A stretch of 64,000 nucleotides of DNA, taken from NCBI RefSeq assembly GCF_003574655.1, contig NZ_QNUM01000013.1, positions 1-64,000 on the forward strand. The letters are read 5' to 3'. The translations under genes were made by a program, and so were the position numbers. Of this stretch, positions 1 through 64,000 are shown in pieces. Numbering within the stretch: position 1 is the stretch's first letter; the number at the start of each line of letters is the position of its first letter. The notes under the pieces were generated by a model. The model made no database searches. It was not told the DNA's origin and saw only the letters and a list, made by a program, of their open reading frames with translations. The stretch comes from Cohaesibacter haloalkalitolerans. Its GTDB lineage: Bacteria; Pseudomonadota; Alphaproteobacteria; Rhizobiales; Cohaesibacteraceae.

Positions 1-1
1 A

Positions 2-406
2 TTCATCGTGCATCGCTGGTACGACATCTCGCTCAACGGTCTGGCCAAGTTCCACACCCGCAACCTGCCGCGTTTCGAGAGTGCAATGGCTGCCACCGGC
101 AAGGCGCCGCGCTGCATGAGCCTGTCGCTGGCCGCCTGGCTTGCCTTCTACACCGGCGCCTTTGCGGGTAGTGCCGAGCTGCCGCCGCGGGATGCCGAGG
201 ACGTGATTGCGACCATGGCAAGGATCGGTGCGCTGAAGGACAGTGATGGTGTTGCCGCGATGGTCAAGGCCTATCTCGCCGAAGAGAGCATCTGGGGCAA
301 GTCCCTTGCGTCCGACACCCTCGTTGCCGCCGTGGCCGACGCCTATGAATTCCTGACCGGCGAACCATTCGTGATGGATCGTCTGGTGCAATGGATTGAA
401 GAATAA
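2..406 (+). CDS. uxaB: Tagaturonate/fructuronate reductase, C-terminal part
   Basis: The reading frame is open from the first bases of the window, so this is the 3' end of a gene that begins outside it. About 134 residues are present. The region with LPRFESAMAATGKAPRCMSL followed by an AAWLAFY segment and the later ESIWGKSL match the C-terminal domain of the mannitol dehydrogenase family, closest in my reading to UxaB-type altronate oxidoreductase. That enzyme reduces D-tagaturonate to D-altronate with NADH. The NAD-binding domain is missing only because of the window edge. kduD follows 21 bases later and kdgK and eda lie beyond, which supports a role in galacturonate breakdown. UxuB (fructuronate reductase) is the main alternative. 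Confidence 0.72.
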   Translation, partial: FIVHRWYDISLNGLAKFHTRNLPRFESAMAATGKAPRCMSLSLAAWLAFYTGAFAGSAELPPRDAEDVIATMARIGALKDSDGVAAMVKAYLAEESIWGKSLASDTLVAAVADAYEFLTGEPFVMDRLVQWIEE

Positions 407-427
407 CGATCAAGATAAGGAGTCTCT

Positions 428-1189
428 ATGATGATAGAACAATTTGATCTTACTGGAAAAATTGCAATCGTAACCGGCTGTGATACCGGCCTTGGCCAGG
501 GAATGGCCGTCGGGCTTGCCAAGGCAGGCTGCGATATTGCTGGCGTCAACATCGTTGAGCCAACTGACACCAAGGAAATGATCGAAGGTCTGGGCCGCAA
601 GTTTCTCGACATCCGCGCCAACCTGATGAAAATGGACGACATTCCCGACATCGTTGCCAAGACGGTTGCCGAATATGGCCGCATCGACATTCTTGTCAAC
701 AATGCTGGCATCATCCGCCGCGAAGACGCAATCCAGTTCTCCGAGAAGGACTGGGACGACGTGATGAACATCAACATCAAGTCGGTCTTCTTCCTGTCTC
801 AGGCTGTTGCCAAGCAGTTCATTGCTCAGGGCCGCGGCGGCAACATCGTCAACGTTGCATCCATGCTGTCCTTCCAGGGCGGTATCCGCGTTCCGTCCTA
901 CACCGCTTCCAAGTCTGGTGTGATGGGTGTAACCCGCCTGCTGGCCAATGAATGGGCCAAGCATGACATCAACGTCAATGCCATTGCTCCGGGCTACATG
1001 GCCACCAACAACACCCAGGCTTTGCGTGAAGATGCTGCCCGCAGCAAGGAAATTCTCGACCGCATTCCTGCCGGCCGTTGGGGGCTGCCATCCGACCTTG
1101 CCGGGCCGGTTGTCTTCCTTTGCTCGCCTGCTTCTGCCTATATCAACGGCTATACCATTGCTGTTGATGGCGGCTGGCTGGCACGCTAG
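428..1189 (+). CDS. kduD: 2-dehydro-3-deoxy-D-gluconate 5-dehydrogenase (SDR family)
   Basis: A 253-residue classical short-chain dehydrogenase. The cofactor motif TGCDTGLG is at residues 16-23, NNAG is present, and the catalytic Ser145, Tyr158 and Lys162 (YTASK) have the usual 13-residue Ser-Tyr spacing. Length and sequence fit KduD, which interconverts 3-deoxy-D-glycero-2,5-hexodiulosonate and 2-keto-3-deoxygluconate using NAD(H) during breakdown of pectin or alginate-type uronates. AAGGAG at 417-422 gives good spacing to the ATG at 428; a second in-frame ATG follows directly. It lies between uxaB and the kdgK-eda pair, so its product feeds KdgK. It is soluble and cytoplasmic. A related gluconate 5-dehydrogenase is possible but less likely here. 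Confidence 0.85.
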   Translation: MMIEQFDLTGKIAIVTGCDTGLGQGMAVGLAKAGCDIAGVNIVEPTDTKEMIEGLGRKFLDIRANLMKMDDIPDIVAKTVAEYGRIDILVNNAGIIRREDAIQFSEKDWDDVMNINIKSVFFLSQAVAKQFIAQGRGGNIVNVASMLSFQGGIRVPSYTASKSGVMGVTRLLANEWAKHDINVNAIAPGYMATNNTQALREDAARSKEILDRIPAGRWGLPSDLAGPVVFLCSPASAYINGYTIAVDGGWLAR

Positions 1190-1251
1190 GATTCTTTGAA
1201 GGAAAAGTTATCGGTTTCGCCAAGAAAAGAGTCGCGAAATCATAAACTTTA

Positions 1252-1280
1252 GTCTAGTTCTTGTCCTGCAAGAACCAGAC
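1252..1280 (+). other. Stem-loop upstream of kdgK
   Basis: GTTCTTG (1257-1263) pairs with CAAGAAC (1269-1275) around a 5-base loop. After one mismatch the stem continues with GTCT (1252-1255) and AGAC (1277-1280). There is no T-run after it, so a simple terminator is unlikely. It directly precedes a second hairpin. Confidence 0.45.
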
Positions 1281-1288
1281 ATGGTCTG

Positions 1289-1320
1289 GAGGTCGCGTCA
1301 TGTGCGTACGCGACCTCTTT
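1289..1320 (+). terminator. Terminator-like hairpin between kduD and kdgK
   Basis: A perfect 10-bp stem, GAGGTCGCGT (1289-1298) with ACGCGACCTC (1308-1317), encloses a 9-base loop and is followed by only TTT. The short T-run makes it a weak terminator, or an attenuator that lowers read-through from uxaB-kduD into kdgK-eda. Confidence 0.5.
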
Positions 1321-1542
1321 GTGCCAATGCCTGAGCCGCTTTCTCGCTTGAGGCAGAGAGCTGCATCCATTGAAACAAGGTGTGATCCCGCCACCTGCAG
1401 CATGCTCACGGCCGTTTGGCTGCGATCGTGTCCGGATCTGCCCGAGAATTGCCTGACTGGCTTTCAAGTCGCAGGCGGTGCGCGGGCATCGAAGGGGCGC
1501 GGAGACGCTCAAGGGGGCCCGGATTCCCTCCGGCGCTTATGT

Positions 1543-2472
1543 ATGACGAAAACTGTCAGTATCGCCTGCATTGGCGAATGTATGATTGAATTGGCGCCCG
1601 CCGGTGACGGTCTGTTCAAACAGGGATTTGCCGGGGACACCTTCAATACGGCTGCTTATCTGAGCCGGCAATTCTCTCCGGAAATCGAGGTTTCCTATAT
1701 TACCGGTCTGGGTGTCGACCCGATGAGTCAGGGCATTCGCAAGGCTCTGGAAGCCGAAGACATCCTGACGGATTCCGTCACTGTGGTGAAAGACAAGAAC
1801 CCCGGTCTCTACATGATCGAGAATGACGAGACGGGCGAGCGCTTCTTCACCTACTGGCGCAACGATGCTGCTGCCAGGAAGATGTTTGCCGGTTGGTCTG
1901 CCGATCAGATCGCAGAGCTTCTCAAAAAGTTCGATGTCATCTATTTTTCCGGCATTACACTGGCTATTCTTGATGATGCTCAACGCCAGGCGCTGTTTGA
2001 TGCTCTAGAGAAGGTCAAGGGGACGGTGAAGGTGGGATTCGATCCCAACTACCGTCCGAAACTGTGGCCCGATTCCGATGTTTGCCGCGCAGCGTTCGAG
2101 CGTGCCGCCGCATTGAGTGATTTCGCTCTGGTGACCGCCGATGATCATGTCGCGCTGTGGGGTGATGCGGACGGTCTTGCCATTGCCAGGCAGTGGAAAG
2201 GCTATGGGGCCAGCGAAGTGGTGGTCAAGGAAGGGGCATCGAGCTGCCTTCTGGTCACCGGAGAAGAGGTAAGAAATGTTCCTCCTGCGGCGAAGCTGAA
2301 GCCGAAGGATACGACGGGGGCAGGGGATTCCTTTGCTGCCGGCTATCTGGGTGCGCGCGCTTTGGGAGCCACACAGGAAGAAGCCGCAAGAACGGCGCAC
2401 GGTGTCGCGGGGCAGGTCATCATGCATCCGGGCGCCATCATCGATAAATCAGTTTGGACCCGCGTTAAATAA
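1543..2472 (+). CDS. kdgK: 2-keto-3-deoxygluconate kinase (PfkB family)
   Basis: A 309-residue PfkB-type kinase that phosphorylates 2-keto-3-deoxygluconate to KDPG with ATP. The N-terminus carries the substrate-side CIGECMIEL segment. A central YFSGITLAIL segment and FDPNYRPKLW are typical of KdgK, and DTTGAGDSF at residues 256-264 provides the anion hole and catalytic Asp262. I chose the ATG at 1543 because homology begins there; the frame is open to 1261, but the extra 94 residues look non-coding. No strong ribosome-binding site is visible (a purine run at 1511-1517 is too far). eda follows after 12 bases, so KDPG passes directly to the aldolase. Confidence 0.88.
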   Translation: MTKTVSIACIGECMIELAPAGDGLFKQGFAGDTFNTAAYLSRQFSPEIEVSYITGLGVDPMSQGIRKALEAEDILTDSVTVVKDKNPGLYMIENDETGERFFTYWRNDAAARKMFAGWSADQIAELLKKFDVIYFSGITLAILDDAQRQALFDALEKVKGTVKVGFDPNYRPKLWPDSDVCRAAFERAAALSDFALVTADDHVALWGDADGLAIARQWKGYGASEVVVKEGASSCLLVTGEEVRNVPPAAKLKPKDTTGAGDSFAAGYLGARALGATQEEAARTAHGVAGQVIMHPGAIIDKSVWTRVK

Positions 2473-2484
2473 GAAGGATCGATC

Positions 2485-3117
2485 ATGCGTGATCTGGTTT
2501 CCAGCATCTGTAAAGGTGCTAAAGTCATCCCCGTCGTCGTCATCGAAAATGTCGAGGACGCTGTGCCACTGGCTCGTTGCCTCGTCGAAAGCGGACTGCC
2601 TGCCGTTGAAGTAACCCTGCGCACGGCTGCCGCCCTTGACTCCATCAAGGCGATCGCTGCCGAAGTCAAGGATTGCGTGATCGGGGTTGGCTCCATCCTC
2701 TGCGAAGAGCAGCTGAAGGCTTCGATCGAGGCTGGCGGGCATTTCGGTGTGTCTCCGGGCACCTCGGCTACGCTGCTCAGCGCTCTCAAGGCAACCGACT
2801 GGCCGTTCCTGCCCGGTTCAGGCACCATCAGCGAAATGATGACCCTGCGGGAAGCCGGCTTCAAGGAACTGAAGATGTTCCCGGCCAATATCGTTGGCGG
2901 CGTTGGCATGCTCAAGGCTGTTGCCGGTCCGGTCAGTGATATCAGCTTCTGCCCAACTGGCGGTGTGAAACCTGAGAATGCCGAGGAATTCCTCTCCCAG
3001 AAAAACTGCTTCGCGGTTGGCGGCACCTGGATTGCTCCTGTTGCCGACGTCAATGCCAAGAATTGGGATGTTATCGCCGAGCGCGCCAAGGCCGCTGCCA
3101 AGCTTGGGCAGGCATAA
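2485..3117 (+). CDS. eda: KDPG/KHG aldolase
   Basis: A 210-residue class I aldolase that splits 2-keto-3-deoxy-6-phosphogluconate into pyruvate and glyceraldehyde 3-phosphate. The Schiff-base lysine is Lys130 in LKMFPAN, the catalytic glutamate is Glu42 in VEVTLRT, and the phosphate-binding FCPTGGV segment is intact. These positions lie three residues before those in E. coli Eda. AAGGATCG upstream serves as ribosome-binding site. It is the last gene of the kdgK-eda unit and is closed by a strong terminator at 3149-3185. Confidence 0.92.
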   Translation: MRDLVSSICKGAKVIPVVVIENVEDAVPLARCLVESGLPAVEVTLRTAAALDSIKAIAAEVKDCVIGVGSILCEEQLKASIEAGGHFGVSPGTSATLLSALKATDWPFLPGSGTISEMMTLREAGFKELKMFPANIVGGVGMLKAVAGPVSDISFCPTGGVKPENAEEFLSQKNCFAVGGTWIAPVADVNAKNWDVIAERAKAAAKLGQA

Positions 3118-3148
3118 AAACCCTTTCATTATCAGACAGTTCATTTTT

Positions 3149-3185
3149 GGCCATCCGGATACAATTATTCCGGGTGGCCTTTTTT
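3149..3185 (+). terminator. Intrinsic terminator after eda
   Basis: GGCCATCCGGA (3149-3159) pairs with TCCGGGTGGCC (3169-3179), 11 bp with one G-T pair and a 9-base loop. TTTTTT follows at 3180-3185. Confidence 0.9.
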
Positions 3186-3992
3186 GTTTCATTTTGTAAC
3201 AAACGCCGGTGCTCGGCTTGAGCTCCAATTTAATTCGTGGTACGAAAAAATTACCGAATTGGTCTGGTCCTGGAAAGGGTCAAGGAATGTGCATGTCTGC
3301 TATGTGCGCCATATTTGTGCATGTAATGGGCCGCATATAATTTCGGAAACAGCATTTATGTGCCTGGCTCTCGCCCGATTTGTGGAGTGACATGACAAAT
3401 GACATGGGTCTTTGGTTCGGTATATTCTTGTAAAATTCCGCTATTTCGGTCCTGTGGCTTTTCTGTCGAAATAGAAGATCGCGGATAGCTTCCGGCTTTT
3501 AGAAAAAATGCCCTTAATTCATTGGATGTATATCAGTCTTGACTGTCCGGCTTTGATGGTTGCTTTGAAATCGGACCTTGAAGGAGGATTAACTGACGGC
3601 TGCGCAATAATACTATTGGCTGCTTGACTTTAGGACTAGGTAGTCGGTCGACTGTGTAAAAAGTTGCTGCGCAGGAGGAAAGGGAGAGAAAAGCTGAATA
3701 ATCCATATTTTTGACTAAATGCCGCCTTTCCAAAATTGGCATTTCAAGGAAATATGGTCCACGGAGGATTGAAGGAGTCCAGATTGCTGTTAGGGGCGTC
3801 TGGTTTGGGAGGAGACTTGGTGCGCTTGCGCCGGGTGCGGGTTTTTATTGCCCAAATTTTTATAGGGCAACCCTAGGCTGCTATTCCCATCTACTTGCAT
3901 TTCTATTGCGCGCTTTGATCCGCTCAGTTTGCGTTCCGTTCAACACGGGCGCGATATTGCACCATACGTGTATTCAAGCAAGGGAGGACAAC
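3186..3992. promoter_or_regulatory. Long leader/regulatory region upstream of chvE
   Basis: About 800 bases without a supportable gene. It contains an inverted repeat AGTCG-gt-CGACT (3642-3653), an AraC-like site (3691-3707), a TTGACT hexamer just after it (3711-3716), and a small hairpin TTGCCC/GGGCAA (3848-3870). The base composition of 3200-3700 is more AT-rich than the flanking genes. The chvE frame is open back to 3711, but those residues do not resemble a signal peptide and precede the AGGGAGG ribosome-binding site. If transcription starts near 3740, the chvE mRNA has a leader of about 250 bases. Confidence 0.5.
3691..3707 (+). promoter_or_regulatory. Candidate AraC-binding half-site upstream of chvE
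   Basis: AAGCTGAATAATCCATA matches the E. coli AraC half-site TAGC-N7-TCCATA at 9 of 10 fixed bases. It shares the 11-mer AATAATCCATA with the site upstream of araD. TTGACT, a plausible -35, starts four bases downstream, which suits class-II activation. A second half-site 21 bp away is not evident. Confidence 0.5.
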
Positions 3993-5081
3993 ATGCTTGG
4001 ACTTGGTAAACTCTTCAACACAGTAACGATGGGGGCCATGGCTTTGGCTCTTGGCGCTTCGTTCGCCGCTTCCCCTTCGGTTGCTGCCGATAAGGGTTTT
4101 GTTGGTATTGCTATGCCTACTCAGTCATCAGCTCGCTGGATTACTGACGGCAACAGCATGAAAGAACAGTTTGAAGCCGCTGGCTATCAGACCGATTTGC
4201 AGTATGCAGAAGACGATATTGCTAACCAGCTGCGTCAGATCGAGACCATGATCCTGAAGGGCGTCAACGTTCTCGTTATCGCTTCCATCGATGGTACGAC
4301 CCTTTCGGGCGCTCTGCAGCTGGCCGCTGACTCCGACATCAAGGTTATTGCCTATGACCGTCTGATCCGTGACTCCGGCAACGTCGACTATTATGCAACC
4401 TTCGATAACTTCCAGGTTGGCGTGCAGCAGGCTTCCAGTCTCGTACAGGGCCTCAAGGAACGCTTCCCGGATGCAAAGCCATGGAATGTTGAGCTGTTTG
4501 GTGGCTCTCCGGACGACAACAACGCCTACTTCTTCTACAATGGCGCCATGTCTGTTCTGCAGCCGATGATCGATGCTGGTGAAGTTGCTGTTCCTTCCGA
4601 ACAGTTCGGCATGGACAAGGTCGGTACCCTGCGTTGGGACGGTGCTGTTGCACAGGCCCGCATGGACAACCTGCTCTCTGCTTTCTACACCGACAAGACT
4701 GTCCATGGCGTATTGGCTCCGTATGACGGCCTGTCCATTGGTATCCTGTCTTCGCTCAAGGGCGTTGGCTACGGCTCCGGCGACATGAAAATGCCGATCG
4801 TGACCGGTCAGGACGCTGAAGTCCAGTCCATCAAATCCATTCTGGCTGGCGAACAGTATTCCACCATCTTCAAGGACACCCGTGAGCTTGCTCGTGTGAC
4901 CGTAGGCATGGTGAACGCTCTGCTCGAAGGCGGAACCCCTGAAATCAACGACACCAAAACCTATGATAACGGTGTCAAGGTTGTTCCTTCCTATCTGCTG
5001 AAACCAGTTCCTGTCGATGCTTCCAACTGGGAAAAAATCGTGATCGGCAGCGGTTACTACACAATGGATCAGGTCAAGTAA
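3993..5081 (+). CDS. chvE: Multiple-monosaccharide ABC transporter substrate-binding protein ChvE
   Basis: A 362-residue periplasmic sugar-binding protein of the ribose/galactose type. A signal peptide spans roughly residues 1-30 (positive start, Met/Ala/Leu core, SVAADKG end). The mature protein opens with [19 protein letters not shown] and contains [11 protein letters not shown] and [10 protein letters not shown], characteristic of ChvE. Family members bind arabinose, galactose, glucose, xylose and related aldoses; in Agrobacterium ChvE also signals to VirA. The ATG at 3993 follows AGGGAGG at 3981-3987. A GC-rich hairpin lies just after the stop, then mmsA and mmsB. The upstream AraC-like site and the neighbouring ara genes make arabinose a likely main substrate. 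Confidence 0.9.
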
Positions 5082-5083
5082 GG

Positions 5084-5102
5084 GTCCTCCCGGGGGAGGG
5101 AC
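5084..5102 (+). other. GC-rich hairpin between chvE and mmsA
   Basis: GTCCTCCCGGGGGAGGGAC folds into a short GC stem without a T-run, starting 2 bases after the chvE stop. Such elements after a binding-protein gene commonly protect the upstream mRNA and reduce downstream expression. Confidence 0.45.
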
Positions 5103-5168
5103 GTGGAGCATTCCACCCCCTCCATCCCGTTCTTCAAGAACAATAATGACTGTTTGCTTGAGGCTGAC

Positions 5169-6695
5169 ATGAACACCATCTTAGAAATGCGAGGAATCAC
5201 CAAGACCTTTCCGGGTGTAAAGGCCTTGAGTGATGTGAACCTGACTGTCGGCGAGGGTGAAATTCATGCCTTGGTCGGTGAGAATGGCGCTGGCAAGTCC
5301 ACTCTGATGAAGGTTCTCTCGGGCGTTTATCCTCACGGTACATACGAAGGGGACATCGTCTACAAGGGAGAGGTCCAGAGCTTCGCCGGGATTCCCGACA
5401 GCGAAGAAAAAGGCATCATCATCATTCACCAGGAACTGGCTCTGGTTCCGCTTCTGTCTATTGCCGAGAATATTTTCCTTGGGAACGAACGAGCCAAGAA
5501 GGGCGTCATCAATTGGCGGGTGGCTCATTCCGAAGCTGAAATGCTGCTCAAGATCGTCGGGCTCAACAAGCCAACCGGTACTCTGGTGACGAACCTCGGT
5601 ACTGGTCAGCAGCAGCTCGTGGAAATTGCCAAGGCGCTTTCCAAGGAAGTGAAACTGCTGATCCTTGACGAACCGACGTCGTCCCTGAACGAGAAAGACA
5701 GTGAGGCTCTGCTGGAGCTGTTGCTGGAGTTCAAGAGCAAGGGCATCTCCTCGATCCTGATCTCTCACAAGCTCAACGAGGTTGTGAAGGTTGCGGACAA
5801 GATCACGGTCCTGCGCGACGGTCAGACCGTCAGCACTCTGGACTGCGACAAGACCGAGGAAATGGAAAACAGGATCATCAAGGACATGGTCGGTCGCGAG
5901 CTGACCAATCGTTTCCCCCAGCGGACCCCCAACATTGGCGACATGCTGCTCGAGGTGAAGGGCTGGAACGTCTATCACCAGATCCATGCAGATCGTCATC
6001 TGATCCGCAATGTCAATTTCAATGTGCGCGCAGGCGAGATCGTCGGGATTTCCGGCTTGATGGGAGCCGGGCGAACCGAGCTTGCGATGAGCATCTTCGG
6101 TCGGGCCTATGGCCAGAAGATCTCGGGCGAAGTTCAGTTGCGCGGTCAGCCGATCGACGTCAGCACGATCAACAAGGCAGTTGCAAACGGCCTTGCCTAT
6201 GTGACCGAAGACCGCAAGGAATACGGTCTGGTGCTCGAAAACAGCATCAAGGTCAACACCACGCTCTCCAATCTTGAGGGGGTGTCGAAGGGTATCGTGA
6301 TTGACGACAATGCGGAAACCCGCGTCGGTCTGGAATACAAACAGAAGCTTAATACCAAATGCTCCGGTTTGATGCAGCAGGTGGTCAACCTGTCTGGTGG
6401 CAATCAGCAGAAGGTCGTCTTGAGCAAATGGCTGTTTGCCAACCCGGATGTTCTCATCCTCGATGAGCCGACGCGCGGCATCGATGTGAACGCCAAATAC
6501 GAAATCTACACGATCATCAATCAGCTTGCCCAAGAGGGCAAGGGTATCATTTTCATTTCTTCGGAATTGCCCGAGTTGCTGGGTATGACGGATCGAATCT
6601 ACGTCATGAACGAGGGCAGAATCGTTGGTGAAATGCCGACACAGGAAGCTTCGCAAGAGAAAATCATGCGGATGATCATCAAGGACAAAGGCTGA
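5169..6695 (+). CDS. mmsA: Multiple-monosaccharide ABC transporter ATP-binding protein
   Basis: A 508-residue sugar-import ATPase with two ABC domains (also called GguA). The first has Walker [10 protein letters not shown] at residues 37-45, a variant signature [15 protein letters not shown] and Walker [12 protein letters not shown]. The second has the degenerate [10 protein letters not shown] Walker A, canonical [16 protein letters not shown] signature and [12 protein letters not shown]. This asymmetry is normal for the RbsA/XylG/GguA class. The ATG at 5169 is preferred over an upstream in-frame start at 5103 because homology begins at [10 protein letters not shown]. mmsB starts 4 bases after the stop. 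It energises import with ChvE and MmsB. Confidence 0.92.
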
Positions 6696-6699
6696 TACA

Positions 6700-7914
6700 A
6701 TGTCACAGGTGGAAAACCCGTCTCCGGCACATTCTGACGAAGGCCCTCAAGTTGCCAGCGTCGCCAGTTATCTGAAGTCTAACGTACGTGAATATGGCCT
6801 TTTGATTGCGCTGATCGTCGTTATGGTCTTCTTCCAGGTTGTTACCGACGGTATTCTGATGAAACCGCTCAACCTGACAAACCTCATTCTCCAGAACAGC
6901 TACATCGTCATCATGGCGATTGGCATGCTGCTCGTCATCGTGGCCGGTCACATCGATCTGTCGGTCGGTTCGGTCATGGGCTTCGTTGGCGCCCTCGCGG
7001 CGGTGATGATCGTCAATTACGAGATGAACTACGTCGTCACGATCATCATCTGCCTGATCGTTGGTGTTGCCATCGGTGCGCTGCAAGGGTTCTGGGTTGC
7101 CTACTACAAGATCCCGGCCTTCATCGTGACGCTGGCCGGCATGTTGAGCTTCCGCGGTCTTACGCTGGCTTTGCTCAATGGTCAGTCCATCGGGCCATTT
7201 CCGACCGGCTTCCAGAAGCTCAGCTCGGGCTTCATTCCGGACCTGTTCGGTGTTGGTCGTCCGCATATGCTGACCATCGTTCTGGGTGTCGTTCTCAGCA
7301 TTTTCCTGCTCTATGCCAGCTGGAAGGACCGCACGGAGCGCGACAAGTTCGGCAACCTTGAAGAACCATTCTCTTTCTTCGTGCTGAAGAACCTGCTCAT
7401 CGTGTTCGCCATCAACTACCTGTCCTACATCATGGCAGGTTACAGAGGCTACCCGAACGTTCTGATCGTGATGGCCGTGTTGGTCGCTGCCTATGGCTTC
7501 CTGACCTCCTCGACCACGGTTGGCCGTCGAATCTACGCTCTGGGTGGCAACGTCAAGGCTGCCAAACTCTCTGGTGTCAACACCGAACGGCTGACCTTCC
7601 TGACCTTTGCCAACATGGGCCTGCTTGCCGCCTTCGCCGGTCTGGTCTTTGCAGCTCGCCTCAATACGGCTACCCCGAAAGCCGGTTATGGTTACGAACT
7701 TGACGTTATCGCCGCCGTCTTCATCGGTGGTGCGTCGACCACGGGTGGTGTCGGTACTGTGACCGGTGCGATCATCGGCGCCTTCCTGATGGGTGTGATG
7801 AACAACGGTATGTCCATTCTGTCCATCGGCATCGACTGGCAGCAGGTCATCAAGGGTGTCGTTCTGCTCGCAGCCGTTATCTTCGACGTCTACAACAAGA
7901 AGAAGGCCGGTTAG
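6700..7914 (+). CDS. mmsB: Multiple-monosaccharide ABC transporter permease
   Basis: A 404-residue inner-membrane permease of the BPD_transp_2 (RbsC/XylH) family, also called GguB. About ten hydrophobic segments alternate with short loops. Hallmarks are GHIDLSVGSVMGF near residue 85, PAFIVTLAGMLSFRG, and the C-terminal AAVFIGGASTTGGVGTVTGA loop. A soluble loop near residues 205-225 (WKDRTERDKFGNLEEPF) is typical of this longer subgroup. It works with ChvE and MmsA to import aldoses. It is the last gene of the operon and is followed by a perfect palindrome at 7935-7956. Confidence 0.92.
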   Translation: MSQVENPSPAHSDEGPQVASVASYLKSNVREYGLLIALIVVMVFFQVVTDGILMKPLNLTNLILQNSYIVIMAIGMLLVIVAGHIDLSVGSVMGFVGALAAVMIVNYEMNYVVTIIICLIVGVAIGALQGFWVAYYKIPAFIVTLAGMLSFRGLTLALLNGQSIGPFPTGFQKLSSGFIPDLFGVGRPHMLTIVLGVVLSIFLLYASWKDRTERDKFGNLEEPFSFFVLKNLLIVFAINYLSYIMAGYRGYPNVLIVMAVLVAAYGFLTSSTTVGRRIYALGGNVKAAKLSGVNTERLTFLTFANMGLLAAFAGLVFAARLNTATPKAGYGYELDVIAAVFIGGASTTGGVGTVTGAIIGAFLMGVMNNGMSILSIGIDWQQVIKGVVLLAAVIFDVYNKKKAG

Positions 7915-7934
7915 TTTCCGGCGACCAAGTATCG

Positions 7935-7956
7935 AGTGGGCCTTGCAAGGCCCACT
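7935..7956. repeat. Perfect 22-base palindrome after mmsB
   Basis: AGTGGGCC TTGCAA GGCCCACT is a perfect palindrome that can form a GC-rich hairpin starting 20 bases after the mmsB stop. No T-run follows (CCCTCCC), so it is either a weak or Rho-assisted 3' end or a protein-binding palindrome. Confidence 0.6.
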
Positions 7957-8112
7957 CCCTCCCGGACGCAGCAGTGCCCGGGTTTGCAGATCGGGCGGCA
8001 CGAGATGAGCTGGAAGGCAGATTGGATCTGCACCGTATCTGACAAGCGTTTTGATCATGTCCGTTCGCAGTCGAAAAGTGCTTGTAGCAAGCAATCACAT
8101 TGGTGATGCGGA

Positions 8113-8129
8113 TAGCAAAATAATCCATA
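8113..8129 (+). promoter_or_regulatory. Candidate AraC-binding half-site upstream of araD
   Basis: TAGCAAAATAATCCATA matches the E. coli AraC half-site TAGC-N7-TCCATA at all 10 fixed bases. It lies 170 bases before the araD start. It shares 14 of 17 bases with the site upstream of chvE. No convincing second half-site follows at the 21-bp spacing. Confidence 0.6.
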
Positions 8130-8298
8130 AGTACAACCTTATAGGCTCTAACTGCTCTCGGTATATCTGTCCATATTTTGGATGGCTTCTGACGCGAGAG
8201 CGAGAAGGCCAACGGGACGGTTATACGCAGAAATGGACTGGAAGCCTTGCGATTGTGAGCGGCTAGGCGCGATCGGGGCGGTTGAGGAGGATATTCAG

Positions 8299-8988
8299 AT
8301 GCTGAAAGAATTGAGAGAAGAAGTTTTCCGTGCGAATATCGAGCTGAATGATCGCGGTGTTGTCATCTACACTTGGGGCAATGTTAGTGCGATCGACCGC
8401 GAAAAAGGGCTGGTTGTCATCAAACCGTCCGGTGTGCCCTATGATGCCATGACTGCCGATGACATGGTGGTGGTGGATCTGGACAACAATGTTGTCTGGG
8501 GCAGCAAGAAGCCGTCTTCCGATACCAAGACCCATACTACACTCTACAAGGCTTTCCCGCAGATCGGCGGTGTGGTGCATACCCATTCCCGTCATGCTGT
8601 CGCCTGGGCTCAGGCGCGCCGGGAAATTCCATGTCTTGGCACAACGCAAGCCGATTATTGTGCCGGTCCGGTGCCTTGCACAAAGCCACTGAGCGAAGAG
8701 CAGGTCAATCGCGATTACGAAACAACGACTGGCGAGGCCATTGTCGAACGCTTCAAGGGGCTTGATCCCGTGGCGGTTCCGATGGTTCTGGTTGCTGGTC
8801 ATGGTCCTTTTGCCTGGGGCAAGAATGCCGACGACGCCGTGCACAATGCTGTTGTGCTGGAAGAGGTCGCCCACATGGCAACCATCACAGCCACTATTTC
8901 CAATCCCATACCGCCGCTGGAGCAGTATGTGCTCGATTATCACTATGAGCGCAAACATGGCAAAAACGCCTGGTATGGCCAGAAATAG
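8299..8988 (+). CDS. araD: L-ribulose-5-phosphate 4-epimerase
   Basis: A 229-residue class II aldolase-fold zinc enzyme that converts L-ribulose 5-phosphate to D-xylulose 5-phosphate, the last step of arabinose entry into the pentose phosphate pathway. The zinc ligands His94 and His96 (HTHSRH) and His168 (AGHGPF) are present, with WGNVSAID and KPSGVPYD phosphate-binding segments. E. coli AraD has 231 residues. The start at 8299 is fixed by GAGGAGG at 8284-8290. It forms its own unit with an AraC-like site upstream and a strong terminator downstream. UlaF and SgbE are close relatives, but the flanking araA decides for AraD. Confidence 0.93.
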   Translation: MLKELREEVFRANIELNDRGVVIYTWGNVSAIDREKGLVVIKPSGVPYDAMTADDMVVVDLDNNVVWGSKKPSSDTKTHTTLYKAFPQIGGVVHTHSRHAVAWAQARREIPCLGTTQADYCAGPVPCTKPLSEEQVNRDYETTTGEAIVERFKGLDPVAVPMVLVAGHGPFAWGKNADDAVHNAVVLEEVAHMATITATISNPIPPLEQYVLDYHYERKHGKNAWYGQK

Positions 8989-8997
8989 TCAAGTCTT

Positions 8998-9043
8998 GCG
9001 GTTCCGAGGGGGGAATGCCTAAGCATCTCGGAACCGCTTTTTT
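8998..9043 (+). terminator. Intrinsic terminator after araD
   Basis: GCGGTTCCGAG (8998-9008) pairs perfectly with CTCGGAACCGC (9027-9037) and is followed by six T. It separates araD from araA, implying araA has its own promoter or relies on read-through. Confidence 0.92.
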
Positions 9044-9139
9044 GCGCAAAGGGGAGGGACCTTGGCTTTGCATCCTTGGCGCAAACATATCCAGACCATA
9101 TGCGCGAAAACGCCGGTCGAAAATTGAAAGGGCATGGAA

Positions 9140-10651
9140 ATGTTTGGTTTGAAACCGTTGAAATTCTGGTTTGTGTGCGGCTCGCAGCACCTCTACGGCC
9201 CGGAAACTCTGGCCGAAGTTGCAGACGACGCACGCAAGGTTGTTGAAGGGCTTACAAAAGACGGACGCCTGGTGCTGCCTATCGAGTTTGCGACCGTTGC
9301 CACCACCGGTGAGGAAATTGCCGATGTCTGCCGTCGCGCCTCTGCTGACCCCGAGTGCGGTGGTCTGATCCTGTGGATGCACACATTCTCGCCCGCCAAG
9401 ATGTGGATCCGTGGTCTCAATGCGCTGACCAAGCCGATGTTGCATCTGCATACTCAGCTCAATGCAGCCCTGCCATGGGACTCCATTGATATGGACTACA
9501 TGAACCTGCACCAGTCCGCCCATGGCGACCGTGAAGCAGGCTTCCTGCATACCCGCATGCGCATTGGCCGCAAGGTTGTGGTCGGTCACTGGAGTGATCC
9601 CGCCGTTCAGGACCGGATTGACAGCTGGATGCGTGCTGCTCGCGCCTGGGACGACTGGCAGGGCGCAGGGATCTGCCGTTTCGGCGACAATATGCGCAAT
9701 GTTGCCGTGACCGATGGCGACAAGGTCTCTGCCGAAATGGCCTTTGGCTTCAAGGTTGATTACTGGCCGGTTGGCGATCTGGTTGCCAAGATGGCCGAAT
9801 TCTCGGATGCTGAAGTGGAGGCGCTGGCAGCTTCCTACGACGACCAGTATGAACTGGTGCCTGAGCTTCAGGCTGGTGGCGCCAAACGAGCCTCCCTGTT
9901 GGATGCTGCGCGGCAGGAACTGGCGATTTCCGCATTCCTCAAGGAAGGTGGCTACAAAGGTTTCACTCATACCTTTGAAGACCTGCATGGCCTGCAGCAA
10001 CTGCCCGGCTTTGCTCCTCAGAGGATGATGGAGCAGGGTTTCGGCTTCGCAGGTGAAGGCGACTGGAAAACCCCGGCGCTCGTGCGTGCCATGAAGGTCA
10101 TGGGCCATGGCAAGAGTGGCGCCTGTTCCTTTATGGAAGACTATACCTATGATGTTTCCAAGCCGGGCGAAGAACTGGTTCTTGGGGCTCATATGCTTGA
10201 AGTTTGCCCGACTATTGCCGAGAACAAGCCGCGCATCGAAATTCATGAGCTGGGTATTGGTGGCAAGGCCGATCCTGTTCGCATGGTCTTCAATTCTGTC
10301 AAGGGTAACGCAGTCAACGCCTGCCTCGTCGACATGGGCAATCGCTTCCGTCTGATCGCCAATGCCGTAACGGCTGTTGATCATCCGGATCTGCCAAAGC
10401 TGCCGGTGGCGCGGGCTGTGTGGCAGTGCAAGCCGGACTTCAAGACCGCCTGTGAGGCCTGGATTCTGGCCGGTGGCGCCCATCATACCGCTTACAGCTA
10501 TGACGTGACCGCTGAAATGCTGGAAGACTTTGCAACCATCGCCGGTATCGAACTGGCCCTGATTGACGATGATACCAAGATTTCCGACTTCAAGCAGTCT
10601 CTGCGCATGAATGAAGTCTACTGGCATCTGGCCAAAGGTATCCGCGTCTAG
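9140..10651 (+). CDS. araA: L-arabinose isomerase
   Basis: An approximately 503-residue isomerase converting L-arabinose to L-ribulose. It matches E. coli AraA along its length: [11 protein letters not shown] near the N-terminus, [41 protein letters not shown] and FMEDYTY (the two metal-binding glutamates), GAHMLEVCP and ILAGGAHHT (the two metal-binding histidines). An ATG at 9134 is in frame, but GAAAGGG at 9127-9133 directly abuts it and is well spaced only for the ATG at 9140, so I prefer the latter. Product passes to AraB. Only about 90 bases separate it from the araD terminator. It is a cytoplasmic, manganese-dependent enzyme. Confidence 0.94.
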
Positions 10652-10680
10652 GACGGAGCCGAAGGTCAAATAAAACCTTG

Positions 10681-10708
10681 CCCGGCCAGGAAACTGGTCG
10701 GGTTTTTT
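10681..10708 (+). terminator. Intrinsic terminator after araA
   Basis: CCCGGCCAG (10681-10689) and CTGGTCGGG (10694-10702) form a 9-bp stem (one G-T) capped by a GAAA tetraloop, followed by six T. On the minus strand the stem is followed by a partly T-rich stretch, so it could also serve the convergent araC gene. Confidence 0.9.
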
Positions 10709-10773
10709 GTGTCTGTTTTTGCGGCGATCAAGGGGGGCAGCCTTGGGGCAAGGCTGCGCCTGATTGGGAATGG

Positions 10774-11835
10774 CTAGAGCCCTGAGCTTTTGGGCAGAGG
10801 CACCTCGGCGGCAAAGACCGCAGTTGCCTTGTCCAGTGCATCGTCGATCTTTTCGCCCTCGGAGCGGACGATCATTGACAGGCTGCGTTCGCGGAAGGTG
10901 CGCGGGCTCATGTTGGTATGGCGCCGGAAAACGCGGGAGAAATAGAGCGGGTCATCGTAGCCGACCATCTGGGAGAGGGCCTTGATGGGCACGTTGGAAA
11001 CGCGCAGAACCTGCATGGCATACTGGATGCGCTGACCGTCGCGCCACTGGACGATGCCGGTGCCGATATATTTGCGGAACAGATGCGACAGGCGCGAAGG
11101 CGAAAGGCAGACGTGATTGGCGATCTCGTTGACTGTCAGCGGTTTGTCCAGATTGTTGGAAATCAGCGTACAGGCGGCGAGAACGCGCTCGTCGATCTCG
11201 ATGTTGGACTTCTTTTCCGCTCTGTTCATCCTTGCGCAAAATAGCAGGATATGTTCCAGTCGGTTGAAGGCAAGGTCGGCTGACAGGCTGTCGGAAAGGC
11301 CTGCCCATTTCTCCACTTCCACGAACAGACGGAACAGCTCGCTGAAGCGGCTTTCGTCCTTGTGGCGCATGATATAGACGCCATTGACCGCCTCGTCCCA
11401 CTCCAGCCATGGCTTCCAGAAGGCGCGCGGCTGGAAGTAGATCCAGCGGTGCCACCATTTGTCGGCATCGGGGTTGCGGCCATAGAAATGCTGGGCGTCC
11501 GGCGGGAAGAGCGCAAGGTCTCCGGGGCTCAGAATCGTTGTATTCTTGCCATCGAACAGCTTTCCCTGACCGTCGACGGTCAGGTTGATGATCCAGCCAT
11601 GCATGCCATTGGGTCGGTCTATATGGAAGTCGAGCGGACCTCCCTTCTCGATCGGGGTGATCCCGGCGACCAGACGGATACCGAACTCGAATCCCGGAAA
11701 CAGGGCGGCGACTTCCTTGTCGTAGTTCTTGATGGAACTGCGATAGGAAAGCTTGTTGAATATTCTCTGGACCTGCGGATCTTGGGCAGGATCGAAATAA
11801 GAGTGATCGTCCATGTCTCTAGCCTGATGCTGCAT
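10774..11835 (-). CDS. araC: Arabinose operon regulator AraC
   Basis: A protein of up to 353 residues with an N-terminal cupin sugar-binding domain and a C-terminal double helix-turn-helix domain. It aligns closely with E. coli AraC: LVAGITPIE, DFHIDRPNGMHG, PGDLALFPPDAQHFYGR and VCLSPSRLSHLFRKYIG. Arabinose-contacting residues of E. coli AraC are conserved at a constant offset of 36: Thr60, Arg74, Tyr118, His129 and Trp131. The N-terminus is about 36 residues longer than in E. coli; starts at 11835 and 11814 both lack a good ribosome-binding site, so the start is uncertain. It is divergent from araB across 140 bases holding AraC-like sites, so autoregulation and araB control are expected. 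Confidence 0.9.
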   Translation of the reverse strand: MQHQARDMDDHSYFDPAQDPQVQRIFNKLSYRSSIKNYDKEVAALFPGFEFGIRLVAGITPIEKGGPLDFHIDRPNGMHGWIINLTVDGQGKLFDGKNTTILSPGDLALFPPDAQHFYGRNPDADKWWHRWIYFQPRAFWKPWLEWDEAVNGVYIMRHKDESRFSELFRLFVEVEKWAGLSDSLSADLAFNRLEHILLFCARMNRAEKKSNIEIDERVLAACTLISNNLDKPLTVNEIANHVCLSPSRLSHLFRKYIGTGIVQWRDGQRIQYAMQVLRVSNVPIKALSQMVGYDDPLYFSRVFRRHTNMSPRTFRERSLSMIVRSEGEKIDDALDKATAVFAAEVPLPKSSGL

Positions 11836-11842
11836 TGTGGAA

Positions 11843-11859
11843 TATCAGGATCGTCCATA
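11843..11859 (+). promoter_or_regulatory. Candidate AraC-binding half-site between araC and araB
   Basis: TATCAGGATCGTCCATA matches TAGC-N7-TCCATA at 9 of 10 fixed bases. Twenty bases further, TAGACGAAATCTACAGA (11863-11879) matches at 7 of 10, giving a tandem direct arrangement like araI1-araI2 of E. coli. It begins 8 bases before the 11835 start of araC, so it could also repress araC. Confidence 0.5.
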
Positions 11860-11860
11860 T

Positions 11861-11877
11861 TGTAGACGAAATCTACA
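11861..11877. repeat. Inverted repeat in the araC-araB intergenic region
   Basis: TGTAGA CGAAA TCTACA is a perfect 6-bp inverted repeat with a 5-base centre. It overlaps the possible second AraC half-site. It could bind another regulator or be a chance feature. Confidence 0.4.
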
Positions 11878-11975
11878 GAAATGAAAAGCTGTGTTATGGG
11901 TGAGTTTGAGGAGAATTATCCATAGGGACAGCGTTTTACACGCGTTGGCGCTAGAATGACAGGGAGGACAAACGA

Positions 11976-13604
11976 ATGAGTGCAACCGGTGACAACTGTG
12001 TTCTTGGTCTCGACTTTGGATCGGATAGTGTGCGGGCCGTGGTTGTTCGGGTCGCTGATGGGGAAGAGCTTTCCTCCGCCGTTGCCAATTACCCCCGTTG
12101 GGCTGAGGGGAAATTCTGCGATCCTGCTCGCCAGCAGTTTCGCCAGCATCCTTCAGACTATCTTGAATCGATGGTGTCTGCCGTGCGCGAAGCGGTCGCT
12201 GCACTGGACAAGCAGCCGAATGTGATCGGTATTGGTGTCGATACCACCGGCTCTTCGCCAATGCCGGTAACGGCAGACGGAACTGCGCTGGCGCTGAAGG
12301 ACGGATTTTCCACCGACCCGGACGCCATGTGCATTCTCTGGAAGGACCATACCTCAGTTGGCGAGGCGCAGGAGATCAATGATCTCTGCCATTCCGGCAA
12401 GTTCCCCGACTATACCAAATATGTTGGCGGCATCTATTCGTCCGAATGGTACTGGGCCAAGATCCTCAATGTCGGTCGTCGCAACCCGACCGTTTTCCGC
12501 GCTGCTGCCAACTGGGTCGAACTGTGCGACTGGGTGCCAGCCGTGCTGTCCGGCGTGACGGATGCTGCCAAAATCGTGCGCTCGCGCTGCGCCGCTGGCC
12601 ACAAGGCGCTGTGGCATCCCGAATTTGGTGGACTGCCGAGCCGCGAGTGGCTGCAGGCCCTTGATCCATGCCTTGGCAATCTGACCACGCCGCTTTATAG
12701 CGAAACCAAGACCAGCGATCAGGTCGCCGGTACGCTGTCGTCCGATTGGGCTGGCCGGTTCGGTCTCAACGCGGGCATTCCGATTGCCGTTGGTGCCTTT
12801 GACTGCCACATGGGTGCTGTGGGGGCTGGTATCGAGCCTTATTCGCTGGTGCGCGTGATGGGCACCTCGACCTGCGACATTCTTGTGGCGCCACCGGAAG
12901 AGGTTCAGGACACCCTTGTTCAGGGGATCTGCGGTCAGGTGCCGGGTAGCGTTTTGCCTGATTTCATCGGTTTTGAAGCCGGCCAATCCTCGTTTGGCGA
13001 CGTGTTTGCATGGTTCGAGCGTCTGCTGCAGTGGGGGCGCAATGGCCGCGGCAAGGCCGGGTCGCTGCTGCCTGAGCTGGAAAAGGAAGCTTCCGAACTG
13101 CCGCCGGGTGGTTATGGCGAGCGGGCGCTTGACTGGCTCAATGGCCGTCGCACGCCGGATGCCGACCAGACGGTTAAGGCCATATTGGCCGGCCTGCATC
13201 TGGGCTCGACGGCTCCCTCGATCTATCGGGCGCTCATCGAGGCAACGGCCTATGGCTCCCGTGCCATCGTTGAGCGGTTCGAGGAGCAGGGCGTTCAGGT
13301 CAAGAGCATTGTCGCCATTGGCGGCATCGCTCGCAAATCAAACTTCATTTCCCAGGTTTGTGCCGATGTCATGAACCGTCAGGTTGATGTGGTGCTGTCC
13401 GATCAGGCCTGCGCCCGTGGAGCGGCCATTTTTGCCGCAACCGCTGCCGGTGCCTATGAAGACATTCACAAGGCCAAGGCCGCCATGCTGAGCCCGATCG
13501 AGAAGAGCTTTGTTCCCGATCCCGAAAAGCACAAGCTCTACAATGCGATTTATGAAGACTACAAGCGCATTGGTGCCTTTGCCGGTGATCTGGCCAAGGG
13601 ATGA
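11976..13604 (+). CDS. araB: Ribulokinase (FGGY family)
   Basis: A 542-residue FGGY carbohydrate kinase that phosphorylates L-ribulose to L-ribulose 5-phosphate with ATP. It matches E. coli AraB (566 residues) throughout: GLDFGSDSVRAVVV phosphate loop, FCDPARQQFRQHPSDY, LWKDHTSVGEA, YVGGIYSSEWYWAKIL, AFDCHMGAVGAG, GTSTCDIL and IAIGGIARKS-type C-terminal motif (VAIGGIARKSNF). AGGGAGGA at 11960-11967 precedes the ATG. It is transcribed divergently from araC and ends in a strong terminator. With AraA and AraD it completes the pathway, though the three enzyme genes sit in three separate transcription units here. Confidence 0.95.
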   Translation: MSATGDNCVLGLDFGSDSVRAVVVRVADGEELSSAVANYPRWAEGKFCDPARQQFRQHPSDYLESMVSAVREAVAALDKQPNVIGIGVDTTGSSPMPVTADGTALALKDGFSTDPDAMCILWKDHTSVGEAQEINDLCHSGKFPDYTKYVGGIYSSEWYWAKILNVGRRNPTVFRAAANWVELCDWVPAVLSGVTDAAKIVRSRCAAGHKALWHPEFGGLPSREWLQALDPCLGNLTTPLYSETKTSDQVAGTLSSDWAGRFGLNAGIPIAVGAFDCHMGAVGAGIEPYSLVRVMGTSTCDILVAPPEEVQDTLVQGICGQVPGSVLPDFIGFEAGQSSFGDVFAWFERLLQWGRNGRGKAGSLLPELEKEASELPPGGYGERALDWLNGRRTPDADQTVKAILAGLHLGSTAPSIYRALIEATAYGSRAIVERFEEQGVQVKSIVAIGGIARKSNFISQVCADVMNRQVDVVLSDQACARGAAIFAATAAGAYEDIHKAKAAMLSPIEKSFVPDPEKHKLYNAIYEDYKRIGAFAGDLAKG

Positions 13605-13635
13605 TCGGTGTTTCCTGCCGATTTGTCTGAAATTG

Positions 13636-13672
13636 AAAAGCCCGGATGGTTTTCTGTCCGGGCTTTTTCATT
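13636..13672 (+). terminator. Intrinsic terminator after araB
   Basis: AAAAGCCCGGA (13636-13646) pairs with TCCGGGCTTTT (13657-13667) across a 10-base loop, running into a T-rich tail. Confidence 0.9.
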
Positions 13673-13760
13673 TTTCGTTTTTTTCCGACAATATGCTCTA
13701 GGCATTTTTTGCGAAATGCTGCTAAAGATAGCGCGAATTTGTAATCCCATGGAGGCCCCC

Positions 13761-14828
13761 ATGAGTTCGAACTCCCGCTCAACCGATTTCATTGTTCGCC
13801 GTCCTGATGACTGGCATCTGCATCTGCGCGATGGTGCGATGCTCAAGGCTGTTCTGCCGCATACCAGCGCCCATTTCGGGCGTGCGATCATCATGCCCAA
13901 TCTGGTGCCGCCGGTGGTCAAGACGGCCGATGCCGAGGCCTATCGGGCACGGATCATGGCGGCGCTGCCTGAAGGGCATGATTTCGAGCCGCTGATGACG
14001 CTTTATCTGACTGAAGGCACGGACCCTGCTGATGTGGAACTCGGAGCCAAATACGGTCTCATCAAGGCGCTGAAGCTCTATCCGGCCGGGGCAACGACCA
14101 ACTCCGACAGCGGCGTCCGCTCCATCGAGGCGGTCTATCCGGTGCTGGAGAAAATGAGTGAACTCGATGTGCCGTTGCTGGTGCATGGTGAGGTTACCGA
14201 CGCTGACATCGACATTTTCGACCGTGAGGCTGTCTTTATCGATCGGGTGCTTTCGCCGATCCGCGAGCGCTTCCCGTCCTTGCGCATTGTGATGGAACAC
14301 GTGACCACGGAAGACGGGGTCAACTTCGTCAAGGGGGCCGGAGACAGGACTGCCGCCACCATCACGACCCATCATCTGATCATCAATCGCAACACCATTC
14401 TGGTCGGCGGCATCAAACCGCACTATTTCTGCCTGCCGGTGGCCAAGCGTGAAAAGCACCGTCTCGCCCTGCGGGCTGCGGCCACCTCAGGCGATGCGCG
14501 CTTCTTCCTGGGCACCGACTCCGCTCCGCACATGAAGTCTGCCAAGGAATGCGCCTGTGGCTGCGCCGGTGTCTTCAATGCGAGCAATACGGTGAATTGT
14601 CTTGCCCATGTCTTCGAACAGGACGGGGCGCTCGACAAGCTTGAGGCCTTCATGTCCCTCAATGGCCCCGCCTTCTATGGCCTTGCGGCCAATGAGGCCC
14701 GTATCCGTCTGTTCAAAGGCGATGACCCCTTGTCCTATGAGACGCGGGTCTCCGTCGACGGGGACGAAGTGGTTGTCTTCGATCCCGGTTTTCCCCTGTT
14801 CTGGCGCTATGAAGCCGTTAACGCTTGA
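13761..14828 (+). CDS. pyrC: Dihydroorotase (type II)
   Basis: A 355-residue amidohydrolase, close in length to E. coli PyrC (348). It cyclises carbamoyl-aspartate to dihydroorotate in pyrimidine synthesis. Metal ligands are visible: HLHLRD near the N-terminus, the carbamylated lysine in ALKLYPAG, His in LLVHGEV and in VMEHVTTED, and Asp in LGTDSAPH. The ATG at 13761 follows GGAGG at 13751-13755; an ATG at 13749 in the same frame lacks spacing. pyrE starts 38 bases after the stop. The pair is unrelated in function to the flanking sugar genes. Confidence 0.93.
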
Positions 14829-14866
14829 GCCGCTGGGTCGGTTCGCACCTCTCAAAGGATGTCCTG

Positions 14867-15577
14867 ATGATTACTTCTTCTTTTCCTGATCGCGCGCTGA
14901 TGGCCGAACTGACGGCCAAGATGTTGCTGGAAGTCAAGGCTGTGCATTTTCGCACCGACGAGCCCTTCAAGCTGGCCTCGGGCATTGCCAGCCCGACCTA
15001 TATCGATTGCCGCAAGCTGATTTCCTATCCGCGTGTTCGCAATACGCTGATGGAATTCTGTGCGGCAACCATCATGCGCGACATCGGCTTCGAAAAGGTT
15101 GATGTGGTTGTCGGTGGTGAAACTGCGGGCATTCCCTTTGCAGCCTGGATTGCCGACAAGCTGGCCTTGCCGATGAACTATGTGCGTAAGAAACCGAAGG
15201 GCTATGGCCGCGATGCCCAGATCGAAGGGGCTCCCATCGCAGGCAAGCGGGCGCTGCTGGTGGAAGACCTGACCACGGATGGTGGCAGCAAGATCAATTT
15301 CGTTGAAGCCATGCGCAAGGCCGAGGCCGAGGTGAATGATACCATCGTGCTCTTCTACTATGACATTTTCCCCGAAGCGCTGGAAAACATGAAGAAGATC
15401 AATCTCAACCTGCATTATCTGGCCACTTGGCGCGATGTGCTGGCAGTTGCCAAGGCGGAGAATTACTTCGACACCAAGACCCTTGAAGGGGTGGAACGGT
15501 TCCTTGACGAGCCGCTCAAATGGTCTGGCGAACATGGTGGTGTCACCGAGATCACGGCGGTTCCCCAAAAGGGCTGA
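14867..15577 (+). CDS. pyrE: Orotate phosphoribosyltransferase
   Basis: A 236-residue enzyme that adds PRPP-derived ribose phosphate to orotate to form OMP. The PRPP-binding motif [13 protein letters not shown] and the flexible-loop lysines in [17 protein letters not shown] are clear. The ATG at 14867 is preceded by AAAGGA at 14855-14860; an upstream in-frame start at 14825 is not supported. It is probably co-transcribed with pyrC, catalysing the next-but-one step after dihydroorotate dehydrogenase, which is not encoded here. A terminator follows. Confidence 0.93.
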
Positions 15578-15605
15578 GACGTCAAATGGATTGATCTAGG
15601 ACTTG

Positions 15606-15639
15606 AGGGCAGGAGCGGGCAACCGGCTTCTGCCCTTTT
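15606..15639 (+). terminator. Intrinsic terminator after pyrE
   Basis: GGGCAGGAGC (15607-15616) pairs with GCTTCTGCCC (15626-15635), one G-T pair, 9-base loop, followed by TTTTCCTTT. It lies between the convergent pyrE and lacI-type genes. Confidence 0.78.
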
Positions 15640-15695
15640 CCTTTGGTGTCAAAGCTGCGCGCTGGATTGAACTCTGGCTTGGATGTGAGGAAAGA

Positions 15696-16703
15696 TCAGC
15701 AGCTCGCGCGCCAGCGGATCTTGGTGCCCAGCACAACCTTTTTGGCAAAGCTGCGACCGGCGATGCGTTCAAGCAGCAGGTCCACGGCGGTGCGGCCGAT
15801 TTCCTCGGCGGGGATGGCAACGGTCGTCAGGCCCGGTTCGATGAGACCGGCGGCCGGGATATCGTTGAAACCGACGATGCGGATATCGTCCGGCACCTTC
15901 AGGTCAAAGCTGTTGGCGGCTTGAATGGCGCCAATGGCCATGGTGTCGTTGGCGGCGATGATGATCTCGGGGCGGTCGCTGGCGTCAAGCAACTGTCGGG
16001 CCAGTTCAAAGCCGCTGATCGGGGTCAGGCGCTCGAAGCGCACATTGGCCGGGGCGTCCAGCCCGCGTTCGCGAAACCAGCTCATGAAGGTGCGGCTGCG
16101 CAGGTCCGGGTAGGGGCGGCGCGGGTTTTCCTCTCCCGATGAGGCGCCGATGAAGCCGAACTTCCTGTATCCCTTTTCCCACAGCGCGTTGAGGATATCG
16201 GCAGTTGCCTGTTCCAGATCCGGATAGACGCAGTCGATGTCCTTGCGATCGGGTGGAAAATCGACACAGACCAGCGGGGTTCCAAGATCGGCCAGTGCGT
16301 CGATGGTCTTGCGGCCATGGGGGCCGACCACCAGAATGGCGCTATCCTTGCGCGGGAAATCCTCCGGCAGGTCGCCGAGCAGGCTGAAGCGGTTGTCGAT
16401 CCGCAATCCGGCTTCGGACAGGCGCTTCTCGATGCTGTGGCGGATGGTGATGAAATAGGGATCGGCAAGCTCTTCGGTGGGGTCGAGCGTGTGCAACAGG
16501 GTGATGGTTGCCTGCCGGGTGCCGCTGAGGCGCTTTTTCTTGCCGCGCATGCGAGGCGGGGCATAGTTGAGATCCTGGGCGGTCTCGATGATCTGGCGGC
16601 GCTTGCTTTCGGAGACGGACAGGCTGCTGTCATAGTTGAGGACGCGGGAGACTGTGGTCGGAGAAACGCCCACGCGTTCCGCTATGTCCTTGATGGTGGC
16701 CAT
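15696..16703 (-). CDS. LacI-family transcriptional regulator, probable galactose regulator
   Basis: A 335-residue repressor-type protein with the N-terminal LacI helix-turn-helix (MATIKDIAERVGVSPTTVSR, VLN and a LNYAPPR hinge region) and a periplasmic-binding-protein-like effector domain containing GFNDIPAAGLIEPGLTTV. The start at 16703 is supported by AGGAAG 8 bases upstream on the minus strand; a longer frame to 16748 exists. It faces galE-galT-galK across 271 bases that include a perfect 16-bp palindrome, so control of gal genes is the natural inference. N-terminal wording recalls EbgR/GalR members. The effector is not deducible. Confidence 0.85.
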   Translation of the reverse strand: MATIKDIAERVGVSPTTVSRVLNYDSSLSVSESKRRQIIETAQDLNYAPPRMRGKKKRLSGTRQATITLLHTLDPTEELADPYFITIRHSIEKRLSEAGLRIDNRFSLLGDLPEDFPRKDSAILVVGPHGRKTIDALADLGTPLVCVDFPPDRKDIDCVYPDLEQATADILNALWEKGYRKFGFIGASSGEENPRRPYPDLRSRTFMSWFRERGLDAPANVRFERLTPISGFELARQLLDASDRPEIIIAANDTMAIGAIQAANSFDLKVPDDIRIVGFNDIPAAGLIEPGLTTVAIPAEEIGRTAVDLLLERIAGRSFAKKVVLGTKIRWRASC

Positions 16704-16841
16704 GTCTCGACTTCCTGTTGTGTCGCTCCGATGAGTGCTTTCAAGCACAAGAACCGCCCGTTGAAAAGAGGGGAGCTGTGATATGGTGCCAAACGCGGGG
16801 ATTGTTCCTACGATGCTGTTAGTATGCTGAAGATAATTTTG

Positions 16842-16857
16842 TAGTAAATATTTACTA
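16842..16857. promoter_or_regulatory. Palindromic operator candidate for galETK
   Basis: TAGTAAAT ATTTACTA is a perfect 16-bp palindrome in the divergent region between the LacI-family gene and galE, 139 bases from the former start and 118 bases before galE. LacI-family repressors bind palindromes of this size. It lacks the central CG common in GalR/LacI operators, so the assignment is tentative. Confidence 0.5.
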
Positions 16858-16974
16858 ATGTCAAATTGTGCGTTAGGCTATGATATCTGTGAGGACTATG
16901 GTTTAACGACGAGCATTGAGCCATTTTGATTGACGGCCGGTCGCAAAGGCGGGCCACTTGCGGGGAACTGGGAT

Positions 16975-17973
16975 ATGAAGCGAAAAGTTTTGGTGTGCGG
17001 TGGGGCTGGCTATATCGGGTCTCATATGGTTCAGGTTTTGCTGGAAGCTGGCCATGATGTCGTTGTTTTCGACAATTTGTCCTCCGGTCATGTGGAGGCC
17101 GTCAAGGGCGTGACGCTGGAGCGGGGCGATCTGCTGAACCCGGAGGATCTGGACGCGACCTTCAAGAAGCACAAGGTGGATGCGGTCATTCACTTTGCGG
17201 CGCTGATCTCCGTCGGGGAATCGGTCGAACTGCCGGATCTCTACTATCGCAACAATGTGACGGGCACGCTCAATCTGCTTGACGCCATGCGCAAGGCGGG
17301 GGTTGATCGGATCGTCTTTTCCTCCACGGCTGCCGTGTTCGGCAATCCGCAGCATGCCCTGATCGATGAGGCCCACCCGCTGGGACCGATCAATCCCTAT
17401 GGCTGGTCCAAGCGCATGGTCGAGCAGATCCTCTCCGACATGGCAGTGGCCTATGGTCTGCGCTCGGTTGCCTTGCGCTATTTCAATGCGGCAGGGGCGC
17501 ATCCGAACGGGTTGATCGGCGAGGCGCACAGCCCCGAGACCCATCTGGTGCCGCTGGTGCTGCTGACGGCGCTTGGCATTCGCGAAAAGCTGTCGGTGTT
17601 TGGCAGCGACTATGAAACCCGCGACGGCACCTGCATCCGCGATTATATCCATGTGCTCGATCTTGCCTCGGCGCATCTGCTGGCGCTTGATTACATGGAC
17701 AGTCACGAGGGGGCCCATCGCTTCAATCTGGGTAACGGCAATGGCTTTACCAACCTTGAGGTCATCAAGACCGCCAAGCGGCTGACCAATCGCGACATTC
17801 CTTATGAAATGGCGCCGCGGCGGGCGGGTGACTCGGCCTCTCTGGTGGCCGACAGCAGTCTGGCCAAATCGGAACTGGGCTGGAAGCCGAAGTTTGATGC
17901 GCTTGAAACCATCATCGAAACCGCATGGCGCTGGCATCACGATCCCAAATATGGACCCTTTGCAGGAAAATGA
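16975..17973 (+). CDS. galE: UDP-glucose 4-epimerase
   Basis: A 332-residue extended short-chain dehydrogenase that interconverts UDP-galactose and UDP-glucose with bound [12 protein letters not shown] at residues 8-16 is the NAD motif; [19 protein letters not shown] and YGWSK (catalytic Tyr and Lys) follow; [10 protein letters not shown] and GDYETRDGT-like [18 protein letters not shown] are typical of GalE. Length is near E. coli GalE (338). The start at 16975 is chosen by homology; a frame open to 16930 adds nothing recognisable. galT follows 14 bases after the stop in one operon. Confidence 0.93.
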
Positions 17974-17987
17974 CGAGGAGCCTGTTC

Positions 17988-19031
17988 ATGGCTGAAGAAA
18001 CTGTTTCCACCGATGCACCGCATCGTCGCTATAATCCGCTGAAGGGCGAGTGGGTGCTTGTCTCTCCGCATCGGAACAAGCGTCCCTGGCAGGGGCAGCA
18101 GGAAAAGCTGGTCGTCGAGGAAAAGCCGCAGCACGATCCGGGCTGTTATCTCTGCGCGGGCAACACGCGCAACTCCGGCGCGACCAATCCCGACTACAAG
18201 GGGCCGTTCGTTTTCCCGAACGACTTCCCGGCGCTTCTGGAAGACACCCCGCATGGGGGAACCACCGGGGATCCCCTGTTCCGGGCCAATAATGTGCGTG
18301 GCACCGCGCGGGTGATGTGCTTTTCCGAGCGCCATGACCTGACCCTGCCGGAGCTTGACGTTTCTGACCTTCGCAAGGTGGTGGATACCTGGGCCGAGCA
18401 GATCACTGATCTCGGGGCGCGCTATGACTGGGTTGCGGTGTTCGAGAACAAGGGGGCGGTCATGGGCTGTTCCCAGCCCCATCCGCATGGCCAGATCTGG
18501 GCGTCGGACTTCCTGCCCAACGAAGTGGCGACAGAAGACGCCCATCAGGCGCGGTTTCTTGCCGAAACGGGCGAAGTTCTGCTGGTGCGTTATGCTGCTT
18601 CCGAAGCAGAGAAGCGCGAGCGGGTGGTTGTCGAGAATGACGAATGGATTGCCGTTGTGCCCTGGTGGGCGACATGGCCGTTCGAGACTCTGCTGATGCC
18701 GAAGCGCCATGTGCTGCGTCTGCCGGACCTCACTGACCCTGAGCGGAACGGCCTCGCCGATGCGCTCAAGCGGCTCTGTACCAAATATGACAATCTGTTT
18801 GAGACCGAATTTCCCTACACGATGGGCTGGCATGGTGCGCCAACCCGGGCAGGCTCATTCGATCACTGGCAGCTGCATGCGCATTTCTACCCACCGCTTC
18901 TGCGCTCGGCGACAGTGCGCAAATTCATGGTCGGCTATGAAATGCTCTCGGAAGCGCAGCGGGATCTGACGGCGGAAACAGCGGCGGAACGACTGCGGTC
19001 GCTGTCGGACATACACTACAAGGCGAAATAA
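17988..19031 (+). CDS. galT: Galactose-1-phosphate uridylyltransferase
   Basis: A 347-residue HIT-superfamily enzyme exchanging galactose 1-phosphate with UDP-glucose. The active-site [12 protein letters not shown] carries the uridylylated histidine, and the zinc-site segment CYLCAGNTR lies in the N-terminal half. The C-terminal [17 protein letters not shown] matches E. coli GalT. GAGGAG at 17974-17979 fixes the ATG at 17988. It lies between galE and galK with 14-base gaps on both sides, a compact Leloir operon in the order E-T-K. Confidence 0.94.
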
Positions 19032-19045
19032 CAGGGGAGGGGCGC

Positions 19046-20155
19046 ATGACAACAGACCATGAGACGGCTTCCGTCAAGGCGGCGTTTGAGAAACATTTCG
19101 GCGCGGCGCCTGATGTCGTTGCCTATTCGCCGGGGCGGGTGAACTTGCTGGGCGAACACACCGATTACAACGGCGGCTTTGTGCTGCCCATGGCCCTGAG
19201 GGGGCTCGGGGTTTCCATAGCCCTCGGCAAGGGTGACAAGCCCGGTGTCATCGAGGCTTATTCGGATACCTTCGACCAAACCGAGGTCCGAAAGATCACC
19301 GACAGCCGCGAAGGGCGCTGGTCCGACTATCTGCTGGGCTGCCTCAAGGCTGTGGCCGAGGCGGAAGTGGCTGCTACCGGGCTTCGGGTTGCGCTTGAAA
19401 CGACATTGCCGATGGGGGCGGGGCTTTCCAGCTCCGCAGCGCTGGAGGTGGTGTCCATCAAGGCGGCTCTGGCGCTTTATGGCCGGGAGATGAGTTCGGT
19501 TGATGTGGCCGTCAAGGCGCGGGCGGTCGAGAATGACTTTGTCGGCATGCCCTGTGGCATCATGGATCAGTTTGCCTCATCAGTAGGTGATCCGGGGGTG
19601 GCGATGTTTCTCAACACCCACACACTCGCCTATGAATTGGTGGAGACCTCGCCGGATTATGCCTTTGTCATCATCGCATCGGGTGTCAGCCATCAGCTGA
19701 CCGAGGGCGGTGAAGACGGCTATGCCACCCGCGTGGCCGAGTGTCAGGCCGCCTGCAAGGCGCTTTCCATCGACATGATCAGCGATCTCGGGGTGGACGA
19801 CCTGGGGCGCATCAAGGATCTGCCGTCGCCGCTTGACCGGAGGGTTCGCCATGTGGTGACGGACAACCAGCGGGTTCTTGATGGTGTGGTCGCCTTGCGT
19901 GATGGTGACATGGTACGCTTTGGCGAGCTGATGGTGGATAGCCACCGTTCGCAGAAGGAAGACTATCAGATCACGGTGGCTGAAACCGACGCTCTGGTTG
20001 AGGCCTGCCTCTCCTATGGTGCGCTCGGTGCACGCCAGACCGGCGGCGGCTGGGGTGGCTCCGTGGTGGCTCTGGTCGAGTCGGGGGCTGTAGAAGCCTT
20101 CAGCCAGCGGGTGCTTGCCGACTTTGCAAAGACCTCCATTCTGGCCGTGACATAA
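19046..20155 (+). CDS. galK: Galactokinase
   Basis: A 369-residue GHMP kinase that phosphorylates galactose at C1. It has the galactokinase signature PGRVNLLGEHTDYNGGF near residue 29, the ATP-binding LPMGAGLSSSAALEV, and the C-terminal GALGARQTGGGWGGSVVAL motif. GGGGAGGGG upstream of the ATG is a strong ribosome-binding site. It is the last gene of galETK and is closed by a terminator. Import could be through ChvE-MmsAB, which in other bacteria handles galactose. Confidence 0.94.
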   Translation: MTTDHETASVKAAFEKHFGAAPDVVAYSPGRVNLLGEHTDYNGGFVLPMALRGLGVSIALGKGDKPGVIEAYSDTFDQTEVRKITDSREGRWSDYLLGCLKAVAEAEVAATGLRVALETTLPMGAGLSSSAALEVVSIKAALALYGREMSSVDVAVKARAVENDFVGMPCGIMDQFASSVGDPGVAMFLNTHTLAYELVETSPDYAFVIIASGVSHQLTEGGEDGYATRVAECQAACKALSIDMISDLGVDDLGRIKDLPSPLDRRVRHVVTDNQRVLDGVVALRDGDMVRFGELMVDSHRSQKEDYQITVAETDALVEACLSYGALGARQTGGGWGGSVVALVESGAVEAFSQRVLADFAKTSILAVT

Positions 20156-20184
20156 GCACCGCAAGTCTTTCTCTTCAATCTCTG

Positions 20185-20215
20185 GGCATCCGGTGATCAT
20201 CACCGGGTGCCTTTT
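20185..20215 (+). terminator. Intrinsic terminator after galK
   Basis: GGCATCCGGTG (20185-20195) pairs with CACCGGGTGCC (20201-20211), 11 bp with one G-T pair and a 5-base loop, followed by TTTT. Confidence 0.85.
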
Positions 20216-20343
20216 GCATTTTCAGTCTATTAGCCTTCCGGACAAGGCGCATGGCCGTTCCCGCAGATCCGCTGAAATAGTTTTGAGGATAGGCAATCTG
20301 TCGGTTTGCTGATGGCTTGCGCCCATGGTTGTTCCGTGGAACT

Positions 20344-21879
20344 ATGCAGAACATGGCAGAGATTGATGATCCCCTTGTTGTTATTGCAAACCGTTCGCTT
20401 GAGTGCCTCGCCGGGCTTGATTGCGGCCGGTTGAAGCCCGTGCTGTCCGACCATACGGAGCTGGCTGATGCGGCTCTGCTGGACATGTTCCATCAGCCTC
20501 TGATCAGTTCGGGGCGCTTGTTGATCGGCACTGAGGGACGATTGCTGCTGCTGGACCGCAATGGCGCGCAGAAGGAGCAGAAAGGCCCTGTCGAGGGTGG
20601 GCCCGTCAGGGAGCTGCCCAAGGGGGATGTGCGCAAGGCGCTCAAGGATCTGTCTGATCTCAGGGCTCTGATGCCGCTCTGCCGCTTTCGCTTCCGCTCG
20701 GTCCAGATGGCTCTCACGGATGACGATGGCAAGATCCATCTCAAGGTCCGGTTTCTTGAAGTGCAGATGGTCGGTGGCGAGATTGGGCTGATTGCCTTTT
20801 TGCGTCCGGTGCGTGGCTATGACAGGGCGCTGGAGATGATGCGGGAGTCGCTTTATGCTCTTGGTGGCAATCATGATCTTGTCGGCTTCCTTTCCGGGCT
20901 GTGCCTGTCCTTCCCCGTCGGGGTGATCAAGCCCGCCATCGTGATCGGCGAGGAGGAAAGCGCCTTCGCCGTGGCGACCGACATCATGGCCGCCTATCTG
21001 CCTGCCGCGCGGGTAAACGAGAAGGGCATCGTCAACGATCTCGACACCGAATTCCTGCATGACTACCGGATCGCCCTGCGCAAGATCCGATCCGTGCTCA
21101 GCCTGTTCAAGGGGGTCTATTCCGATGAGGTGACTGCGGATCTCAAGCGGCGGTTTTCCCGGCTGATGGCCAAGACCGGAAAGTTGCGGGATCTTGATGT
21201 CTATCTTCTTGAAAAGCAGAAATTCTTCGATTTGATCCCGGCGCCGCTGCATGATGGACTTGAACAGATGTTCGCCTTGTTTCTGCGTGATCGGGAGGAG
21301 GCTGCCGTGCGGCTCGCAGACCACCTGATCAGCGATAGCTATCAGAAGGAAATGCAGGAGCTGTCCGACCTGTTGGCCACGCCCGAGCACTTGCAGAAGG
21401 GGCCAAGTGCCGAGCAGGGGGCGCATGACTATGCCTGCCATCTCATCTGGAAGCGTTACCGCAAGATCTGCAAGACGGCGGTCTCGATCAATGAGACCAG
21501 CAAGAACAACGATGTGCATGCGTTGCGCATTCATTGCAAGAAGCTGCGCTATCTGATGGAATTCTTCGCGCCACTGTTCCCCGATGAGGCCATCCGGTCG
21601 CTGATCAAGCCAATGAAGCGGCTTCAGGACAATCTGGGTCGGTTCAATGACTGCTCGGTGCAGATCGATGCGCTGTCCGGTTTTCTCTCCGGGCGCAAGT
21701 TTCGTGACAAGCCCTCCCAGATGAAGATTGCCCAGAGCGTGGGGGCGTTGATTGCCATTTTGCACCAGCGGCAGGCAGCCGAACGCATGCTCGTGGCCGA
21801 GAATTTTGCCCGCTTTGACAGCGAGGAAACGCAACAGACATTCAAGACTCTGTTCCAGTTGCGGGAGGAAAGTGAATGA
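20344..21879 (+). CDS. CHAD-domain protein with degenerate CYTH-like N-terminus
   Basis: A protein of about 511 residues. The C-terminal 300 residues are a CHAD domain: EFLHDYRIALRKIRSVLSLF and later HALRIHCKKLRYLMEFF, the paired HxxRxxxKKxR helices, are its hallmark. CHAD domains bind polyphosphate through such basic histidine/arginine helices. Residues about 95-190 resemble the second half of a CYTH domain (LRALMPLCRFRFRS, then a GKIHLKVRFLEV strand), but the catalytic ExExK start is absent. Start codons TTG 20317, ATG 20344 and ATG 20353 are possible; 20344 is best with GTGGA just upstream. Its stop overlaps the start of the ParA-like gene by 4 bases. Cytoplasmic; no signal or membrane segment. 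Confidence 0.8.
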   Translation: MQNMAEIDDPLVVIANRSLECLAGLDCGRLKPVLSDHTELADAALLDMFHQPLISSGRLLIGTEGRLLLLDRNGAQKEQKGPVEGGPVRELPKGDVRKALKDLSDLRALMPLCRFRFRSVQMALTDDDGKIHLKVRFLEVQMVGGEIGLIAFLRPVRGYDRALEMMRESLYALGGNHDLVGFLSGLCLSFPVGVIKPAIVIGEEESAFAVATDIMAAYLPAARVNEKGIVNDLDTEFLHDYRIALRKIRSVLSLFKGVYSDEVTADLKRRFSRLMAKTGKLRDLDVYLLEKQKFFDLIPAPLHDGLEQMFALFLRDREEAAVRLADHLISDSYQKEMQELSDLLATPEHLQKGPSAEQGAHDYACHLIWKRYRKICKTAVSINETSKNNDVHALRIHCKKLRYLMEFFAPLFPDEAIRSLIKPMKRLQDNLGRFNDCSVQIDALSGFLSGRKFRDKPSQMKIAQSVGALIAILHQRQAAERMLVAENFARFDSEETQQTFKTLFQLREESE

Positions 21880-22628
21880 AGATCATCGCCTGCTATTCCA
21901 ACAAGGGAGGCGTTGGCAAGACCGCAACTTCCGTCAATCTGGCCTATGCTCTGGCCGAGGCGGGCAAGCGGGTGCTGCTCTGTGATCTTGACCCGCAGGG
22001 GGCCTCGAGCTTCTATTTTCGGGTCAAGCCGTCCAGGAAGCTGACGGACGAGCAGTTTTTCAAGGATGAGGACCGCTTCGTCAAATCCATCCGTGGCAGC
22101 AATTATGATGATCTGGACATTCTGCCGGCCAATATGAGCTTTCGCAATTTCGATGTCTTCCTGTCTCGAATGAAGAACAGCCGGTCGCGCCTGAAAAAGT
22201 CGCTGAAGGCCGTCAAGAAGGACTATGACGTCATTCTGCTCGACTGCCCGCCGAATATTTCGACCCTGTCGGAGAGCGTGTTCAAGGCGTCCGATGTGGT
22301 GCTGGTGCCGGTCATTCCCACGACCCTGTCGCAGCGGACCTTCGAGCAACTGGTCGATTTCTTCAAGGCCAACGATATTCCGCTCAAGAAGCTGGCCGCC
22401 TTTTTCTCGATGGTCCAGAATGTCAAGTCGCTGCATGGCGAGTTGATGGATGAGATGACGAGCCAGTACAAGAAGCAGTTCCTTTCCGCCTATGTGCCCT
22501 TCACGTCCGATGTCGAGCGCATGGGCGTGCATCGGGCGCCGGTGCTGGCCAGCGCGCCGGGCTGTGCCGCTTCCAAGGCCTATCAGGATCTCTATCGCGA
22601 GATGCGCAAGAAGGTGGCCCTGAAATGA
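21876..22628 (+). CDS. ParA/MinD-like partitioning ATPase
   Basis: A 250-residue P-loop ATPase with the deviant Walker A motif KGGVGKTATS (signature Lys10, Lys15), LLCDLDPQG Walker A' and VILLDCPPNI Walker B. This is the ParA/Soj family that forms ATP-dependent dimers on DNA and moves cargo such as plasmids, chemoreceptor arrays or carboxysomes. No ParB gene is nearby. It overlaps the CHAD gene by 4 bases (ATGA) and the following CYTH gene by 4 bases, so the three are translated as a coupled unit. The link suggests positioning of a polyphosphate-related cargo, which is an inference. A chromosomal parA is unlikely given the neighbours. Confidence 0.85.
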   Translation: MKIIACYSNKGGVGKTATSVNLAYALAEAGKRVLLCDLDPQGASSFYFRVKPSRKLTDEQFFKDEDRFVKSIRGSNYDDLDILPANMSFRNFDVFLSRMKNSRSRLKKSLKAVKKDYDVILLDCPPNISTLSESVFKASDVVLVPVIPTTLSQRTFEQLVDFFKANDIPLKKLAAFFSMVQNVKSLHGELMDEMTSQYKKQFLSAYVPFTSDVERMGVHRAPVLASAPGCAASKAYQDLYREMRKKVALK

Positions 22629-23125
22629 GCGTTGCCGAGCCGAAGACGGAAAGCGTTGAAATCGAACGCAAGTTCCTGTTGCGCGCCCTGCCGGATCTGG
22701 CTCCCCTCAAAGCCGGGGATGTCGCGCAGGGCTATCTGACTTCCGCCACGGATTCCGTTGAAATGCGGGTGCGCCGGAAGGGCTGTGGTGCGGACGCTGC
22801 CCATTTCATGACGTTGAAGTCCGATGGCAGCCTGTCGCGCAAGGAAATCGAGGTGCCGATTTCTGCGGCCCAGTTCAACAGCTTCTGGCCCGCAACCAAG
22901 GGCCGCCGGGTCGAGAAGACGCGCTATGTGGGGACTCTTTCGGACGGTCTCCGTTTCGAGCTTGATATATTCCATGGTGGTCTGGACGGATTGAAATTGG
23001 TCGAGGTGGAATTTGCCTCGGTCGAGGCGGCGTCGCGGTTTGTTGCGCCGGACTGGTTCGGCGAGGACGTGACCGGCAACAAGGGCTACAAGAACAAGTC
23101 TCTAGCGGTGAATGGATTGCCCTGA
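22625..23125 (+). CDS. CYTH-domain triphosphatase-like protein
   Basis: A 166-residue stand-alone CYTH (triphosphate tunnel) protein. The ExExK motif is intact at Glu12, Glu14, Lys16 (EIERKFLL). Tunnel residues follow: MRVRRKG, FMTLKSDG, RKEIEVPI, RVEKTRYVG, FELDIFHGG and KLVEVEF, and the family-typical GNKGYKNKSLA end. Bacterial single-domain members such as the Clostridium thermocellum enzyme hydrolyse inorganic triphosphate and other organophosphates; some relatives make cAMP or thiamine triphosphate products. The ATG overlaps the ParA-like stop by 4 bases. It supplies the catalytic motif that the upstream CHAD protein lacks. Confidence 0.87.
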   Translation: MSVAEPKTESVEIERKFLLRALPDLAPLKAGDVAQGYLTSATDSVEMRVRRKGCGADAAHFMTLKSDGSLSRKEIEVPISAAQFNSFWPATKGRRVEKTRYVGTLSDGLRFELDIFHGGLDGLKLVEVEFASVEAASRFVAPDWFGEDVTGNKGYKNKSLAVNGLP

Positions 23126-23307
23126 TCCGGTTTGCTGCGCGGGGTCTTCTGTTGTTTGCGGGTGCCTCGGGTGAGGGAAGCTGCGAGATGGGAAGCGGTT
23201 GCTTCCGGCAAGGAAGGCGGATTTGATATGCCTGTCAAACCCGCCTCATTCACGCTGTATCGTGCCTTATGGCACGGCTGTCATGTGTCCTGATCCCGGG
23301 AGACCCC

Positions 23308-24483
23308 TTACGGGCGTTCGACACAGAGGGCAACGCCCATGCCGCCGCCGATGCAGAGGGTGGCAAGGCCCTTTTTGGCGTTGCGGCGTTTCATTTCGAA
23401 CAGCAGGGTGTTGAGGATGCGGCAGCCGGAAGCGCCGATCGGATGGCCGATGGCGATGGCTCCGCCGTTGACGTTGACAATCTCCGGGTCCCAGCCCATT
23501 TCCGAGTTCACGGCGCAGGCCTGGGCGGCGAAGGCTTCGTTGGCTTCAACCAGATCGAGATCGTCCGCTTTCCAGCCAGCCTTTTCAAGAGCCAGACGGG
23601 ACGCATAGACCGGCCCCATGCCCATGACTTTCGGGTCAAGACCGACTGTTGCGTAGGAAACGATGCGGGCAAGCGGTTCAATGCCGCGTTTTTCGGCGTC
23701 TTCCGCGGTCATGCACAGGGTTACGGCTGCGCCGTCGTTGATGCCCGATGCGTTGCCTGCGGTGACGGTGCCGTCCTTGATGAAGGCCGGGCGCAGTTTC
23801 TGCAGGGTTTCGATCGTGGTGCCCGGGCGGATGAACTCGTCCTTGTCAACGATGCTGTCGCCCTTGCGGCTTTTGACTGTGAAAGGCACGATCTCGTCCA
23901 CAAAGCGACCGGCATTCTGGGCCTCTTCCGCCTTGTTCTGGGATCGCAGGGCCAGAGCGTCCTGCATCTCACGGGTGATTTGCCATTGTTCGGCAACATT
24001 TTCAGCGGTTTGTCCCATGTGATAGCCATTGAATGCCTCCCACAGACCATCGCGGATCATGGTGTCGATCATTTTCAGATCACCCATTTTCTGGCCCTGA
24101 CGAATATAGGCGATATGGGGTGCCTGTGACATGCTTTCCTGCCCGCCAGCAGCGACAATTTTTGCATCGCCTAACATGATATGCTGCGCTGCAAGGGCGA
24201 CCGCACGCAAGCCCGACCCGCACACCTGGTTGATGCCCCATGCGGCGCTCTCGAGCGGGAAGCCTGCGTTGATGTGAGCCTGACGGGCAGGGTTCTGGCC
24301 CTGACCCGCATTGAGCACCTGGCCCAGAATGGTTTCCGATACTTCGGCCGGATCAATGCCCGCGCGGTCCACAACAGCCTTCAATACAGCTGCACCCAGA
24401 TCATGGGCGGGAACATTGGTAAAAGAACCTAAAAAACTACCCACAGCGGTACGTGCTGCGGACGCAATTACGACATTGGTCAT
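23308..24483 (-). CDS. Acetyl-CoA C-acetyltransferase (thiolase)
   Basis: A 391-residue biosynthetic-type thiolase that condenses two acetyl-CoA to acetoacetyl-CoA, the first step of polyhydroxybutyrate or ketone-body metabolism. The nucleophile Cys88 is in VCGSGLRA, His347 is in GHPIGASG and Cys377 is in LCIGGGMG, all intact. Length matches PhaA/AtoB. It stands alone: no phaB, phaC or CoA-transferase lies next to it, so PhaA and AtoB cannot be told apart. The downstream neighbour on the same strand upstream is an IclR regulator separated by that gene's terminator. Confidence 0.92.
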
Positions 24484-24800
24484 GTTGGAAGCTCCTCCGA
24501 CTTATTTCCACTGTGGCGATTTGGACTGTTGCAGCCTTGGCTTTTTGTATCGCATTGCGGCTCTTTCGAATTGCAATGTGATCAAATCGCTCAGGCAGTC
24601 CCCCTGCCAAATCGCCTTTTTGCCATGCCAGTTTGGGTCTTGAGCGGCGATATTAGTGTGGCTGAAAATTTATCGGTATTGGGCCTTCTGGTATTAGGCC
24701 TTCGTCTTCATAGACCTTTGCATTAAAAAAGCCCTCTGCGATGAGAGGGCTTTTTGAGGTCTTGTAGCGGGCTGTTGTGCCGCATAATTGCTGCGCCGCA
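24484..24800. promoter_or_regulatory. Region between the thiolase and IclR genes
   Basis: A 317-base stretch without a gene. It contains the IclR terminator (24726-24755) and, closer to the thiolase, an imperfect inverted repeat TCGCATTGC / GCAATGTGA (24550-24558 and 24573-24581, 8 of 9 bases) that may be an operator. The thiolase promoter must lie here on the minus strand. Confidence 0.45.
24726..24755 (-). terminator. Intrinsic terminator after the IclR gene
   Basis: AAAAAGCCCTCT (24726-24737) pairs with AGAGGGCTTTTT (24744-24755), 12 bp with a 6-base loop. Flanking A and T runs allow termination in both directions; it lies downstream of the minus-strand IclR gene. Confidence 0.9.
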
Positions 24801-25568
24801 TCATGCGCTTCTCGTCATGCGTTTCTTGATATGGGCTGCGGTCTTGCGCAGGGCTACCTCAATTTCGGCCTTCTTGCCCGGATAGCGGCTTGACGGCACC
24901 GGCACGGAAATGGCGTGCAGGTCGCCAAACCAGTCACGGAAGGCAAAACCGATGACCGAGATGCCGGGTGTGTGGTGGTCTTCGTCAAAGGCCAGTCCCT
25001 CGGACCGGATCTTGCCGAGGTCGGCCATCATTGCCTCCATGTCGCCTTTCACGCCCCACTGGTTCCACTCGCTCAGCACCAGCTGTTGGGCCTTGTATTC
25101 TTCCATCAGGCTCAGACAGGCGCGCCCGTTTGCCGTGCTGGAAAGCGGGAAGGCCTCCCCTACGGCCGATACCGTGCGCAGGCGATGGGTGCCCGGAACC
25201 TGATCCAGACAGATCATGGCATCCCTGCGGAACACCGACAAGTCGGAGGTCTCTCCGGTGGACTGGGTCAATTCGGTCAGCAAGAGGCGGCAATATTCAA
25301 CGATATTATAGCGTGTTGCTTCTGCCAGAGCGTTCAGTTCCGGGCCGAGGCGCAGGCCACCGCCCTGAGAATCCGTGATGATGAAATTTTCTTGCTGAAG
25401 CGCGTTGACGATACGCTGAACGGTGGACCGGGGCAGATTAACCCGCTGGGCAATCTGCCCGAGGCTCATGCCGGACTGGCTTGTCTTGAGTGTGCGCAGG
25501 ATGTCTGCGGCTCTTGCTATGACCTGAATGCCGCCACGTGAATGCTTTTCTTTCTCATTGGTGGGCAT
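24801..25568 (-). CDS. IclR-family transcriptional regulator
   Basis: A 255-residue regulator with an N-terminal winged helix (residues about 15-75: IARAADILRTLKTSQSGMSLGQIAQ and PRSTVQRIVNALQ) and a C-terminal IclR effector domain (MICLDQVPGTHRLRTVSAVG, PLSSTANGRACLSLM). The start at 25568 is supported by GGAA 6 bases upstream on the minus strand; a frame open to 25655 adds unrelated residues. It ends in its own terminator. Target genes are not evident: the thiolase downstream and the HAD gene upstream are candidates. Confidence 0.88.
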   Translation of the reverse strand: MPTNEKEKHSRGGIQVIARAADILRTLKTSQSGMSLGQIAQRVNLPRSTVQRIVNALQQENFIITDSQGGGLRLGPELNALAEATRYNIVEYCRLLLTELTQSTGETSDLSVFRRDAMICLDQVPGTHRLRTVSAVGEAFPLSSTANGRACLSLMEEYKAQQLVLSEWNQWGVKGDMEAMMADLGKIRSEGLAFDEDHHTPGISVIGFAFRDWFGDLHAISVPVPSSRYPGKKAEIEVALRKTAAHIKKRMTRSA

Positions 25569-25742
25569 GATATTTCCGTTGGATTTGTTTCGCTTTTCAA
25601 GTGAATAACAAGACGTGGAGAATATCAACCCGCAATGCGATACAAGCCGTATCATCTTGTGATTTCAAGGGGATTTGTGGCAGAATGCCAAGAAAAATAC
25701 GAGTATTTACGGACGGTTTCCCGCTTGATGCAGGGCAGTTTC

Positions 25743-25775
25743 ATCGCCTCCTGAGGGGATCAGGAGGCGATTTTT
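25743..25775 (+). terminator. Orphan plus-strand terminator
   Basis: TCGCCTCCTG (25744-25753) pairs with CAGGAGGCGA (25761-25770) and is followed by TTTTT on the plus strand. Both flanking genes are on the minus strand (IclR starts at 25568, the HAD gene ends at 25815) and the minus-strand side lacks a T-run. It may close a small RNA encoded in 25570-25775. Confidence 0.8.
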
Positions 25776-25814
25776 GTTCGTATACAGATCGCATTCTTGA
25801 AGATGAATGCCACG

Positions 25815-27086
25815 TCAGTCCAGCGTTTCTTCGGACTCAAGCTTGTCTATGATGTCCAGAAGCTCAATGGGGCGAGTGATCCGGTAGTCCGGTTTTTCCA
25901 GCTCGTCCTTTGGCTCCTTGTCATGACGCGGCGCCCAGTCGATCCAGACGGTGGTCATGCCCAGGGCATTGGCACCGCGAATGTCTCGGGAGAGATTGTC
26001 GCCCAGCATGATCATTCTTTCGGTATCATCCTTGCGCAGCCCCAGTTGCATCATGGCTTCGATGAAGATACGCGGGCTTGGCTTGGTGATGCCGCAGTTC
26101 TCCGAAATGGAGACGACGTCGAAATAGTCCCAGAAGCCGTTCTTCTTCAGCACATTGTGAAAGCTCTGCTCGAGGCCATCGCCAATGAGGGCGAGCAGGT
26201 AATTGCGCTCCTTGAGGCCATCGAGCAGTTGGCGGCTGGTCTCAATTGGCTTGGCCGACAGGATGAGATTTTCCCTGTCTTCGCTGTAGATGCGGGTGCC
26301 TTCATCGATGAGCGTATCGCCGGAATCCAGAAAGACCGCCTTGATGCCGCGCTTGTTCTTGCGCAGTTCCTCGGTCTGGTCGCGCAGAAGGCGTGGAATG
26401 AGGGTCTCCAGCTCGTTCCAGCTGACAAACGGCACCTTGGAAAGGTCGAAGCTCTTCTCGAAGCTGTAGCTGGGCTGGAAGCGTTTCTTGCGCAGATAAT
26501 CGCAGGCCAGAAAATGGTCATAGGGGGAGAGAAACGACAGATGAGCCTTGAAGGCATCAGGGATCTGGAAGCCGTAGATCTGCTCGCAGCCGGAACAGGC
26601 TTCATCCAGCCAGGCGCGCTTTTCGATGATCTCTGCCGATGTTGGTGCCAGGGCGTGTTTGCCCGGTTCGCAGAACAGTCTGATCTGGCGATCCTGCCAG
26701 TTGGACTGGCTGATATTGATCATCTCGCCGTGGGCGCTGGCTGTGATGTGGATCGGGCTGTTGTTCTCGTTGAGATAAATCCAGACGTGATCCAGTTCAT
26801 AGAGATGCTGGATGTCGCCGTTCCACCAGATGGCATATTCCAGCACACTGTTGGTTCGGTTGGGCGCGCGGGTGAACGGGTTCTTGTGATGAAAGCTGGG
26901 CGAGGGCTCACCCCGTTTCAGGTGGGAGATGCCGATCACGACCGGTTCGAATGGTTCGTTCTTGTCACAGAGGAGGATGGGGGCGAGCTGCCTTGCGAGC
27001 AACGCTGTTGCGGCGTCAATTCTTTCAGGAAGCGGAGCAGGGTTGGTGCCCGGGTCGGTCATTGTCTTGCTATCCTGATTGTTCAT
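25815..27086 (-). CDS. HAD-family hydrolase with an unidentified N-terminal region
   Basis: A 423-residue protein. The C-terminal part (about residue 245 onward) is a HAD-like phosphatase: VFLDSGDTLID with the nucleophile Asp, a LALIGDGLEQ segment, GITKPSPRIF with the motif III lysine, and MLGDNLSRDIRGANALGM with the motif IV aspartate. In motif I the second acidic position (usual DxD) reads DSGD, so the general acid is changed or shifted. Residues about 30-240 contain EYAIWWNGDIQHLYELDHVWIYL, a HGEM element and a Cys pair (CSGC); I do not recognise this region. It is monocistronic, with no neighbours that hint at a substrate. Cytoplasmic. Confidence 0.72.
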   Translation of the reverse strand: MNNQDSKTMTDPGTNPAPLPERIDAATALLARQLAPILLCDKNEPFEPVVIGISHLKRGEPSPSFHHKNPFTRAPNRTNSVLEYAIWWNGDIQHLYELDHVWIYLNENNSPIHITASAHGEMINISQSNWQDRQIRLFCEPGKHALAPTSAEIIEKRAWLDEACSGCEQIYGFQIPDAFKAHLSFLSPYDHFLACDYLRKKRFQPSYSFEKSFDLSKVPFVSWNELETLIPRLLRDQTEELRKNKRGIKAVFLDSGDTLIDEGTRIYSEDRENLILSAKPIETSRQLLDGLKERNYLLALIGDGLEQSFHNVLKKNGFWDYFDVVSISENCGITKPSPRIFIEAMMQLGLRKDDTERMIMLGDNLSRDIRGANALGMTTVWIDWAPRHDKEPKDELEKPDYRITRPIELLDIIDKLESEETLD

Positions 27087-27604
27087 CTTCTATCTCTTCC
27101 GGTTTTGTTCGTGTCATTCATGGAAGTGCTTGCCAACCATCAACGGGCTTTGCTGGCGTTTTGCCAAATGGCCGAAGCTTAAGGGAGCTGATGGGTCTTG
27201 TCCGCGTTCCCTCGATGCCCGTCATGGCAATGACAGAGCAGCATTGGTCGATTGTCTGGCAAGCTGGGCGCTGTCTTTCCGGGCGCAAGTGCATCGGCGG
27301 TGTTGGGGACGTTGCTCCGCACTGAGGCTGGTTGCTGCATGCTTCCGGACTGGCATTTTAGAACAGTATTAAACTCTCAAGTTGGCTACAAGAAAAGGCA
27401 AGGGTCTTCATTTTATGGTGATCATCCTCTTATTGACAAGATTTGTCCAAAATTTCTTTTCCCTTTGGCGATTTTGGCGGACAAAAGTGGTGGTTTCTTG
27501 CTCCGGTGGCTGCGTGATGCAATTTGCCATTGTATCCTGTGGTGGCTATGATCGGCAGCCCGCTGTGGCAGGCGGTGCGGTGGGAGACGATAAAGGGGGA
27601 TGGA
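27087..27604. other. Non-coding gap between the HAD and Ldh-family genes
   Basis: A 518-base divergent region. Short reading frames exist but none has a recognisable product or a good start. It contains an inverted repeat TTTGTCC (27442-27448) with GGACAAA (27479-27485); inside it CCAAAAT and ATTTTGG are also complementary, giving a 12-bp stem with a 3-base bulge. TTGACA at 27433-27438 could be a -35, but I see no matching -10. Confidence 0.45.
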
Positions 27605-28690
27605 ATGCAGGATCAGACAACCATGGTGAGCGGTAAAGGGCGATTTGATGTTGGGGATCTTGTGGCCTTTGCGCGTAGGGCGCTTGAGGGCGTCGGCCTC
27701 TCCCCACGCCTCAGCCCGGCGGTGGCGGAGATCCTCGTAGAGGGGGATCTTCTGGGGCACGATACCCATGGCCTTGCCCTGCTGCCGGCTTATCTGGCGT
27801 CAGCAAAGGCGGGCAACATGGCGCTTGAGGGCGAGCCGCGAGTGCTCAATGAACGGCCTGTTACCGCCCTCTGGGATGGCTGCAAGCTGCCCGGGCCGTG
27901 GCTGGTGAGCCGCGGACTTGAGCTGGCGATGGACAAGGCCGAGGAATTTGGCAGTTATACGCTTTCCATCCGCAATAGCCACCACACGGCGGGGCTGGTT
28001 TCCTATCTGAAACCGGCGGTGGATCGCGGGCTTGTGGTGCTGCTGATGGTCTCCGACCCGACGGAACGATGTGTTGCGCCCTTCGGCGGGCGTCAGCCGG
28101 TGCTGTCCACCAATCCCTTTGCCATCGGCTATCCGACGCCTGATGGCGCCGTGCTGCTCGACATGAGCACGTCGGTGACGACCAACGGCATGGTGAACCG
28201 GCTTTACAAGCAGAAGCAGCCATTTGCCCACGACTGGCTGATCGATGCCGAGGGGCGCCCGAGCCGGGATCCTGCTGTGCGGTTTGCCGAACCACCCGGT
28301 GCGATCATGCCGCTCGGAGGCCTTGCCTCCGGCCACAAGGGCACCGGGCTTGGCATGACCGTGGAAGCGCTGACCCATGGCCTGTCTGGCAACGGGCGCC
28401 ATGTGGTCAAGCCGCAGGGCTGGGTCAACAATGTCTTTTTGCAGGTGCTCGATCCGTCAGGGTTTGGCGGGTTGGAGAGCTTTGTTGCGGAGACCGGATA
28501 TCTGGGTGACGCCATTCGCAGTTGTCTCCCCATCGATGCGTCAGGGCCTGCGCCGCGTGTGCCGGGCGAACGGGCGCTGCGCTTGCGGGCCGAGCGGCTG
28601 GCGCAAGGGGTTCCCTTGTCGGATGCTGTGCTGGGCGGGCTTTGCGAATGGGCCGAGACCCTCGGTCTTGCCATGCCGGTTGCGCGATGA
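27605..28690 (+). CDS. Ldh-family (malate/L-lactate/ureidoglycolate type) oxidoreductase
   Basis: A 361-residue member of the NAD(P)-dependent Ldh_2 family, whose members oxidise or reduce 2-hydroxy/2-oxo acids such as malate, ureidoglycolate and 2,3-diketo-L-gulonate. Family features are EGDLLGHDTHGLALLPAYL near the N-terminus, the SIRNSHHTAGLVSYL segment with catalytic histidine, STNPFAIGYPTPDG, and LASGHKGTGLGMTVEAL. AAAGGGGGA at 27592-27600 precedes the ATG at 27605. It heads an operon with a uronate dehydrogenase and a lactonase, so a sugar-acid substrate is likely, but which one cannot be stated. Confidence 0.85.
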   Translation: MQDQTTMVSGKGRFDVGDLVAFARRALEGVGLSPRLSPAVAEILVEGDLLGHDTHGLALLPAYLASAKAGNMALEGEPRVLNERPVTALWDGCKLPGPWLVSRGLELAMDKAEEFGSYTLSIRNSHHTAGLVSYLKPAVDRGLVVLLMVSDPTERCVAPFGGRQPVLSTNPFAIGYPTPDGAVLLDMSTSVTTNGMVNRLYKQKQPFAHDWLIDAEGRPSRDPAVRFAEPPGAIMPLGGLASGHKGTGLGMTVEALTHGLSGNGRHVVKPQGWVNNVFLQVLDPSGFGGLESFVAETGYLGDAIRSCLPIDASGPAPRVPGERALRLRAERLAQGVPLSDAVLGGLCEWAETLGLAMPVAR

Positions 28691-28757
28691 TGGCCACATG
28701 CTGCCAACGGGGCGAAGCGGGACGGCCTTTATGGTTCGGAGCGGGAGGGAGTGACGC

Positions 28758-29585
28758 ATGAGGCGGATTCTGTTGACGGGGGCGGCCGGAATGGTCGGCA
28801 CGGTCCTTGCGGATCTGGTGCCACGGGAAGGCGAGGTTTGGCGGCTCAGCGACATGCGCCCGATCGAACGGCCTGATAGCGAGGCGTTTGAGGTCGTGAT
28901 GGGCGATCTGTCCGACCCGGACTTTGCCATGGCGCTCTGCACGGATGTGGATGCCATCATTCATATGGCCGCCGTGGCGCGGGAGAAGGACTGGGACGAA
29001 TTGATCGGCCCCAATCTCGTTGGTTCGATCAATCTCTGGCAGGCCGCCGTGGCGAACAGGGTGGATCGGATCATCTATGGCAGTTCCAACCATGCGCAGG
29101 GCATGTATCCGGTCGGGATGACGGTCAGGACCGGTGATGGCTATCGCCCCGATTCCCGCTATGGCCTGACCAAGATGTTCGGCGAGGGGCTGGCGCGGCT
29201 TCATGCCGACAAGAATGGTGTGAAGGCCTTTGTTATCCGCATCGGCTCTTTTCTGCCCCGCCCGACCAGCGAGCGCCATCTGCGGATGTGGATTTCCCAT
29301 CGCGACATGGGGGCTCTGGTGCGGTTGGGGCTTGAGGCTGACTATCATTGCGAGACGGTGTTTGGTATTTCAGCCAACGGTCGGGCCTGCTATGACAACA
29401 GCCGTGCCCATGCGCTGGGCTACCGCCCTCAGGACAATGCCGAGGCCTATGCCGATGAGATTGCTCGCGAGGCGGTTGATCCGGCCAATCCGGTTGAAGT
29501 GCTGCAGGGCGGCCATGCTTGTGGGCGCGACTTCACCGGCAGTCTTGCCCGTTTGCTGGAAGACATCCTGCCAGAGAGATCGTGA
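28758..29585 (+). CDS. udh: Uronate dehydrogenase-like NAD-dependent oxidoreductase
   Basis: A 275-residue extended SDR. LLTGAAGMVG at the N-terminus binds NAD, YGSSNHAQGMYP and RYGLTKMFGE supply the Ser/Asn and Tyr/Lys of the active site, and VFGISANGRACYDNSRAHALGY followed by RPQDNAEAY closely matches Agrobacterium uronate dehydrogenase (SSNH, YGxxK, DNS, KDNAEA). Such enzymes oxidise galacturonate or glucuronate to the aldarolactone. The gene is 67 bases after the Ldh-family gene and 12 bases before the lactonase. A good ribosome-binding site (GGGAGGGAG) precedes the ATG. An alternative role in another hexose-type oxidation cannot be excluded. Confidence 0.8.
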   Translation: MRRILLTGAAGMVGTVLADLVPREGEVWRLSDMRPIERPDSEAFEVVMGDLSDPDFAMALCTDVDAIIHMAAVAREKDWDELIGPNLVGSINLWQAAVANRVDRIIYGSSNHAQGMYPVGMTVRTGDGYRPDSRYGLTKMFGEGLARLHADKNGVKAFVIRIGSFLPRPTSERHLRMWISHRDMGALVRLGLEADYHCETVFGISANGRACYDNSRAHALGYRPQDNAEAYADEIAREAVDPANPVEVLQGGHACGRDFTGSLARLLEDILPERS

Positions 29586-29597
29586 ACCGGAGAGATC

Positions 29598-30590
29598 ATG
29601 AAGAAGACACTTATCTGCTGCAACACCAACGGGCTGGACCTGCGTCTGTTTCGGTTGGATACCGAATGCTGGACAGTTGCCGAGACCTCTCGCTATCCCT
29701 TGCAGGGGGTGGCCGGTTCATCCATGGCGATGCCTGCGGCTGCTGTCGGCGACATGATCTATGTGGCGTTTCGCGGCGAGTCTCCGGCACTCATCAGCCT
29801 GCGGCTCACCGGGGACCGGACGGGTGTCCAGCAGGTCGGTCATCTGGCTATCGAGGAGAGTTGCCCCTATCTCTCCCTTTCCGGCAATGGTCGCTTTCTG
29901 CTGGCTGCAGGAGGCACCAACGCGCTTGCCGTGCGGATCGGCAAGGACGGTGTGCTTGACCGTGTTGTCTCACGCATGCCGCTCGGTGAACTGGCCCACT
30001 GTGTAGTCGAACGGGGTGGCTCCGTTTACGGAACGGCCTGTCGCGATGACCTGTTGCGGCGCTATCGTCTGGATCTGGAAACTGGCGCTCTGGAGGAAAC
30101 GGCACAGGTCGCTTTTCCCAAGGGCAGTGGTCCCCGGCATATGGCTTTTTCGCCTGATGGTCGTTTGCTTTATGTGATTACCGAGAATGCCGGGACAATT
30201 GTCACCCTGTCGCTTGCGGGTGATGGAGAGGATGCGGCCCAACCGCGCATGCTTGGGACGGTGCCGCTGCTGGCCGGTGAGGGGCGGCGCTGGTCAGGCG
30301 ATCTGGCTCTCAGCGACGATGGCGCGTGGCTGTTTGCTTCCGAACGGGCGAGTGATCAACTGGTCAGTCTGCGTCTTGATGCTTCCGGCCAGACGATGGC
30401 GGCCAGCAGCAAGGTGGCCTCACCGGAGCATGTGCGCTCGCTTCATCTCGACCCGGATAGGGGATACCTCGTTGCAGTTGGCAATTTCGGCCAGAGCGGC
30501 GAGGTTTATGCGGTGGAGACGGATGGTCGGTTGACGCGGAAGGTAACGTTTGTGGCTGGCGATGGGCCAAGCTGGGTGCTCTGCATTTGA
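29598..30590 (+). CDS. Lactonase, seven-bladed beta-propeller (YbhE/Pgl family)
   Basis: A 330-residue beta-propeller of the lactonase family that includes E. coli 6-phosphogluconolactonase YbhE. The diagnostic segment GSGPRHMAFSPDGRLLYVITE lies near residue 178; similar blade repeats are seen at YLSLSGNGRFLLAAGG and DLALSDDGAWLFASERASD. No signal peptide is evident. CCGGAGAG upstream of the ATG serves as ribosome-binding site. Following a uronate dehydrogenase whose product is an aldarolactone, the likely job is to open that lactone to galactarate or glucarate; this is inferred from context. Confidence 0.78.
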   Translation: MKKTLICCNTNGLDLRLFRLDTECWTVAETSRYPLQGVAGSSMAMPAAAVGDMIYVAFRGESPALISLRLTGDRTGVQQVGHLAIEESCPYLSLSGNGRFLLAAGGTNALAVRIGKDGVLDRVVSRMPLGELAHCVVERGGSVYGTACRDDLLRRYRLDLETGALEETAQVAFPKGSGPRHMAFSPDGRLLYVITENAGTIVTLSLAGDGEDAAQPRMLGTVPLLAGEGRRWSGDLALSDDGAWLFASERASDQLVSLRLDASGQTMAASSKVASPEHVRSLHLDPDRGYLVAVGNFGQSGEVYAVETDGRLTRKVTFVAGDGPSWVLCI

Positions 30591-30655
30591 CAAGAACTCT
30601 TCAGAGCAAAAGAAATCCGGCGCAGGCAGGCTTCTGTCTCGTGTCTTTCTTGCAT

Positions 30656-31405
30656 TTAAAGGGCAAGCGCGGCCTTCAGGGCCTTCACCTTTTGCGCGTC
30701 GGTCCGCCGATCTGAAGGCAGGACAAAACCGAGATCGGCGACCTTGCCTGCGCAGGCTTGCGGGCTTGAGCAGGAGGCATGGATCTCCCTGATCCCCAGT
30801 TTGAGGAAGGGCGCAACGGTGTCGGCGGTGATGCCGCCACCGGGCATGATGGAGAGCCTGTCGCTCGCCTGTTCGATGAGGCGTTGCAAGACCTCGATGC
30901 CTGCAAGGGCGGTGGGCGCGCCGCCGGAGGTCAGGACCCGCCGGATGCCGAGCGAGAATGCCTGTTCAAGCGCCTCGGTGAAATCGGGCACCATGTCGAA
31001 GGCCCGATGCAGGGTGATGTCCAGAGGGCCTGCTGCTTGCATCAGGGCCTTGAGGGCGGAGAGATCAAGGCGACCGTCTTCTCTTGATACGCCAATGACG
31101 ACACCGGCAAGTCCGGCGTCGCGTGCAGCCTCGCTGTCATGCTGCATGAGGACGATTTCCTCGTCAGAAAAGACAAAGTCGCCACTGCGTGGCCTGATGA
31201 GCGCATGAACCGGGATGGGGCTCGTGCGAGCGGCCAGCGCCATAAACCCTTGCGAAGGCGTCACCCCACCCGTCGCCAGCGCTGAACATAGCTCGATCCT
31301 GTCTGCACCTGCCTCTATTGCTGTCTTAAGACCCTCAGGCGTGTCCACGCACACCTCAAGGAGAGGGCAGTTATGGGCATGATGGGCGGGGCCGGGCTGA
31401 GCCAT
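30656..31405 (-). CDS. cutC: CutC family protein
   Basis: A 249-residue TIM-barrel of the CutC family. Conserved segments are LLEVCVDTPEGLKTAIEAGADRIELC, GGVTPS, HALIRPRSGDFVFS, ITLHRAFDMV, RRVLTSGGAPTAL and IMPGGGITADTV. The family was named for copper tolerance in E. coli, but a direct copper role is disputed and no activity is firmly established. AAGGAAAG lies upstream of the start at 31405; a longer frame to 31495 is less likely. It is the last gene of the nag-like operon, 37 bases after nagK, which hints at a role in amino-sugar metabolism. Confidence 0.9.
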   Translation of the reverse strand: MAQPGPAHHAHNCPLLEVCVDTPEGLKTAIEAGADRIELCSALATGGVTPSQGFMALAARTSPIPVHALIRPRSGDFVFSDEEIVLMQHDSEAARDAGLAGVVIGVSREDGRLDLSALKALMQAAGPLDITLHRAFDMVPDFTEALEQAFSLGIRRVLTSGGAPTALAGIEVLQRLIEQASDRLSIMPGGGITADTVAPFLKLGIREIHASCSSPQACAGKVADLGFVLPSDRRTDAQKVKALKAALAL

Positions 31406-31442
31406 GGCACGGTCTTTCCTTTCCGTTCGGCTGCTGGTCTTG

Positions 31443-32351
31443 TCAGGTGATCTGACGCAATCCGAGGATGGTAGCACCAACGAGTCCGGGTTCAAGACGG
31501 TTCTGGGCAGGCACGACGAGCGGAGTTTCCGGGTCGACCAGCATCTGGCCGCGTACCGCCTTATCGATCGCAGCGATCAGCGCCGGAACGTTCGAAAGCC
31601 CGCCGCCAACCGGGATGATGGTTGCTGCGGTGGTGTTGACGATCATGGCAAGCGGTGCAGAGAGAATGTCGAGGAAGACATCAATGGTGCGGCTGGCTAA
31701 AGGGTCCTGTTCGAGCCAAAGACTGAGAATGTCTTCTGCCGAAAGATCCTTGTTATGGATGTGCTTGTGGATTTTCTCGAGGCCGCGTGCGCCGCAGGTG
31801 GCGTCGAGACAGCCATCAAGGCCGCAGCCGCAATGGAACCGGGGCAGGGAGACGGGCGGGTTGCCTGCCTGAGTGGCCGCGACTGGGCCATGGCCCCACT
31901 CGCCAGCATAGCCGCCTCTTGAGTTGATCAATTGCCCGTCGATGACGAGCCCGCCGCCGACACCGGTGCCCAGAATGATGCCGAAGACAACGTGGTGACC
32001 CTTACCGGCGCCGCATTCGGCTTCCGCTATGGCAAAACAATCGGCATCATTGGCGATGATGACCGGCAGTCCCAGTGCTGCCACCAGATCCTTTTGCATG
32101 GGTCTGCCATGCAGGCAGGGGATATTTGCCACCACGCCAAGGCCAGTTCTGGGGTGCTGAAATCCGGCGATCGAAATGGAAACGCAACGGACCGCTTCGG
32201 GGGATTGGTCAATGACGCTCTTGAGGGCCGCGACAAAGGCATCAAAGTCATTGGCTGGCGTGGGAATGCGCGGCACTGGCGTTATGTGTTGCGGGTCTTC
32301 GGCCAGAGCGCCCTTGATCGTGGTGCCGCCGATGTCGAAGCAGACGATCAT
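31443..32351 (-). CDS. nagK: ROK-family kinase, probable N-acetylglucosamine kinase
   Basis: A 302-residue ROK kinase. CFDIGGTTIKGAL is the ATP phosphate loop, ANDADCFAIAEA carries the catalytic Asp, EWGHGPV is the sugar-contacting region, and HCGCGLDGCLDATCG is the zinc-binding motif (Asp where many have Glu). The start overlaps the nagA stop by 4 bases, so translation is coupled. Phosphorylation of GlcNAc to GlcNAc-6-P would supply NagA. Phosphorylation of MurNAc is also conceivable given the MurQ-like gene nearby. Confidence 0.85.
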   Translation of the reverse strand: MIVCFDIGGTTIKGALAEDPQHITPVPRIPTPANDFDAFVAALKSVIDQSPEAVRCVSISIAGFQHPRTGLGVVANIPCLHGRPMQKDLVAALGLPVIIANDADCFAIAEAECGAGKGHHVVFGIILGTGVGGGLVIDGQLINSRGGYAGEWGHGPVAATQAGNPPVSLPRFHCGCGLDGCLDATCGARGLEKIHKHIHNKDLSAEDILSLWLEQDPLASRTIDVFLDILSAPLAMIVNTTAATIIPVGGGLSNVPALIAAIDKAVRGQMLVDPETPLVVPAQNRLEPGLVGATILGLRQIT

Positions 32352-33523
32352 CGCGGAGCCCCCTTGTTGTCATTGCTGTGTGCACACTGGCCAGCGATGA
32401 AGGTGGCGCGCAGGGAAAGGCCCTTGTCCAAAGCCACGAAATCTGCGTCAAAACCGGGCTTGAGTTGGCCTTTGCTGCTGGCTCCGATGGCTTCGGAGGG
32501 ATAGCGGGAGGCCATCTTGAGCACTTCTTCCTGCGATAGCGGCAGGGTGTCGAGCGCCTTGCGCACCATGGAAACCATGTCGATATCGGCCCCGGCCAAG
32601 GTGCCGTCTGCGAGAGCCAGGCGGCCTTCGCGCCGGAAGGTCTGGCGACCGCCGAGGATGAATTCGGTGACATCGGTTCCGGTTGGTGACATGGCATCGG
32701 TGACAAAGAAGATGCGCCCCGGCCCCTGCTTGGCACGAAGGGCAACGCGCATGTTGGCATTGGCGATGTGATAACCGTCGGCAATCATGCCGCAATAGGC
32801 GGTATCGGTTGTCAGAACCGCGCCGACCAGCCCCGGCTCGCGATTGCGCATCTGGCTCATGGCGTTGAACAGGTGGGTTGCCATGGAGGCTCCCGCCTCG
32901 AAATAGCGAAAGGCTGTTTCGGCGTCGCAGTCCGTGTGGCCAAGGCTGACGTGCCAGCCTCCGGCGACCAGTGCCCGGACCTGCTCAACGGTGACATTTT
33001 CCGGTGCGATGGTGATGAGGCTCTTGCCGAAGCTGCCCGCTGCTGCAAGCAGCACCGAGAGGTCGCTGTCCTCCATCGGGCGGATGAAATCGGCGACATG
33101 CACACCCTTGCGCGGTACCGACAGATGCGGGCCTTCCAGATGCAGGCCGAGGAACCCCGGCACCCTCGCTGCCGCGGCTTCCTTGCCCGCAGCAAGGGCC
33201 CGGTCGCGTACTTCGGGACCATCGGTGATGAGGGTTGTCATCAGGGCGGTGGTGCCAAAGCGGGCATGCGCTCGGCAAATGGTCTCGATGCCGTCTTTTG
33301 TCGGCGTTTCATTGAGCAATGCCCCGCCGCCACCGTTCACCTGCAGGTCGACGAACCCCGGCACGATCATCGCCGTTCCATCGCTATGCTGAGCATAATC
33401 GGCGGGAATCTCGGTTTGCGGCACAATCGCGACGACTGTGTCGCCCTCGACCAGCAGGGCTGTGTATTCGTGAAACCGGGTGCCGTCGAAAATCCGATCG
33501 GCTGGGAAGGCTGTTTTGTTCAT
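32348..33523 (-). CDS. nagA: N-acetylglucosamine-6-phosphate deacetylase
   Basis: A 391-residue amidohydrolase removing acetate from GlcNAc-6-P. Metal-site and catalytic motifs are visible: FVDLQVNGGGG, GLHLEGPHLS (Glu ligand), VSLGHTDC and MATHLFNAM (His ligands), and FFVTDAMSPTG (catalytic Asp). Length fits NagA (382 in E. coli). It overlaps the upstream deaminase gene by 4 bases and nagK by 4 bases, forming a tightly coupled operon. Product GlcN-6-P goes to the NagB-II-type deaminase. Confidence 0.93.
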   Translation of the reverse strand: MNKTAFPADRIFDGTRFHEYTALLVEGDTVVAIVPQTEIPADYAQHSDGTAMIVPGFVDLQVNGGGGALLNETPTKDGIETICRAHARFGTTALMTTLITDGPEVRDRALAAGKEAAAARVPGFLGLHLEGPHLSVPRKGVHVADFIRPMEDSDLSVLLAAAGSFGKSLITIAPENVTVEQVRALVAGGWHVSLGHTDCDAETAFRYFEAGASMATHLFNAMSQMRNREPGLVGAVLTTDTAYCGMIADGYHIANANMRVALRAKQGPGRIFFVTDAMSPTGTDVTEFILGGRQTFRREGRLALADGTLAGADIDMVSMVRKALDTLPLSQEEVLKMASRYPSEAIGASSKGQLKPGFDADFVALDKGLSLRATFIAGQCAHSNDNKGAPR

Positions 33524-34539
33524 CGCGTTACCGTCACTTTCTTGAGAGCCGCTGGCTTGTCCGGGTCCAGTCCACGGTGCAGCGAAAGCTGCTCCACAAA
33601 CCGATAGAATGGCACGATCAGGGCGAGGGCATCGGTCAGGGGATGTCCTGTGGCGATGAAGGGCAGCTGGATTGCATCAGCGGATTTGTCTGATGAAATA
33701 TAGCAATGGGGATTCTTGGGAATGACCCCGTTGATGATCTCCACAATCGAATCTTCGGCCGCGTCGCGGGCGGCAAAGGCAATGACCGGGAAGTCGCGGT
33801 TGACCAGCGAGACCGGGCCATGCAGCATTTCTGCCGAAGAATAGGCTTCGGCGTGCAACACGCTGGTTTCCTTGCATTTGAGCGCTGCCTCGGCGGCAAT
33901 TGCCATGGTTGGACCACGCCCGAGGGTGTAGAGCGACTGGGCGTTGGACACGGTCTCCAGCATGAAGGACCAGTCGAGCGCCTCGGCCTTTTCCAGCTGT
34001 TCGGGCAGGTTGGCAAGGGCGGTTTTCAAGGGCTTGTCATTGGCCCAGTAGGCGATGAGTGAAAGCCCGGCAACGATGGAATTGACGTAGGATTTGGTGG
34101 CGGCAACGGCCTGCTCCTCACCGGCTGCGATATCAAGCGTATAGGCACAGCTGTCGGCAAGCGGAGACGGTACGGTGTTGACAAGGGCTGCTGTCAGGGC
34201 CCCGCCTGCGCGGGCGGTTTTGGCCATGGCCACGATGTCGGCGCTGGCACCCGATTGGGAGACGGCGAGCGCGGCGGCGTGCCCCATCTTCATGGGTGCA
34301 CCAAAGATGGAGGCAATGGAGGGGCCTTGCGAGGCGACCGGCAAGCCCAGAACCAGCTCGATGGCATATTTTAGGAAATAGGCGGCGTGGTCGGACGAGC
34401 CGCGCGCGATGGTCACGACAACATGGGGATCAAAGGCCCGGAAGGCTGCGGCCACGGGCGCGATCGTTTCGGGGGCTGAGGAAAGCAGGCGTGCAACCGC
34501 TGCCGGGATTTCTTCGGTTTCTTGCCGCATCAGGGTCAT
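33520..34539 (-). CDS. SIS-domain glucosamine-6-phosphate deaminase (NagB-II type)
   Basis: A 339-residue protein with two SIS domains, resembling the isomerase half of GlmS without the glutaminase domain. ARGSSDHAAYFLKYAIE and SQSGASADIVAMAK form the first phosphate-binding site; AEAALKCKETSVLHAEAYSSAEMLHGP is the second-domain hallmark. In nag operons lacking classical NagB this family (NagB-II) deaminates GlcN-6-P to fructose 6-phosphate. It is first in the coupled nagB-nagA-nagK order. The start could be Met4 at 34530. AgaS-type activity is an alternative. Confidence 0.85.
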   Translation of the reverse strand: MTLMRQETEEIPAAVARLLSSAPETIAPVAAAFRAFDPHVVVTIARGSSDHAAYFLKYAIELVLGLPVASQGPSIASIFGAPMKMGHAAALAVSQSGASADIVAMAKTARAGGALTAALVNTVPSPLADSCAYTLDIAAGEEQAVAATKSYVNSIVAGLSLIAYWANDKPLKTALANLPEQLEKAEALDWSFMLETVSNAQSLYTLGRGPTMAIAAEAALKCKETSVLHAEAYSSAEMLHGPVSLVNRDFPVIAFAARDAAEDSIVEIINGVIPKNPHCYISSDKSADAIQLPFIATGHPLTDALALIVPFYRFVEQLSLHRGLDPDKPAALKKVTVTR

Positions 34540-34650
34540 GGCAAACAGCTTTCTTTCTGGCTTTGCTTTTGCTTTCTGGGGCGCATCTGGATCTGCTGGT
34601 CCGGCGCATTGCTGAAGGCGTCGATGCTGGCGCCCGGCGATGCAGTCGCC

Positions 34651-35406
34651 CTATCTTGGAAAACTCATTTCCGCGACGAAGTCGTAGGTGTCGCCGCGAT
34701 AAAGGGATCTGGTGAATTCGATGGCCCGCCCGCTCTGGACGTAGGAAATGCGCTGAATGCTGAGACCGGCGATGCCGGGTGCTACACCCAGCAACTCCGC
34801 CTGTGGAGCCTGCAGGTTGACGGCTGAAATCTTCTGCACGGCGCGAACCGGCCGGTTGCCGCTGCGTTCCAGGATTTCATAGAGCGAGCTTTTCACTGCC
34901 TCCGGGTCCGGCAGGATGTCCACTGGCAGAACTGCCCTTTCCAGCGCCATCGGCTGGCCGTTTGCCTCGCGCAGGCGATGCAGGCAGGAAACATGGCCGC
35001 TGGCGGACAGGCCTAGGGTCAGGATCTCTTCCGGCGAGGGGCGACGGATTTCCCGCTCCAGCCAGTTGGACGAGGTCTTGAGGCCGCGGGCCAGCATGTC
35101 CTCGGTGAAGGAGGTGAGGTGGGAGAGCGACTGTTCCACCTTGTTGGCTTGTTCGCGGACGAATGAGCCCGAGCCCTGCCGCTGCTCGATGACGCCTTTC
35201 TTGACGAGTTCCTGAATGGCCTTGCGTACGGTGACGCGGGACAGTTCGGCCAGTTCGGCGATTTCCCGTTCGGCGGGCAGCGAGTGACCCGGCAGCAGAA
35301 GCCCCTGTTCGATCCCTTTCTCAATGCGACGGCTGAGGACGGCATAAAGCGGTCCTGTCTTCTTGCTCAGCCAGTCGCCGGATCGAAGGAAGTCTTCCAC
35401 ATTCAT
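34651..35406 (-). CDS. GntR-family regulator, probable amino-sugar repressor (NagR-like)
   Basis: A 251-residue HutC-type GntR regulator. The winged helix is at residues about 18-85 (LSRRIEKGIEQGLLLPGHSLP, RVTVRKAIQELVKKGVIEQRQGSGSFV) and the C-terminal UTRA effector domain includes CLHRLREANGQPMALERAVLP and YDFVAEMSFPR. Starts at 35415 and 35406 are close together; 35406 has GGGGAT at a better distance. It precedes the deaminase gene by 111 bases and is divergent from the MurQ-like gene, so it probably controls both units in response to a phosphorylated amino sugar. Confidence 0.83.
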   Translation of the reverse strand: MNVEDFLRSGDWLSKKTGPLYAVLSRRIEKGIEQGLLLPGHSLPAEREIAELAELSRVTVRKAIQELVKKGVIEQRQGSGSFVREQANKVEQSLSHLTSFTEDMLARGLKTSSNWLEREIRRPSPEEILTLGLSASGHVSCLHRLREANGQPMALERAVLPVDILPDPEAVKSSLYEILERSGNRPVRAVQKISAVNLQAPQAELLGVAPGIAGLSIQRISYVQSGRAIEFTRSLYRGDTYDFVAEMSFPR

Positions 35407-35673
35407 CTGGGGCATCCCCGCATCACTCTTTGAGCCTCGTCCGATTTGCCTTATGAAAAGGGGCAATATCCGTTGCAACAGGATGGTTGCCAGTCTTTCC
35501 GCTGTCTCCTTTTTTCATACCCCAATGATGGCAAGAAAGAAAGACCAAAACAATACCAAATTTCTGGCTGCTTAAAATTTTTGCCCACAATGCATGAAAT
35601 TGCACCACAATAAGCGATAGACATTTGGTACTTGATAGGTATTATATTGAAATGTCGAAATAGGGGGACGGTC

Positions 35674-36579
35674 GTGGTCAGTATCACTGAAAAGCTGCAC
35701 GCCAATGCTATTGGCCTTGATGCGCGCGAGCCGCTGGAAATTGCGGCTCTGCTCGTAGAAAGTCAGGCCGATGCGGCGCGTGTGGTGGCTGACGTCCTGC
35801 CGGAATTGTGCGTGGGAGCGGAGTATATGGCCGCTTCGATGCATGCCAGGGGCTCCCTGATTTATGCGGCAGCTGGTTCTTCTGCCCTGATGATGCTGGC
35901 TGACGCGCTGGAGCTTGGCGGCACCTTCGGTATCGAGCCCGGGGCCGTGCGGGTTCTGATGGCCGGTGGCATTCCAAGCAATTTCCAGATGCCCGGGGAT
36001 ACCGAGGACGAAACGGCCTCCCTCAAGGATGCCCTTGCCGATGTTTCCGCAAGGGATACGCTGGTGGCCGTATCAGCCAGTGGTAGCACGCCCTACACTC
36101 TGGAGGCGGCCCGTATCGCCAAGGAGAAGGGCGCGCGGATCATTGCCATTGCCAACAATCCCGATACGCCACTGCTTGCGCTGGGTGACTGTTCGATCCT
36201 CTTGCACACCGCGCCGGAAGTTGTTTCCGGTTCGACGCGCATGGGGGCAGCAACGGCGCAGAAGATTGTCATGAACACGATGTCCACCCTGATGGCCATC
36301 CGTCTTGGTCATGTCCATGACGGGATGATGGTGAATCTCAAGGCGGATAATCACAAGCTGAAGAAGCGGGCGAGCCAGATCGTGCAGATAATTGCCGATG
36401 TGCCCGAGAATGCAGCAGATGAAGCATTGTTGCTGACCGGTGACAATGTCAAGCTTGCCAGTCTCATTGCAGGTGGCAGGGTTGGGCTTGAGGAGGCGCG
36501 TCGTCTGCTGGACACGGAAAAAGGAAATTTGCGCGGCGCCCTGACGCGGCTCGCAAGCACGTACCAGTTTCAAGAATAA
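35674..36579 (+). CDS. MurQ-like SIS protein (N-acetylmuramic acid 6-phosphate etherase family)
   Basis: A 301-residue single-SIS protein starting at GTG 35674, six bases after AGGGGG (35662-35667); a TTG at 35632 is less likely. ASGSTPYTLEAARIAKEKGA and SGSTRMGAATAQKIVMNTMSTLM match MurQ, which cleaves the lactyl ether of MurNAc-6-P to give GlcNAc-6-P and D-lactate. The two catalytic acids of E. coli MurQ (Glu83, Asp115) align with Glu80 and Asp112. The usual ASECPPT motif around the glutamate reads ALELGGT, so substrate range may differ. It leads into the ABC importer operon and faces the nag regulator. Confidence 0.75.
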   Translation: MVSITEKLHANAIGLDAREPLEIAALLVESQADAARVVADVLPELCVGAEYMAASMHARGSLIYAAAGSSALMMLADALELGGTFGIEPGAVRVLMAGGIPSNFQMPGDTEDETASLKDALADVSARDTLVAVSASGSTPYTLEAARIAKEKGARIIAIANNPDTPLLALGDCSILLHTAPEVVSGSTRMGAATAQKIVMNTMSTLMAIRLGHVHDGMMVNLKADNHKLKKRASQIVQIIADVPENAADEALLLTGDNVKLASLIAGGRVGLEEARRLLDTEKGNLRGALTRLASTYQFQE

Positions 36580-36634
36580 CAATTCGGAACAACCGAGGAT
36601 CGAGCAACCCTTAACAGCGAGGTTCAACGTAATC

Positions 36635-37882
36635 ATGAAGTTCACTCCATTTGCTCTTTTGGCTGCAACATTGCTCAGCAGCGCCGCTTATGCGGAAGAC
36701 GTTACCCTGACGATCGAAAGCTGGCGTAACGACGACCTGAAACTCTGGCAGGAAAAGATCATTCCGGCCTTTGAAGCCAGCAATCCTGGCATCAAGCTGA
36801 AATTTGCCCCGATGGCTCCGACCGAATATAACTCGGCCATCAACTCCAAGCTGGGTGCCGGTTCTGCCGGTGACATCATCAGCTGCCGTCCGTTCGATGC
36901 CTCTCTTGCCCTGTACAAGGCAGGCTATCTGGCCGATCTGACCAGTATGGACGCCATGGGCAACTTCTCTGACGTTGCCAAGGCTGCCTGGCAGACCGAC
37001 GATGCCGCGCACACCTTCTGCGTGCCGATGGCTTCGGTGATCCATGGCTTCATCTACAACAAGGACGCCTTTGACGAGCTGGGCCTTGCTGTTCCTGAAA
37101 CCGAAGACGAATTCTTCTCCGTTCTCGACAAGATCAAGGCAGACGGTACCTATATTCCGATGGCCATGGGCACCAATGACCAGTGGGAAGCAGCCACCAT
37201 GGGTTACCAGAATATCGGCCCGACCTACTGGAAGGGTGAAGAAGGCCGTCTGGCTCTGATCAAGGGCGAGCAGAAGCTGACCGACCCGCAATGGACCGAG
37301 CCTTATGCGGTTCTGCACAAGTGGGCTCCGTATCTGGGTGATGGCTATGAAGCTCAGACCTATCCGGACAGCCAGAACCTGTTCACGCTCGGCCGCGCCG
37401 CTATCTATCCGGCTGGCTCGTGGGAAATCTCCGGCTTCAACGAACAGGCCGACTTCAAGATGGGTGCCTTCAAGCCTCCTGTAAAAGCCAAGGGCGATAC
37501 CTGCTACATTTCCGACCATGTTGATATCGGTATCGGCATGAACACCAAGACGCCAAATCCGGAAGCGGCAAAGACCTTCCTTGCATGGGTTGCTTCGCCA
37601 GCCTTTGCCGAGATCTTTGGCAACGCCCTGCCGGGCTTCTTCCCGCTCAGCAAGACGCCGGTTGATATCAAGGATCCGCTGGCTCAGGAATTCGTAAGCT
37701 GGCGCGGCGATTGCGAAACCACGATCCGGTCCACCTACCAGATCCTGTCTCGCGGCACGCCAAACCTTGAAAACGAAACCTGGGGTGCGTCTGTTGCTGC
37801 CATCAAGGGCACGTCCACACCGGAAGAGCTTGGCAAGAAACTGCAGGAAGGCCTCGACAGCTGGTATAAACCCGGCATGTAA
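36635..37882 (+). CDS. Family-1 extracellular sugar-binding protein
   Basis: A 415-residue periplasmic binding protein of the MalE/UgpB class. A signal peptide covers residues 1-20 (ends AAYAED). Typical segments are IIPAFEASNPGIKLKF, GDIISCRPFDASLALYKAGYL and GRAAIYPAGSWEISGF. It has several cysteines in the mature part, unusual for the family but compatible with a periplasmic disulfide. It is 55 bases after the MurQ-like gene and is followed by a strong GC hairpin, then two permeases, a Gfo/Idh protein and an ATPase. The substrate is probably an N-acetylated or lactylated amino sugar or oligosaccharide; this rests on context only. Confidence 0.87.
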   Translation: MKFTPFALLAATLLSSAAYAEDVTLTIESWRNDDLKLWQEKIIPAFEASNPGIKLKFAPMAPTEYNSAINSKLGAGSAGDIISCRPFDASLALYKAGYLADLTSMDAMGNFSDVAKAAWQTDDAAHTFCVPMASVIHGFIYNKDAFDELGLAVPETEDEFFSVLDKIKADGTYIPMAMGTNDQWEAATMGYQNIGPTYWKGEEGRLALIKGEQKLTDPQWTEPYAVLHKWAPYLGDGYEAQTYPDSQNLFTLGRAAIYPAGSWEISGFNEQADFKMGAFKPPVKAKGDTCYISDHVDIGIGMNTKTPNPEAAKTFLAWVASPAFAEIFGNALPGFFPLSKTPVDIKDPLAQEFVSWRGDCETTIRSTYQILSRGTPNLENETWGASVAAIKGTSTPEELGKKLQEGLDSWYKPGM

Positions 37883-37903
37883 GCCAATCTGAACAGACCA
37901 GGT

Positions 37904-37931
37904 CGGTCGGGCGGGACACTCCGCCTGACCG
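37904..37931 (+). other. GC-rich hairpin between binding-protein and permease genes
   Basis: CGGTCGGGCGG (37904-37914) and CCGCCTGACCG (37921-37931) form an 11-bp stem with one G-T pair and a 6-base loop. No T-run follows. It probably stabilises the binding-protein mRNA end and lowers permease expression. Confidence 0.6.
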
Positions 37932-38068
37932 ATGCTGTTGACGGGTTGGCCTAGCGCCTTGAGACCTCATTGAGAAAGCACCCGTCGACCCCTTCAGAGC
38001 CCTCGCGCCTATGGCCTGTGCAGCCTTTGCGGCGTTTTGGAAACCGGGTTCCGCTACTGGAGAACGCG

Positions 38069-38983
38069 ATGCAAGCTTCCCGCTTCCGATGGCATATCGT
38101 CATTTTTCTGGCGCCTGCGGTCATTGTCTATACGGCGGTCATGATTTTCCCGCTGTTCAATACCTTGCGTCTTGCGCTCTATACCGATGTTGATCAGGTC
38201 CGCACCTTTATCGGTCTGGGCAATTTCAACCGGCTGTTCGGCGACCCGCGCTGGTCGGAACAGTTCTGGAACGCGCTTGGCAACAATTTCAAATTCTTCT
38301 TCATCCATATGCTGGTGCAGAACCCGATCGGGATTGCACTGGCGGCGATGCTCAGCCATCCGCGCCTGCGCTTTGCTGCGCTCTATCGGTCGGCCATCTT
38401 CATTCCCACCATTCTCAGCTTCGTGATCGTCGGCTTTGCCTGGAAGCTGATCCTGTCGCCGATCTGGGGCATCGCCCCCTCGATGCTGGATGCGGTAGGC
38501 CTCAAATCGTTGTTTGCGCCATGGCTCGGCAAGGAAGCCTACGCGCTGGTGACGCTGTCGCTGGTCTCGGTCTGGCAGTTCGTCGGCATTCCGATGATGC
38601 TGATCTATGCGGCGCTGCTGTCGATCCCGGAAGAAATTCTGGAGGCAGGCGAGATTGACGGTATCACGGGCATCAATGCCTTCTGGAAGATCAAGCTGCC
38701 GCTCATCCTGCCGTCCATCGGCATCATTTCGATCCTGACCTTCGTGGGCAACTTCAATGCGTTCGACCTGATCTATGCGGCGCAAGGGGCGCTGGCGGGT
38801 CCGAATTTCTCGACGGACATTCTGGGCACTTTCCTCTATCGCACCTTCTTCGGCTTCCAGCTGCAGTTGGGTGATCCCTATATGGGGTCTGCGGTGGCGG
38901 GGACGATGTTTGCCATCATCCTTGTCGGTGTCTGCATCTATCTGTTCGGCATCCAGACGCGCATGCGGCGCTATCAGCTCTAG
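38069..38983 (+). CDS. ABC sugar transporter permease (MalF type)
   Basis: A 304-residue inner-membrane permease with six predicted transmembrane segments. The cytoplasmic EAA loop is EAGEIDGITGINAFWKIKLP, which contacts the ATPase. The N-terminus FLAPAVIVYTAVMIFPLFNTLRLALY is the first membrane helix, typical of UgpA/MalF relatives. The ATG at 38069 follows GGAGAA; a frame open to 37970 crosses the intergenic region and is unlikely to be translated. The second permease starts 11 bases after the stop. Confidence 0.9.
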   Translation: MQASRFRWHIVIFLAPAVIVYTAVMIFPLFNTLRLALYTDVDQVRTFIGLGNFNRLFGDPRWSEQFWNALGNNFKFFFIHMLVQNPIGIALAAMLSHPRLRFAALYRSAIFIPTILSFVIVGFAWKLILSPIWGIAPSMLDAVGLKSLFAPWLGKEAYALVTLSLVSVWQFVGIPMMLIYAALLSIPEEILEAGEIDGITGINAFWKIKLPLILPSIGIISILTFVGNFNAFDLIYAAQGALAGPNFSTDILGTFLYRTFFGFQLQLGDPYMGSAVAGTMFAIILVGVCIYLFGIQTRMRRYQL

Positions 38984-38994
38984 GAGGCGGTTTC

Positions 38995-39834
38995 ATGAAC
39001 AAGGCAAGGACCAATCCAGTCAGCGCTGCCGCCATGCATGGCGCGCTCATTCTCTACACGCTGATCGCGCTGTTTCCGGTGTTTGTCATCCTGATCAACA
39101 GCTTCAAGACCCGCAAGGCGATCTTTCGCGAGCCGTTGTCGCTGCCCAGCAGCGACAGTTTCTCGATGATTGGCTATGAGACGGTGATGAAGCAGGGGGA
39201 CTTTTTCCTCTATTTTCAGAATTCGATGATCGTCACCGTGGCGTCGCTGTTCTTCATCCTGCTGTTTGGCTCCATGGCAGCCTTCGCGCTCAGCGAATAT
39301 CGCTTCAAGGGCAATCTGGTCATGGGGCTCTATCTGGCGCTCGGCATCATGATCCCGATCCGCATCGGCACGGTGGCCATTCTGGAAATGATGGTCGCAA
39401 CGGGGCTGGTCAATACGCTGTGGTCGCTGATCCTTGTCTATACGGCGCAAGGGCTGCCGCTGGCGGTGTTCATCCTCAGCGAATTCATGCGGCAGGTCTC
39501 CGACGATCTCAAGGATGCCGGTCGGGTTGACGGGCTCAGCGAATACACCATTTTCGCCCGCATTGTCGTGCCACTGGTACGGCCCGCCATGGCGACGGTT
39601 GCGGTGTTCAACATGATCCCGATCTGGAACGATCTGTGGTTCCCGTTGATCCTTGCTCCGGCTGAGGAAACCAAAACACTGACTCTCGGCAGTCAGGTCT
39701 TCATCGGTCAGTTTGTCACGGACTGGAACGCGGTGCTGTCCGCATTGTCCATGGCGATCCTGCCGGTTCTCATTCTCTATGTCATCTTCTCGCGGCAATT
39801 GATCCGCGGTATCACGTCGGGGGCAGTCAAATGA
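38995..39834 (+). CDS. ABC sugar transporter permease (MalG type)
   Basis: A 279-residue permease with six membrane segments and the EAA loop DAGRVDGLSEYTIFARIVVP. It forms the heterodimeric channel with the upstream permease. AGGAGGCGG just before the ATG is a strong ribosome-binding site. Its stop overlaps the start of the Gfo/Idh gene by 4 bases. The C-terminal QLIRGITSGAVK is typical of the UgpE/LacG class. Confidence 0.91.
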   Translation: MNKARTNPVSAAAMHGALILYTLIALFPVFVILINSFKTRKAIFREPLSLPSSDSFSMIGYETVMKQGDFFLYFQNSMIVTVASLFFILLFGSMAAFALSEYRFKGNLVMGLYLALGIMIPIRIGTVAILEMMVATGLVNTLWSLILVYTAQGLPLAVFILSEFMRQVSDDLKDAGRVDGLSEYTIFARIVVPLVRPAMATVAVFNMIPIWNDLWFPLILAPAEETKTLTLGSQVFIGQFVTDWNAVLSALSMAILPVLILYVIFSRQLIRGITSGAVK

Positions 39835-40862
39835 TCCGGACACTTGTCGCAGGGCTGGGTAACATGGGCTATGCCCACGCTTTGGCCCACCATCATCATC
39901 CAGACTCTGAAATCGTCGCTCTGGTCAATCGCACCGGAGAGGTGCCGGAAGGGCCTCTGCAGGACTATCCGGTGTTTGCCGATTTCCATGAGGCTCTGAC
40001 CGTCAGCAAACCCGATCTTGTGGCCATCGCTACCTACACCGATACGCATGTGGATTTTGCCTGCGCCGCGATGGAGGCCGGGGCGCATGTGTTTGTCGAA
40101 AAGCCACTGTCGATGACCGTGGAGGGCGCCAAACGGGTTGTCGAGACCGCCAAGCGTACCGGGCGCAAGCTGGTGGTCGGTTATATCCTGCGCCACCATC
40201 CCTCGTGGATCCGCTTCGTTGCTGAAGCCCGCGCTCTTGGGGGGCCTTATGTCTTCCGGCTCAACCTCAACCAGCAGTCCAGTGGCCACGAATGGGAGAC
40301 CCACAAGGCGCTGATGCAGACCACGAGCCCGATTGTCGATTGCGGTGTGCATTATGTGGATGTGATGTGCCAGATCACCGACGCAAAACCGCTGCGGGTC
40401 AACGGCATTGGCCTGCGTCTCTCCGATGAAATCGGGCCGGACATGTATAACTATGGCCAGTTGCAGGTGACCTTTGCCGATGGCTCGGTCGGCTGGTACG
40501 AAGCCGGATGGGGGCCGATGATGTCTGAAACGGCCTTCTTCGTCAAAGATATCGTGTCACCGAACGGCGCCGTGTCGATTGTCGATGGCAACAAGGGTGC
40601 CAGTGCCGATGTTGACGGGCACACCAAGGTCGGTGGCATCCTCGTGCACCGGCCGGATGGTGACCGGCATATCGATCTGACCGGAGAGCCCGGTCACAAC
40701 GAATTGTGCGCTGCCGAGCAGGACTTCATTCTTGCGGCCATCCGTGACGACATCGATCTTTCCCGCCATATGGAGGATGCCGTTCAGTCGCTGGCGATCT
40801 GCCTTGCCGCTGATGAAAGCATCCGGACCGGCAAGACTGTCATTCTTGAGGAAACTGCCTAA
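39831..40862 (+). CDS. Gfo/Idh/MocA-family oxidoreductase
   Basis: A 343-residue NAD(P)-dependent dehydrogenase. The Rossmann motif AGLGNMGYAHA is at the N-terminus, and VEKPLSMTVEGAKR carries the EKP catalytic lysine motif. The HYVDVMCQITDA segment has the conserved Asp/His of the family (DCGVHYVDV). Members oxidise or epimerise sugars and inositols, or open glycosides through a redox cycle. It overlaps the permease gene by 4 bases and the ATPase start abuts its stop (TAATG), so it is an integral part of the import operon and probably acts on the imported compound. Confidence 0.88.
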   Translation: MIRTLVAGLGNMGYAHALAHHHHPDSEIVALVNRTGEVPEGPLQDYPVFADFHEALTVSKPDLVAIATYTDTHVDFACAAMEAGAHVFVEKPLSMTVEGAKRVVETAKRTGRKLVVGYILRHHPSWIRFVAEARALGGPYVFRLNLNQQSSGHEWETHKALMQTTSPIVDCGVHYVDVMCQITDAKPLRVNGIGLRLSDEIGPDMYNYGQLQVTFADGSVGWYEAGWGPMMSETAFFVKDIVSPNGAVSIVDGNKGASADVDGHTKVGGILVHRPDGDRHIDLTGEPGHNELCAAEQDFILAAIRDDIDLSRHMEDAVQSLAICLAADESIRTGKTVILEETA

Positions 40863-41839
40863 TGAGTGCACTGACGCTGAAAAATGTTTTCAAGACCTTC
40901 GGGACCACCGAGGTGCTCAGGGATATCAGTATCGAGGTGGAGAAGGGGGAGTTCGTCGTTTTCGTCGGGCCTTCTGGCTGTGGCAAGTCAACCCTGCTGC
41001 GGGTCATCGCGGGACTTGAGGACGCCTCCGCCGGTGAGGTTTATATTGATGGTAATCTGGTCAACAGCGTGCCGCCGTCCAAGCGCGGCATCGCGATGGT
41101 GTTCCAGTCCTATGCACTCTATCCCCACCTCAATGTTGCCAACAACATGTCGCTGGCACTGAAGCAGGAAGGGGTTTCCAAGGCGGAGATCGCCGAACGT
41201 GTTCAGGAAGCGAGCCGGATGCTGCAACTCGATGACTACCTCAAGCGCTATCCGTCCGAGCTTTCGGGCGGGCAGCGGCAGCGGGTGGCCATCGGTCGGG
41301 CTGTCGTGCGTCAGCCCAAGCTGTTCCTGCTCGACGAGCCACTGTCCAATCTCGATGCGGCCTTGCGTGTCAGCACCCGGCTGGAGATTGCCAATCTGCA
41401 CAAGCAGCTGGATGCCACCATGATCTATGTGACCCACGACCAGACCGAGGCGATGACGCTGGCGGACAAGATTGTCGTCCTGCGTGACGGGCGGGTGGAA
41501 CAGGTCGGTAGTCCGATGGAGCTTTACAACAAGCCCGCCAACAAATTCGTGGCCGGGTTCCTTGGTTCGCCTGCGATGAACTTCCTGCCCGCTTCGCTGC
41601 TTGAGGCTGGCGACACCCGCACCATCGGCATCCGGCCGGAAGATCTCTATCTGGCCGACGACGGGCCGCTTGCCGCGACCGTTCAGCATGTGGAGCATCT
41701 TGGTGGCGATACCAATGTCATCGCTTTTGTGGGTGAGCATCAGGTAACCGTCCGTCTGTTCGGGCAGCATGACATCAGGCCGCGTCAGGAACTCAAGCTC
41801 GGGTTTGACGCGCAGAAACGGCATTATTTCAACGAGTAG
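40862..41839 (+). CDS. ABC sugar transporter ATP-binding protein (UgpC/MalK type)
   Basis: A 325-residue ATPase. Walker A GPSGCGKST is near residue 38, the Q-loop is VFQSYALYPHL, the signature LSGGQRQRVAIGRAVVRQP, Walker B LFLLDEPLSNLD and the H-loop YVTHDQTEAMTLAD. A C-terminal regulatory TOBE region (IGIRPEDLYL) follows. It is somewhat shorter than MalK (371), with a brief TOBE domain. It energises the two upstream permeases. It is the last gene of the operon; the convergent FrlD-like gene ends 75 bases away, with no clear terminator between. Confidence 0.92.
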   Translation: MSALTLKNVFKTFGTTEVLRDISIEVEKGEFVVFVGPSGCGKSTLLRVIAGLEDASAGEVYIDGNLVNSVPPSKRGIAMVFQSYALYPHLNVANNMSLALKQEGVSKAEIAERVQEASRMLQLDDYLKRYPSELSGGQRQRVAIGRAVVRQPKLFLLDEPLSNLDAALRVSTRLEIANLHKQLDATMIYVTHDQTEAMTLADKIVVLRDGRVEQVGSPMELYNKPANKFVAGFLGSPAMNFLPASLLEAGDTRTIGIRPEDLYLADDGPLAATVQHVEHLGGDTNVIAFVGEHQVTVRLFGQHDIRPRQELKLGFDAQKRHYFNE

Positions 41840-41914
41840 CGTTGCAAAATGGCTCGGTGTCCAGGGAACGAGGCAACCATTTCGTCCTGCTGCGCGTCAA
41901 CAGGGGGCAGCGGC

Positions 41915-42760
41915 TCAGCCTGCCACCTTGTAGGGATGGCCGAAGGCGCCGAATATGGTGCAGGTTTTTGCGGCGAAGGTTGCTGCCTGATCAAGGGCCT
42001 CTTCGACAGAATTGCCCATCAAGACGCTTGAAATGTAACCGGCGATGAATGAATCGCCAGCGCCAAGGGTATCGATCACCGTAGTAGGCTTGATGCCCTG
42101 CCGATAACGTTTGCCATTGGCCATCCAGAAGGCGCCATCGGAGCCCCGCGTCACGCCAATTGTCGAAACGCCAAGGCCAGCAACCGTTTCGATGAGATCG
42201 TCAATGCCAGCATCATCAAGGGCCGAACCGGAGAAGAAGGCGGTCGTGATGAAGGGCGCAATGCTCTTCACATAGTCCATCTCGTGGCGCCATGAAAAGT
42301 CGAAGGAAACGGATTTTGCCCGGTCGCGGATTTTGGGCAGTTCGTGCTCGAGGTTGCTGAACAGCGAGCTGTGCACGTGGCCAAAACGCTCGACAGCCTC
42401 GAGGTCAGCCTCTTCCAGACGCAGGCCCAGTCTTTTCTGGATGCCGCCCTTGTTGGAGCGCAGGAAGACGCGGTCGCCCTTGTCGTCCAGATGGACAATG
42501 GCCTTGCCGTTTTCGCCATAGGCCTGCCGGACGCGGCCCGACCAGACCTTCTCTTCGGCCAGACAGTTGAGGACGTGATTGCCTTCTGCATCATTGCCGA
42601 TGATGCCGATGTAGCCTGTATCAGTGAGGCCGAACTGCTTGGCCAGAACCGCAACATTGAGGGCATTTCCGCCGGGGAAGAACTCGTTCCTGTCCAGATA
42701 GAAATCGACAACATTATCACCAATGCCGAGCAGGGCTGCCGGGTGGGAGGAAATGGTCAT
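41915..42760 (-). CDS. frlD: PfkB-family kinase, fructoselysine 6-kinase-like
   Basis: A 281-residue PfkB kinase. LGIGDNVVDFY at the N-terminus and EFFPGGNALNVAVLAKQFG match FrlD, as do FDFSWRHEM and the anion-hole VIDTLGAGDSFIAGY near the C-terminus, with AKTCTIFGAFG after it. FrlD phosphorylates fructosamines (Amadori products) at C6 before FrlB splits them. The start at 42760 has AAGAGGC 8 bases upstream on the minus strand. It follows the FrlB-like gene by about 96 bases on the same strand. A plain fructokinase-like role is less likely because of the FrlB neighbour. Confidence 0.8.
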   Translation of the reverse strand: MTISSHPAALLGIGDNVVDFYLDRNEFFPGGNALNVAVLAKQFGLTDTGYIGIIGNDAEGNHVLNCLAEEKVWSGRVRQAYGENGKAIVHLDDKGDRVFLRSNKGGIQKRLGLRLEEADLEAVERFGHVHSSLFSNLEHELPKIRDRAKSVSFDFSWRHEMDYVKSIAPFITTAFFSGSALDDAGIDDLIETVAGLGVSTIGVTRGSDGAFWMANGKRYRQGIKPTTVIDTLGAGDSFIAGYISSVLMGNSVEEALDQAATFAAKTCTIFGAFGHPYKVAG

Positions 42761-42856
42761 GCCGAGGCCTCTTGATGCGCTTTGGTGCGGATGGATTGGG
42801 TGGGGGACTGAAAGTGAAACTGGCAGATGGCGCAAGCGCCATCTGCCAGATGTCGA

Positions 42857-43840
42857 TTAGTATTCCATGCGCCACATGTAGCGACGAACGCTCAGCGGAT
42901 GGCCGCGGGAGTCGCTGAGGGCTACGGCGTAGGTGCGCAGCAGGGCCGTGAACATGATCGGCACCAGATATTCGGCAGCTTCACCGGCAACTTCCTCAAC
43001 ACCGAATTCCTGAGCATCCAGAACCAGCAGGCGCTTGGAGTATTTCTCGGCAAATGCCAGAGCGCGTTCGTCCATCTTGCGGGAATTTGCAAGGGTCTTG
43101 AGGATGATGAACGGGGTGTCGAAATCGGTGATTTCGAAAGGACCGTGGAAGTATTCGCCGGAATGAATGGCCGCGGAGTTGACCCACTGCATTTCCTGCA
43201 GAAGACAGATGGCGAAGGAATAGGCGATGGAGTAGCAGGAGCCGGAGCTCATCGTGTAGATGACCGGTTCGCGCTTGTAGGATTCAGCCCAGGCCTTTGC
43301 ACCGTCTGCATGGGCAGCCTTGACTTTTTCTGCCTTGTCATGAAGCGTCGGGATTGCCTTTTTGGCGAGGTCGAACTTGGTGTTGCCCTCGAGCTCTTTC
43401 AGGGAGCCCAGAACCAGCTGAACCAGCAGGATGGCATTGTGCTTTTCGCCAACGCTCAGCGGATCGAATTCATAGTAGATGGACTGTTCGGCTGCTTCGT
43501 CCAGTTCGGATTCCGGTTTGTGGGTGAAGGCAATGGTCAGGGCGCCAGCTTCACGGGCATAACGGGTTGCTGCGATGGTTTCCGGGGTGTTGCCGGAATG
43601 GGAGCAGGTCACAACGACGGAGTTCTTGCCAAGACGAACCGGCGCGCGAGCGAGGAATTCTGCGGAGCTGTAGGAGTAGGCTGCAATGCCTTTTGCTTCG
43701 CGGTCCATGATGTACTGACCCTGCATCAGCAGGGCGTTGGAACCGCCGCAGGCGACGAAATAGAATTCAGTGACCTTTTCGCGTGCGGCGACGGCGGCGA
43801 TTGCCTCTTCGAGGCCTGTTTTTTTTACTTGATCATTCAT
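42857..43840 (-). CDS. frlB: SIS-domain fructosamine-6-phosphate deglycase (FrlB-like)
   Basis: A 327-residue SIS protein. FYFVACGGSNALLMQGQ, VVVTCSHSGNTPETIAATRYAREAGA and SAAIHSGEYFHGPFEITD match FrlB of E. coli, including the RRYMWRMEY end that parallels RRYYGGLVEY. FrlB hydrolyses fructoselysine 6-phosphate to glucose 6-phosphate and the free amine. The catalytic histidine/glutamate region is present. It is divergent from the FrlR-like regulator and precedes frlD. The amino-acid part of the substrate cannot be deduced. Confidence 0.85.
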   Translation of the reverse strand: MNDQVKKTGLEEAIAAVAAREKVTEFYFVACGGSNALLMQGQYIMDREAKGIAAYSYSSAEFLARAPVRLGKNSVVVTCSHSGNTPETIAATRYAREAGALTIAFTHKPESELDEAAEQSIYYEFDPLSVGEKHNAILLVQLVLGSLKELEGNTKFDLAKKAIPTLHDKAEKVKAAHADGAKAWAESYKREPVIYTMSSGSCYSIAYSFAICLLQEMQWVNSAAIHSGEYFHGPFEITDFDTPFIILKTLANSRKMDERALAFAEKYSKRLLVLDAQEFGVEEVAGEAAEYLVPIMFTALLRTYAVALSDSRGHPLSVRRYMWRMEY

Positions 43841-44113
43841 GGCGGGATCCTTATGACGTTATATGACGTCCTATTATTTATTCCGTTGTCGACGGATGAG
43901 TCAACATGGGTTTTGTGTTTGTCGCCGGAAAAAGCCGAAAAAAGAGCCGCACGGTTTCGTGATGGCTTTCCATTCGGTTAATCTGGTGGGTAATGTGATC
44001 GCGGCGTCAGTCAGGGCAGGCGGATTGCCTGATGCCCCGTGCCGTGCGATCAGAAGGTGCGGTGCCTGAACAGGGGCCGACAGAATGAGAGCCACGGCTT
44101 CAGACAGCCGAAA

Positions 44114-44869
44114 GTGAGAGTTAAGCGATTGTCCGAGAATTCCAATCCACTTGCCAAGAATGCAGCGGCCCCGCTTTACGAACAGCTCAAGTTCGCGATC
44201 AAGGAAATGATTTCCTCGCGTGCGCTGGGGCCGGGTGATGCCATTCCCACAGAAACGGAACTGTGCAAGCAATATGACGTCAGCCGCATCACCGTGCGCC
44301 GGGCGATCACGGAACTGGAAGCCGAAGGCGTTCTTGAGAAGCGGCATGGCAAGGGCACTTTCGTCACGCTGCCCAAGATGGAAACCAGCCTGCTCAATCT
44401 GGGGGGCTTTTCGGAGAGCTTTGCGTTGCGGCGCTATCGCGTCGAAAAGACGATACTCGAAATGAGCGAGGAAGCGGCGGACGAGGATCTTGGCGAAAGG
44501 CTTGGCATTGCGCCATTGGCAGCCGTGCTGCATATCAGCCGCCTGATCACGACCGACGGGACACCGATGACGATCGAAAGCTCCTATTTCTCGCTGGATC
44601 TGTTTCCCGGCTTGATGAATGAAATTCATGATGACACGTCGCTCTACAGCCTGTTGCAGACCAGATATGGTCGCGAGGTGAAACATGCCAAACGGGTTAT
44701 CAATTGCCGGGTGGCGACGCCGAAGGAATGTGGCATCTTCCGCTGTGCCAGCGGAGACATCATGTTCGAGGTTGAAAAGACGGTGTATGGCGAAGACCGG
44801 TCGGTGCCGTTGCAATATTCGAAGCTGCTGACGCCGAGTGCGCGGATGAATCTGGTTATCGAGATCTGA
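44114..44869 (+). CDS. GntR-family regulator (FrlR-like)
   Basis: About 251 residues, HutC subfamily. The winged helix spans residues about 20-87 (PLYEQLKFAIKEMISSRALG, PTETELCKQYDVSRITVRRA, GKGTFVTLP) and a UTRA effector domain follows (VLHISRLITTDGTPMTIESSY, QYSKLLTPSARMNLVIEI). No ATG lies before the domain: GTG 44114 or TTG 44129 are the possible starts, and neither has a clear ribosome-binding site. Divergent from frlB across about 270 bases, so it is the likely repressor of the frlB-frlD genes. Confidence 0.8.
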   Translation: MRVKRLSENSNPLAKNAAAPLYEQLKFAIKEMISSRALGPGDAIPTETELCKQYDVSRITVRRAITELEAEGVLEKRHGKGTFVTLPKMETSLLNLGGFSESFALRRYRVEKTILEMSEEAADEDLGERLGIAPLAAVLHISRLITTDGTPMTIESSYFSLDLFPGLMNEIHDDTSLYSLLQTRYGREVKHAKRVINCRVATPKECGIFRCASGDIMFEVEKTVYGEDRSVPLQYSKLLTPSARMNLVIEI

Positions 44870-45181
44870 CAAGCAGCCATGCTAACGGGGACGCGGAAGC
44901 GGACGGATGTCTGCTTTTGCGGTCGCGCATTTGCACCTGTGGCAGGTCTCTTGAAGCGGATCATTTCCGGTCCTGTCAATTTTTGATCTGATGTCTGTCC
45001 TGACCGCAATTCGGCAAGGCTTGCTGCCCGTCGCCCGACTGGTGCCTGCCGGATGTCCGGCAGAGCGCGCAGTGCGGGCTTCTTCTGCACCGGGCTTGCG
45101 GGCACCCGCTGCAGAAGGATCTCGTCGAAATGCAAAAAAGGTGGGATCTCCAGCCGGGGCCAGAGATCCCGAGGCTGCTGC
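44870..45181. other. Non-coding gap between frlR-like and hyuB genes
   Basis: A 312-base convergent region with no supportable gene. It contains a perfect palindrome with 8-bp arms, CTGCCGGA-tg-TCCGGCAG (45046-45063), and the hyuB terminator. The palindrome has no T-run on either side and may be a structural end for the GntR transcript. Confidence 0.5.
45134..45170 (-). terminator. Intrinsic terminator after hyuB
   Basis: On the minus strand, an 8-bp stem GGGATCTC/GAGATCCC (45163-45170 and 45143-45150) with a 12-base loop is followed by ACC and six T (45135-45140 on the plus strand as AAAAAA). It begins just after the hyuB stop. Confidence 0.8.
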
Positions 45182-46804
45182 TTATTCGGAGAAGCTGTAA
45201 ACCTGTTTTGCAAAGTCCGGGGTGATGCGGTCTTCGGCGATGTCCCGCTCGATGGCTTCCCTGGTGCGCTTGGACGGATCGCCATAGCCGCCACCACCCG
45301 GGGTGACGATCTCGACGATCTGGCCCGGCTTGAGATCAGCCATGCCCTTGAACTCGGTGCGACCGTCGCCAAAGTCGAGATGGGTCATCTGGCCAGCCTC
45401 GCCACCTTCCAGACCCCATGCGCAGGAACTGACGCGGGAGGCTTCGACCGAGAAGCGGCAGGGCCGTTCTACGCGATAAACGCGCCGAATGCCCATGCCG
45501 CCCCGGTACTGCCCACCACCGGCAGATCCGTCAACCAGCTCGTAGCGCAGAAGAGTGAGCGGGTATTCCAGCTCAAGTGCCTCTACGGGCAGGTTGGATG
45601 TGTTGGTCAGATGCACCTGAATACCGGACAGGCCGTCCTTGGACGGGCGGGCGCCGCCGCCACCGCCGATGGTTTCCAGATAGACCCAGATGGAGCCGTC
45701 TTCACGGATGCCATTGAAGATGGCGCCGGTGCAGCAGCCGTTGCCCGCTGCGGCAACCTTGCCCGGAATGGCCTTGGCGAGGGCACCCTGAATGATGTCG
45801 GCAACACGCTGGCAGGCGGCAATTCGGCCTTCAACGGCAGCAGGATGCTTGCAGTTGAGGATCGAGCCTTCTGGTGCGGTGACCGTCAGCGGACGGGCAA
45901 GACCGGCATTGGGAAGGATCGTCGGATCAACGACCGCCTTGACCGCATAGTAGCAGGAGGCCAGAAGCGAGGTGTAGATCATGTTGAGACCACTGCGGAC
46001 CTGCGGTGGGCCATCAAAGGCGAGGGTCATTTCGTCCCCGGTGACGGTGATGTCGACCGAGAATTCCATGCGCTCTTTCCACTGGTTGCTGTCGAAGATG
46101 TCCGAGAAGGAATAGGTTCCGTCCGGAATAGCGGCGATACCGGCGCGCATCTTGCGTTCGGCATAGTCCTGCAGCTCTTCGCCAGCGGCCAGAACCTTGT
46201 CCGTGCCGTATTTGGCGCAAAGGTCCTGCATGCGCTGGACGCAGAGGCGGTTGGCTGACATCTGGGCGCGCAGGTCGGAGATGCGTTCATGTGGCACCTG
46301 ACAGTTGAGCAGGAACAGGTTCTGGATGTCCTGCTGCAGCTCGCCTGCCTTGTAGAGGCGGACCGGCGGAATGCGGATGCCTTCCTGATAGATGTGCTCG
46401 TGGCCAAGGTCGGCGAAGTCGGAATGGTGAGCGGTATTGACCGCCCAGGCGATCAGCTTGCCGTCAACGAAGATCGGCTCGGCCATCACGATATCGGGCA
46501 GGTGGGTGGCGCCACCCTCATAGGCATCGTTGCCCATGAACACGTCACCGGGCTTGATGTCCGCAAGGTCGAAGCGCTTCATGATGTTCGGCAGGATGCC
46601 GATGAAGCTGCCCAGATGCATCGGGATATGCTCGGCCTGACACAGGGTGTTGCCCTTGTTGTCGAACAGGGCGGTCGAGCAGTCGCGACGTTCCTTGATG
46701 TTGGTCGAATAGGAGGCGCGAACGAGGGCTTCCCCCATCTCTTCCACGATGGAAGAGAGCGCGGAACCGATGACTTCTACGGTGATTGGATCGATCGTTG
46801 TCAT
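45182..46804 (-). CDS. Hydantoinase B/oxoprolinase family subunit
   Basis: A 540-residue subunit of the HyuB family. It starts MTTIDPITVEVIGSALSSIVEEMG and contains RDCSTALFD, GDVFMGNDAYEGGATHLPD, AWAVNTAHHSDFADLG and the glycine-rich VTPGGGGYGDP near the end, all typical. HyuA and HyuB together hydrolyse ATP to open lactam or imide rings (hydantoins, 5-oxoproline), or carboxylate ketones in acetone/acetophenone-type enzymes. Its start overlaps the hyuA stop by 4 bases. It is the last of four genes: SDR, FAD oxidoreductase, hyuA, hyuB. Confidence 0.88.
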   Translation of the reverse strand: MTTIDPITVEVIGSALSSIVEEMGEALVRASYSTNIKERRDCSTALFDNKGNTLCQAEHIPMHLGSFIGILPNIMKRFDLADIKPGDVFMGNDAYEGGATHLPDIVMAEPIFVDGKLIAWAVNTAHHSDFADLGHEHIYQEGIRIPPVRLYKAGELQQDIQNLFLLNCQVPHERISDLRAQMSANRLCVQRMQDLCAKYGTDKVLAAGEELQDYAERKMRAGIAAIPDGTYSFSDIFDSNQWKERMEFSVDITVTGDEMTLAFDGPPQVRSGLNMIYTSLLASCYYAVKAVVDPTILPNAGLARPLTVTAPEGSILNCKHPAAVEGRIAACQRVADIIQGALAKAIPGKVAAAGNGCCTGAIFNGIREDGSIWVYLETIGGGGGARPSKDGLSGIQVHLTNTSNLPVEALELEYPLTLLRYELVDGSAGGGQYRGGMGIRRVYRVERPCRFSVEASRVSSCAWGLEGGEAGQMTHLDFGDGRTEFKGMADLKPGQIVEIVTPGGGGYGDPSKRTREAIERDIAEDRITPDFAKQVYSFSE

Positions 46805-48855
46805 TGGGCGATCTCCACAATAAGGTTGAGATAGGCGTCCACGGTGGCGGTCATGTCGGGCAGGATGACGCTGGTCGTATCCATCTGCTCGATGATGGCC
46901 GGTCCGGAGATCTGGTTGCCATGTTTGAGGAGTTTGCGGTCATAAACCGGGCAGGTGACAAAATCGCCCTCCGATTTCATCCAGACACCCCGTTCATCAA
47001 TCTTGGCAGCATCTGGCGAGGTGCCTTCCTTTGGATAGGACTGGAGCTGGGCCTTCTTGACTTCACCAATGGCTTCTAGCCTCAGGGTGACAAGCTGGAT
47101 CTTTTCGCCTTTGGCGATGAAGCCAAAGCGCTGTTTGTGGACGGCTTCAAAGCCTTCTTCCAGCTTCTTGAAGGTGTCCAGAGTGATCGGTCCGGCGGGG
47201 ACTGTGACTGAAAGCTCGTAGTTCTGGCCTGCGTAGCGCATGTCTACGGTGCGGATTTCCTTGCGGCGGTCTTCCGGAATGTTGTCGGTTGCAAACCAGT
47301 CAAGGGCCTGAACAGACAGTTCCTCGAAGCCGGCTTCAACCGCAGCAAGCGATTCTTCGGTCAGTTCGGTGAGGCGGGAGATGGCGAAGTCGGCGCGCAG
47401 ATCGGTCAGCAGCAGGCCAAGAGCGCAAAGGGCACCCGGCGTCAGCGGAATGATCATGCGGGAGATGTCGAGCTCATGGGCAAGACGGGCCGCGTGAAGC
47501 GGTCCGGCACCGCCAAAGGCCATCAGGGTATAATCGCGCGGGTCATGACCACGCTGCACGGAAATCACGCGAATGGCCTTGGCCATGTTGGCGGTGACCA
47601 CCTGCAGGATGCCGTCTGCGGTTTCCATGACGCCGAGGCCGAGCTGGTCGGCAAGGCGCTGCACGGCTGCAAGGGCCAGATCGCGGCGGACCTTCATGCG
47701 GCCGCCAAGGATCTCGACAGGATTGAGGGTCTGCAGCACGATGTTGGCGTCGGTGACCGTCGGTTCTTCGTTGCCATTGCCATAGCAGACTGGGCCGGGG
47801 TAGGCGCCAGCGGAACGCGGGCCGACCTTCAGCAGGCCGCCGCTGTCGACATGGGCGATGGAGCCGCCACCGGCACCCACGGTGTGAATGTCGAGCATCG
47901 GTGCCTTGATCGGATAGCCATGGACATCGGCTTCACCGGTCAGGTTGCAGATGCCGTTCTGCAGCAGGGCAACGTCGGAGGAGGTGCCGCCCACGTCGAA
48001 GGTAATGATATTGGGGAAGCCAGCCATCTTGCCGATTTCCTGCGCGGCAACTACGCCGGTTGACGGACCGGAGAGCACGGTGCGAACCGGAAGGTTGGCT
48101 GCTGCGTCAAAACCGATCACGCCGCCGTTGGACTGTGTGAGCTGCGGAGCGACCTTGAGCCCGACCTCATCCAGACGCTCGCGCAGCTTCTGGATATAGC
48201 GCTTCATGACCGGGCCGAGATAGGCGTTGACAACAGTGGTCGAGAGCCGTTCGAACTCGCGGAATTCAGGGGCGACTTCATGGCTGGTGGAGACGAAGAC
48301 GTCCGGCAGCATTTCCGAGACGACCTTCTTGGCCAGCGCTTCATGCTCGGTGTTGAGGAAGCCATAGAGGAAGCAGATGGCGACGGACTTGACGTCCTGT
48401 TCACCCAGCAGTTGGACTTCCTTTTTCAGGGCCTCGACATCGAGCGGCAGGTCGACGGTGCCGTCTGATTTCAGACGCTCGGGAACCTGACGGCGCAGGT
48501 CGCGGGTGACGAGCTGCTCGGGCTTGTCGACATTCATGTCATAGAGGCTCGGGCGCTTCTGGCGGCCCAGTTCCAGCAGATCACGGAAGCCGTCGGAAAT
48601 CAGCAGGCCGGTCTTGACGCCGCGCAGCTCGATCAGTGCGTTGGTGGCAACGGTCGTTCCATGGCCCAGAAAGCCGAGATCGCCAGCTGTTGCATCCACC
48701 TGCTCCAAACCTTCCACGACGCCTTGTGCAATGGCGCGGGAGGGATCATCGGGAGAGGATGACAGCTTCCAGATTTCCAGTCGTCCGGTTTCTTCTTCAA
48801 ACAAGCAGATGTCGGTGAAGGTGCCACCAGAATCCACTCCAATTCTCCAAACCAT
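46801..48855 (-). CDS. Hydantoinase/oxoprolinase family subunit A (ATP-binding)
   Basis: A 684-residue HyuA-type protein with an ASKHA fold. IGVDSGGTFTDICLF at the N-terminus is the ATP-phosphate loop, GHGTTVATNALIELRGVKTGLL is family-typical, and TFDVGGTSSDVALL and GGAGPLHAARLA are further conserved elements. Length fits the 5-oxoprolinase alpha/hydantoinase A group. It is 23 bases after the FAD oxidoreductase gene and overlaps hyuB. The precise ring substrate is not deducible; the neighbouring oxidoreductases suggest it acts on an oxidised nitrogen compound. Confidence 0.9.
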   Translation of the reverse strand: MVWRIGVDSGGTFTDICLFEEETGRLEIWKLSSSPDDPSRAIAQGVVEGLEQVDATAGDLGFLGHGTTVATNALIELRGVKTGLLISDGFRDLLELGRQKRPSLYDMNVDKPEQLVTRDLRRQVPERLKSDGTVDLPLDVEALKKEVQLLGEQDVKSVAICFLYGFLNTEHEALAKKVVSEMLPDVFVSTSHEVAPEFREFERLSTTVVNAYLGPVMKRYIQKLRERLDEVGLKVAPQLTQSNGGVIGFDAAANLPVRTVLSGPSTGVVAAQEIGKMAGFPNIITFDVGGTSSDVALLQNGICNLTGEADVHGYPIKAPMLDIHTVGAGGGSIAHVDSGGLLKVGPRSAGAYPGPVCYGNGNEEPTVTDANIVLQTLNPVEILGGRMKVRRDLALAAVQRLADQLGLGVMETADGILQVVTANMAKAIRVISVQRGHDPRDYTLMAFGGAGPLHAARLAHELDISRMIIPLTPGALCALGLLLTDLRADFAISRLTELTEESLAAVEAGFEELSVQALDWFATDNIPEDRRKEIRTVDMRYAGQNYELSVTVPAGPITLDTFKKLEEGFEAVHKQRFGFIAKGEKIQLVTLRLEAIGEVKKAQLQSYPKEGTSPDAAKIDERGVWMKSEGDFVTCPVYDRKLLKHGNQISGPAIIEQMDTTSVILPDMTATVDAYLNLIVEIAQ

Positions 48856-48878
48856 TGTATTCTCTCTCTTATATGGAA

Positions 48879-50210
48879 CTATGCTGCCTCTTGCAGCTTT
48901 GGTGATTGGGTTTTGCCAAACCGGTCGAAACGGAACGGTTTGGGATCCACCGCTGGTTTTACGCCCCTTACGATCTCGGCAATCAGTTCCCCGGCGCCGG
49001 GGCCTATGCCGAAGCCGTGGCCGGAGAAGCCGGATGCAATGTGCAGGCCGGGAACCTGCTCGATGGGGCCAATGGCGGGGACGGCGTCGGGGGTCGTGTC
49101 GATGATGCCTGCCCAGTTATGTGTGATGCGGGCCGGGGCAAAATTCGGGAAAGCCGTTCTGAGGGTCGCAAGGGCGCGGATGTTGAAGGGCATATGCGGC
49201 GCCGGGTCGAGAATGCGCATCTTCTCGAAAGGCGTTTCCTCATTGAGCGACCAGGAACGGGGCACCTTGAGTTCCGAGAAGAACAGGCCGGTCAGGCGCA
49301 CGTTCAACTCCCGCCAGCTCTTCATGAGGACGGGCAGATAATCAAGGAACAGGCGGAAATGATCCGGCGTCAGCGGTGCGATATTGTAGTTTCTCAAGGC
49401 AACATAGAAGGCGCCGTCCAGTGTTTCGCGGAAGGCGAAGTCGCCGCCGCCAACAGGCATGGTCGGCACGTTGGCAACATCCTCGACGCGGGCGGCGGTG
49501 CCCAGCACCTTCAGCTGCGGGAAGTTGAGGCCCATGTTGCCAAGGAACAGGCGGCTCCATGCTCCGGCGGCGACAATGGTAGCGGAGGTTCTGATCGTTC
49601 CATGCTCGGTGACAACCGACGAGACCCGGCCAGCCGTGGTCTCGATGCCGCGCACGGCACAGTGTTCAAGAAAAGTTGCGCCGAGTTTCTGGGCGGCTCT
49701 GGCGATGGCCGGTGCGGCCTTGCCCGGTTCGGCACGACCGTCATCGGCGGTATAGAGCCCCATCCGGAAACGCGGGGCGATGCCGGGAAGAAGTGCCTCA
49801 AGCTCGGCTGGACCAAGAACGCGGCTGTTGAGATTGGCTGCCTTGCCGATCTTGCTCCAGTCGGTCAGTTCCCTTTCCTCGGCGCGGGTGCGGGCGACAT
49901 AGGTGATACCGGTCTCACGAAAGCCCGTGTCAATGCCGTATTTGGCATCCAAATGCCGCCACAGCGTGAGTGACCGCATGGTAAGGGGCAGTTCGGCCTG
50001 ATCGCGGCCCATCTGGCGCACCCAGCCCCAGTTGCGGCTCGACTGTTCTGCGCCAACCAGCCCTTTTTCGCAGACAACCACCTTCAGCCCTGCTTCGGCA
50101 AGGTTGAGGGCTGCTGATACCCCGGCAATGCCCGCGCCGATGATGACCACGTCGGCGCTCTTTGGCTGGAGGGTGTCGGCGGTGATGCGTTCTAAAAGGG
50201 GGACTGGCAT
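48879..50210 (-). CDS. FAD-dependent oxidoreductase (DAO family)
   Basis: A 443-residue flavoprotein. VVIIGAGIAGVSAALNLAEAG near residue 20 is the FAD-binding Rossmann motif, and SSRNWGWVRQMGRD and WAGIIDTTPDAVPAIGPIEQVPGL with GFSGHGFGIGPGAGEL at the C-terminus define the D-amino acid oxidase-like family (sarcosine, glycine, gamma-glutamylputrescine oxidases). The start at 50210 follows GAGGAAA on the minus strand; a longer frame to 50306 overlaps the SDR gene. It probably oxidises a secondary or primary amine of the compound handled by HyuAB and the TRAP importer. Confidence 0.87.
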   Translation of the reverse strand: MPVPLLERITADTLQPKSADVVIIGAGIAGVSAALNLAEAGLKVVVCEKGLVGAEQSSRNWGWVRQMGRDQAELPLTMRSLTLWRHLDAKYGIDTGFRETGITYVARTRAEERELTDWSKIGKAANLNSRVLGPAELEALLPGIAPRFRMGLYTADDGRAEPGKAAPAIARAAQKLGATFLEHCAVRGIETTAGRVSSVVTEHGTIRTSATIVAAGAWSRLFLGNMGLNFPQLKVLGTAARVEDVANVPTMPVGGGDFAFRETLDGAFYVALRNYNIAPLTPDHFRLFLDYLPVLMKSWRELNVRLTGLFFSELKVPRSWSLNEETPFEKMRILDPAPHMPFNIRALATLRTAFPNFAPARITHNWAGIIDTTPDAVPAIGPIEQVPGLHIASGFSGHGFGIGPGAGELIAEIVRGVKPAVDPKPFRFDRFGKTQSPKLQEAA

Positions 50211-50223
50211 GATCGTTTCCTCG

Positions 50224-50937
50224 CTAAAGCATGTCTTCCAGTCGACAATTGACAAGCATTTCAGCCATTGCCGCGTTGTTGGGAAGCTCGATTGCCGTGC
50301 GAACAAGGTGGGCGATGGTCTCCGGCTGGGTCATTTCTTCGGGGGTGACCTTGGAGGTGTAGGCACTCATGTCGGTGTGGACGAAGCCGGGACAGATTGC
50401 CGTCGTGCGTATCCCCTGATCCCAGGTGGCATGTCGGGTGGTGTGGGTCAGTCCCATGGCTGCGAATTTTGACAGGTTGTAGCCAACGAATGCGTTGCGC
50501 ACCCGCTTGCCAGACAGGGAGACGATATTGATGATACGCCCGTGTCCTGTCTTTGCGAGGTGAGGTATGCACAGTCTGGTCAGCCGCAGCGGAGCCTTGA
50601 CATTGACTGTCAGAAGCTCATCCAGCGCCTCTTCGTCATCATCCATGAGGCTGACCTGATTGCCATTGCCGGCATTGTTGACCAGAGCATCGATGCGACC
50701 GAAGTGGTTCACTGCAGAAGCGACCCATTCTTTGGTGCTCTCTTTGTCAAATGCGTCAAATCTACCAAAATGCATCGTCGAATCTGGCTTGCCGTGAACT
50801 TTTTCGAGCATGCCGACATCGCGAGCGCCCAAGGACACGCAATAGCCGTGCGACCGTAGATTGCGCGCAATTTCTGCGCCTATCCCTCGGTTTGCGCCGC
50901 TGATCAGAGCAATTCTGGCCTTTTTATCGCTGCTCAT
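50224..50937 (-). CDS. Short-chain dehydrogenase/reductase
   Basis: A 237-residue classical SDR. ISGANRGIG at the N-terminus binds the cofactor, NNAGNGN follows, and the catalytic Ser (IVSLSGK) and YNLSK are present. The C-terminal part PGFVHTDM is usual. The start at 50937 is chosen by homology with GAGGCG upstream on the minus strand; the frame extends to 51093 without SDR-like sequence. It is first in the four-gene unit and divergent from the TRAP genes. The substrate is unknown; the nearest groups act on 3-hydroxy acids and similar alcohols. Confidence 0.87.
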   Translation of the reverse strand: MSSDKKARIALISGANRGIGAEIARNLRSHGYCVSLGARDVGMLEKVHGKPDSTMHFGRFDAFDKESTKEWVASAVNHFGRIDALVNNAGNGNQVSLMDDDEEALDELLTVNVKAPLRLTRLCIPHLAKTGHGRIINIVSLSGKRVRNAFVGYNLSKFAAMGLTHTTRHATWDQGIRTTAICPGFVHTDMSAYTSKVTPEEMTQPETIAHLVRTAIELPNNAAMAEMLVNCRLEDML

Positions 50938-51247
50938 CGGTGTCACGCCTCGTGATGGAATTGGTAATCGTTGGAAGGATATATCCAGAAAGCTTGCGCA
51001 GTAAACCGAAATTCTATCATTTTCTATCGTAACCCACCGCGAAAACGAGCAAACGCTGCGTGTTTTTTGAGCATTTGGAGATATTTTTAGCAATTAGTCG
51101 GATTTTGGTACCGGTGTCTATTCGACGTCTTGACAATATTTGGAATTTTATGGCTGCATGTGGGAGAAATGGGAAGACACCTTTCATTTTGCTCTTAACA
51201 GAGAGCCAGAAGCGGAACCACTGGGCGAATGCCGATTGGAGGATTAC
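50938..51247. promoter_or_regulatory. Divergent promoter region, SDR and dctP
   Basis: A 310-base AT-rich region that must hold both promoters. It has a direct repeat TTCTATC at 51012-51018 and 51022-51028 (10-base period), and TTGACA at 51130-51135 without a well-spaced -10. No operator is clear. The dctP frame is open back to 51140, but the Tat signal defines its start at 51248. Confidence 0.4.
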
Positions 51248-52261
51248 ATGACGATTTCAAGGCGCGACCTTCTTAAATATTCAACCATTCTTGGTGCTGC
51301 CACACTGGTTGGCACCCCCGCCTTTTCTGCTGGCGTGAAATGGGATCTGGCTGACGAATATGGCAGTCAGTCTCTGACCGGTCAGGCCTGCAAATTCTTT
51401 ATCGATGAACTGAAGAAGAAAGTTGGCGATGCCCTGCAGATCACCTATCAGGGTGGCGGGGCGCTCGGGTACAAGTCGGCTGACCATTTCGACGCTGTTG
51501 AAGACGGAGCTGTGCAGATCGCCATCACGCTGATGACCCAGTTGGGCGGCATCGATCCGCTGTTCAACCTGACGTCTCTTCCTTTCATGGCCCGCTCCCC
51601 CGAAGAAGCCATGCTGCTCTGGAAGACCGCGAAACCTGAATATTCCAAGATTTTTGAAGATCACGACATGAAGCTGCTGTGGGCGATGCCAAACGCTCCG
51701 TCGGGCATTCATGCCAAGATGCCGATCACTTCCGTCGAGGCCATCAAAGGCCTGCGAATCCGCACCTATGACGTCAACGGCACCCAGACGCTGGTGAACG
51801 CCGGTGCGTCTCCGTTGCAGATCGCATGGGGCGACCTCATTCCGCAGTTGTCGACCGGCGGTATCGATGCCGTGCTGACCTCTGCCGATGGTGGCATGCA
51901 GCTTTCCATCTGGGACTATGTTTCCGACTTCACCGAGATCAACTATGCCATGGGCCTGTTCGTCTGCCACGTCAACAAGCCGGCCTTCGATGCCCTGCCA
52001 GCCGACGTACAGGCCGCCATCATGGACATCTGCGATGCCTGCGACGCCTATGCATGGAAGATCGTCGTTGAGTCCATCGAGAAATCCTACAAGGTCATGA
52101 GCGAGCATGGCATGACCATCACCCATGACGATGATGTGCCGGATGAAGTCTTCAAGCTGCTTCAGGATGCGGGCAAGAAAGTGCGTGACGAGTGGCTTGC
52201 CCAGGCTGGAGAAAAAGGAGAGACGGTTCTCAAAGCCTTTGAAGCACAGAAATCTAGCTAA
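51248..52261 (+). CDS. TRAP transporter substrate-binding protein (DctP family)
   Basis: A 337-residue periplasmic protein with a Tat-type signal: SRRDLLKYSTILGAATLVG at residues 4-22, cleavage near PAFSAG. Mature parts include FFIDELKKKVGDALQI, GGGALGYKSADHFDAVEDGAVQI, LRIRTYDVNGTQTLVNAGASP and GGIDAVLTSADGG, all DctP-like, with the conserved Arg of IRTYD that binds a carboxylate. GGAGGA at 51238-51243 precedes the ATG. A terminator-like hairpin sits between it and the permease genes. It captures an organic-acid-type ligand, probably the substrate of the adjacent HyuAB pathway. Confidence 0.88.
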   Translation: MTISRRDLLKYSTILGAATLVGTPAFSAGVKWDLADEYGSQSLTGQACKFFIDELKKKVGDALQITYQGGGALGYKSADHFDAVEDGAVQIAITLMTQLGGIDPLFNLTSLPFMARSPEEAMLLWKTAKPEYSKIFEDHDMKLLWAMPNAPSGIHAKMPITSVEAIKGLRIRTYDVNGTQTLVNAGASPLQIAWGDLIPQLSTGGIDAVLTSADGGMQLSIWDYVSDFTEINYAMGLFVCHVNKPAFDALPADVQAAIMDICDACDAYAWKIVVESIEKSYKVMSEHGMTITHDDDVPDEVFKLLQDAGKKVRDEWLAQAGEKGETVLKAFEAQKSS

Positions 52262-52267
52262 TATGAT

Positions 52268-52305
52268 GTCCGGTGCCTGATTGATTTCAGGTGCCGGACT
52301 TTTTT
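52268..52305 (+). terminator. Terminator/attenuator between dctP and dctQ-dctM
   Basis: A 13-bp stem between 52268-52280 and 52287-52299 (two G-T pairs, 6-base loop) is followed by TTTTTT at 52300-52305. Its place inside the operon suggests partial termination, keeping the binding protein in excess over the permease. Confidence 0.85.
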
Positions 52306-52319
52306 AAGGTCACGACTCT

Positions 52320-52922
52320 ATGTCAACGAAAACTGGGTTTGGGTCATCGGAAGATGAGGTTGCTTCCGAAGAGTCTCCGTTCAAATTTCCCTCTCATCCC
52401 GATGATCCGGCATGGCTGGCTTTCATCAGCCGGATTTCGAGCGCGCTCAATCTGCTGTGCGCTGTGATCTCTGCCGTTCTCATTGCCTTGATGACGCTGC
52501 TGATCATTGTCGAGATCTGTTTGCGCTTTTTCTCGCTTTCGACCTTCATGGCTGACACGCTGGTCGGATACGGGGTGGCGGCAACGACCTTTCTGGCGGC
52601 GGCCTGGGCACTGGAACATGGCGCCATGATCCGTGTAACGGCGTTGACCGGTGTTCTGCCATCCTTTGGCAAGTGGATTGCTGAAGTGTTCTGTCTGGTT
52701 GCGACCGAAGCCATTCTGCTGTTTCTGGTTCAATATCAGTGGAACACCGTCTTCAAATACTGGGCGCGTGGCACGGTCGGCCAGCACTATATCAAGATCC
52801 CACTCTGGATTCCGGAAAGCTTTTTTCTCATCGGTCTGGTCCTGCTTGCCTTGCAGGTGCTCGTGAGGCTGCTGCGCCTGTTCGCGGTAGGGCACACGTC
52901 CGAGCGTTCGCTCAAAATCTGA
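52320..52922 (+). CDS. TRAP transporter small permease (DctQ family)
   Basis: A 200-residue membrane protein with four predicted hydrophobic helices: LNLLCAVISAVLIALMTLLIIVEIC, TFLAAAWALEHGAMIR region, VFCLVATEAILLFLVQY and FFLIGLVLLALQVLVRLL. This is the DctQ topology. The N-terminal 30 residues are polar and extend further than average. It supports DctM in sodium-driven uptake. It is 58 bases after the dctP stop, beyond the attenuator, and 19 bases before dctM. Confidence 0.88.
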   Translation: MSTKTGFGSSEDEVASEESPFKFPSHPDDPAWLAFISRISSALNLLCAVISAVLIALMTLLIIVEICLRFFSLSTFMADTLVGYGVAATTFLAAAWALEHGAMIRVTALTGVLPSFGKWIAEVFCLVATEAILLFLVQYQWNTVFKYWARGTVGQHYIKIPLWIPESFFLIGLVLLALQVLVRLLRLFAVGHTSERSLKI

Positions 52923-52941
52923 GTGGTGAAAGGGTAAAATA

Positions 52942-54246
52942 ATGTCTGTTGCTCTTGCTTCAGTTCTGCTTTTGGCGCTTCTGGCCCTGTTTCTCGGCGC
53001 CGGAACCTGGATCTTTGCCGGTCTCCTGCTGTCCGGCGCAGGCGCCATGTGGCTCATTCTCGATTTTCCCTGGGTTCGCATCGGAGCGATCGCCACGAAA
53101 GTCATCTCGTCTTCCGCCGTGTCATGGGAGCTGGCCGCCATTCCCATTTTCATCTGGATGGGCGACATCATCTTCCGGACCGACATTTCCGAGCGCCTGT
53201 TCCGCGGGCTTGCGCCACTGGTTGCCAAGATTCCGGGCGGCCTCCTGCACACCAACGTGTTTGGCTGCACCCTGTTTGCTGCGATCTCCGGTTCCTCGAC
53301 GGCGACCACTGCAACGGTCGGCAAAATCACCGTGCCGGAGCTCAAAAAGCGTGATTACAGCATGTCGCTGGCCGCCGGTTCGCTGGCCGGAGCTGGTAGC
53401 TTCGGGCTGCTGATCCCGCCATCGATTGCGATGATCATCTATGGCGTGCTGGCTGAGGTTTCCATTGCCAAGCTGTTCATTGCCGGCATTCTGCCCGGGA
53501 TCATGATGGCCGCGCTCTACTCGGGTTATATCGCCATCATGTCGATGGCCTTTCCGCATATGGCGCCCAAATATGAAGGGGAGGTCTCTGCCCGTGCGAT
53601 CCTGAAAGGGCTTGGGGAACTGGTGCCGATCGGGGCGCTGATGTTTGTCGTGCTAGGATCGATCTACTCGGGTCTGGCGACACCATCCGAGGCGGCAGCG
53701 GTCGGTGTTTTCTGCGCCGTCGTGATCACCATTGCCACCGGTCAGTTCAGCGTCAGGCTGATCGTCGAAAGTCTGATGAACACCCTGCGCATTTCCTCCA
53801 TGATCTGCATGCTGATCGCCTCTTCGGCCTTCCTGTCAGCGGCCATTGCCTATATGCACCTGCCGACCATGATCACGGAAATGATTGCCGGTCTGAACCT
53901 GCCTCCTTATGGCGTGCTGCTGATCCTTGCTGCACTCTATATCGTGCTCGGCATGTTCCTTGACGGGACGTCGATGACAGTGATGACGGTTCCGATTGCG
54001 GTGCCGCTGATCATTCAGGCAGGCTATGAGCCTCTCTGGTTCGGCATCTATCTGGTGATCATGATCGAGATGAGCACGATCACGCCGCCGATCGGTCTCA
54101 ACCTCTATATTCTTCAGGCCCTGACCGAGCGAAGTCTGGGAGCTACCATTTTAGCGGCCGCCCCCTTCTTCCTTCTGCTGTGCCTTGGTACTGCGCTTCT
54201 GGCTGCGTTCCCGCAAATTGTTCTGTGGCTGCCATCAGCATTATAG
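52942..54246 (+). CDS. TRAP transporter large permease (DctM family)
   Basis: A 434-residue membrane protein with about a dozen hydrophobic helices. Family motifs include SGSSTATTATVGKITVPEL, the AAGSLAGAGSFGLLIPPSIAMIIYG segment, PSEAAAVGV and the MIEMSTITPPIGLNLYIL segment near the C-terminus. GAAAGGG at 52928-52934 precedes the ATG. It forms the transport channel with the DctQ and DctP partners. A DeoR regulator follows 83 bases later. Confidence 0.93.
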   Translation: MSVALASVLLLALLALFLGAGTWIFAGLLLSGAGAMWLILDFPWVRIGAIATKVISSSAVSWELAAIPIFIWMGDIIFRTDISERLFRGLAPLVAKIPGGLLHTNVFGCTLFAAISGSSTATTATVGKITVPELKKRDYSMSLAAGSLAGAGSFGLLIPPSIAMIIYGVLAEVSIAKLFIAGILPGIMMAALYSGYIAIMSMAFPHMAPKYEGEVSARAILKGLGELVPIGALMFVVLGSIYSGLATPSEAAAVGVFCAVVITIATGQFSVRLIVESLMNTLRISSMICMLIASSAFLSAAIAYMHLPTMITEMIAGLNLPPYGVLLILAALYIVLGMFLDGTSMTVMTVPIAVPLIIQAGYEPLWFGIYLVIMIEMSTITPPIGLNLYILQALTERSLGATILAAAPFFLLLCLGTALLAAFPQIVLWLPSAL

Positions 54247-54329
54247 TCGGATTTGGTCTGGATTTTATATAATCATCCATTCCCCCGTTCCTGGTTTTCG
54301 GTATAGGTTCAAGTCAGGGTTGTTGCGTT

Positions 54330-55196
54330 GTGTCTGATCAGATGGCACACCCTTCACCCCTGGCAGACCTGAAACAACTGGAGTTCACCTTGGTCGAAAC
54401 ACCTGTATCCCCTGCAGAAGAGCTGTTGCCTGCTGAGCGACGACAACAACTGATTCAGTGGTTTCAAACCAATGTGTCCGGCACGAATCAGGAGCTGGCA
54501 CGGATGTTCAACATTTCCGTCTCGACCGTGAGGCGGGATCTCGACTCGCTCGCCGCTGAAGGCATCGTCCGGCGCACCCACGGGGGCGCGGTGCGCATCC
54601 GTTCCCGGACCAATTTCGAGCCCTCGACCGACCTTGCCCGCCGCACTGCGGTCGAGGAGAAAAGCTCCATCGTGCGGCACACGTTGCAGATGATCGAGCC
54701 CAAGCAGAGCATCATCATCGATTCCGGCGCCGTGATTGCCCACATGCTGGCAGAGGAACTTGCGGCCAATACCATTCCCCTGACGGTCATCACCAACGAC
54801 CTCTATGTGGCCACGACCCTGACCTACAAGGAGCATATCAAGCTGATTGTTCCTGGCGGTTCCTGCCGCTTCGGGTCCTATGGTCTGCTGGGCCAGCCGG
54901 GGCTCGACTTTCTGGTTGATATCCGCTGTGACTGCTTCTTCATGTCGGCTCAGGCACTCGACATGGAATGCGCGTCCGAGACCTTGCTGGATGTCATGCT
55001 GATGAAGCGGGCGATGATCGAGGCATCGGAACGGACGGTCCTGATGCTCGACAGCAGTCGCTTTTTTGATCGTGCCCTTTATCGCACGGTGCCGATTGAA
55101 ACCTTCGACACCATCATCACTGATGATGGTCTCAGCGAAGAGGCCATTGAGAAAATCCGCCTGCGCGGAATCAATCTCGAGATCGCCAAGCTCTAG
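54330..55196 (+). CDS. DeoR-family transcriptional regulator
   Basis: A 288-residue regulator. The N-terminal DeoR helix-turn-helix is at residues about 35-88: PAERRQQLIQWFQTN, QELARMFNISVSTVRRDLDSLAAEGIVRRTHGGAV. The C-terminal DeoRC domain has SIIIDSGAVIAHMLAEEL, LIVPGGSCRF and TVLMLDSSRF, resembling the sugar-phosphate-sensing domain. The GTG at 54330 gives a 30-residue N-terminal extension; an ATG lies at 54342. It follows dctM in the same direction, so regulation of the TRAP-hyu genes is likely. Confidence 0.88.
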   Translation: MSDQMAHPSPLADLKQLEFTLVETPVSPAEELLPAERRQQLIQWFQTNVSGTNQELARMFNISVSTVRRDLDSLAAEGIVRRTHGGAVRIRSRTNFEPSTDLARRTAVEEKSSIVRHTLQMIEPKQSIIIDSGAVIAHMLAEELAANTIPLTVITNDLYVATTLTYKEHIKLIVPGGSCRFGSYGLLGQPGLDFLVDIRCDCFFMSAQALDMECASETLLDVMLMKRAMIEASERTVLMLDSSRFFDRALYRTVPIETFDTIITDDGLSEEAIEKIRLRGINLEIAKL

Positions 55197-55311
55197 GACA
55201 TAGGGTTTGAGGGCGCTCGGAGCATCTGGATGCTGCTGGCAACTGGCAATGGCCGTGCTTTTTTATAAAGCGCTGGGGCCGTCATCCATCCATTCTGTGC
55301 AATCCCATTGG

Positions 55312-55348
55312 GGCAAGGCCCGGTATCACTGTGCCGGGCTTTGCCTTT
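55312..55348 (+). terminator. Terminator-like hairpin after the DeoR gene
   Basis: GGCAAGGCCCGG (55312-55323) pairs with CCGGGCTTTGCC (55334-55345), 12 bp with one G-T pair and a 10-base loop, followed by TTTGTG. The T-run is short but the stem is strong. Confidence 0.65.
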
Positions 55349-55378
55349 GTGCGCCTTGCACAATATGCCTTGCACAAT
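55347..55378. repeat. Short direct and inverted repeats upstream of the RpiR gene
   Basis: GCCTTGCACAAT occurs twice with a 14-base period (55353-55364 and 55367-55378). TTGTGC-gcctt-GCACAA (55347-55363) forms an inverted repeat over the first copy. They lie about 100 bases before the RpiR-type gene and could be its operator. Confidence 0.5.
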
Positions 55379-55473
55379 GCGCATGCGAGCAATGCCTGAA
55401 TGAAATTTGCAAGTTTATTGACATGTAATTCTTTTTGATAGAAAACTGTCATATTGATACTTGAGAGACTTGC

Positions 55474-56358
55474 ATGACCGTTCCTCTTTCCCTGCATGAT
55501 CGCCTTTCAGAAGCGACGAAGTCCGGCTCTCGCTCGCATTGCGCCATTGCGAGCTTCATGCTGGCGCGCTTCAAGGACCTGCCGTTTGAAACGGCGGCGA
55601 CCCTGGCCGAGAAGGTGCAGGTGAGTGAGGCCAGCGTCGGGCGGTTCTGCCGGGCCATCGGTTATGCCAATTTCAAGGATCTCAAGGAGCATCTGAAAGA
55701 CGACATGGGCGATCAACCGTGGTTGATCAAGGACCGGCTCGATGCCTTGCGCAGTGCCGACAGCCAGCGCGACGAGCGGTTGCGGCAGGGGCTGGAAGCC
55801 GAGATGTCCGGACTGGTAGGGGTCTATGAACTGGCGCAAACGGCAGAATGGGAGCGGGTCGTTGCCCGCCTTGCAACGTCTCCGAAGATCTTCGTGACCG
55901 GTTTTCAGACCGAGCGCGGTCTGGGCCAGTATTTTGCCAGCCAGATGCAATATGTCCGGACCGGGGTGCATCTCATCGATCTTGCTGCGGGCAATTTCTC
56001 GGAAGTTCTGATCGAGCAGGGGGATTGTTGTCTGGTGATCTTCGAGGCGCGGAACTATTCCCGTCAGGCGCTGGTGCTGGCGCGTGAGGCACGCAAGGCC
56101 GGTATCCCGGTTACCCTTGTTACCGACCATTTCTGTGACTGGGGCAAAGAGTTTGTCGACGAACTGTTCATGGTCGCCACGCAATTCAACCAGTTCTGGG
56201 ATTCCACGGCACATATGGCCATTCTCAGCAACCTGCTGATCAACGATATTTTCCTGTCGCTTGGCGAGGGTGCCGAGGCGCGACTCAATCAGGTCGCCCG
56301 CCTCTATGGTGCCTTTACCGGCCATGTCGGCAATCCGCTTACGTCCGTATCCGAATAG
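55474..56358 (+). CDS. MurR/RpiR-family transcriptional regulator
   Basis: A 294-residue regulator with an N-terminal RpiR-type helix-turn-helix (residues about 1-77, TAATLAEKVQVSEASVGRFCRAIGYANFKDLK) and a C-terminal SIS domain (ITVTGFQTERGLGQYFASQMQYV-like region, EARNYSRQALVLAREARKAGIP). The usual ligand is a sugar phosphate. Here it precedes an amino-acid ABC importer and a racemase operon by 74 bases, which suggests control of that set. GAGAG upstream of the ATG is a modest ribosome-binding site. Confidence 0.86.
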   Translation: MTVPLSLHDRLSEATKSGSRSHCAIASFMLARFKDLPFETAATLAEKVQVSEASVGRFCRAIGYANFKDLKEHLKDDMGDQPWLIKDRLDALRSADSQRDERLRQGLEAEMSGLVGVYELAQTAEWERVVARLATSPKIFVTGFQTERGLGQYFASQMQYVRTGVHLIDLAAGNFSEVLIEQGDCCLVIFEARNYSRQALVLAREARKAGIPVTLVTDHFCDWGKEFVDELFMVATQFNQFWDSTAHMAILSNLLINDIFLSLGEGAEARLNQVARLYGAFTGHVGNPLTSVSE

Positions 56359-56432
56359 AGCAAGATCCAACGATAAAATCACTTCCAAACCAAGACCATT
56401 AGCAATATCCAACCACCACCAAAGGGAACACA

Positions 56433-57209
56433 ATGAAGAAACTTGCAAAGATTATTGGCGCAGCCGTGCTGTTCGCCGGTCTCGCCACGAGCGCTTATGC
56501 TGAAAAACTGCGGCTTGGCACGGAGGGTGCCTATCCTCCGTTCAACTATGTCACCTCCGAGGGCAAGATCGAGGGTTTCGATATTGATATCGGGCTTGAG
56601 CTCTGCAAGCGCATCGGCGCCGAGTGCGAAGTCGTGGCACAGGATTGGGACGGCATCATTCCGGGCCTTTTGGCTGACAAGTATGATTTCATCATCGCCT
56701 CGATGTTCATCACCAACGAGCGCAAGAAGCAGGTCAATTTCACGGACCCCTACTACAAGGCTGCCATGACCCATGTTGTGGCCAAGGAGTCCGGTATCAC
56801 CGAATTCACCAATGACGCCCTCAAGGGCATGGCAATCGGCGCCCAGTCCGGCACCACCCAGGCTGACTATGCGCTGGCCAAATATCCGGACGCCGATATC
56901 CGCCTCTATCCGACCCAGGACGAAGCCAACCTCGACATGGCCTCTGGCCGTATCGACGTGATGGTCGGCGACATGCTGCCGCTTCTGGACTTCGTTGAAA
57001 AGACCGAAGATGGCAAATGCTGCAAGATTGCTGGCGAACCGATCACCGATCCGGAATTCGTCGGCGATGGCGTCGGTATCGCCCTGCGCAAGGAAGACAC
57101 CGATCTTCAGGCACGTCTCAACAAGGCTCTGGCTGAAATCCGCGCCGATGGCACCTACAAGGCAATCAACGACAAATATTTCACGATCGATATCTACACG
57201 ATGAAATAA
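56433..57209 (+). CDS. Polar amino-acid ABC transporter binding protein (family 3)
   Basis: A 258-residue periplasmic protein. The signal peptide spans residues 1-23 (ending AYAEK). EGAYPPFNYVTSEGKIEGFDIDIGLEL, VAQDWDGIIPGLLADKYDFIIAS and NERKKQVNFTDPYYKA are the family-3 hallmarks of lysine/arginine/ornithine, histidine and opine binders. AAAGGGAA precedes the ATG. It is followed by two permeases and an ATPase. The ligand is probably a basic or D-amino acid, judged from the racemase and GNAT genes in the same unit. Confidence 0.9.
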   Translation: MKKLAKIIGAAVLFAGLATSAYAEKLRLGTEGAYPPFNYVTSEGKIEGFDIDIGLELCKRIGAECEVVAQDWDGIIPGLLADKYDFIIASMFITNERKKQVNFTDPYYKAAMTHVVAKESGITEFTNDALKGMAIGAQSGTTQADYALAKYPDADIRLYPTQDEANLDMASGRIDVMVGDMLPLLDFVEKTEDGKCCKIAGEPITDPEFVGDGVGIALRKEDTDLQARLNKALAEIRADGTYKAINDKYFTIDIYTMK

Positions 57210-57239
57210 CCGTTTGCCCCGGTCAAAGGTGACATTTCC

Positions 57240-57947
57240 ATGCTCGAGTTGTTCTCCTACGGGCCCCTTGGCTGGGGCGACGAGATCCTCTCTGGCTTGT
57301 GGGTCACGCTGTGCCTTGCAGTCACGACCCTGCCAGTGGGGCTGCTCCTCGGATTTGCGGTAGCGGGATGTTCGCTATCGCAAAACCGGATCGGGCGTGC
57401 CATCGGGGTGGGTTACACCACCCTGATGCGCGGGTTGCCCGAAATCCTGACGCTGTTCATTGTCTATAACGGCTTCGGCCTTCTGCTGAACCATGTTGTG
57501 ACCTCGCTTTTTCCCGATTTCGGTCGGGTGGAGCTGTCGCCTTTTGCCGCCGGTGTGGTGGCGCTGTCGATGGTGTTTGCGGCCTTTGCCGCAGAGGTGC
57601 TGCGTGGTGCCTTTCTGGCCATTCCCAAGGGGGAAGTCATGGCCGGGCAGGCGATCGGCATGACGCCCCGCCAGATTTTCTGGCGCATCAAACTGCCCTT
57701 GCTGTGGCGGTTTGCCCTGCCGGGGCTTGGCAATCTCTGGCTCAACCTGCTCAAGGACACGGCGCTGGTGTCGGTCATTGCGCTCGATGACCTGATGCGC
57801 GCCAGCAAGGTGGCGGTCGGGGTGACCAAGCAGCCCTTCACCTTCTATCTGGTCGCCTGCCTGCTCTATTGGGTGTTCTGTCTGCTATCCGAGCTGGTTC
57901 TGGAGCAGATGGAAAAGCGGGCCAACCGCGGGGTGAGGAGCGTATAG
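57240..57947 (+). CDS. Amino-acid ABC transporter permease (HisQ type)
   Basis: A 235-residue inner-membrane permease of the His/Glu/Gln/Arg/opine class. It has hydrophobic helices at residues about 20-45, 60-90, 95-125 and 190-215. The EAA-like loop is GQAIGMTPRQIFWRIKLPL. The mid-sequence RGLPEILTLFIVYNG and LGNLWLNLLKDTALVSVIALDDL are family-typical. The next permease begins 2 bases after the stop. It forms a heterodimer with it. Confidence 0.92.
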   Translation: MLELFSYGPLGWGDEILSGLWVTLCLAVTTLPVGLLLGFAVAGCSLSQNRIGRAIGVGYTTLMRGLPEILTLFIVYNGFGLLLNHVVTSLFPDFGRVELSPFAAGVVALSMVFAAFAAEVLRGAFLAIPKGEVMAGQAIGMTPRQIFWRIKLPLLWRFALPGLGNLWLNLLKDTALVSVIALDDLMRASKVAVGVTKQPFTFYLVACLLYWVFCLLSELVLEQMEKRANRGVRSV

Positions 57948-57949
57948 CC

Positions 57950-58657
57950 ATGGCCTTGATTGAAATTCTGACCCAATATTGGCCCAAGATCCTTGATGGT
58001 GCCGGTACTACGCTGCTGCTGACCGGGATGGGGGCGGTTTTTGCTGCCATCTTTGCGCCGCTCCTTGCCCTGATCCGAGCCCACGGGTCGGCGCTGGCGC
58101 AAGCTCCGGTGCGGCTCTATATCTCGTTCATCCGCGGCACTCCGATTCTGGCGCAGCTGTTCCTTGTCTTCTATGGCTCGGGGCAGTTCCGGCCCGAGTT
58201 GCAGTCGCTGGGCTTGTGGCATTTCTTCCGTGATCCGTTCAATTGCGCGGTGCTGGTGTTTGCCATCAACTCCTGTGCCTATCAGTCCGAGATCATGCGC
58301 GGCGGCATCCAGTCGGTTGCACCCGGCGAGATCGAGGCTGCTCGGGCGATCGGCATGTCGCGCTTGCAGGTGTTGAGGCGGGTGATTTTCCCGCACGCTT
58401 ACCGCAATGCCTGGCCCGCGCTTGGCAACGAAGTCATCCTGCTGATGAAGGCATCGGCGCTGGCCTCCGTGGTCACTGTGTTCGACCTGATGGGGCAGAC
58501 GCGCCTCATCTTCTCGCGCACCTTCGATTTCTCGGCCTATTTCTGGGCCGCGGTTCTTTATCTCACGATTACAGCCTGTTTCGTCTTTGTCTGGCGCACC
58601 ATTGAACGGCGACTGTCAAGGCATATGCTGGGGCGATCCCCGAAGGGAGCATTGTGA
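57950..58657 (+). CDS. Amino-acid ABC transporter permease (HisM type)
   Basis: A 235-residue permease. YISFIRGTPILAQLFLVFYG is the classic motif, and AARAIGMSRLQVLRRVIFPHA is the EAA loop with ALGNEVILLMKASALASVVTV after it. The start at 57950 is 2 bases after the previous stop; an upstream frame to 57869 overlaps the preceding gene. The stop (TGA) overlaps the ATPase ATG by one base. Partner of the HisQ-type permease. Confidence 0.92.
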   Translation: MALIEILTQYWPKILDGAGTTLLLTGMGAVFAAIFAPLLALIRAHGSALAQAPVRLYISFIRGTPILAQLFLVFYGSGQFRPELQSLGLWHFFRDPFNCAVLVFAINSCAYQSEIMRGGIQSVAPGEIEAARAIGMSRLQVLRRVIFPHAYRNAWPALGNEVILLMKASALASVVTVFDLMGQTRLIFSRTFDFSAYFWAAVLYLTITACFVFVWRTIERRLSRHMLGRSPKGAL

Positions 58658-59424
58658 TGCAGCCAACTTCTTCACCCGACATCGTGCTCAAGGCACAGGA
58701 CATTCACAAGAGCTTTGGCCCCACCGAAGTGCTCAAGGGCATCTCACTGGAAGCCCGCAACCATGATGTGATTTCCATCCTCGGTGCTTCCGGCTCGGGC
58801 AAGTCGACCTTCCTGCGCTGTCTCAATTTCCTGGAAGTGCCCACGTCCGGCACTGTCAGCGTGCATGGCGAGGAAATCGTGGTGCGCAAGGACCGGCCGG
58901 GCGATCCGCGCCAGATCGAGCGGATCCGCCAGCATCTGGGCATGGTGTTCCAGCAGTTCAATCTGTGGAGCCACCGCACGGTGCTGGAAAATGTCATGGA
59001 AGGGCCGGTACAGGTCAAGCGTCGCTCCAAGGCGGAGGCTCAGGATCAGGCCGAGGCCCTGCTGGCGCGGGTCGGTCTTGCCGACCGCATGAGCATGTAT
59101 CCATCCCAGCTTTCGGGCGGTCAGCAGCAGCGCGTCGCCATTGCCCGTGCGCTGGCCATGGAGCCGGATGTCATCCTGTTCGATGAACCGACGTCGGCGC
59201 TTGACCCGGAACTCGTGGGCGAGGTGCTCAAGGTCATGCAGGATCTGGCAGCCGAAGGGCGCACGATGATCGTCGTGACCCACGAGATGGACTTTGCCCG
59301 CGAAGTTTCCACCGAGGTCATGTTCCTGCATGAGGGCCGGGTGGCCGAGCGCGGCCCGACGGACAAGCTGTTTGACAATCCCGACAGCGAGGCCTTTGCC
59401 CGCTTCATTTCCAAAATCCGATAG
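58657..59424 (+). CDS. Amino-acid ABC transporter ATP-binding protein (HisP type)
   Basis: A 255-residue ATPase. Walker A is GASGSGKSTF near residue 43, the signature LSGGQQQRVAIARAL, Walker B VILFDEPTSALD and H-loop VVTHEMDFA. A HisP-specific insertion HGEEIVVRKDRPGDPRQIERIRQ is present. AAGGGAG at 58643-58649 fits ATG 58657 better than GTG 58654. It powers the two upstream permeases. The racemase gene follows 15 bases later in the same operon. Confidence 0.93.
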   Translation: MQPTSSPDIVLKAQDIHKSFGPTEVLKGISLEARNHDVISILGASGSGKSTFLRCLNFLEVPTSGTVSVHGEEIVVRKDRPGDPRQIERIRQHLGMVFQQFNLWSHRTVLENVMEGPVQVKRRSKAEAQDQAEALLARVGLADRMSMYPSQLSGGQQQRVAIARALAMEPDVILFDEPTSALDPELVGEVLKVMQDLAAEGRTMIVVTHEMDFAREVSTEVMFLHEGRVAERGPTDKLFDNPDSEAFARFISKIR

Positions 59425-59439
59425 AGGCACATAGTCGAT

Positions 59440-60567
59440 ATGGCATCTGTATTTGAAGGGCTGCGCATCGAAGCAGCCGAGCTGCGCGTGGTCAGCCTGC
59501 CGCTCATTACGCCCTTTGTCGTTTCCAACCAGACGATGACCGACAAGGTCTTCCCGCTGCTGATCCTGCGCGGCGAGGGGCTGGAAGGCTATGCCGAGGC
59601 GGTGATGGATCCGTTTCCGGATTATCTGGAAGAGACCATTCCGGGGGCTCTGGCCTTCCTCAGCAAATTGATCCTGCCGCAGATCGTCGGTCAGCGCTTT
59701 GCCTCACCTGCCGATCTCACCCAGCTGATGGCCCCATGGCGTGGCCATCGGATGAGCAAGGCGGTGGTCGAACTGGCCTTCTGGGACCTGTGGTGCAAGG
59801 CTCTGAACATTCCGCTGAAATCGGCGCTCGGCGGTGTGCGCGAGGCGGTGCCGGTTGGTGTCTCCATCGGCATTGCCTCGATTCCGGAAACACTGGATCG
59901 CATCGCGGTGGCTCAGGACGCCGGTTACAAGCGCACCAAACTCAAGGTCAAGCAGGGCCACGACCTGAAGCTCCTGGAAGCCGTCCGCAGGGACTTCCCG
60001 GACATCAAGCTGACGGTTGACGCCAATACGGCCTACGGGCTTGTCGACCTGCCCATTCTGCGCGCCATGGATGACTTCCATCTCGACTATATCGAGCAGC
60101 CACTGGCCGTTGACGACATTCATGATCACGCCATCGTTCAGCGCGAGATCAAGACGGCGATCTGTCTTGATGAATCGATCCGCACCGCTGCCGATTGCCG
60201 CAAGGCACTGGCCAATGAGGCCGGACGGGTCATCAACATCAAGGTGGGCCGGGTGGGTGGCTATGCTGCATCCCGCGCGATTCATGACATATCGGAAGCC
60301 TTCGGGGCGCCGGTCTGGTGTGGCGGCATGCTGGAGAGCGGCATCGGTCGCGCCCATAACATCCATCTTGCCAGTCTGCCCAACTTCACCAAGCCGGGCG
60401 ATACCTCCTCTTCCAGCCGTTATTTCAAGCGCGACATCATCAACGAACCGCTGGAAGCCAGCGATGGCATGATGGCTGTGCCGCAGCATGGGGCCGGCAT
60501 CGGAGTGTCGATTGACTGGGACTACCTCGAAACCGTTACCGATCTGACTGAAAGGTTCAGTGCATGA
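59440..60567 (+). CDS. N-succinylamino acid racemase / OSBS-family enolase
   Basis: A 375-residue enolase-superfamily enzyme. Catalytic lysines are Lys167/Lys169 (KLK) and Lys268 (INIKVGRVGG); magnesium ligands are Asp194 (VDAN), Glu219 (IEQP) and Asp244 (LDES). The spacing matches the Amycolatopsis NSAR/OSBS enzyme within one residue. WCGGMLESGIGRAHNIHL and KPGDTSSSSRYF are NSAR/OSBS-type. It would racemise N-succinyl amino acids; menaquinone OSBS is unlikely because no men genes are near. Its stop overlaps the GNAT start by 4 bases (ATGA), tying the two functions together. Confidence 0.82.
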   Translation: MASVFEGLRIEAAELRVVSLPLITPFVVSNQTMTDKVFPLLILRGEGLEGYAEAVMDPFPDYLEETIPGALAFLSKLILPQIVGQRFASPADLTQLMAPWRGHRMSKAVVELAFWDLWCKALNIPLKSALGGVREAVPVGVSIGIASIPETLDRIAVAQDAGYKRTKLKVKQGHDLKLLEAVRRDFPDIKLTVDANTAYGLVDLPILRAMDDFHLDYIEQPLAVDDIHDHAIVQREIKTAICLDESIRTAADCRKALANEAGRVINIKVGRVGGYAASRAIHDISEAFGAPVWCGGMLESGIGRAHNIHLASLPNFTKPGDTSSSSRYFKRDIINEPLEASDGMMAVPQHGAGIGVSIDWDYLETVTDLTERFSA

Positions 60568-61283
60568 CAGACAAGACCGTAATCCTGCGCGAACTTTCCG
60601 GTATCGCCGAACTGCAGCATGCAGAAGTGCTGCAGATCGAGGCTTGGGGCGAGGGCGAGAAACCCGACAACTCCGATATCCTGATGGCCCTGCAATCCGA
60701 GGGCGGACTGGTTGGCGGAGCCTTCCGGGATGGCGAGATGCTTGGTTTCGTGCTGGGCTTTCCCACCGTCACGCCGGGGTTGCAGCATTCGCACCGTCTG
60801 GCGGTTCTGCCCAAGGCTCGCGGGCTCGGGCTGGGGGCAAGCCTCAAATGGTTCCAGCGCGATTGGTGTCTGGCGCGTGGCCTCAACACGGTGCGCTGGA
60901 CATATGATCCGTTGCGTGCGGTCAACGCCGGGCTGAACATCGGTGTGCTGGGGGCTGTCTCCAACCAGTATTTTGTCGACTATTACGGCGCCATGCCGGG
61001 CATCAATGCCGGGTTGCCATCCGACCGGATCATGGCGGTCTGGCACCTTGAGGATGAGGCCGTGGTTGCGCGGGCCGAGGGTCGGTTCAAACCGGATCAT
61101 GCTGCTGCGGGGCAGGACTGGCTGGAGATTCCTGCCGATATCGACGCGCTGATGGCAGCGGACCCGGAAAAGGCCCTTGCCGAACGGCTGCGGGTGCGGG
61201 ACGCCCTGCAGGCGGCCTTCAATGGTGGCAGCCGGATCGTTGGGTTTGACCGGCAGCAGCATCGCTATCTGCTGGGGCGCTAG
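60564..61283 (+). CDS. GNAT-family acyltransferase, probable amino-acid N-succinyltransferase
   Basis: A 239-residue GNAT protein of the longer group found beside NSAR enzymes. EMLGFVLGFPTVTPGLQHSHRLAVLPKARGLGLGASLKW contains the acyl-CoA-binding LPxxRGxGLG motif, and RWTYDPLRAVNAGLNI follows as in this subfamily. In the D-amino acid conversion route of Geobacillus, an enzyme of this kind succinylates the D-amino acid, the racemase inverts it and an M20 hydrolase removes succinate. The first two functions are adjacent here; the hydrolase is not in the window. Convergent with the next gene, 7 bases apart. Confidence 0.75.
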   Translation: MTDKTVILRELSGIAELQHAEVLQIEAWGEGEKPDNSDILMALQSEGGLVGGAFRDGEMLGFVLGFPTVTPGLQHSHRLAVLPKARGLGLGASLKWFQRDWCLARGLNTVRWTYDPLRAVNAGLNIGVLGAVSNQYFVDYYGAMPGINAGLPSDRIMAVWHLEDEAVVARAEGRFKPDHAAAGQDWLEIPADIDALMAADPEKALAERLRVRDALQAAFNGGSRIVGFDRQQHRYLLGR

Positions 61284-61290
61284 AAACGCC

Positions 61291-61857
61291 TCAGGTTTTC
61301 GGGTCGGCCTTGCGGAGAATGCGGGCAGGATTACCCACGGCAAGCATGCCTGCGGGGACATCCTTGGTCACCACACTGCCTGCACCGATCACCGCGCCAT
61401 CACCAATGGTCACGCCGGGCATGATCTTTGCGTCTCCGGAAATCCAGACATTGTTGCCGATGGTGATGGGCAGGGTGGTGCCTGTGTGGGCGGCACGCTC
61501 CTCGATGTTCATGGGGTGAAGGGCGGCATAGAGCGAGACATTCGGGCCGATGAAGACATGGTCGCCTATGGTGACCCTGCCCGTATCCAGCACGACCAGA
61601 TTGAAGTTGATGAAGACGTGGCTGCCGATGGTCGTATTGACGCCATAGTCGATGCGCATCGGCTTCTCGATGTGGACATCTTCGCCGACTGTTCCGAAAA
61701 TGGCATGGATCGTTTCGGTCTTCTCCGTCACCTGACGGGCGCCGAGTGCATTGAACCGGTCGACCAGATCTCGGGTGCGATAGCGGATTTCCACCAGCTC
61801 CGGATCGTTGATCCAGTAGGGATCACCAGCCACCATGGCGTCGAATGCTTGTCCCAT
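61291..61857 (-). CDS. Hexapeptide-repeat acetyltransferase (maltose/galactoside O-acetyltransferase-like)
   Basis: A 188-residue left-handed beta-helix enzyme. It starts MGQAFDAMVAGDPYWINDPEL, a NodL/LacA/Maa-type N-terminal domain, then hexapeptide turns such as IDYGVNTTIGSHVFIN, VTIGDHVFIGPNV, catalytic His in YAALHPMNIEER, and VWISGDAKIMPGVTIGDGAVIGAGSVVTKD. The family acetylates sugars or nodulation-type oligosaccharides with acetyl-CoA. GGGAG lies 9 bases before the start at 61857 on the minus strand; a frame open to 61932 is less likely. Substrate unknown. Confidence 0.85.
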   Translation of the reverse strand: MGQAFDAMVAGDPYWINDPELVEIRYRTRDLVDRFNALGARQVTEKTETIHAIFGTVGEDVHIEKPMRIDYGVNTTIGSHVFINFNLVVLDTGRVTIGDHVFIGPNVSLYAALHPMNIEERAAHTGTTLPITIGNNVWISGDAKIMPGVTIGDGAVIGAGSVVTKDVPAGMLAVGNPARILRKADPKT

Positions 61858-62083
61858 CTTCAAAAATCTCCCGATATGCCCCCCAAGGAGGGCGGCTTGA
61901 GCTGTTGCCGGTCGCGCACTTGAGCCTTTCATGACAGTGTCATGAATATGGCGGCTGGCTTTTCGGAGTTTAGCCGATTGCGGTCACCTGTCGGCAGCTA
62001 ATTTGCGCCCGGCGTGCCTATCCACACCCGCGTTTGTTGCGCTTCAGGGCGCTCAGCTCCACCCGGGCGGATCATCCTTGCCG

Positions 62084-62998
62084 TCAGCGCGCTCGCGTTT
62101 CGATCTTGCTCAGGGTGTAGGGCTCCAGGCTCTTGATGAACATGTCGATGAACTCCATGGTGATCACCGAGCGGGGGGTATGGGTCGGATAGAGAATGGC
62201 CAGCCGATGGGGCACGACGGGCTTGAAGGGCTTGATGATCAGGCCTTCTCGCTCATATTCGAGGGCATCGATGATGCTGACGATGCTGACGCCCACCCCG
62301 GCGGCGACAATGCGGCAGGCGGGGCCGAACTGCCGGGTTTCCATCAGCGGATTGAGGCGGGCACCGGATGATTTGAAAGCGGTTTCGATGAGGGAATAGA
62401 AGGCGCTGCTGCGGCGCGAGTGGATGAAGGGTTCGTTGTCGAGGTCGCGCGGGGTGATCTCTTCCTTGTCCTTGAGCCGGTGTCCCGGAGGCAGAATGGC
62501 CACGGTTCGCATCATCACCGGGATGCTTTCGATTACGGCGTGGGGCTTGTCGTCGGCTGTTATGCCAAGGTCATACTGGTGCGAGATGATCCAGTCCAGA
62601 ATGCGCTCCGGTCGGTCCGGCTCCAGCGCCATGGTGACCCCCGGCCTTTCCTTGAGAAACCGGGCGATGACCAGCGGCAGGTGGGTGGTGGCAAAGCCGG
62701 GCAGGCAGGCGACGCGCAAATGGCCAACCTTGCGCTCCTGAATTTCCTGCGACAGCTTTTCGATGTTGCGCATGCCGCCGATCAGGCGATCCACTTCGCC
62801 AATCAGGAACCGGGCTTCCTGCGTCGGTACCAACCGACCGCCGTCGCGGACGAACAGCTCGAAATTGAGGCTTTTCGTCAGATTGGCGATGAGGCGTGAA
62901 ACGGCCGGTTGCGATATGCCCAGCTGGTTGGCGGCAAGTGTGACATTGCCGCAGTTGGCGACGGCGCGAAACGCTTCCAATTGACGAAATTGCAGCAT
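62084..62998 (-). CDS. LysR-family transcriptional regulator
   Basis: A 304-residue regulator with the N-terminal winged helix (FRQLEAFRAVANCGNVTLAA, LGISQPAVSRLIANLT) and the C-terminal LysR substrate-binding domain (HLRVACLPGFATTHLPLVIARF and RIVAAGVGVSIVSIIDALEY). AGGGAAA precedes the start at 62998 on the minus strand. It lies divergent from ugpB across 325 bases with a perfect palindrome 64 bases from its start. Target genes are not certain; the ugp operon or the acetyltransferase downstream are possible. Confidence 0.88.
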   Translation of the reverse strand: MLQFRQLEAFRAVANCGNVTLAANQLGISQPAVSRLIANLTKSLNFELFVRDGGRLVPTQEARFLIGEVDRLIGGMRNIEKLSQEIQERKVGHLRVACLPGFATTHLPLVIARFLKERPGVTMALEPDRPERILDWIISHQYDLGITADDKPHAVIESIPVMMRTVAILPPGHRLKDKEEITPRDLDNEPFIHSRRSSAFYSLIETAFKSSGARLNPLMETRQFGPACRIVAAGVGVSIVSIIDALEYEREGLIIKPFKPVVPHRLAILYPTHTPRSVITMEFIDMFIKSLEPYTLSKIETRAR

Positions 62999-63323
62999 GG
63001 TTTCATTTCCCTGGTGATTAAGTCGGAGCCTATATGGCTGTCCTGAAACGGCTTTTAGAAACATAACATGATGTTATGATGATGACGAAGAAAATTCATT
63101 TGAATTATCCTTTGCGCTCCGCCACCTTGCCGAGCGTCTGGTCTGGCTTGGGGAAAACGGTGTGAAACACCGCCCGAACGCACGCTTTTCTGCGCGAGCC
63201 AAAAGGCTTCTCACCTCCATCATTCGAGATGAGAGAGGCCCCTTCCGCTGATGGAAGGCAGCATCCCGGAGGAGTGCATCTGCTTTTTCAATTTGTCTCG
63301 CATTAGAGCAAAGGAATTCGAAA
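62999..63323. promoter_or_regulatory. Divergent region between LysR and ugpB genes
   Basis: A 325-base region without a supportable gene. It has a perfect palindrome at 63062-63078 (listed separately) and a small hairpin CCTTCC/GGAAGG (63241-63246 and 63253-63258) within the ugpB leader. I see no clear -35/-10 pair; the ugpB ribosome-binding site is AAAGGA at 63310-63315. Confidence 0.45.
63062..63078. promoter_or_regulatory. Palindromic operator candidate near the LysR gene
   Basis: CATAACAT-G-ATGTTATG is a perfect 8-bp inverted repeat around one base, 64 bases upstream of the LysR start and about 250 before ugpB. LysR proteins bind such T-rich dyads for autoregulation; the ligand and target are unknown. 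Confidence 0.5.
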
Positions 63324-64000
63324 ATGAATATTTCTCGCAATGTTGCCGGCCTGCTTGCCGCAACCATGTTTGCCGGTTTGTCCGTTCCCGCAATGGCCGC
63401 AACCGAGGTTCAGTGGTGGCATGCAATGGGGGGTGCCAACGGTGAGCGCGTCAACAAGATCGCAGCCGACTTCAACGCTACCCAGTCCGACTACAAGATC
63501 GTTCCGGTTTACAAGGGCTCCTACGACGAGACCATGACCGGTGCCATTGCCGCATTCCGCGCCAAGCAGCAGCCAGCCATCGTGCAGGTCTATGAAGTTG
63601 GCACTGCAACCATGATGGCTGCCAAGGGAGCCATCTATCCGGTTGAAAAGCTGATGAATGACATGGGCGAGCCGTTTGATCGCGGCGCCTTCCTGCCAGC
63701 GGTGATCTCCTATTACGAAACTCCGGAAGGCCAGCTGCTGTCCATGCCGTTCAACAGCTCCTCTCCGGTGCTGTGGTATAACAAGGATGCTCTGGACAAG
63801 GCTGGTGCCAAGATCCCGACGACCTGGGCCGAAATGAAAGACGCCTCCAAGAAGCTGGTTGATAGCGGCATGAAATGCGGCTTCACCTTCGGCTGGCAGT
63901 CCTGGGTGATGATCGAGAACTTCTCGGCATGGCACAACCTGCCATCGGGCACCAAGGAAAACGGCTTTGCCGGGTTCGACACCGAATTCACCTTCAACAA
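63324..64000 (+). CDS. ugpB: Glycerol-3-phosphate ABC transporter binding protein, N-terminal part
   Basis: The frame opens at ATG 63324 and runs to the window end without a stop, so about 225 N-terminal residues are seen. A signal peptide covers residues 1-26 (VPAMAATE). EVQWWHAMGGANGERVNKIA, YKIVPVYKGSYDETM, QVYEVGTATMMAAKGAI, LLSMPFNSSSPVLWYNKDAL and ENFSAWHNLPSGTKENGF align closely with E. coli UgpB. That protein binds sn-glycerol 3-phosphate and glycerophosphodiesters for uptake. AAAGGA at 63310-63315 is the ribosome-binding site. The permease and ATPase genes presumably follow outside the window. Confidence 0.9.
   Translation, partial: MNISRNVAGLLAATMFAGLSVPAMAATEVQWWHAMGGANGERVNKIAADFNATQSDYKIVPVYKGSYDETMTGAIAAFRAKQQPAIVQVYEVGTATMMAAKGAIYPVEKLMNDMGEPFDRGAFLPAVISYYETPEGQLLSMPFNSSSPVLWYNKDALDKAGAKIPTTWAEMKDASKKLVDSGMKCGFTFGWQSWVMIENFSAWHNLPSGTKENGFAGFDTEFTFN

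What the first reader, a model, noticed from the sequence alone, without database searches (positions are those of the whole stretch)
20344..23125. CHAD - ParA-like ATPase - CYTH operon: a possible polyphosphate-body positioning and turnover system
Three genes overlap by 4 bases at each junction: a CHAD-domain protein (polyphosphate-binding fold), a ParA/MinD-type ATPase with the signature lysine and no ParB partner, and an intact CYTH triphosphatase. CHAD proteins are known to associate with polyphosphate granules, CYTH enzymes hydrolyse short polyphosphates, and orphan ParA proteins place cargoes such as carboxysomes. The strict coupling suggests a single machine in which CHAD tethers polyphosphate, ParA spaces it over the nucleoid and CYTH trims or signals. 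I am not aware of a described system of this composition.
Basis: partly seen in the sequence, partly recalled or inferred. Interest (0 to 1): 0.82.

Follow-up and report, generated by a model that had tools for sequence, protein, structure and literature searches.

The report
Polyphosphate-granule ParA–CHAD operon
Three overlapping bacterial genes encode a polyphosphate-binding type of protein, a cargo-moving type of ATPase and a cutter of short polyphosphate, and relatives in distant bacteria suggest they belong to an undescribed machine that places and shares out the cell's phosphate-storage granules.

Summary
Confirmed: three 4-bp-overlapped genes encode CHAD, ParA and CYTH proteins. The conserved core is a pair, not a trio: in 80 relatives of the ParA, CHAD lies directly upstream in 78 (several phyla); CYTH follows in 40. 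(1) The CHAD protein has an N-terminal TTM-fold domain without the catalytic strand motif. (2) The CYTH is a close relative of the N. europaea specific tripolyphosphatase. (3) In 32 of 80 loci a small lysine-tailed ribbon-helix-helix (RHH) gene precedes CHAD, a candidate ParA partner; it was not found in this genome. (4) Some loci add a Ddp1-like NUDIX or PPK1; two Paracoccus plasmids read RHH-CHAD-ParA-CYTH-NUDIX. A second, distant ParA subfamily also sits beside TTM-CHAD, once beside PPK1. A polyP link is very likely; positioning or inheritance of polyP granules is the best mechanism (about 0.55) but inferred. Against it: no cell data, no partner found here, PPK1 not enriched, and the pair is rare (7 of 398 phylum genomes). 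Two papers show ppk-parA-CHAD adjacency in Acidithiobacillus, without a positioning role in the passages read.

The parts
20185..20211 (+). hairpin with T-rich tail after galK (gene name by inspection): likely terminator separating the upstream genes from the CHAD-ParA-CYTH unit
   Evidence: terminator scan and inverted repeat; 1 such site found against 3.2 expected in shuffles of 20000-23400, so the call rests on its position
20344..21879 (+). CHAD protein, 511 aa: N-terminal TTM/CYTH-fold domain without the ExExK strand (about 10-180) and CHAD domain (214-444)
   Evidence: Pfam 4.7e-58; AlphaFold2 pLDDT 91.7; Foldseek to CtCHAD with polyP 6qva 1.2e-16, ygiF 5a60 6.5e-8, human THTPA 3bhd 1e-4 (aligned ranges not given there, so the N-terminal assignment rests on THTPA being a TTM protein without CHAD); conservation
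21876..22628 (+). ParA-family ATPase, 250 aa
   Evidence: Pfam AAA_31 2e-42; key Walker residues invariant in 22 sequences; no shared C-terminal extension; K184, R/K215, R220 conserved
22625..23125 (+). CYTH/TTM protein, 166 aa, close relative of the inorganic triphosphatase NeuTTM
   Evidence: PDB 2fbl/3typ 3.5e-49; E12, E14, K16 and further charged residues invariant in 15 sequences
23215..23246 (.). inverted repeat between CYTH and the convergent gene at 23308 (thiolase by inspection), possible terminator
   Evidence: 12-nt arms, 92% complementary; not scored as a terminator

Best explanation
It is a polyphosphate-granule positioning and inheritance module of the ParA (McdA-like) kind. The TTM/CHAD protein coats or nucleates the polyP granule and is the cargo adaptor; the ParA ATPase dimerises on ATP, binds the nucleoid without sequence specificity and is released where the granule-bound partner stimulates it, so granules chase ParA gradients, stay apart and are shared between daughters; the NeuTTM-type CYTH removes tripolyphosphate end-products, and in relatives a Ddp1-like NUDIX cuts the chain and an RHH protein with a lysine-rich tail supplies ParA stimulation and/or represses the operon. 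Shown here: gene content, domain identities, intact ATPase and triphosphatase motifs, loss of the ExExK strand in the N-terminal TTM domain, and conservation and joint transfer of the CHAD-ParA pair. Inferred: polyP binding by this CHAD (from family structures), nucleoid binding, and positioning itself. In this genome no RHH of this kind was found, so CHAD, CYTH or an unknown protein would have to stimulate ParA.
For: CHAD directly upstream of ParA in 78 of 80 relatives, with tight spacing in 77 of 79 pairs while other flanks change. Quick ParA tree of 62 rows (window, 29 of the 80 loci, 6 further CHAD-linked and 26 of 53 unlinked loci): the core CHAD-linked clade has support 99; Alcaligenaceae nest inside an alphaproteobacterial set (99) and Pontiella (Kiritimatiellota) groups with Thermodesulfobacteriota (95), so the pair seems to move as a unit; 6 of 6 Paracoccus plasmids with this ParA have CHAD beside it. 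Extra genes are of polyP-enzyme families: NeuTTM-like CYTH in 40 of 80, NUDIX within 1.5 kb downstream in 6 of 80, divergent PPK1 in 8 of 80; the NUDIX of a Paracoccus operon has Ddp1 as best PDB match. A distant ParA subfamily is also followed directly by TTM-CHAD: the seed L248, found by that adjacency, and 2 of 20 relatives fetched, one with PPK1 upstream. RHH with a lysine-rich, low-confidence (probably disordered) tail in 32 of 80, like the positively charged disordered N-terminus of ParA/MinD partners described in PMC10241942 (passages). Of 50 genomes that I chose from the 80, 41 have PPK1 and the other 9 have PPK2. L080 lacks CHAD and its ParA is broken.
Against: No localisation, deletion or binding data. 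PPK1 is hardly commoner in these genomes (41 of 50) than in the phylum sample (305 of 398). The RHH was not found in the window genome; of 25 genomes searched that lack a strong RHH at the locus, 21 had no match and 4 only weak ones, while all 6 with the RHH at the locus rang. CYTH is absent in half the loci, and 30 of 80 have no CYTH, downstream NUDIX or PPK1 counted, some of them cut by contig ends. The pair is in 7 of 398 genomes although CHAD is in 202, so elsewhere CHAD does without it. The CHAD protein has no basic disordered tail (N-terminus MQNMAEIDD). L067 keeps an open ParA without CHAD. Frame breaks in ParA also occur with CHAD present (L081, L299) and in CHAD with ParA present (L077), so the broken ParA of L080 is weak evidence.
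Confidence: 0.55

Rival explanations
1. A polyP-turnover control switch, not a positioning machine: ParA with CHAD (and RHH where present) gates enzyme access or transcription in response to ATP and polyP, as ParA/RHH pairs autoregulate plasmid partition operons (recalled).
For: The RHH matches Arc-like repressors (1.8e-9) and RHH_1; enzymes are co-encoded in many loci; the operon exists without RHH in many lineages.
Against: [quoted passage not shown] a pure regulator would not need to be tied to CHAD more tightly than to the enzymes.
Confidence: 0.2
2. Static tethering: ParA merely glues the CHAD-coated granule to the nucleoid, like AlgP or PhaM, with no dynamic gradients.
For: polyP granules in P. 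aeruginosa are spaced with the help of the DNA-binding AlgP (PMC13052382 section 6); no partner was found in this genome.
Against: K10, K15, D39 and D123 of the ATPase motifs are invariant, which a passive glue does not obviously need.
Confidence: 0.13
3. A DNA (plasmid or chromosome) partition system that borrowed CHAD as its ParB.
For: ParA homology, including phrog_164 'ParA-like partition protein' 4.4e-55; the pair occurs on 6 Paracoccus plasmids; the RHH resembles ParG weakly (3 of 14 members, best 0.014).
Against: The genome has two other clear ParA-type hits (C1, C11) and two weak ones on C20; no parS-like site in the window; RHH not found here; associated genes are of polyP-enzyme families.
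Confidence: 0.05
4. Chance or regional operon without joint function.
For: CYTH is absent in half the loci; the pair is rare in the phylum.
Against: 78 of 80 adjacency across phyla, apparent transfer as a unit, a second ParA subfamily beside TTM-CHAD.
Confidence: 0.02

Closest known systems
McdAB carboxysome positioning (ParA/MinD-type cargo positioning)
   Same: ParA-family ATPase encoded beside its cargo genes; expected to ride on the nucleoid
   Different: cargo would be polyP, adaptor a TTM/CHAD protein, candidate partner an RHH protein; P0002 matches the McdA chain 6noo at only 3.8e-9
CHAD phosins (CtCHAD 6qva; R. eutropha CHAD proteins, known to me from other papers' text)
   Same: CHAD fold and invariant basic residues; CtCHAD was crystallised with polyP
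   Different: joined to a TTM-fold domain without ExExK and tied to a ParA gene
ppk-parA-CHAD cluster of Acidithiobacillus (PMC6416229, PMC10892726)
   Same: ParA gene beside a CYTH-CHAD gene, with ppk
   Different: The passages read give ParA no polyP role
NeuTTM (NE1496) specific inorganic triphosphatase
   Same: the window CYTH aligns over residues 11-163, E 3.5e-49
   Different: not described with ParA or CHAD in the passages read
AlgP polyP granule spacing in P. aeruginosa
   Same: spacing of polyP granules through DNA binding (as reviewed)
   Different: histone-like protein, no ATPase

Membership tests
ParA/MinD (A/D) positioning ATPase | deviant Walker A with signature lysine, Walker A'/B intact | tested here: met
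   KGGVGKT, DLDPQG, LDCPP; K10, K15, D39, D123 invariant in 22 sequences
ParA/MinD (A/D) positioning ATPase | nucleoid-type basic C-terminal surface rather than membrane-targeting helix | tested here: inconclusive
   no shared C-terminal extension; conserved K184, R/K215, R220; DNA binding not testable
ParA/MinD (A/D) positioning ATPase | partner protein with basic disordered N-terminus | tested here: inconclusive
   RHH profile found nothing in the window genome (the same profile rang in all 6 genomes with the RHH at the locus); other partners not searched for; candidate RHH in 32 of 80 relatives
ParA/MinD (A/D) positioning ATPase | cargo genes encoded alongside and conserved | tested here: met
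   CHAD in 78 of 80; that polyP is the cargo is inferred
ParA/MinD (A/D) positioning ATPase | positions or segregates a cargo in cells | not testable with these tools
   needs microscopy
CHAD phosin | CHAD fold with conserved His/Arg/Lys | tested here: met
CHAD phosin | binds polyP / sits on granules | not testable with these tools
   inferred from 6qva and literature
TTM triphosphatase: N-terminal domain of the CHAD protein | ExExK on strand 1 | tested here: not met
   strand 1 reads LVVIA; no conserved acidic column in residues 8-20 of 33 sequences
TTM triphosphatase: separate CYTH gene | ExExK and further charged residues | tested here: met
ParABS | parS site near the genes | tested here: not met
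   0 matches with up to 3 mismatches in the window to a recalled consensus
ParABS | ParB gene beside parA | tested here: not met
   neighbours are CHAD and CYTH; no ParB profile search of the whole window was run
McdAB | McdB partner and carboxysome genes | not tested
   no McdB model was searched; neighbouring genes look like gal genes and a thiolase (by inspection)

The most novel reading that the evidence does not exclude
A dedicated, horizontally spread polyphosphate-granule partition operon (RHH - TTM/CHAD without TTM catalysis - ParA - tripolyphosphatase - Ddp1-like NUDIX), in which a TTM/CHAD protein serves as cargo adaptor for a ParA ATPase, and whose CHAD-ParA link apparently arose at least twice with distinct ParA subfamilies: the first active positioning machinery for polyP granules.
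Probability: 0.5. Interest if true: 0.85.

Novelty: new variant of a known kind. Interest (0 to 1): 0.72.

Why it matters
A 2025 review (PMC13052382; section 6 read; further passages) says that the proteins positioning polyP granules in C. crescentus are unidentified and that it is open whether energy is spent on granule localisation. This operon names testable candidates (a ParA, its adaptor and a possible partner) in named genera such as Ruegeria, Paracoccus and Cohaesibacter, and would extend ParA-type positioning from DNA and protein complexes to an inorganic polymer store.

Tried and rejected
Strict trio: rejected; CYTH follows ParA in 40 of 80. PPK1 enrichment as support: tried and not found, 41 of 50 against 305 of 398. 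Wider ParA family as the same system: rejected; of 59 genomes of 398 with a ParA profile match at 1e-60, 7 (the window's included) have CHAD adjacent; in the other 52 no CHAD was found in the flanks fetched, up to about 5 kb and some cut by contig ends (59 places from 58 genomes were fetched). RHH elsewhere in genomes that lack it at the locus: 31 genomes searched, 6 of them positive by the locus; of the other 25, 21 had no match at 0.01 and 4 had weak ones (1.1e-6 to 0.005), one being the remnant in L043's genome. Broken-looking RHH remnants lie upstream of CHAD in L022, L043 and L046 (0.00075, 8.8e-8, 0.0093). Defence or phage origin: PADLOC gave only P-loop stretch matches for ParA; PHROGs has matches for ParA (phrog_164, 4.4e-55) and CYTH (phrog_6660, 4.5e-24), and two phage records have ParA matches of 27-31% identity; not pursued, as no CHAD matched in PHROGs. 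A sigma-70 promoter scan found none (0.7 expected). 100 CHAD neighbourhoods picked from the listed, better-scoring rows (not random; known pairs and an edge row left out; flanks about 3.5 kb) gave 1 adjacent ParA of another subfamily (L248), 3 PPK1, 1 NeuTTM-like CYTH and 1 NUDIX; a second ParA-profile hit, L267, lies about 2 kb from CHAD and looks Mrp/ApbC-like by inspection. Three plasmid ParA hits of 36-42% (Halomonas, Pontibacter, Marinobacter) and three non-Paracoccus plasmid CHAD hits had no partner hit at 1e-30.
Full report
What is there. Three genes on the + strand overlap by ATGA at both junctions: 20344-21879, 21876-22628 and 22625-23125. They begin 188 bp after a gene that looks like galK, behind a hairpin with a T-rich tail (20185-20211), and end 182 bp before a convergent gene that looks like a thiolase, with an inverted repeat in that gap; these two gene names are by inspection. 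The genome is close to Cohaesibacter: the best ParA relative, 86% identical, is from C. marisflavi, with the same four genes upstream of the operon. The genus is my inference.

The proteins. The first has a CHAD domain (214-444, 4.7e-58). Its AlphaFold2 model (pLDDT 91.7) matches CtCHAD crystallised with polyP (6qva, 1.2e-16), E. coli ygiF, a TTM-CHAD protein (5a60, 6.5e-8), and human thiamine triphosphatase, a TTM protein without CHAD (3bhd, 1e-4). The listing gives no aligned ranges; I take the TTM match to be the N-terminal half, which is the part rich in strands. That half lacks ExExK: no acidic column is conserved in residues 8-20 of 33 sequences, while twelve His/Arg/Lys columns of the CHAD domain are fully conserved. 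The second protein is a ParA whose K10, K15, D39 and D123 are invariant in 22 sequences, with no shared tail after the last helix and conserved basic residues late in the chain. The third is weak in Pfam (0.0035) but matches NeuTTM (2fbl, 3.5e-49) and keeps E12, E14, K16 and further charged residues in 15 sequences; NeuTTM is reported to hydrolyse tripolyphosphate with high specificity (PMC3440374, start of abstract and passages).

Conservation. A scan of genome contigs with the ParA gave 80 loci (84 confirmed, best 80 kept), placed by record title in Alpha-, Beta- and Gammaproteobacteria, Thermodesulfobacteriota and Kiritimatiellota, with one title mapping to Myxococcota and two unplaced. CHAD is directly upstream in 78 of 80; spacing is -29 to +27 in 77 of 79 pairs, the window included, 43 of them -4. 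CYTH follows in 40 of 80. Apart from these and the RHH, no family recurs in more than 11 of the 81 loci clustered. The exceptions are L067 (an open ParA, no CHAD found) and L080 (no CHAD found, ParA frame broken). Frame breaks also occur in ParA of L081 and L299 and in CHAD of L077, where the partner is present, so I do not lean on L080.

In 32 of 80 loci an RHH gene of about 60 codons sits just before CHAD (14 aligned); four loci are cut by the contig end there. The model of one shows two helices and a low-confidence lysine-rich N-terminus, probably disordered. PMC10241942 (passages) says ParA/MinD partners act, or are suggested to act, through a positively charged disordered N-terminus, so this is a candidate partner; it also matches Arc-like repressors, so autoregulation is as possible. 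It was not found in the window genome; the same profile rang in all 6 genomes searched that have it at the locus, and among 25 that do not, 21 had no match and 4 weak ones. Ruegeria and Phaeobacter loci L022, L043 and L046 show what look like decayed remnants, and L041 has another RHH-like gene, below Pfam's cut-off, at that place. So the RHH is not essential to the module.

PolyP enzymes. A NUDIX gene lies within 1.5 kb downstream in 6 of 80 and PPK1 lies divergently upstream in 8 of 80; with CYTH, 50 of 80 loci have at least one such gene and 30 have none in these places, some cut by contig ends. Two Paracoccus plasmid records read RHH - CHAD - ParA - CYTH - NUDIX, one with a second CYTH and one with ParA annotated in two pieces. 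The NUDIX of the first has yeast Ddp1 as best PDB match (2.8e-9); Ddp1 is described as having pyrophosphatase activity on polyphosphates (PMC8064635, start of abstract and outline). Of nine plasmids with this ParA at 1e-30, the six from Paracoccus (64% identity or more) have CHAD beside it; the other three (36-42%) had no CHAD hit.

History. In a quick tree of 62 ParA rows (SH-aLRT support only) the core CHAD-linked clade has support 99 (31 CHAD-linked rows and L067); three Alcaligenaceae rows lie inside an alphaproteobacterial set (99), and Pontiella groups with Thermodesulfobacteriota rows and one MAG titled Proteobacteria (95), so the pair seems to have moved between groups as a unit. Four deeper CHAD-linked ParAs (L121, L122, L128, L131) fall outside that clade, so one origin of the CHAD link is not shown. 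In a second, distant ParA subfamily (215 aa) the gene is followed directly by TTM-CHAD in the seed L248, which was found by that adjacency, and in 2 of the 20 close relatives fetched (L278, L292), once with PPK1 upstream; L248 has a histidine phosphatase gene before its ParA. Two papers describe ppk, parA and CHAD or CYTH-CHAD genes together in Acidithiobacillus (PMC10892726, section 15 and passages; PMC6416229, passages); the passages read give ParA no granule role.

Rarity and base rates. In a phylum sample of 398 genomes CHAD occurs in 202, ParA by profile at 1e-60 in 59, and the adjacent pair in 7 with the window's; one of these (L119) appears to be the contig of L041. Of 100 further CHAD neighbourhoods, picked from the listed better-scoring rows, 1 had an adjacent ParA. 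PPK1 is in 41 of 50 genomes that I chose from the 80, against 305 of 398 in the phylum; the 9 without PPK1 all have PPK2. A polyP kinase gene is thus present in all 50 but PPK1 is not a distinguishing mark.

Mechanism. Best reading (0.55): CHAD marks the granule, ParA moves or spaces it on the nucleoid, and CYTH/NUDIX clear the products. Shown: content, motifs, conservation, apparent co-transfer. Inferred: polyP binding by this CHAD, nucleoid binding, ATPase stimulation, positioning. The weakest link is the partner not found in this genome; CHAD has no basic tail, so either CHAD stimulates ParA through another surface, or an unknown protein does, or this lineage uses static tethering. Rivals are a turnover or expression switch (0.2), static tethering (0.13), DNA partition (0.05) and chance (0.02).

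Novelty. Searches of the held library (listings, and passages of the papers named here) showed me no ParA-type positioning system for polyP granules; the 2025 review PMC13052382 (section 6) names AlgP and says the proteins at work in C. crescentus are unidentified. The library lacks most subscription papers; Iyer and Aravind 2002 and Tumlirsch and Jendrossek 2017 were not held, so an earlier remark on ParA neighbours is not excluded. I rate it a new variant of a known kind.

Noticed in passing
Possibly another cargo ATPase.
   Followed up: no
window 16930-20155: Genes that look like galE, galT and galK run directly upstream of the operon in the same direction; the same families in the same order occur in C. 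marisflavi (L003).
   Followed up: partly
L248, L278, L292: A second ParA subfamily directly followed by TTM-CHAD, with a histidine phosphatase (L248, and a weaker match in L278) or PPK1 (L292) nearby.
   Followed up: partly
L022, L043, L046 upstream of CHAD: Decayed-looking remnants of the RHH gene.
   Followed up: no
G000:C18:308924-309229 (L002): A second, weaker CHAD match in the window's genome (30.8 bits); PPK1 lies on the same contig at 376826, about 68 kb away.
   Followed up: no
L041:3994-4344: An RHH-like gene of another family (RHH_9, 0.0019, below cut-off) upstream of CHAD where the usual RHH would stand.
   Followed up: partly
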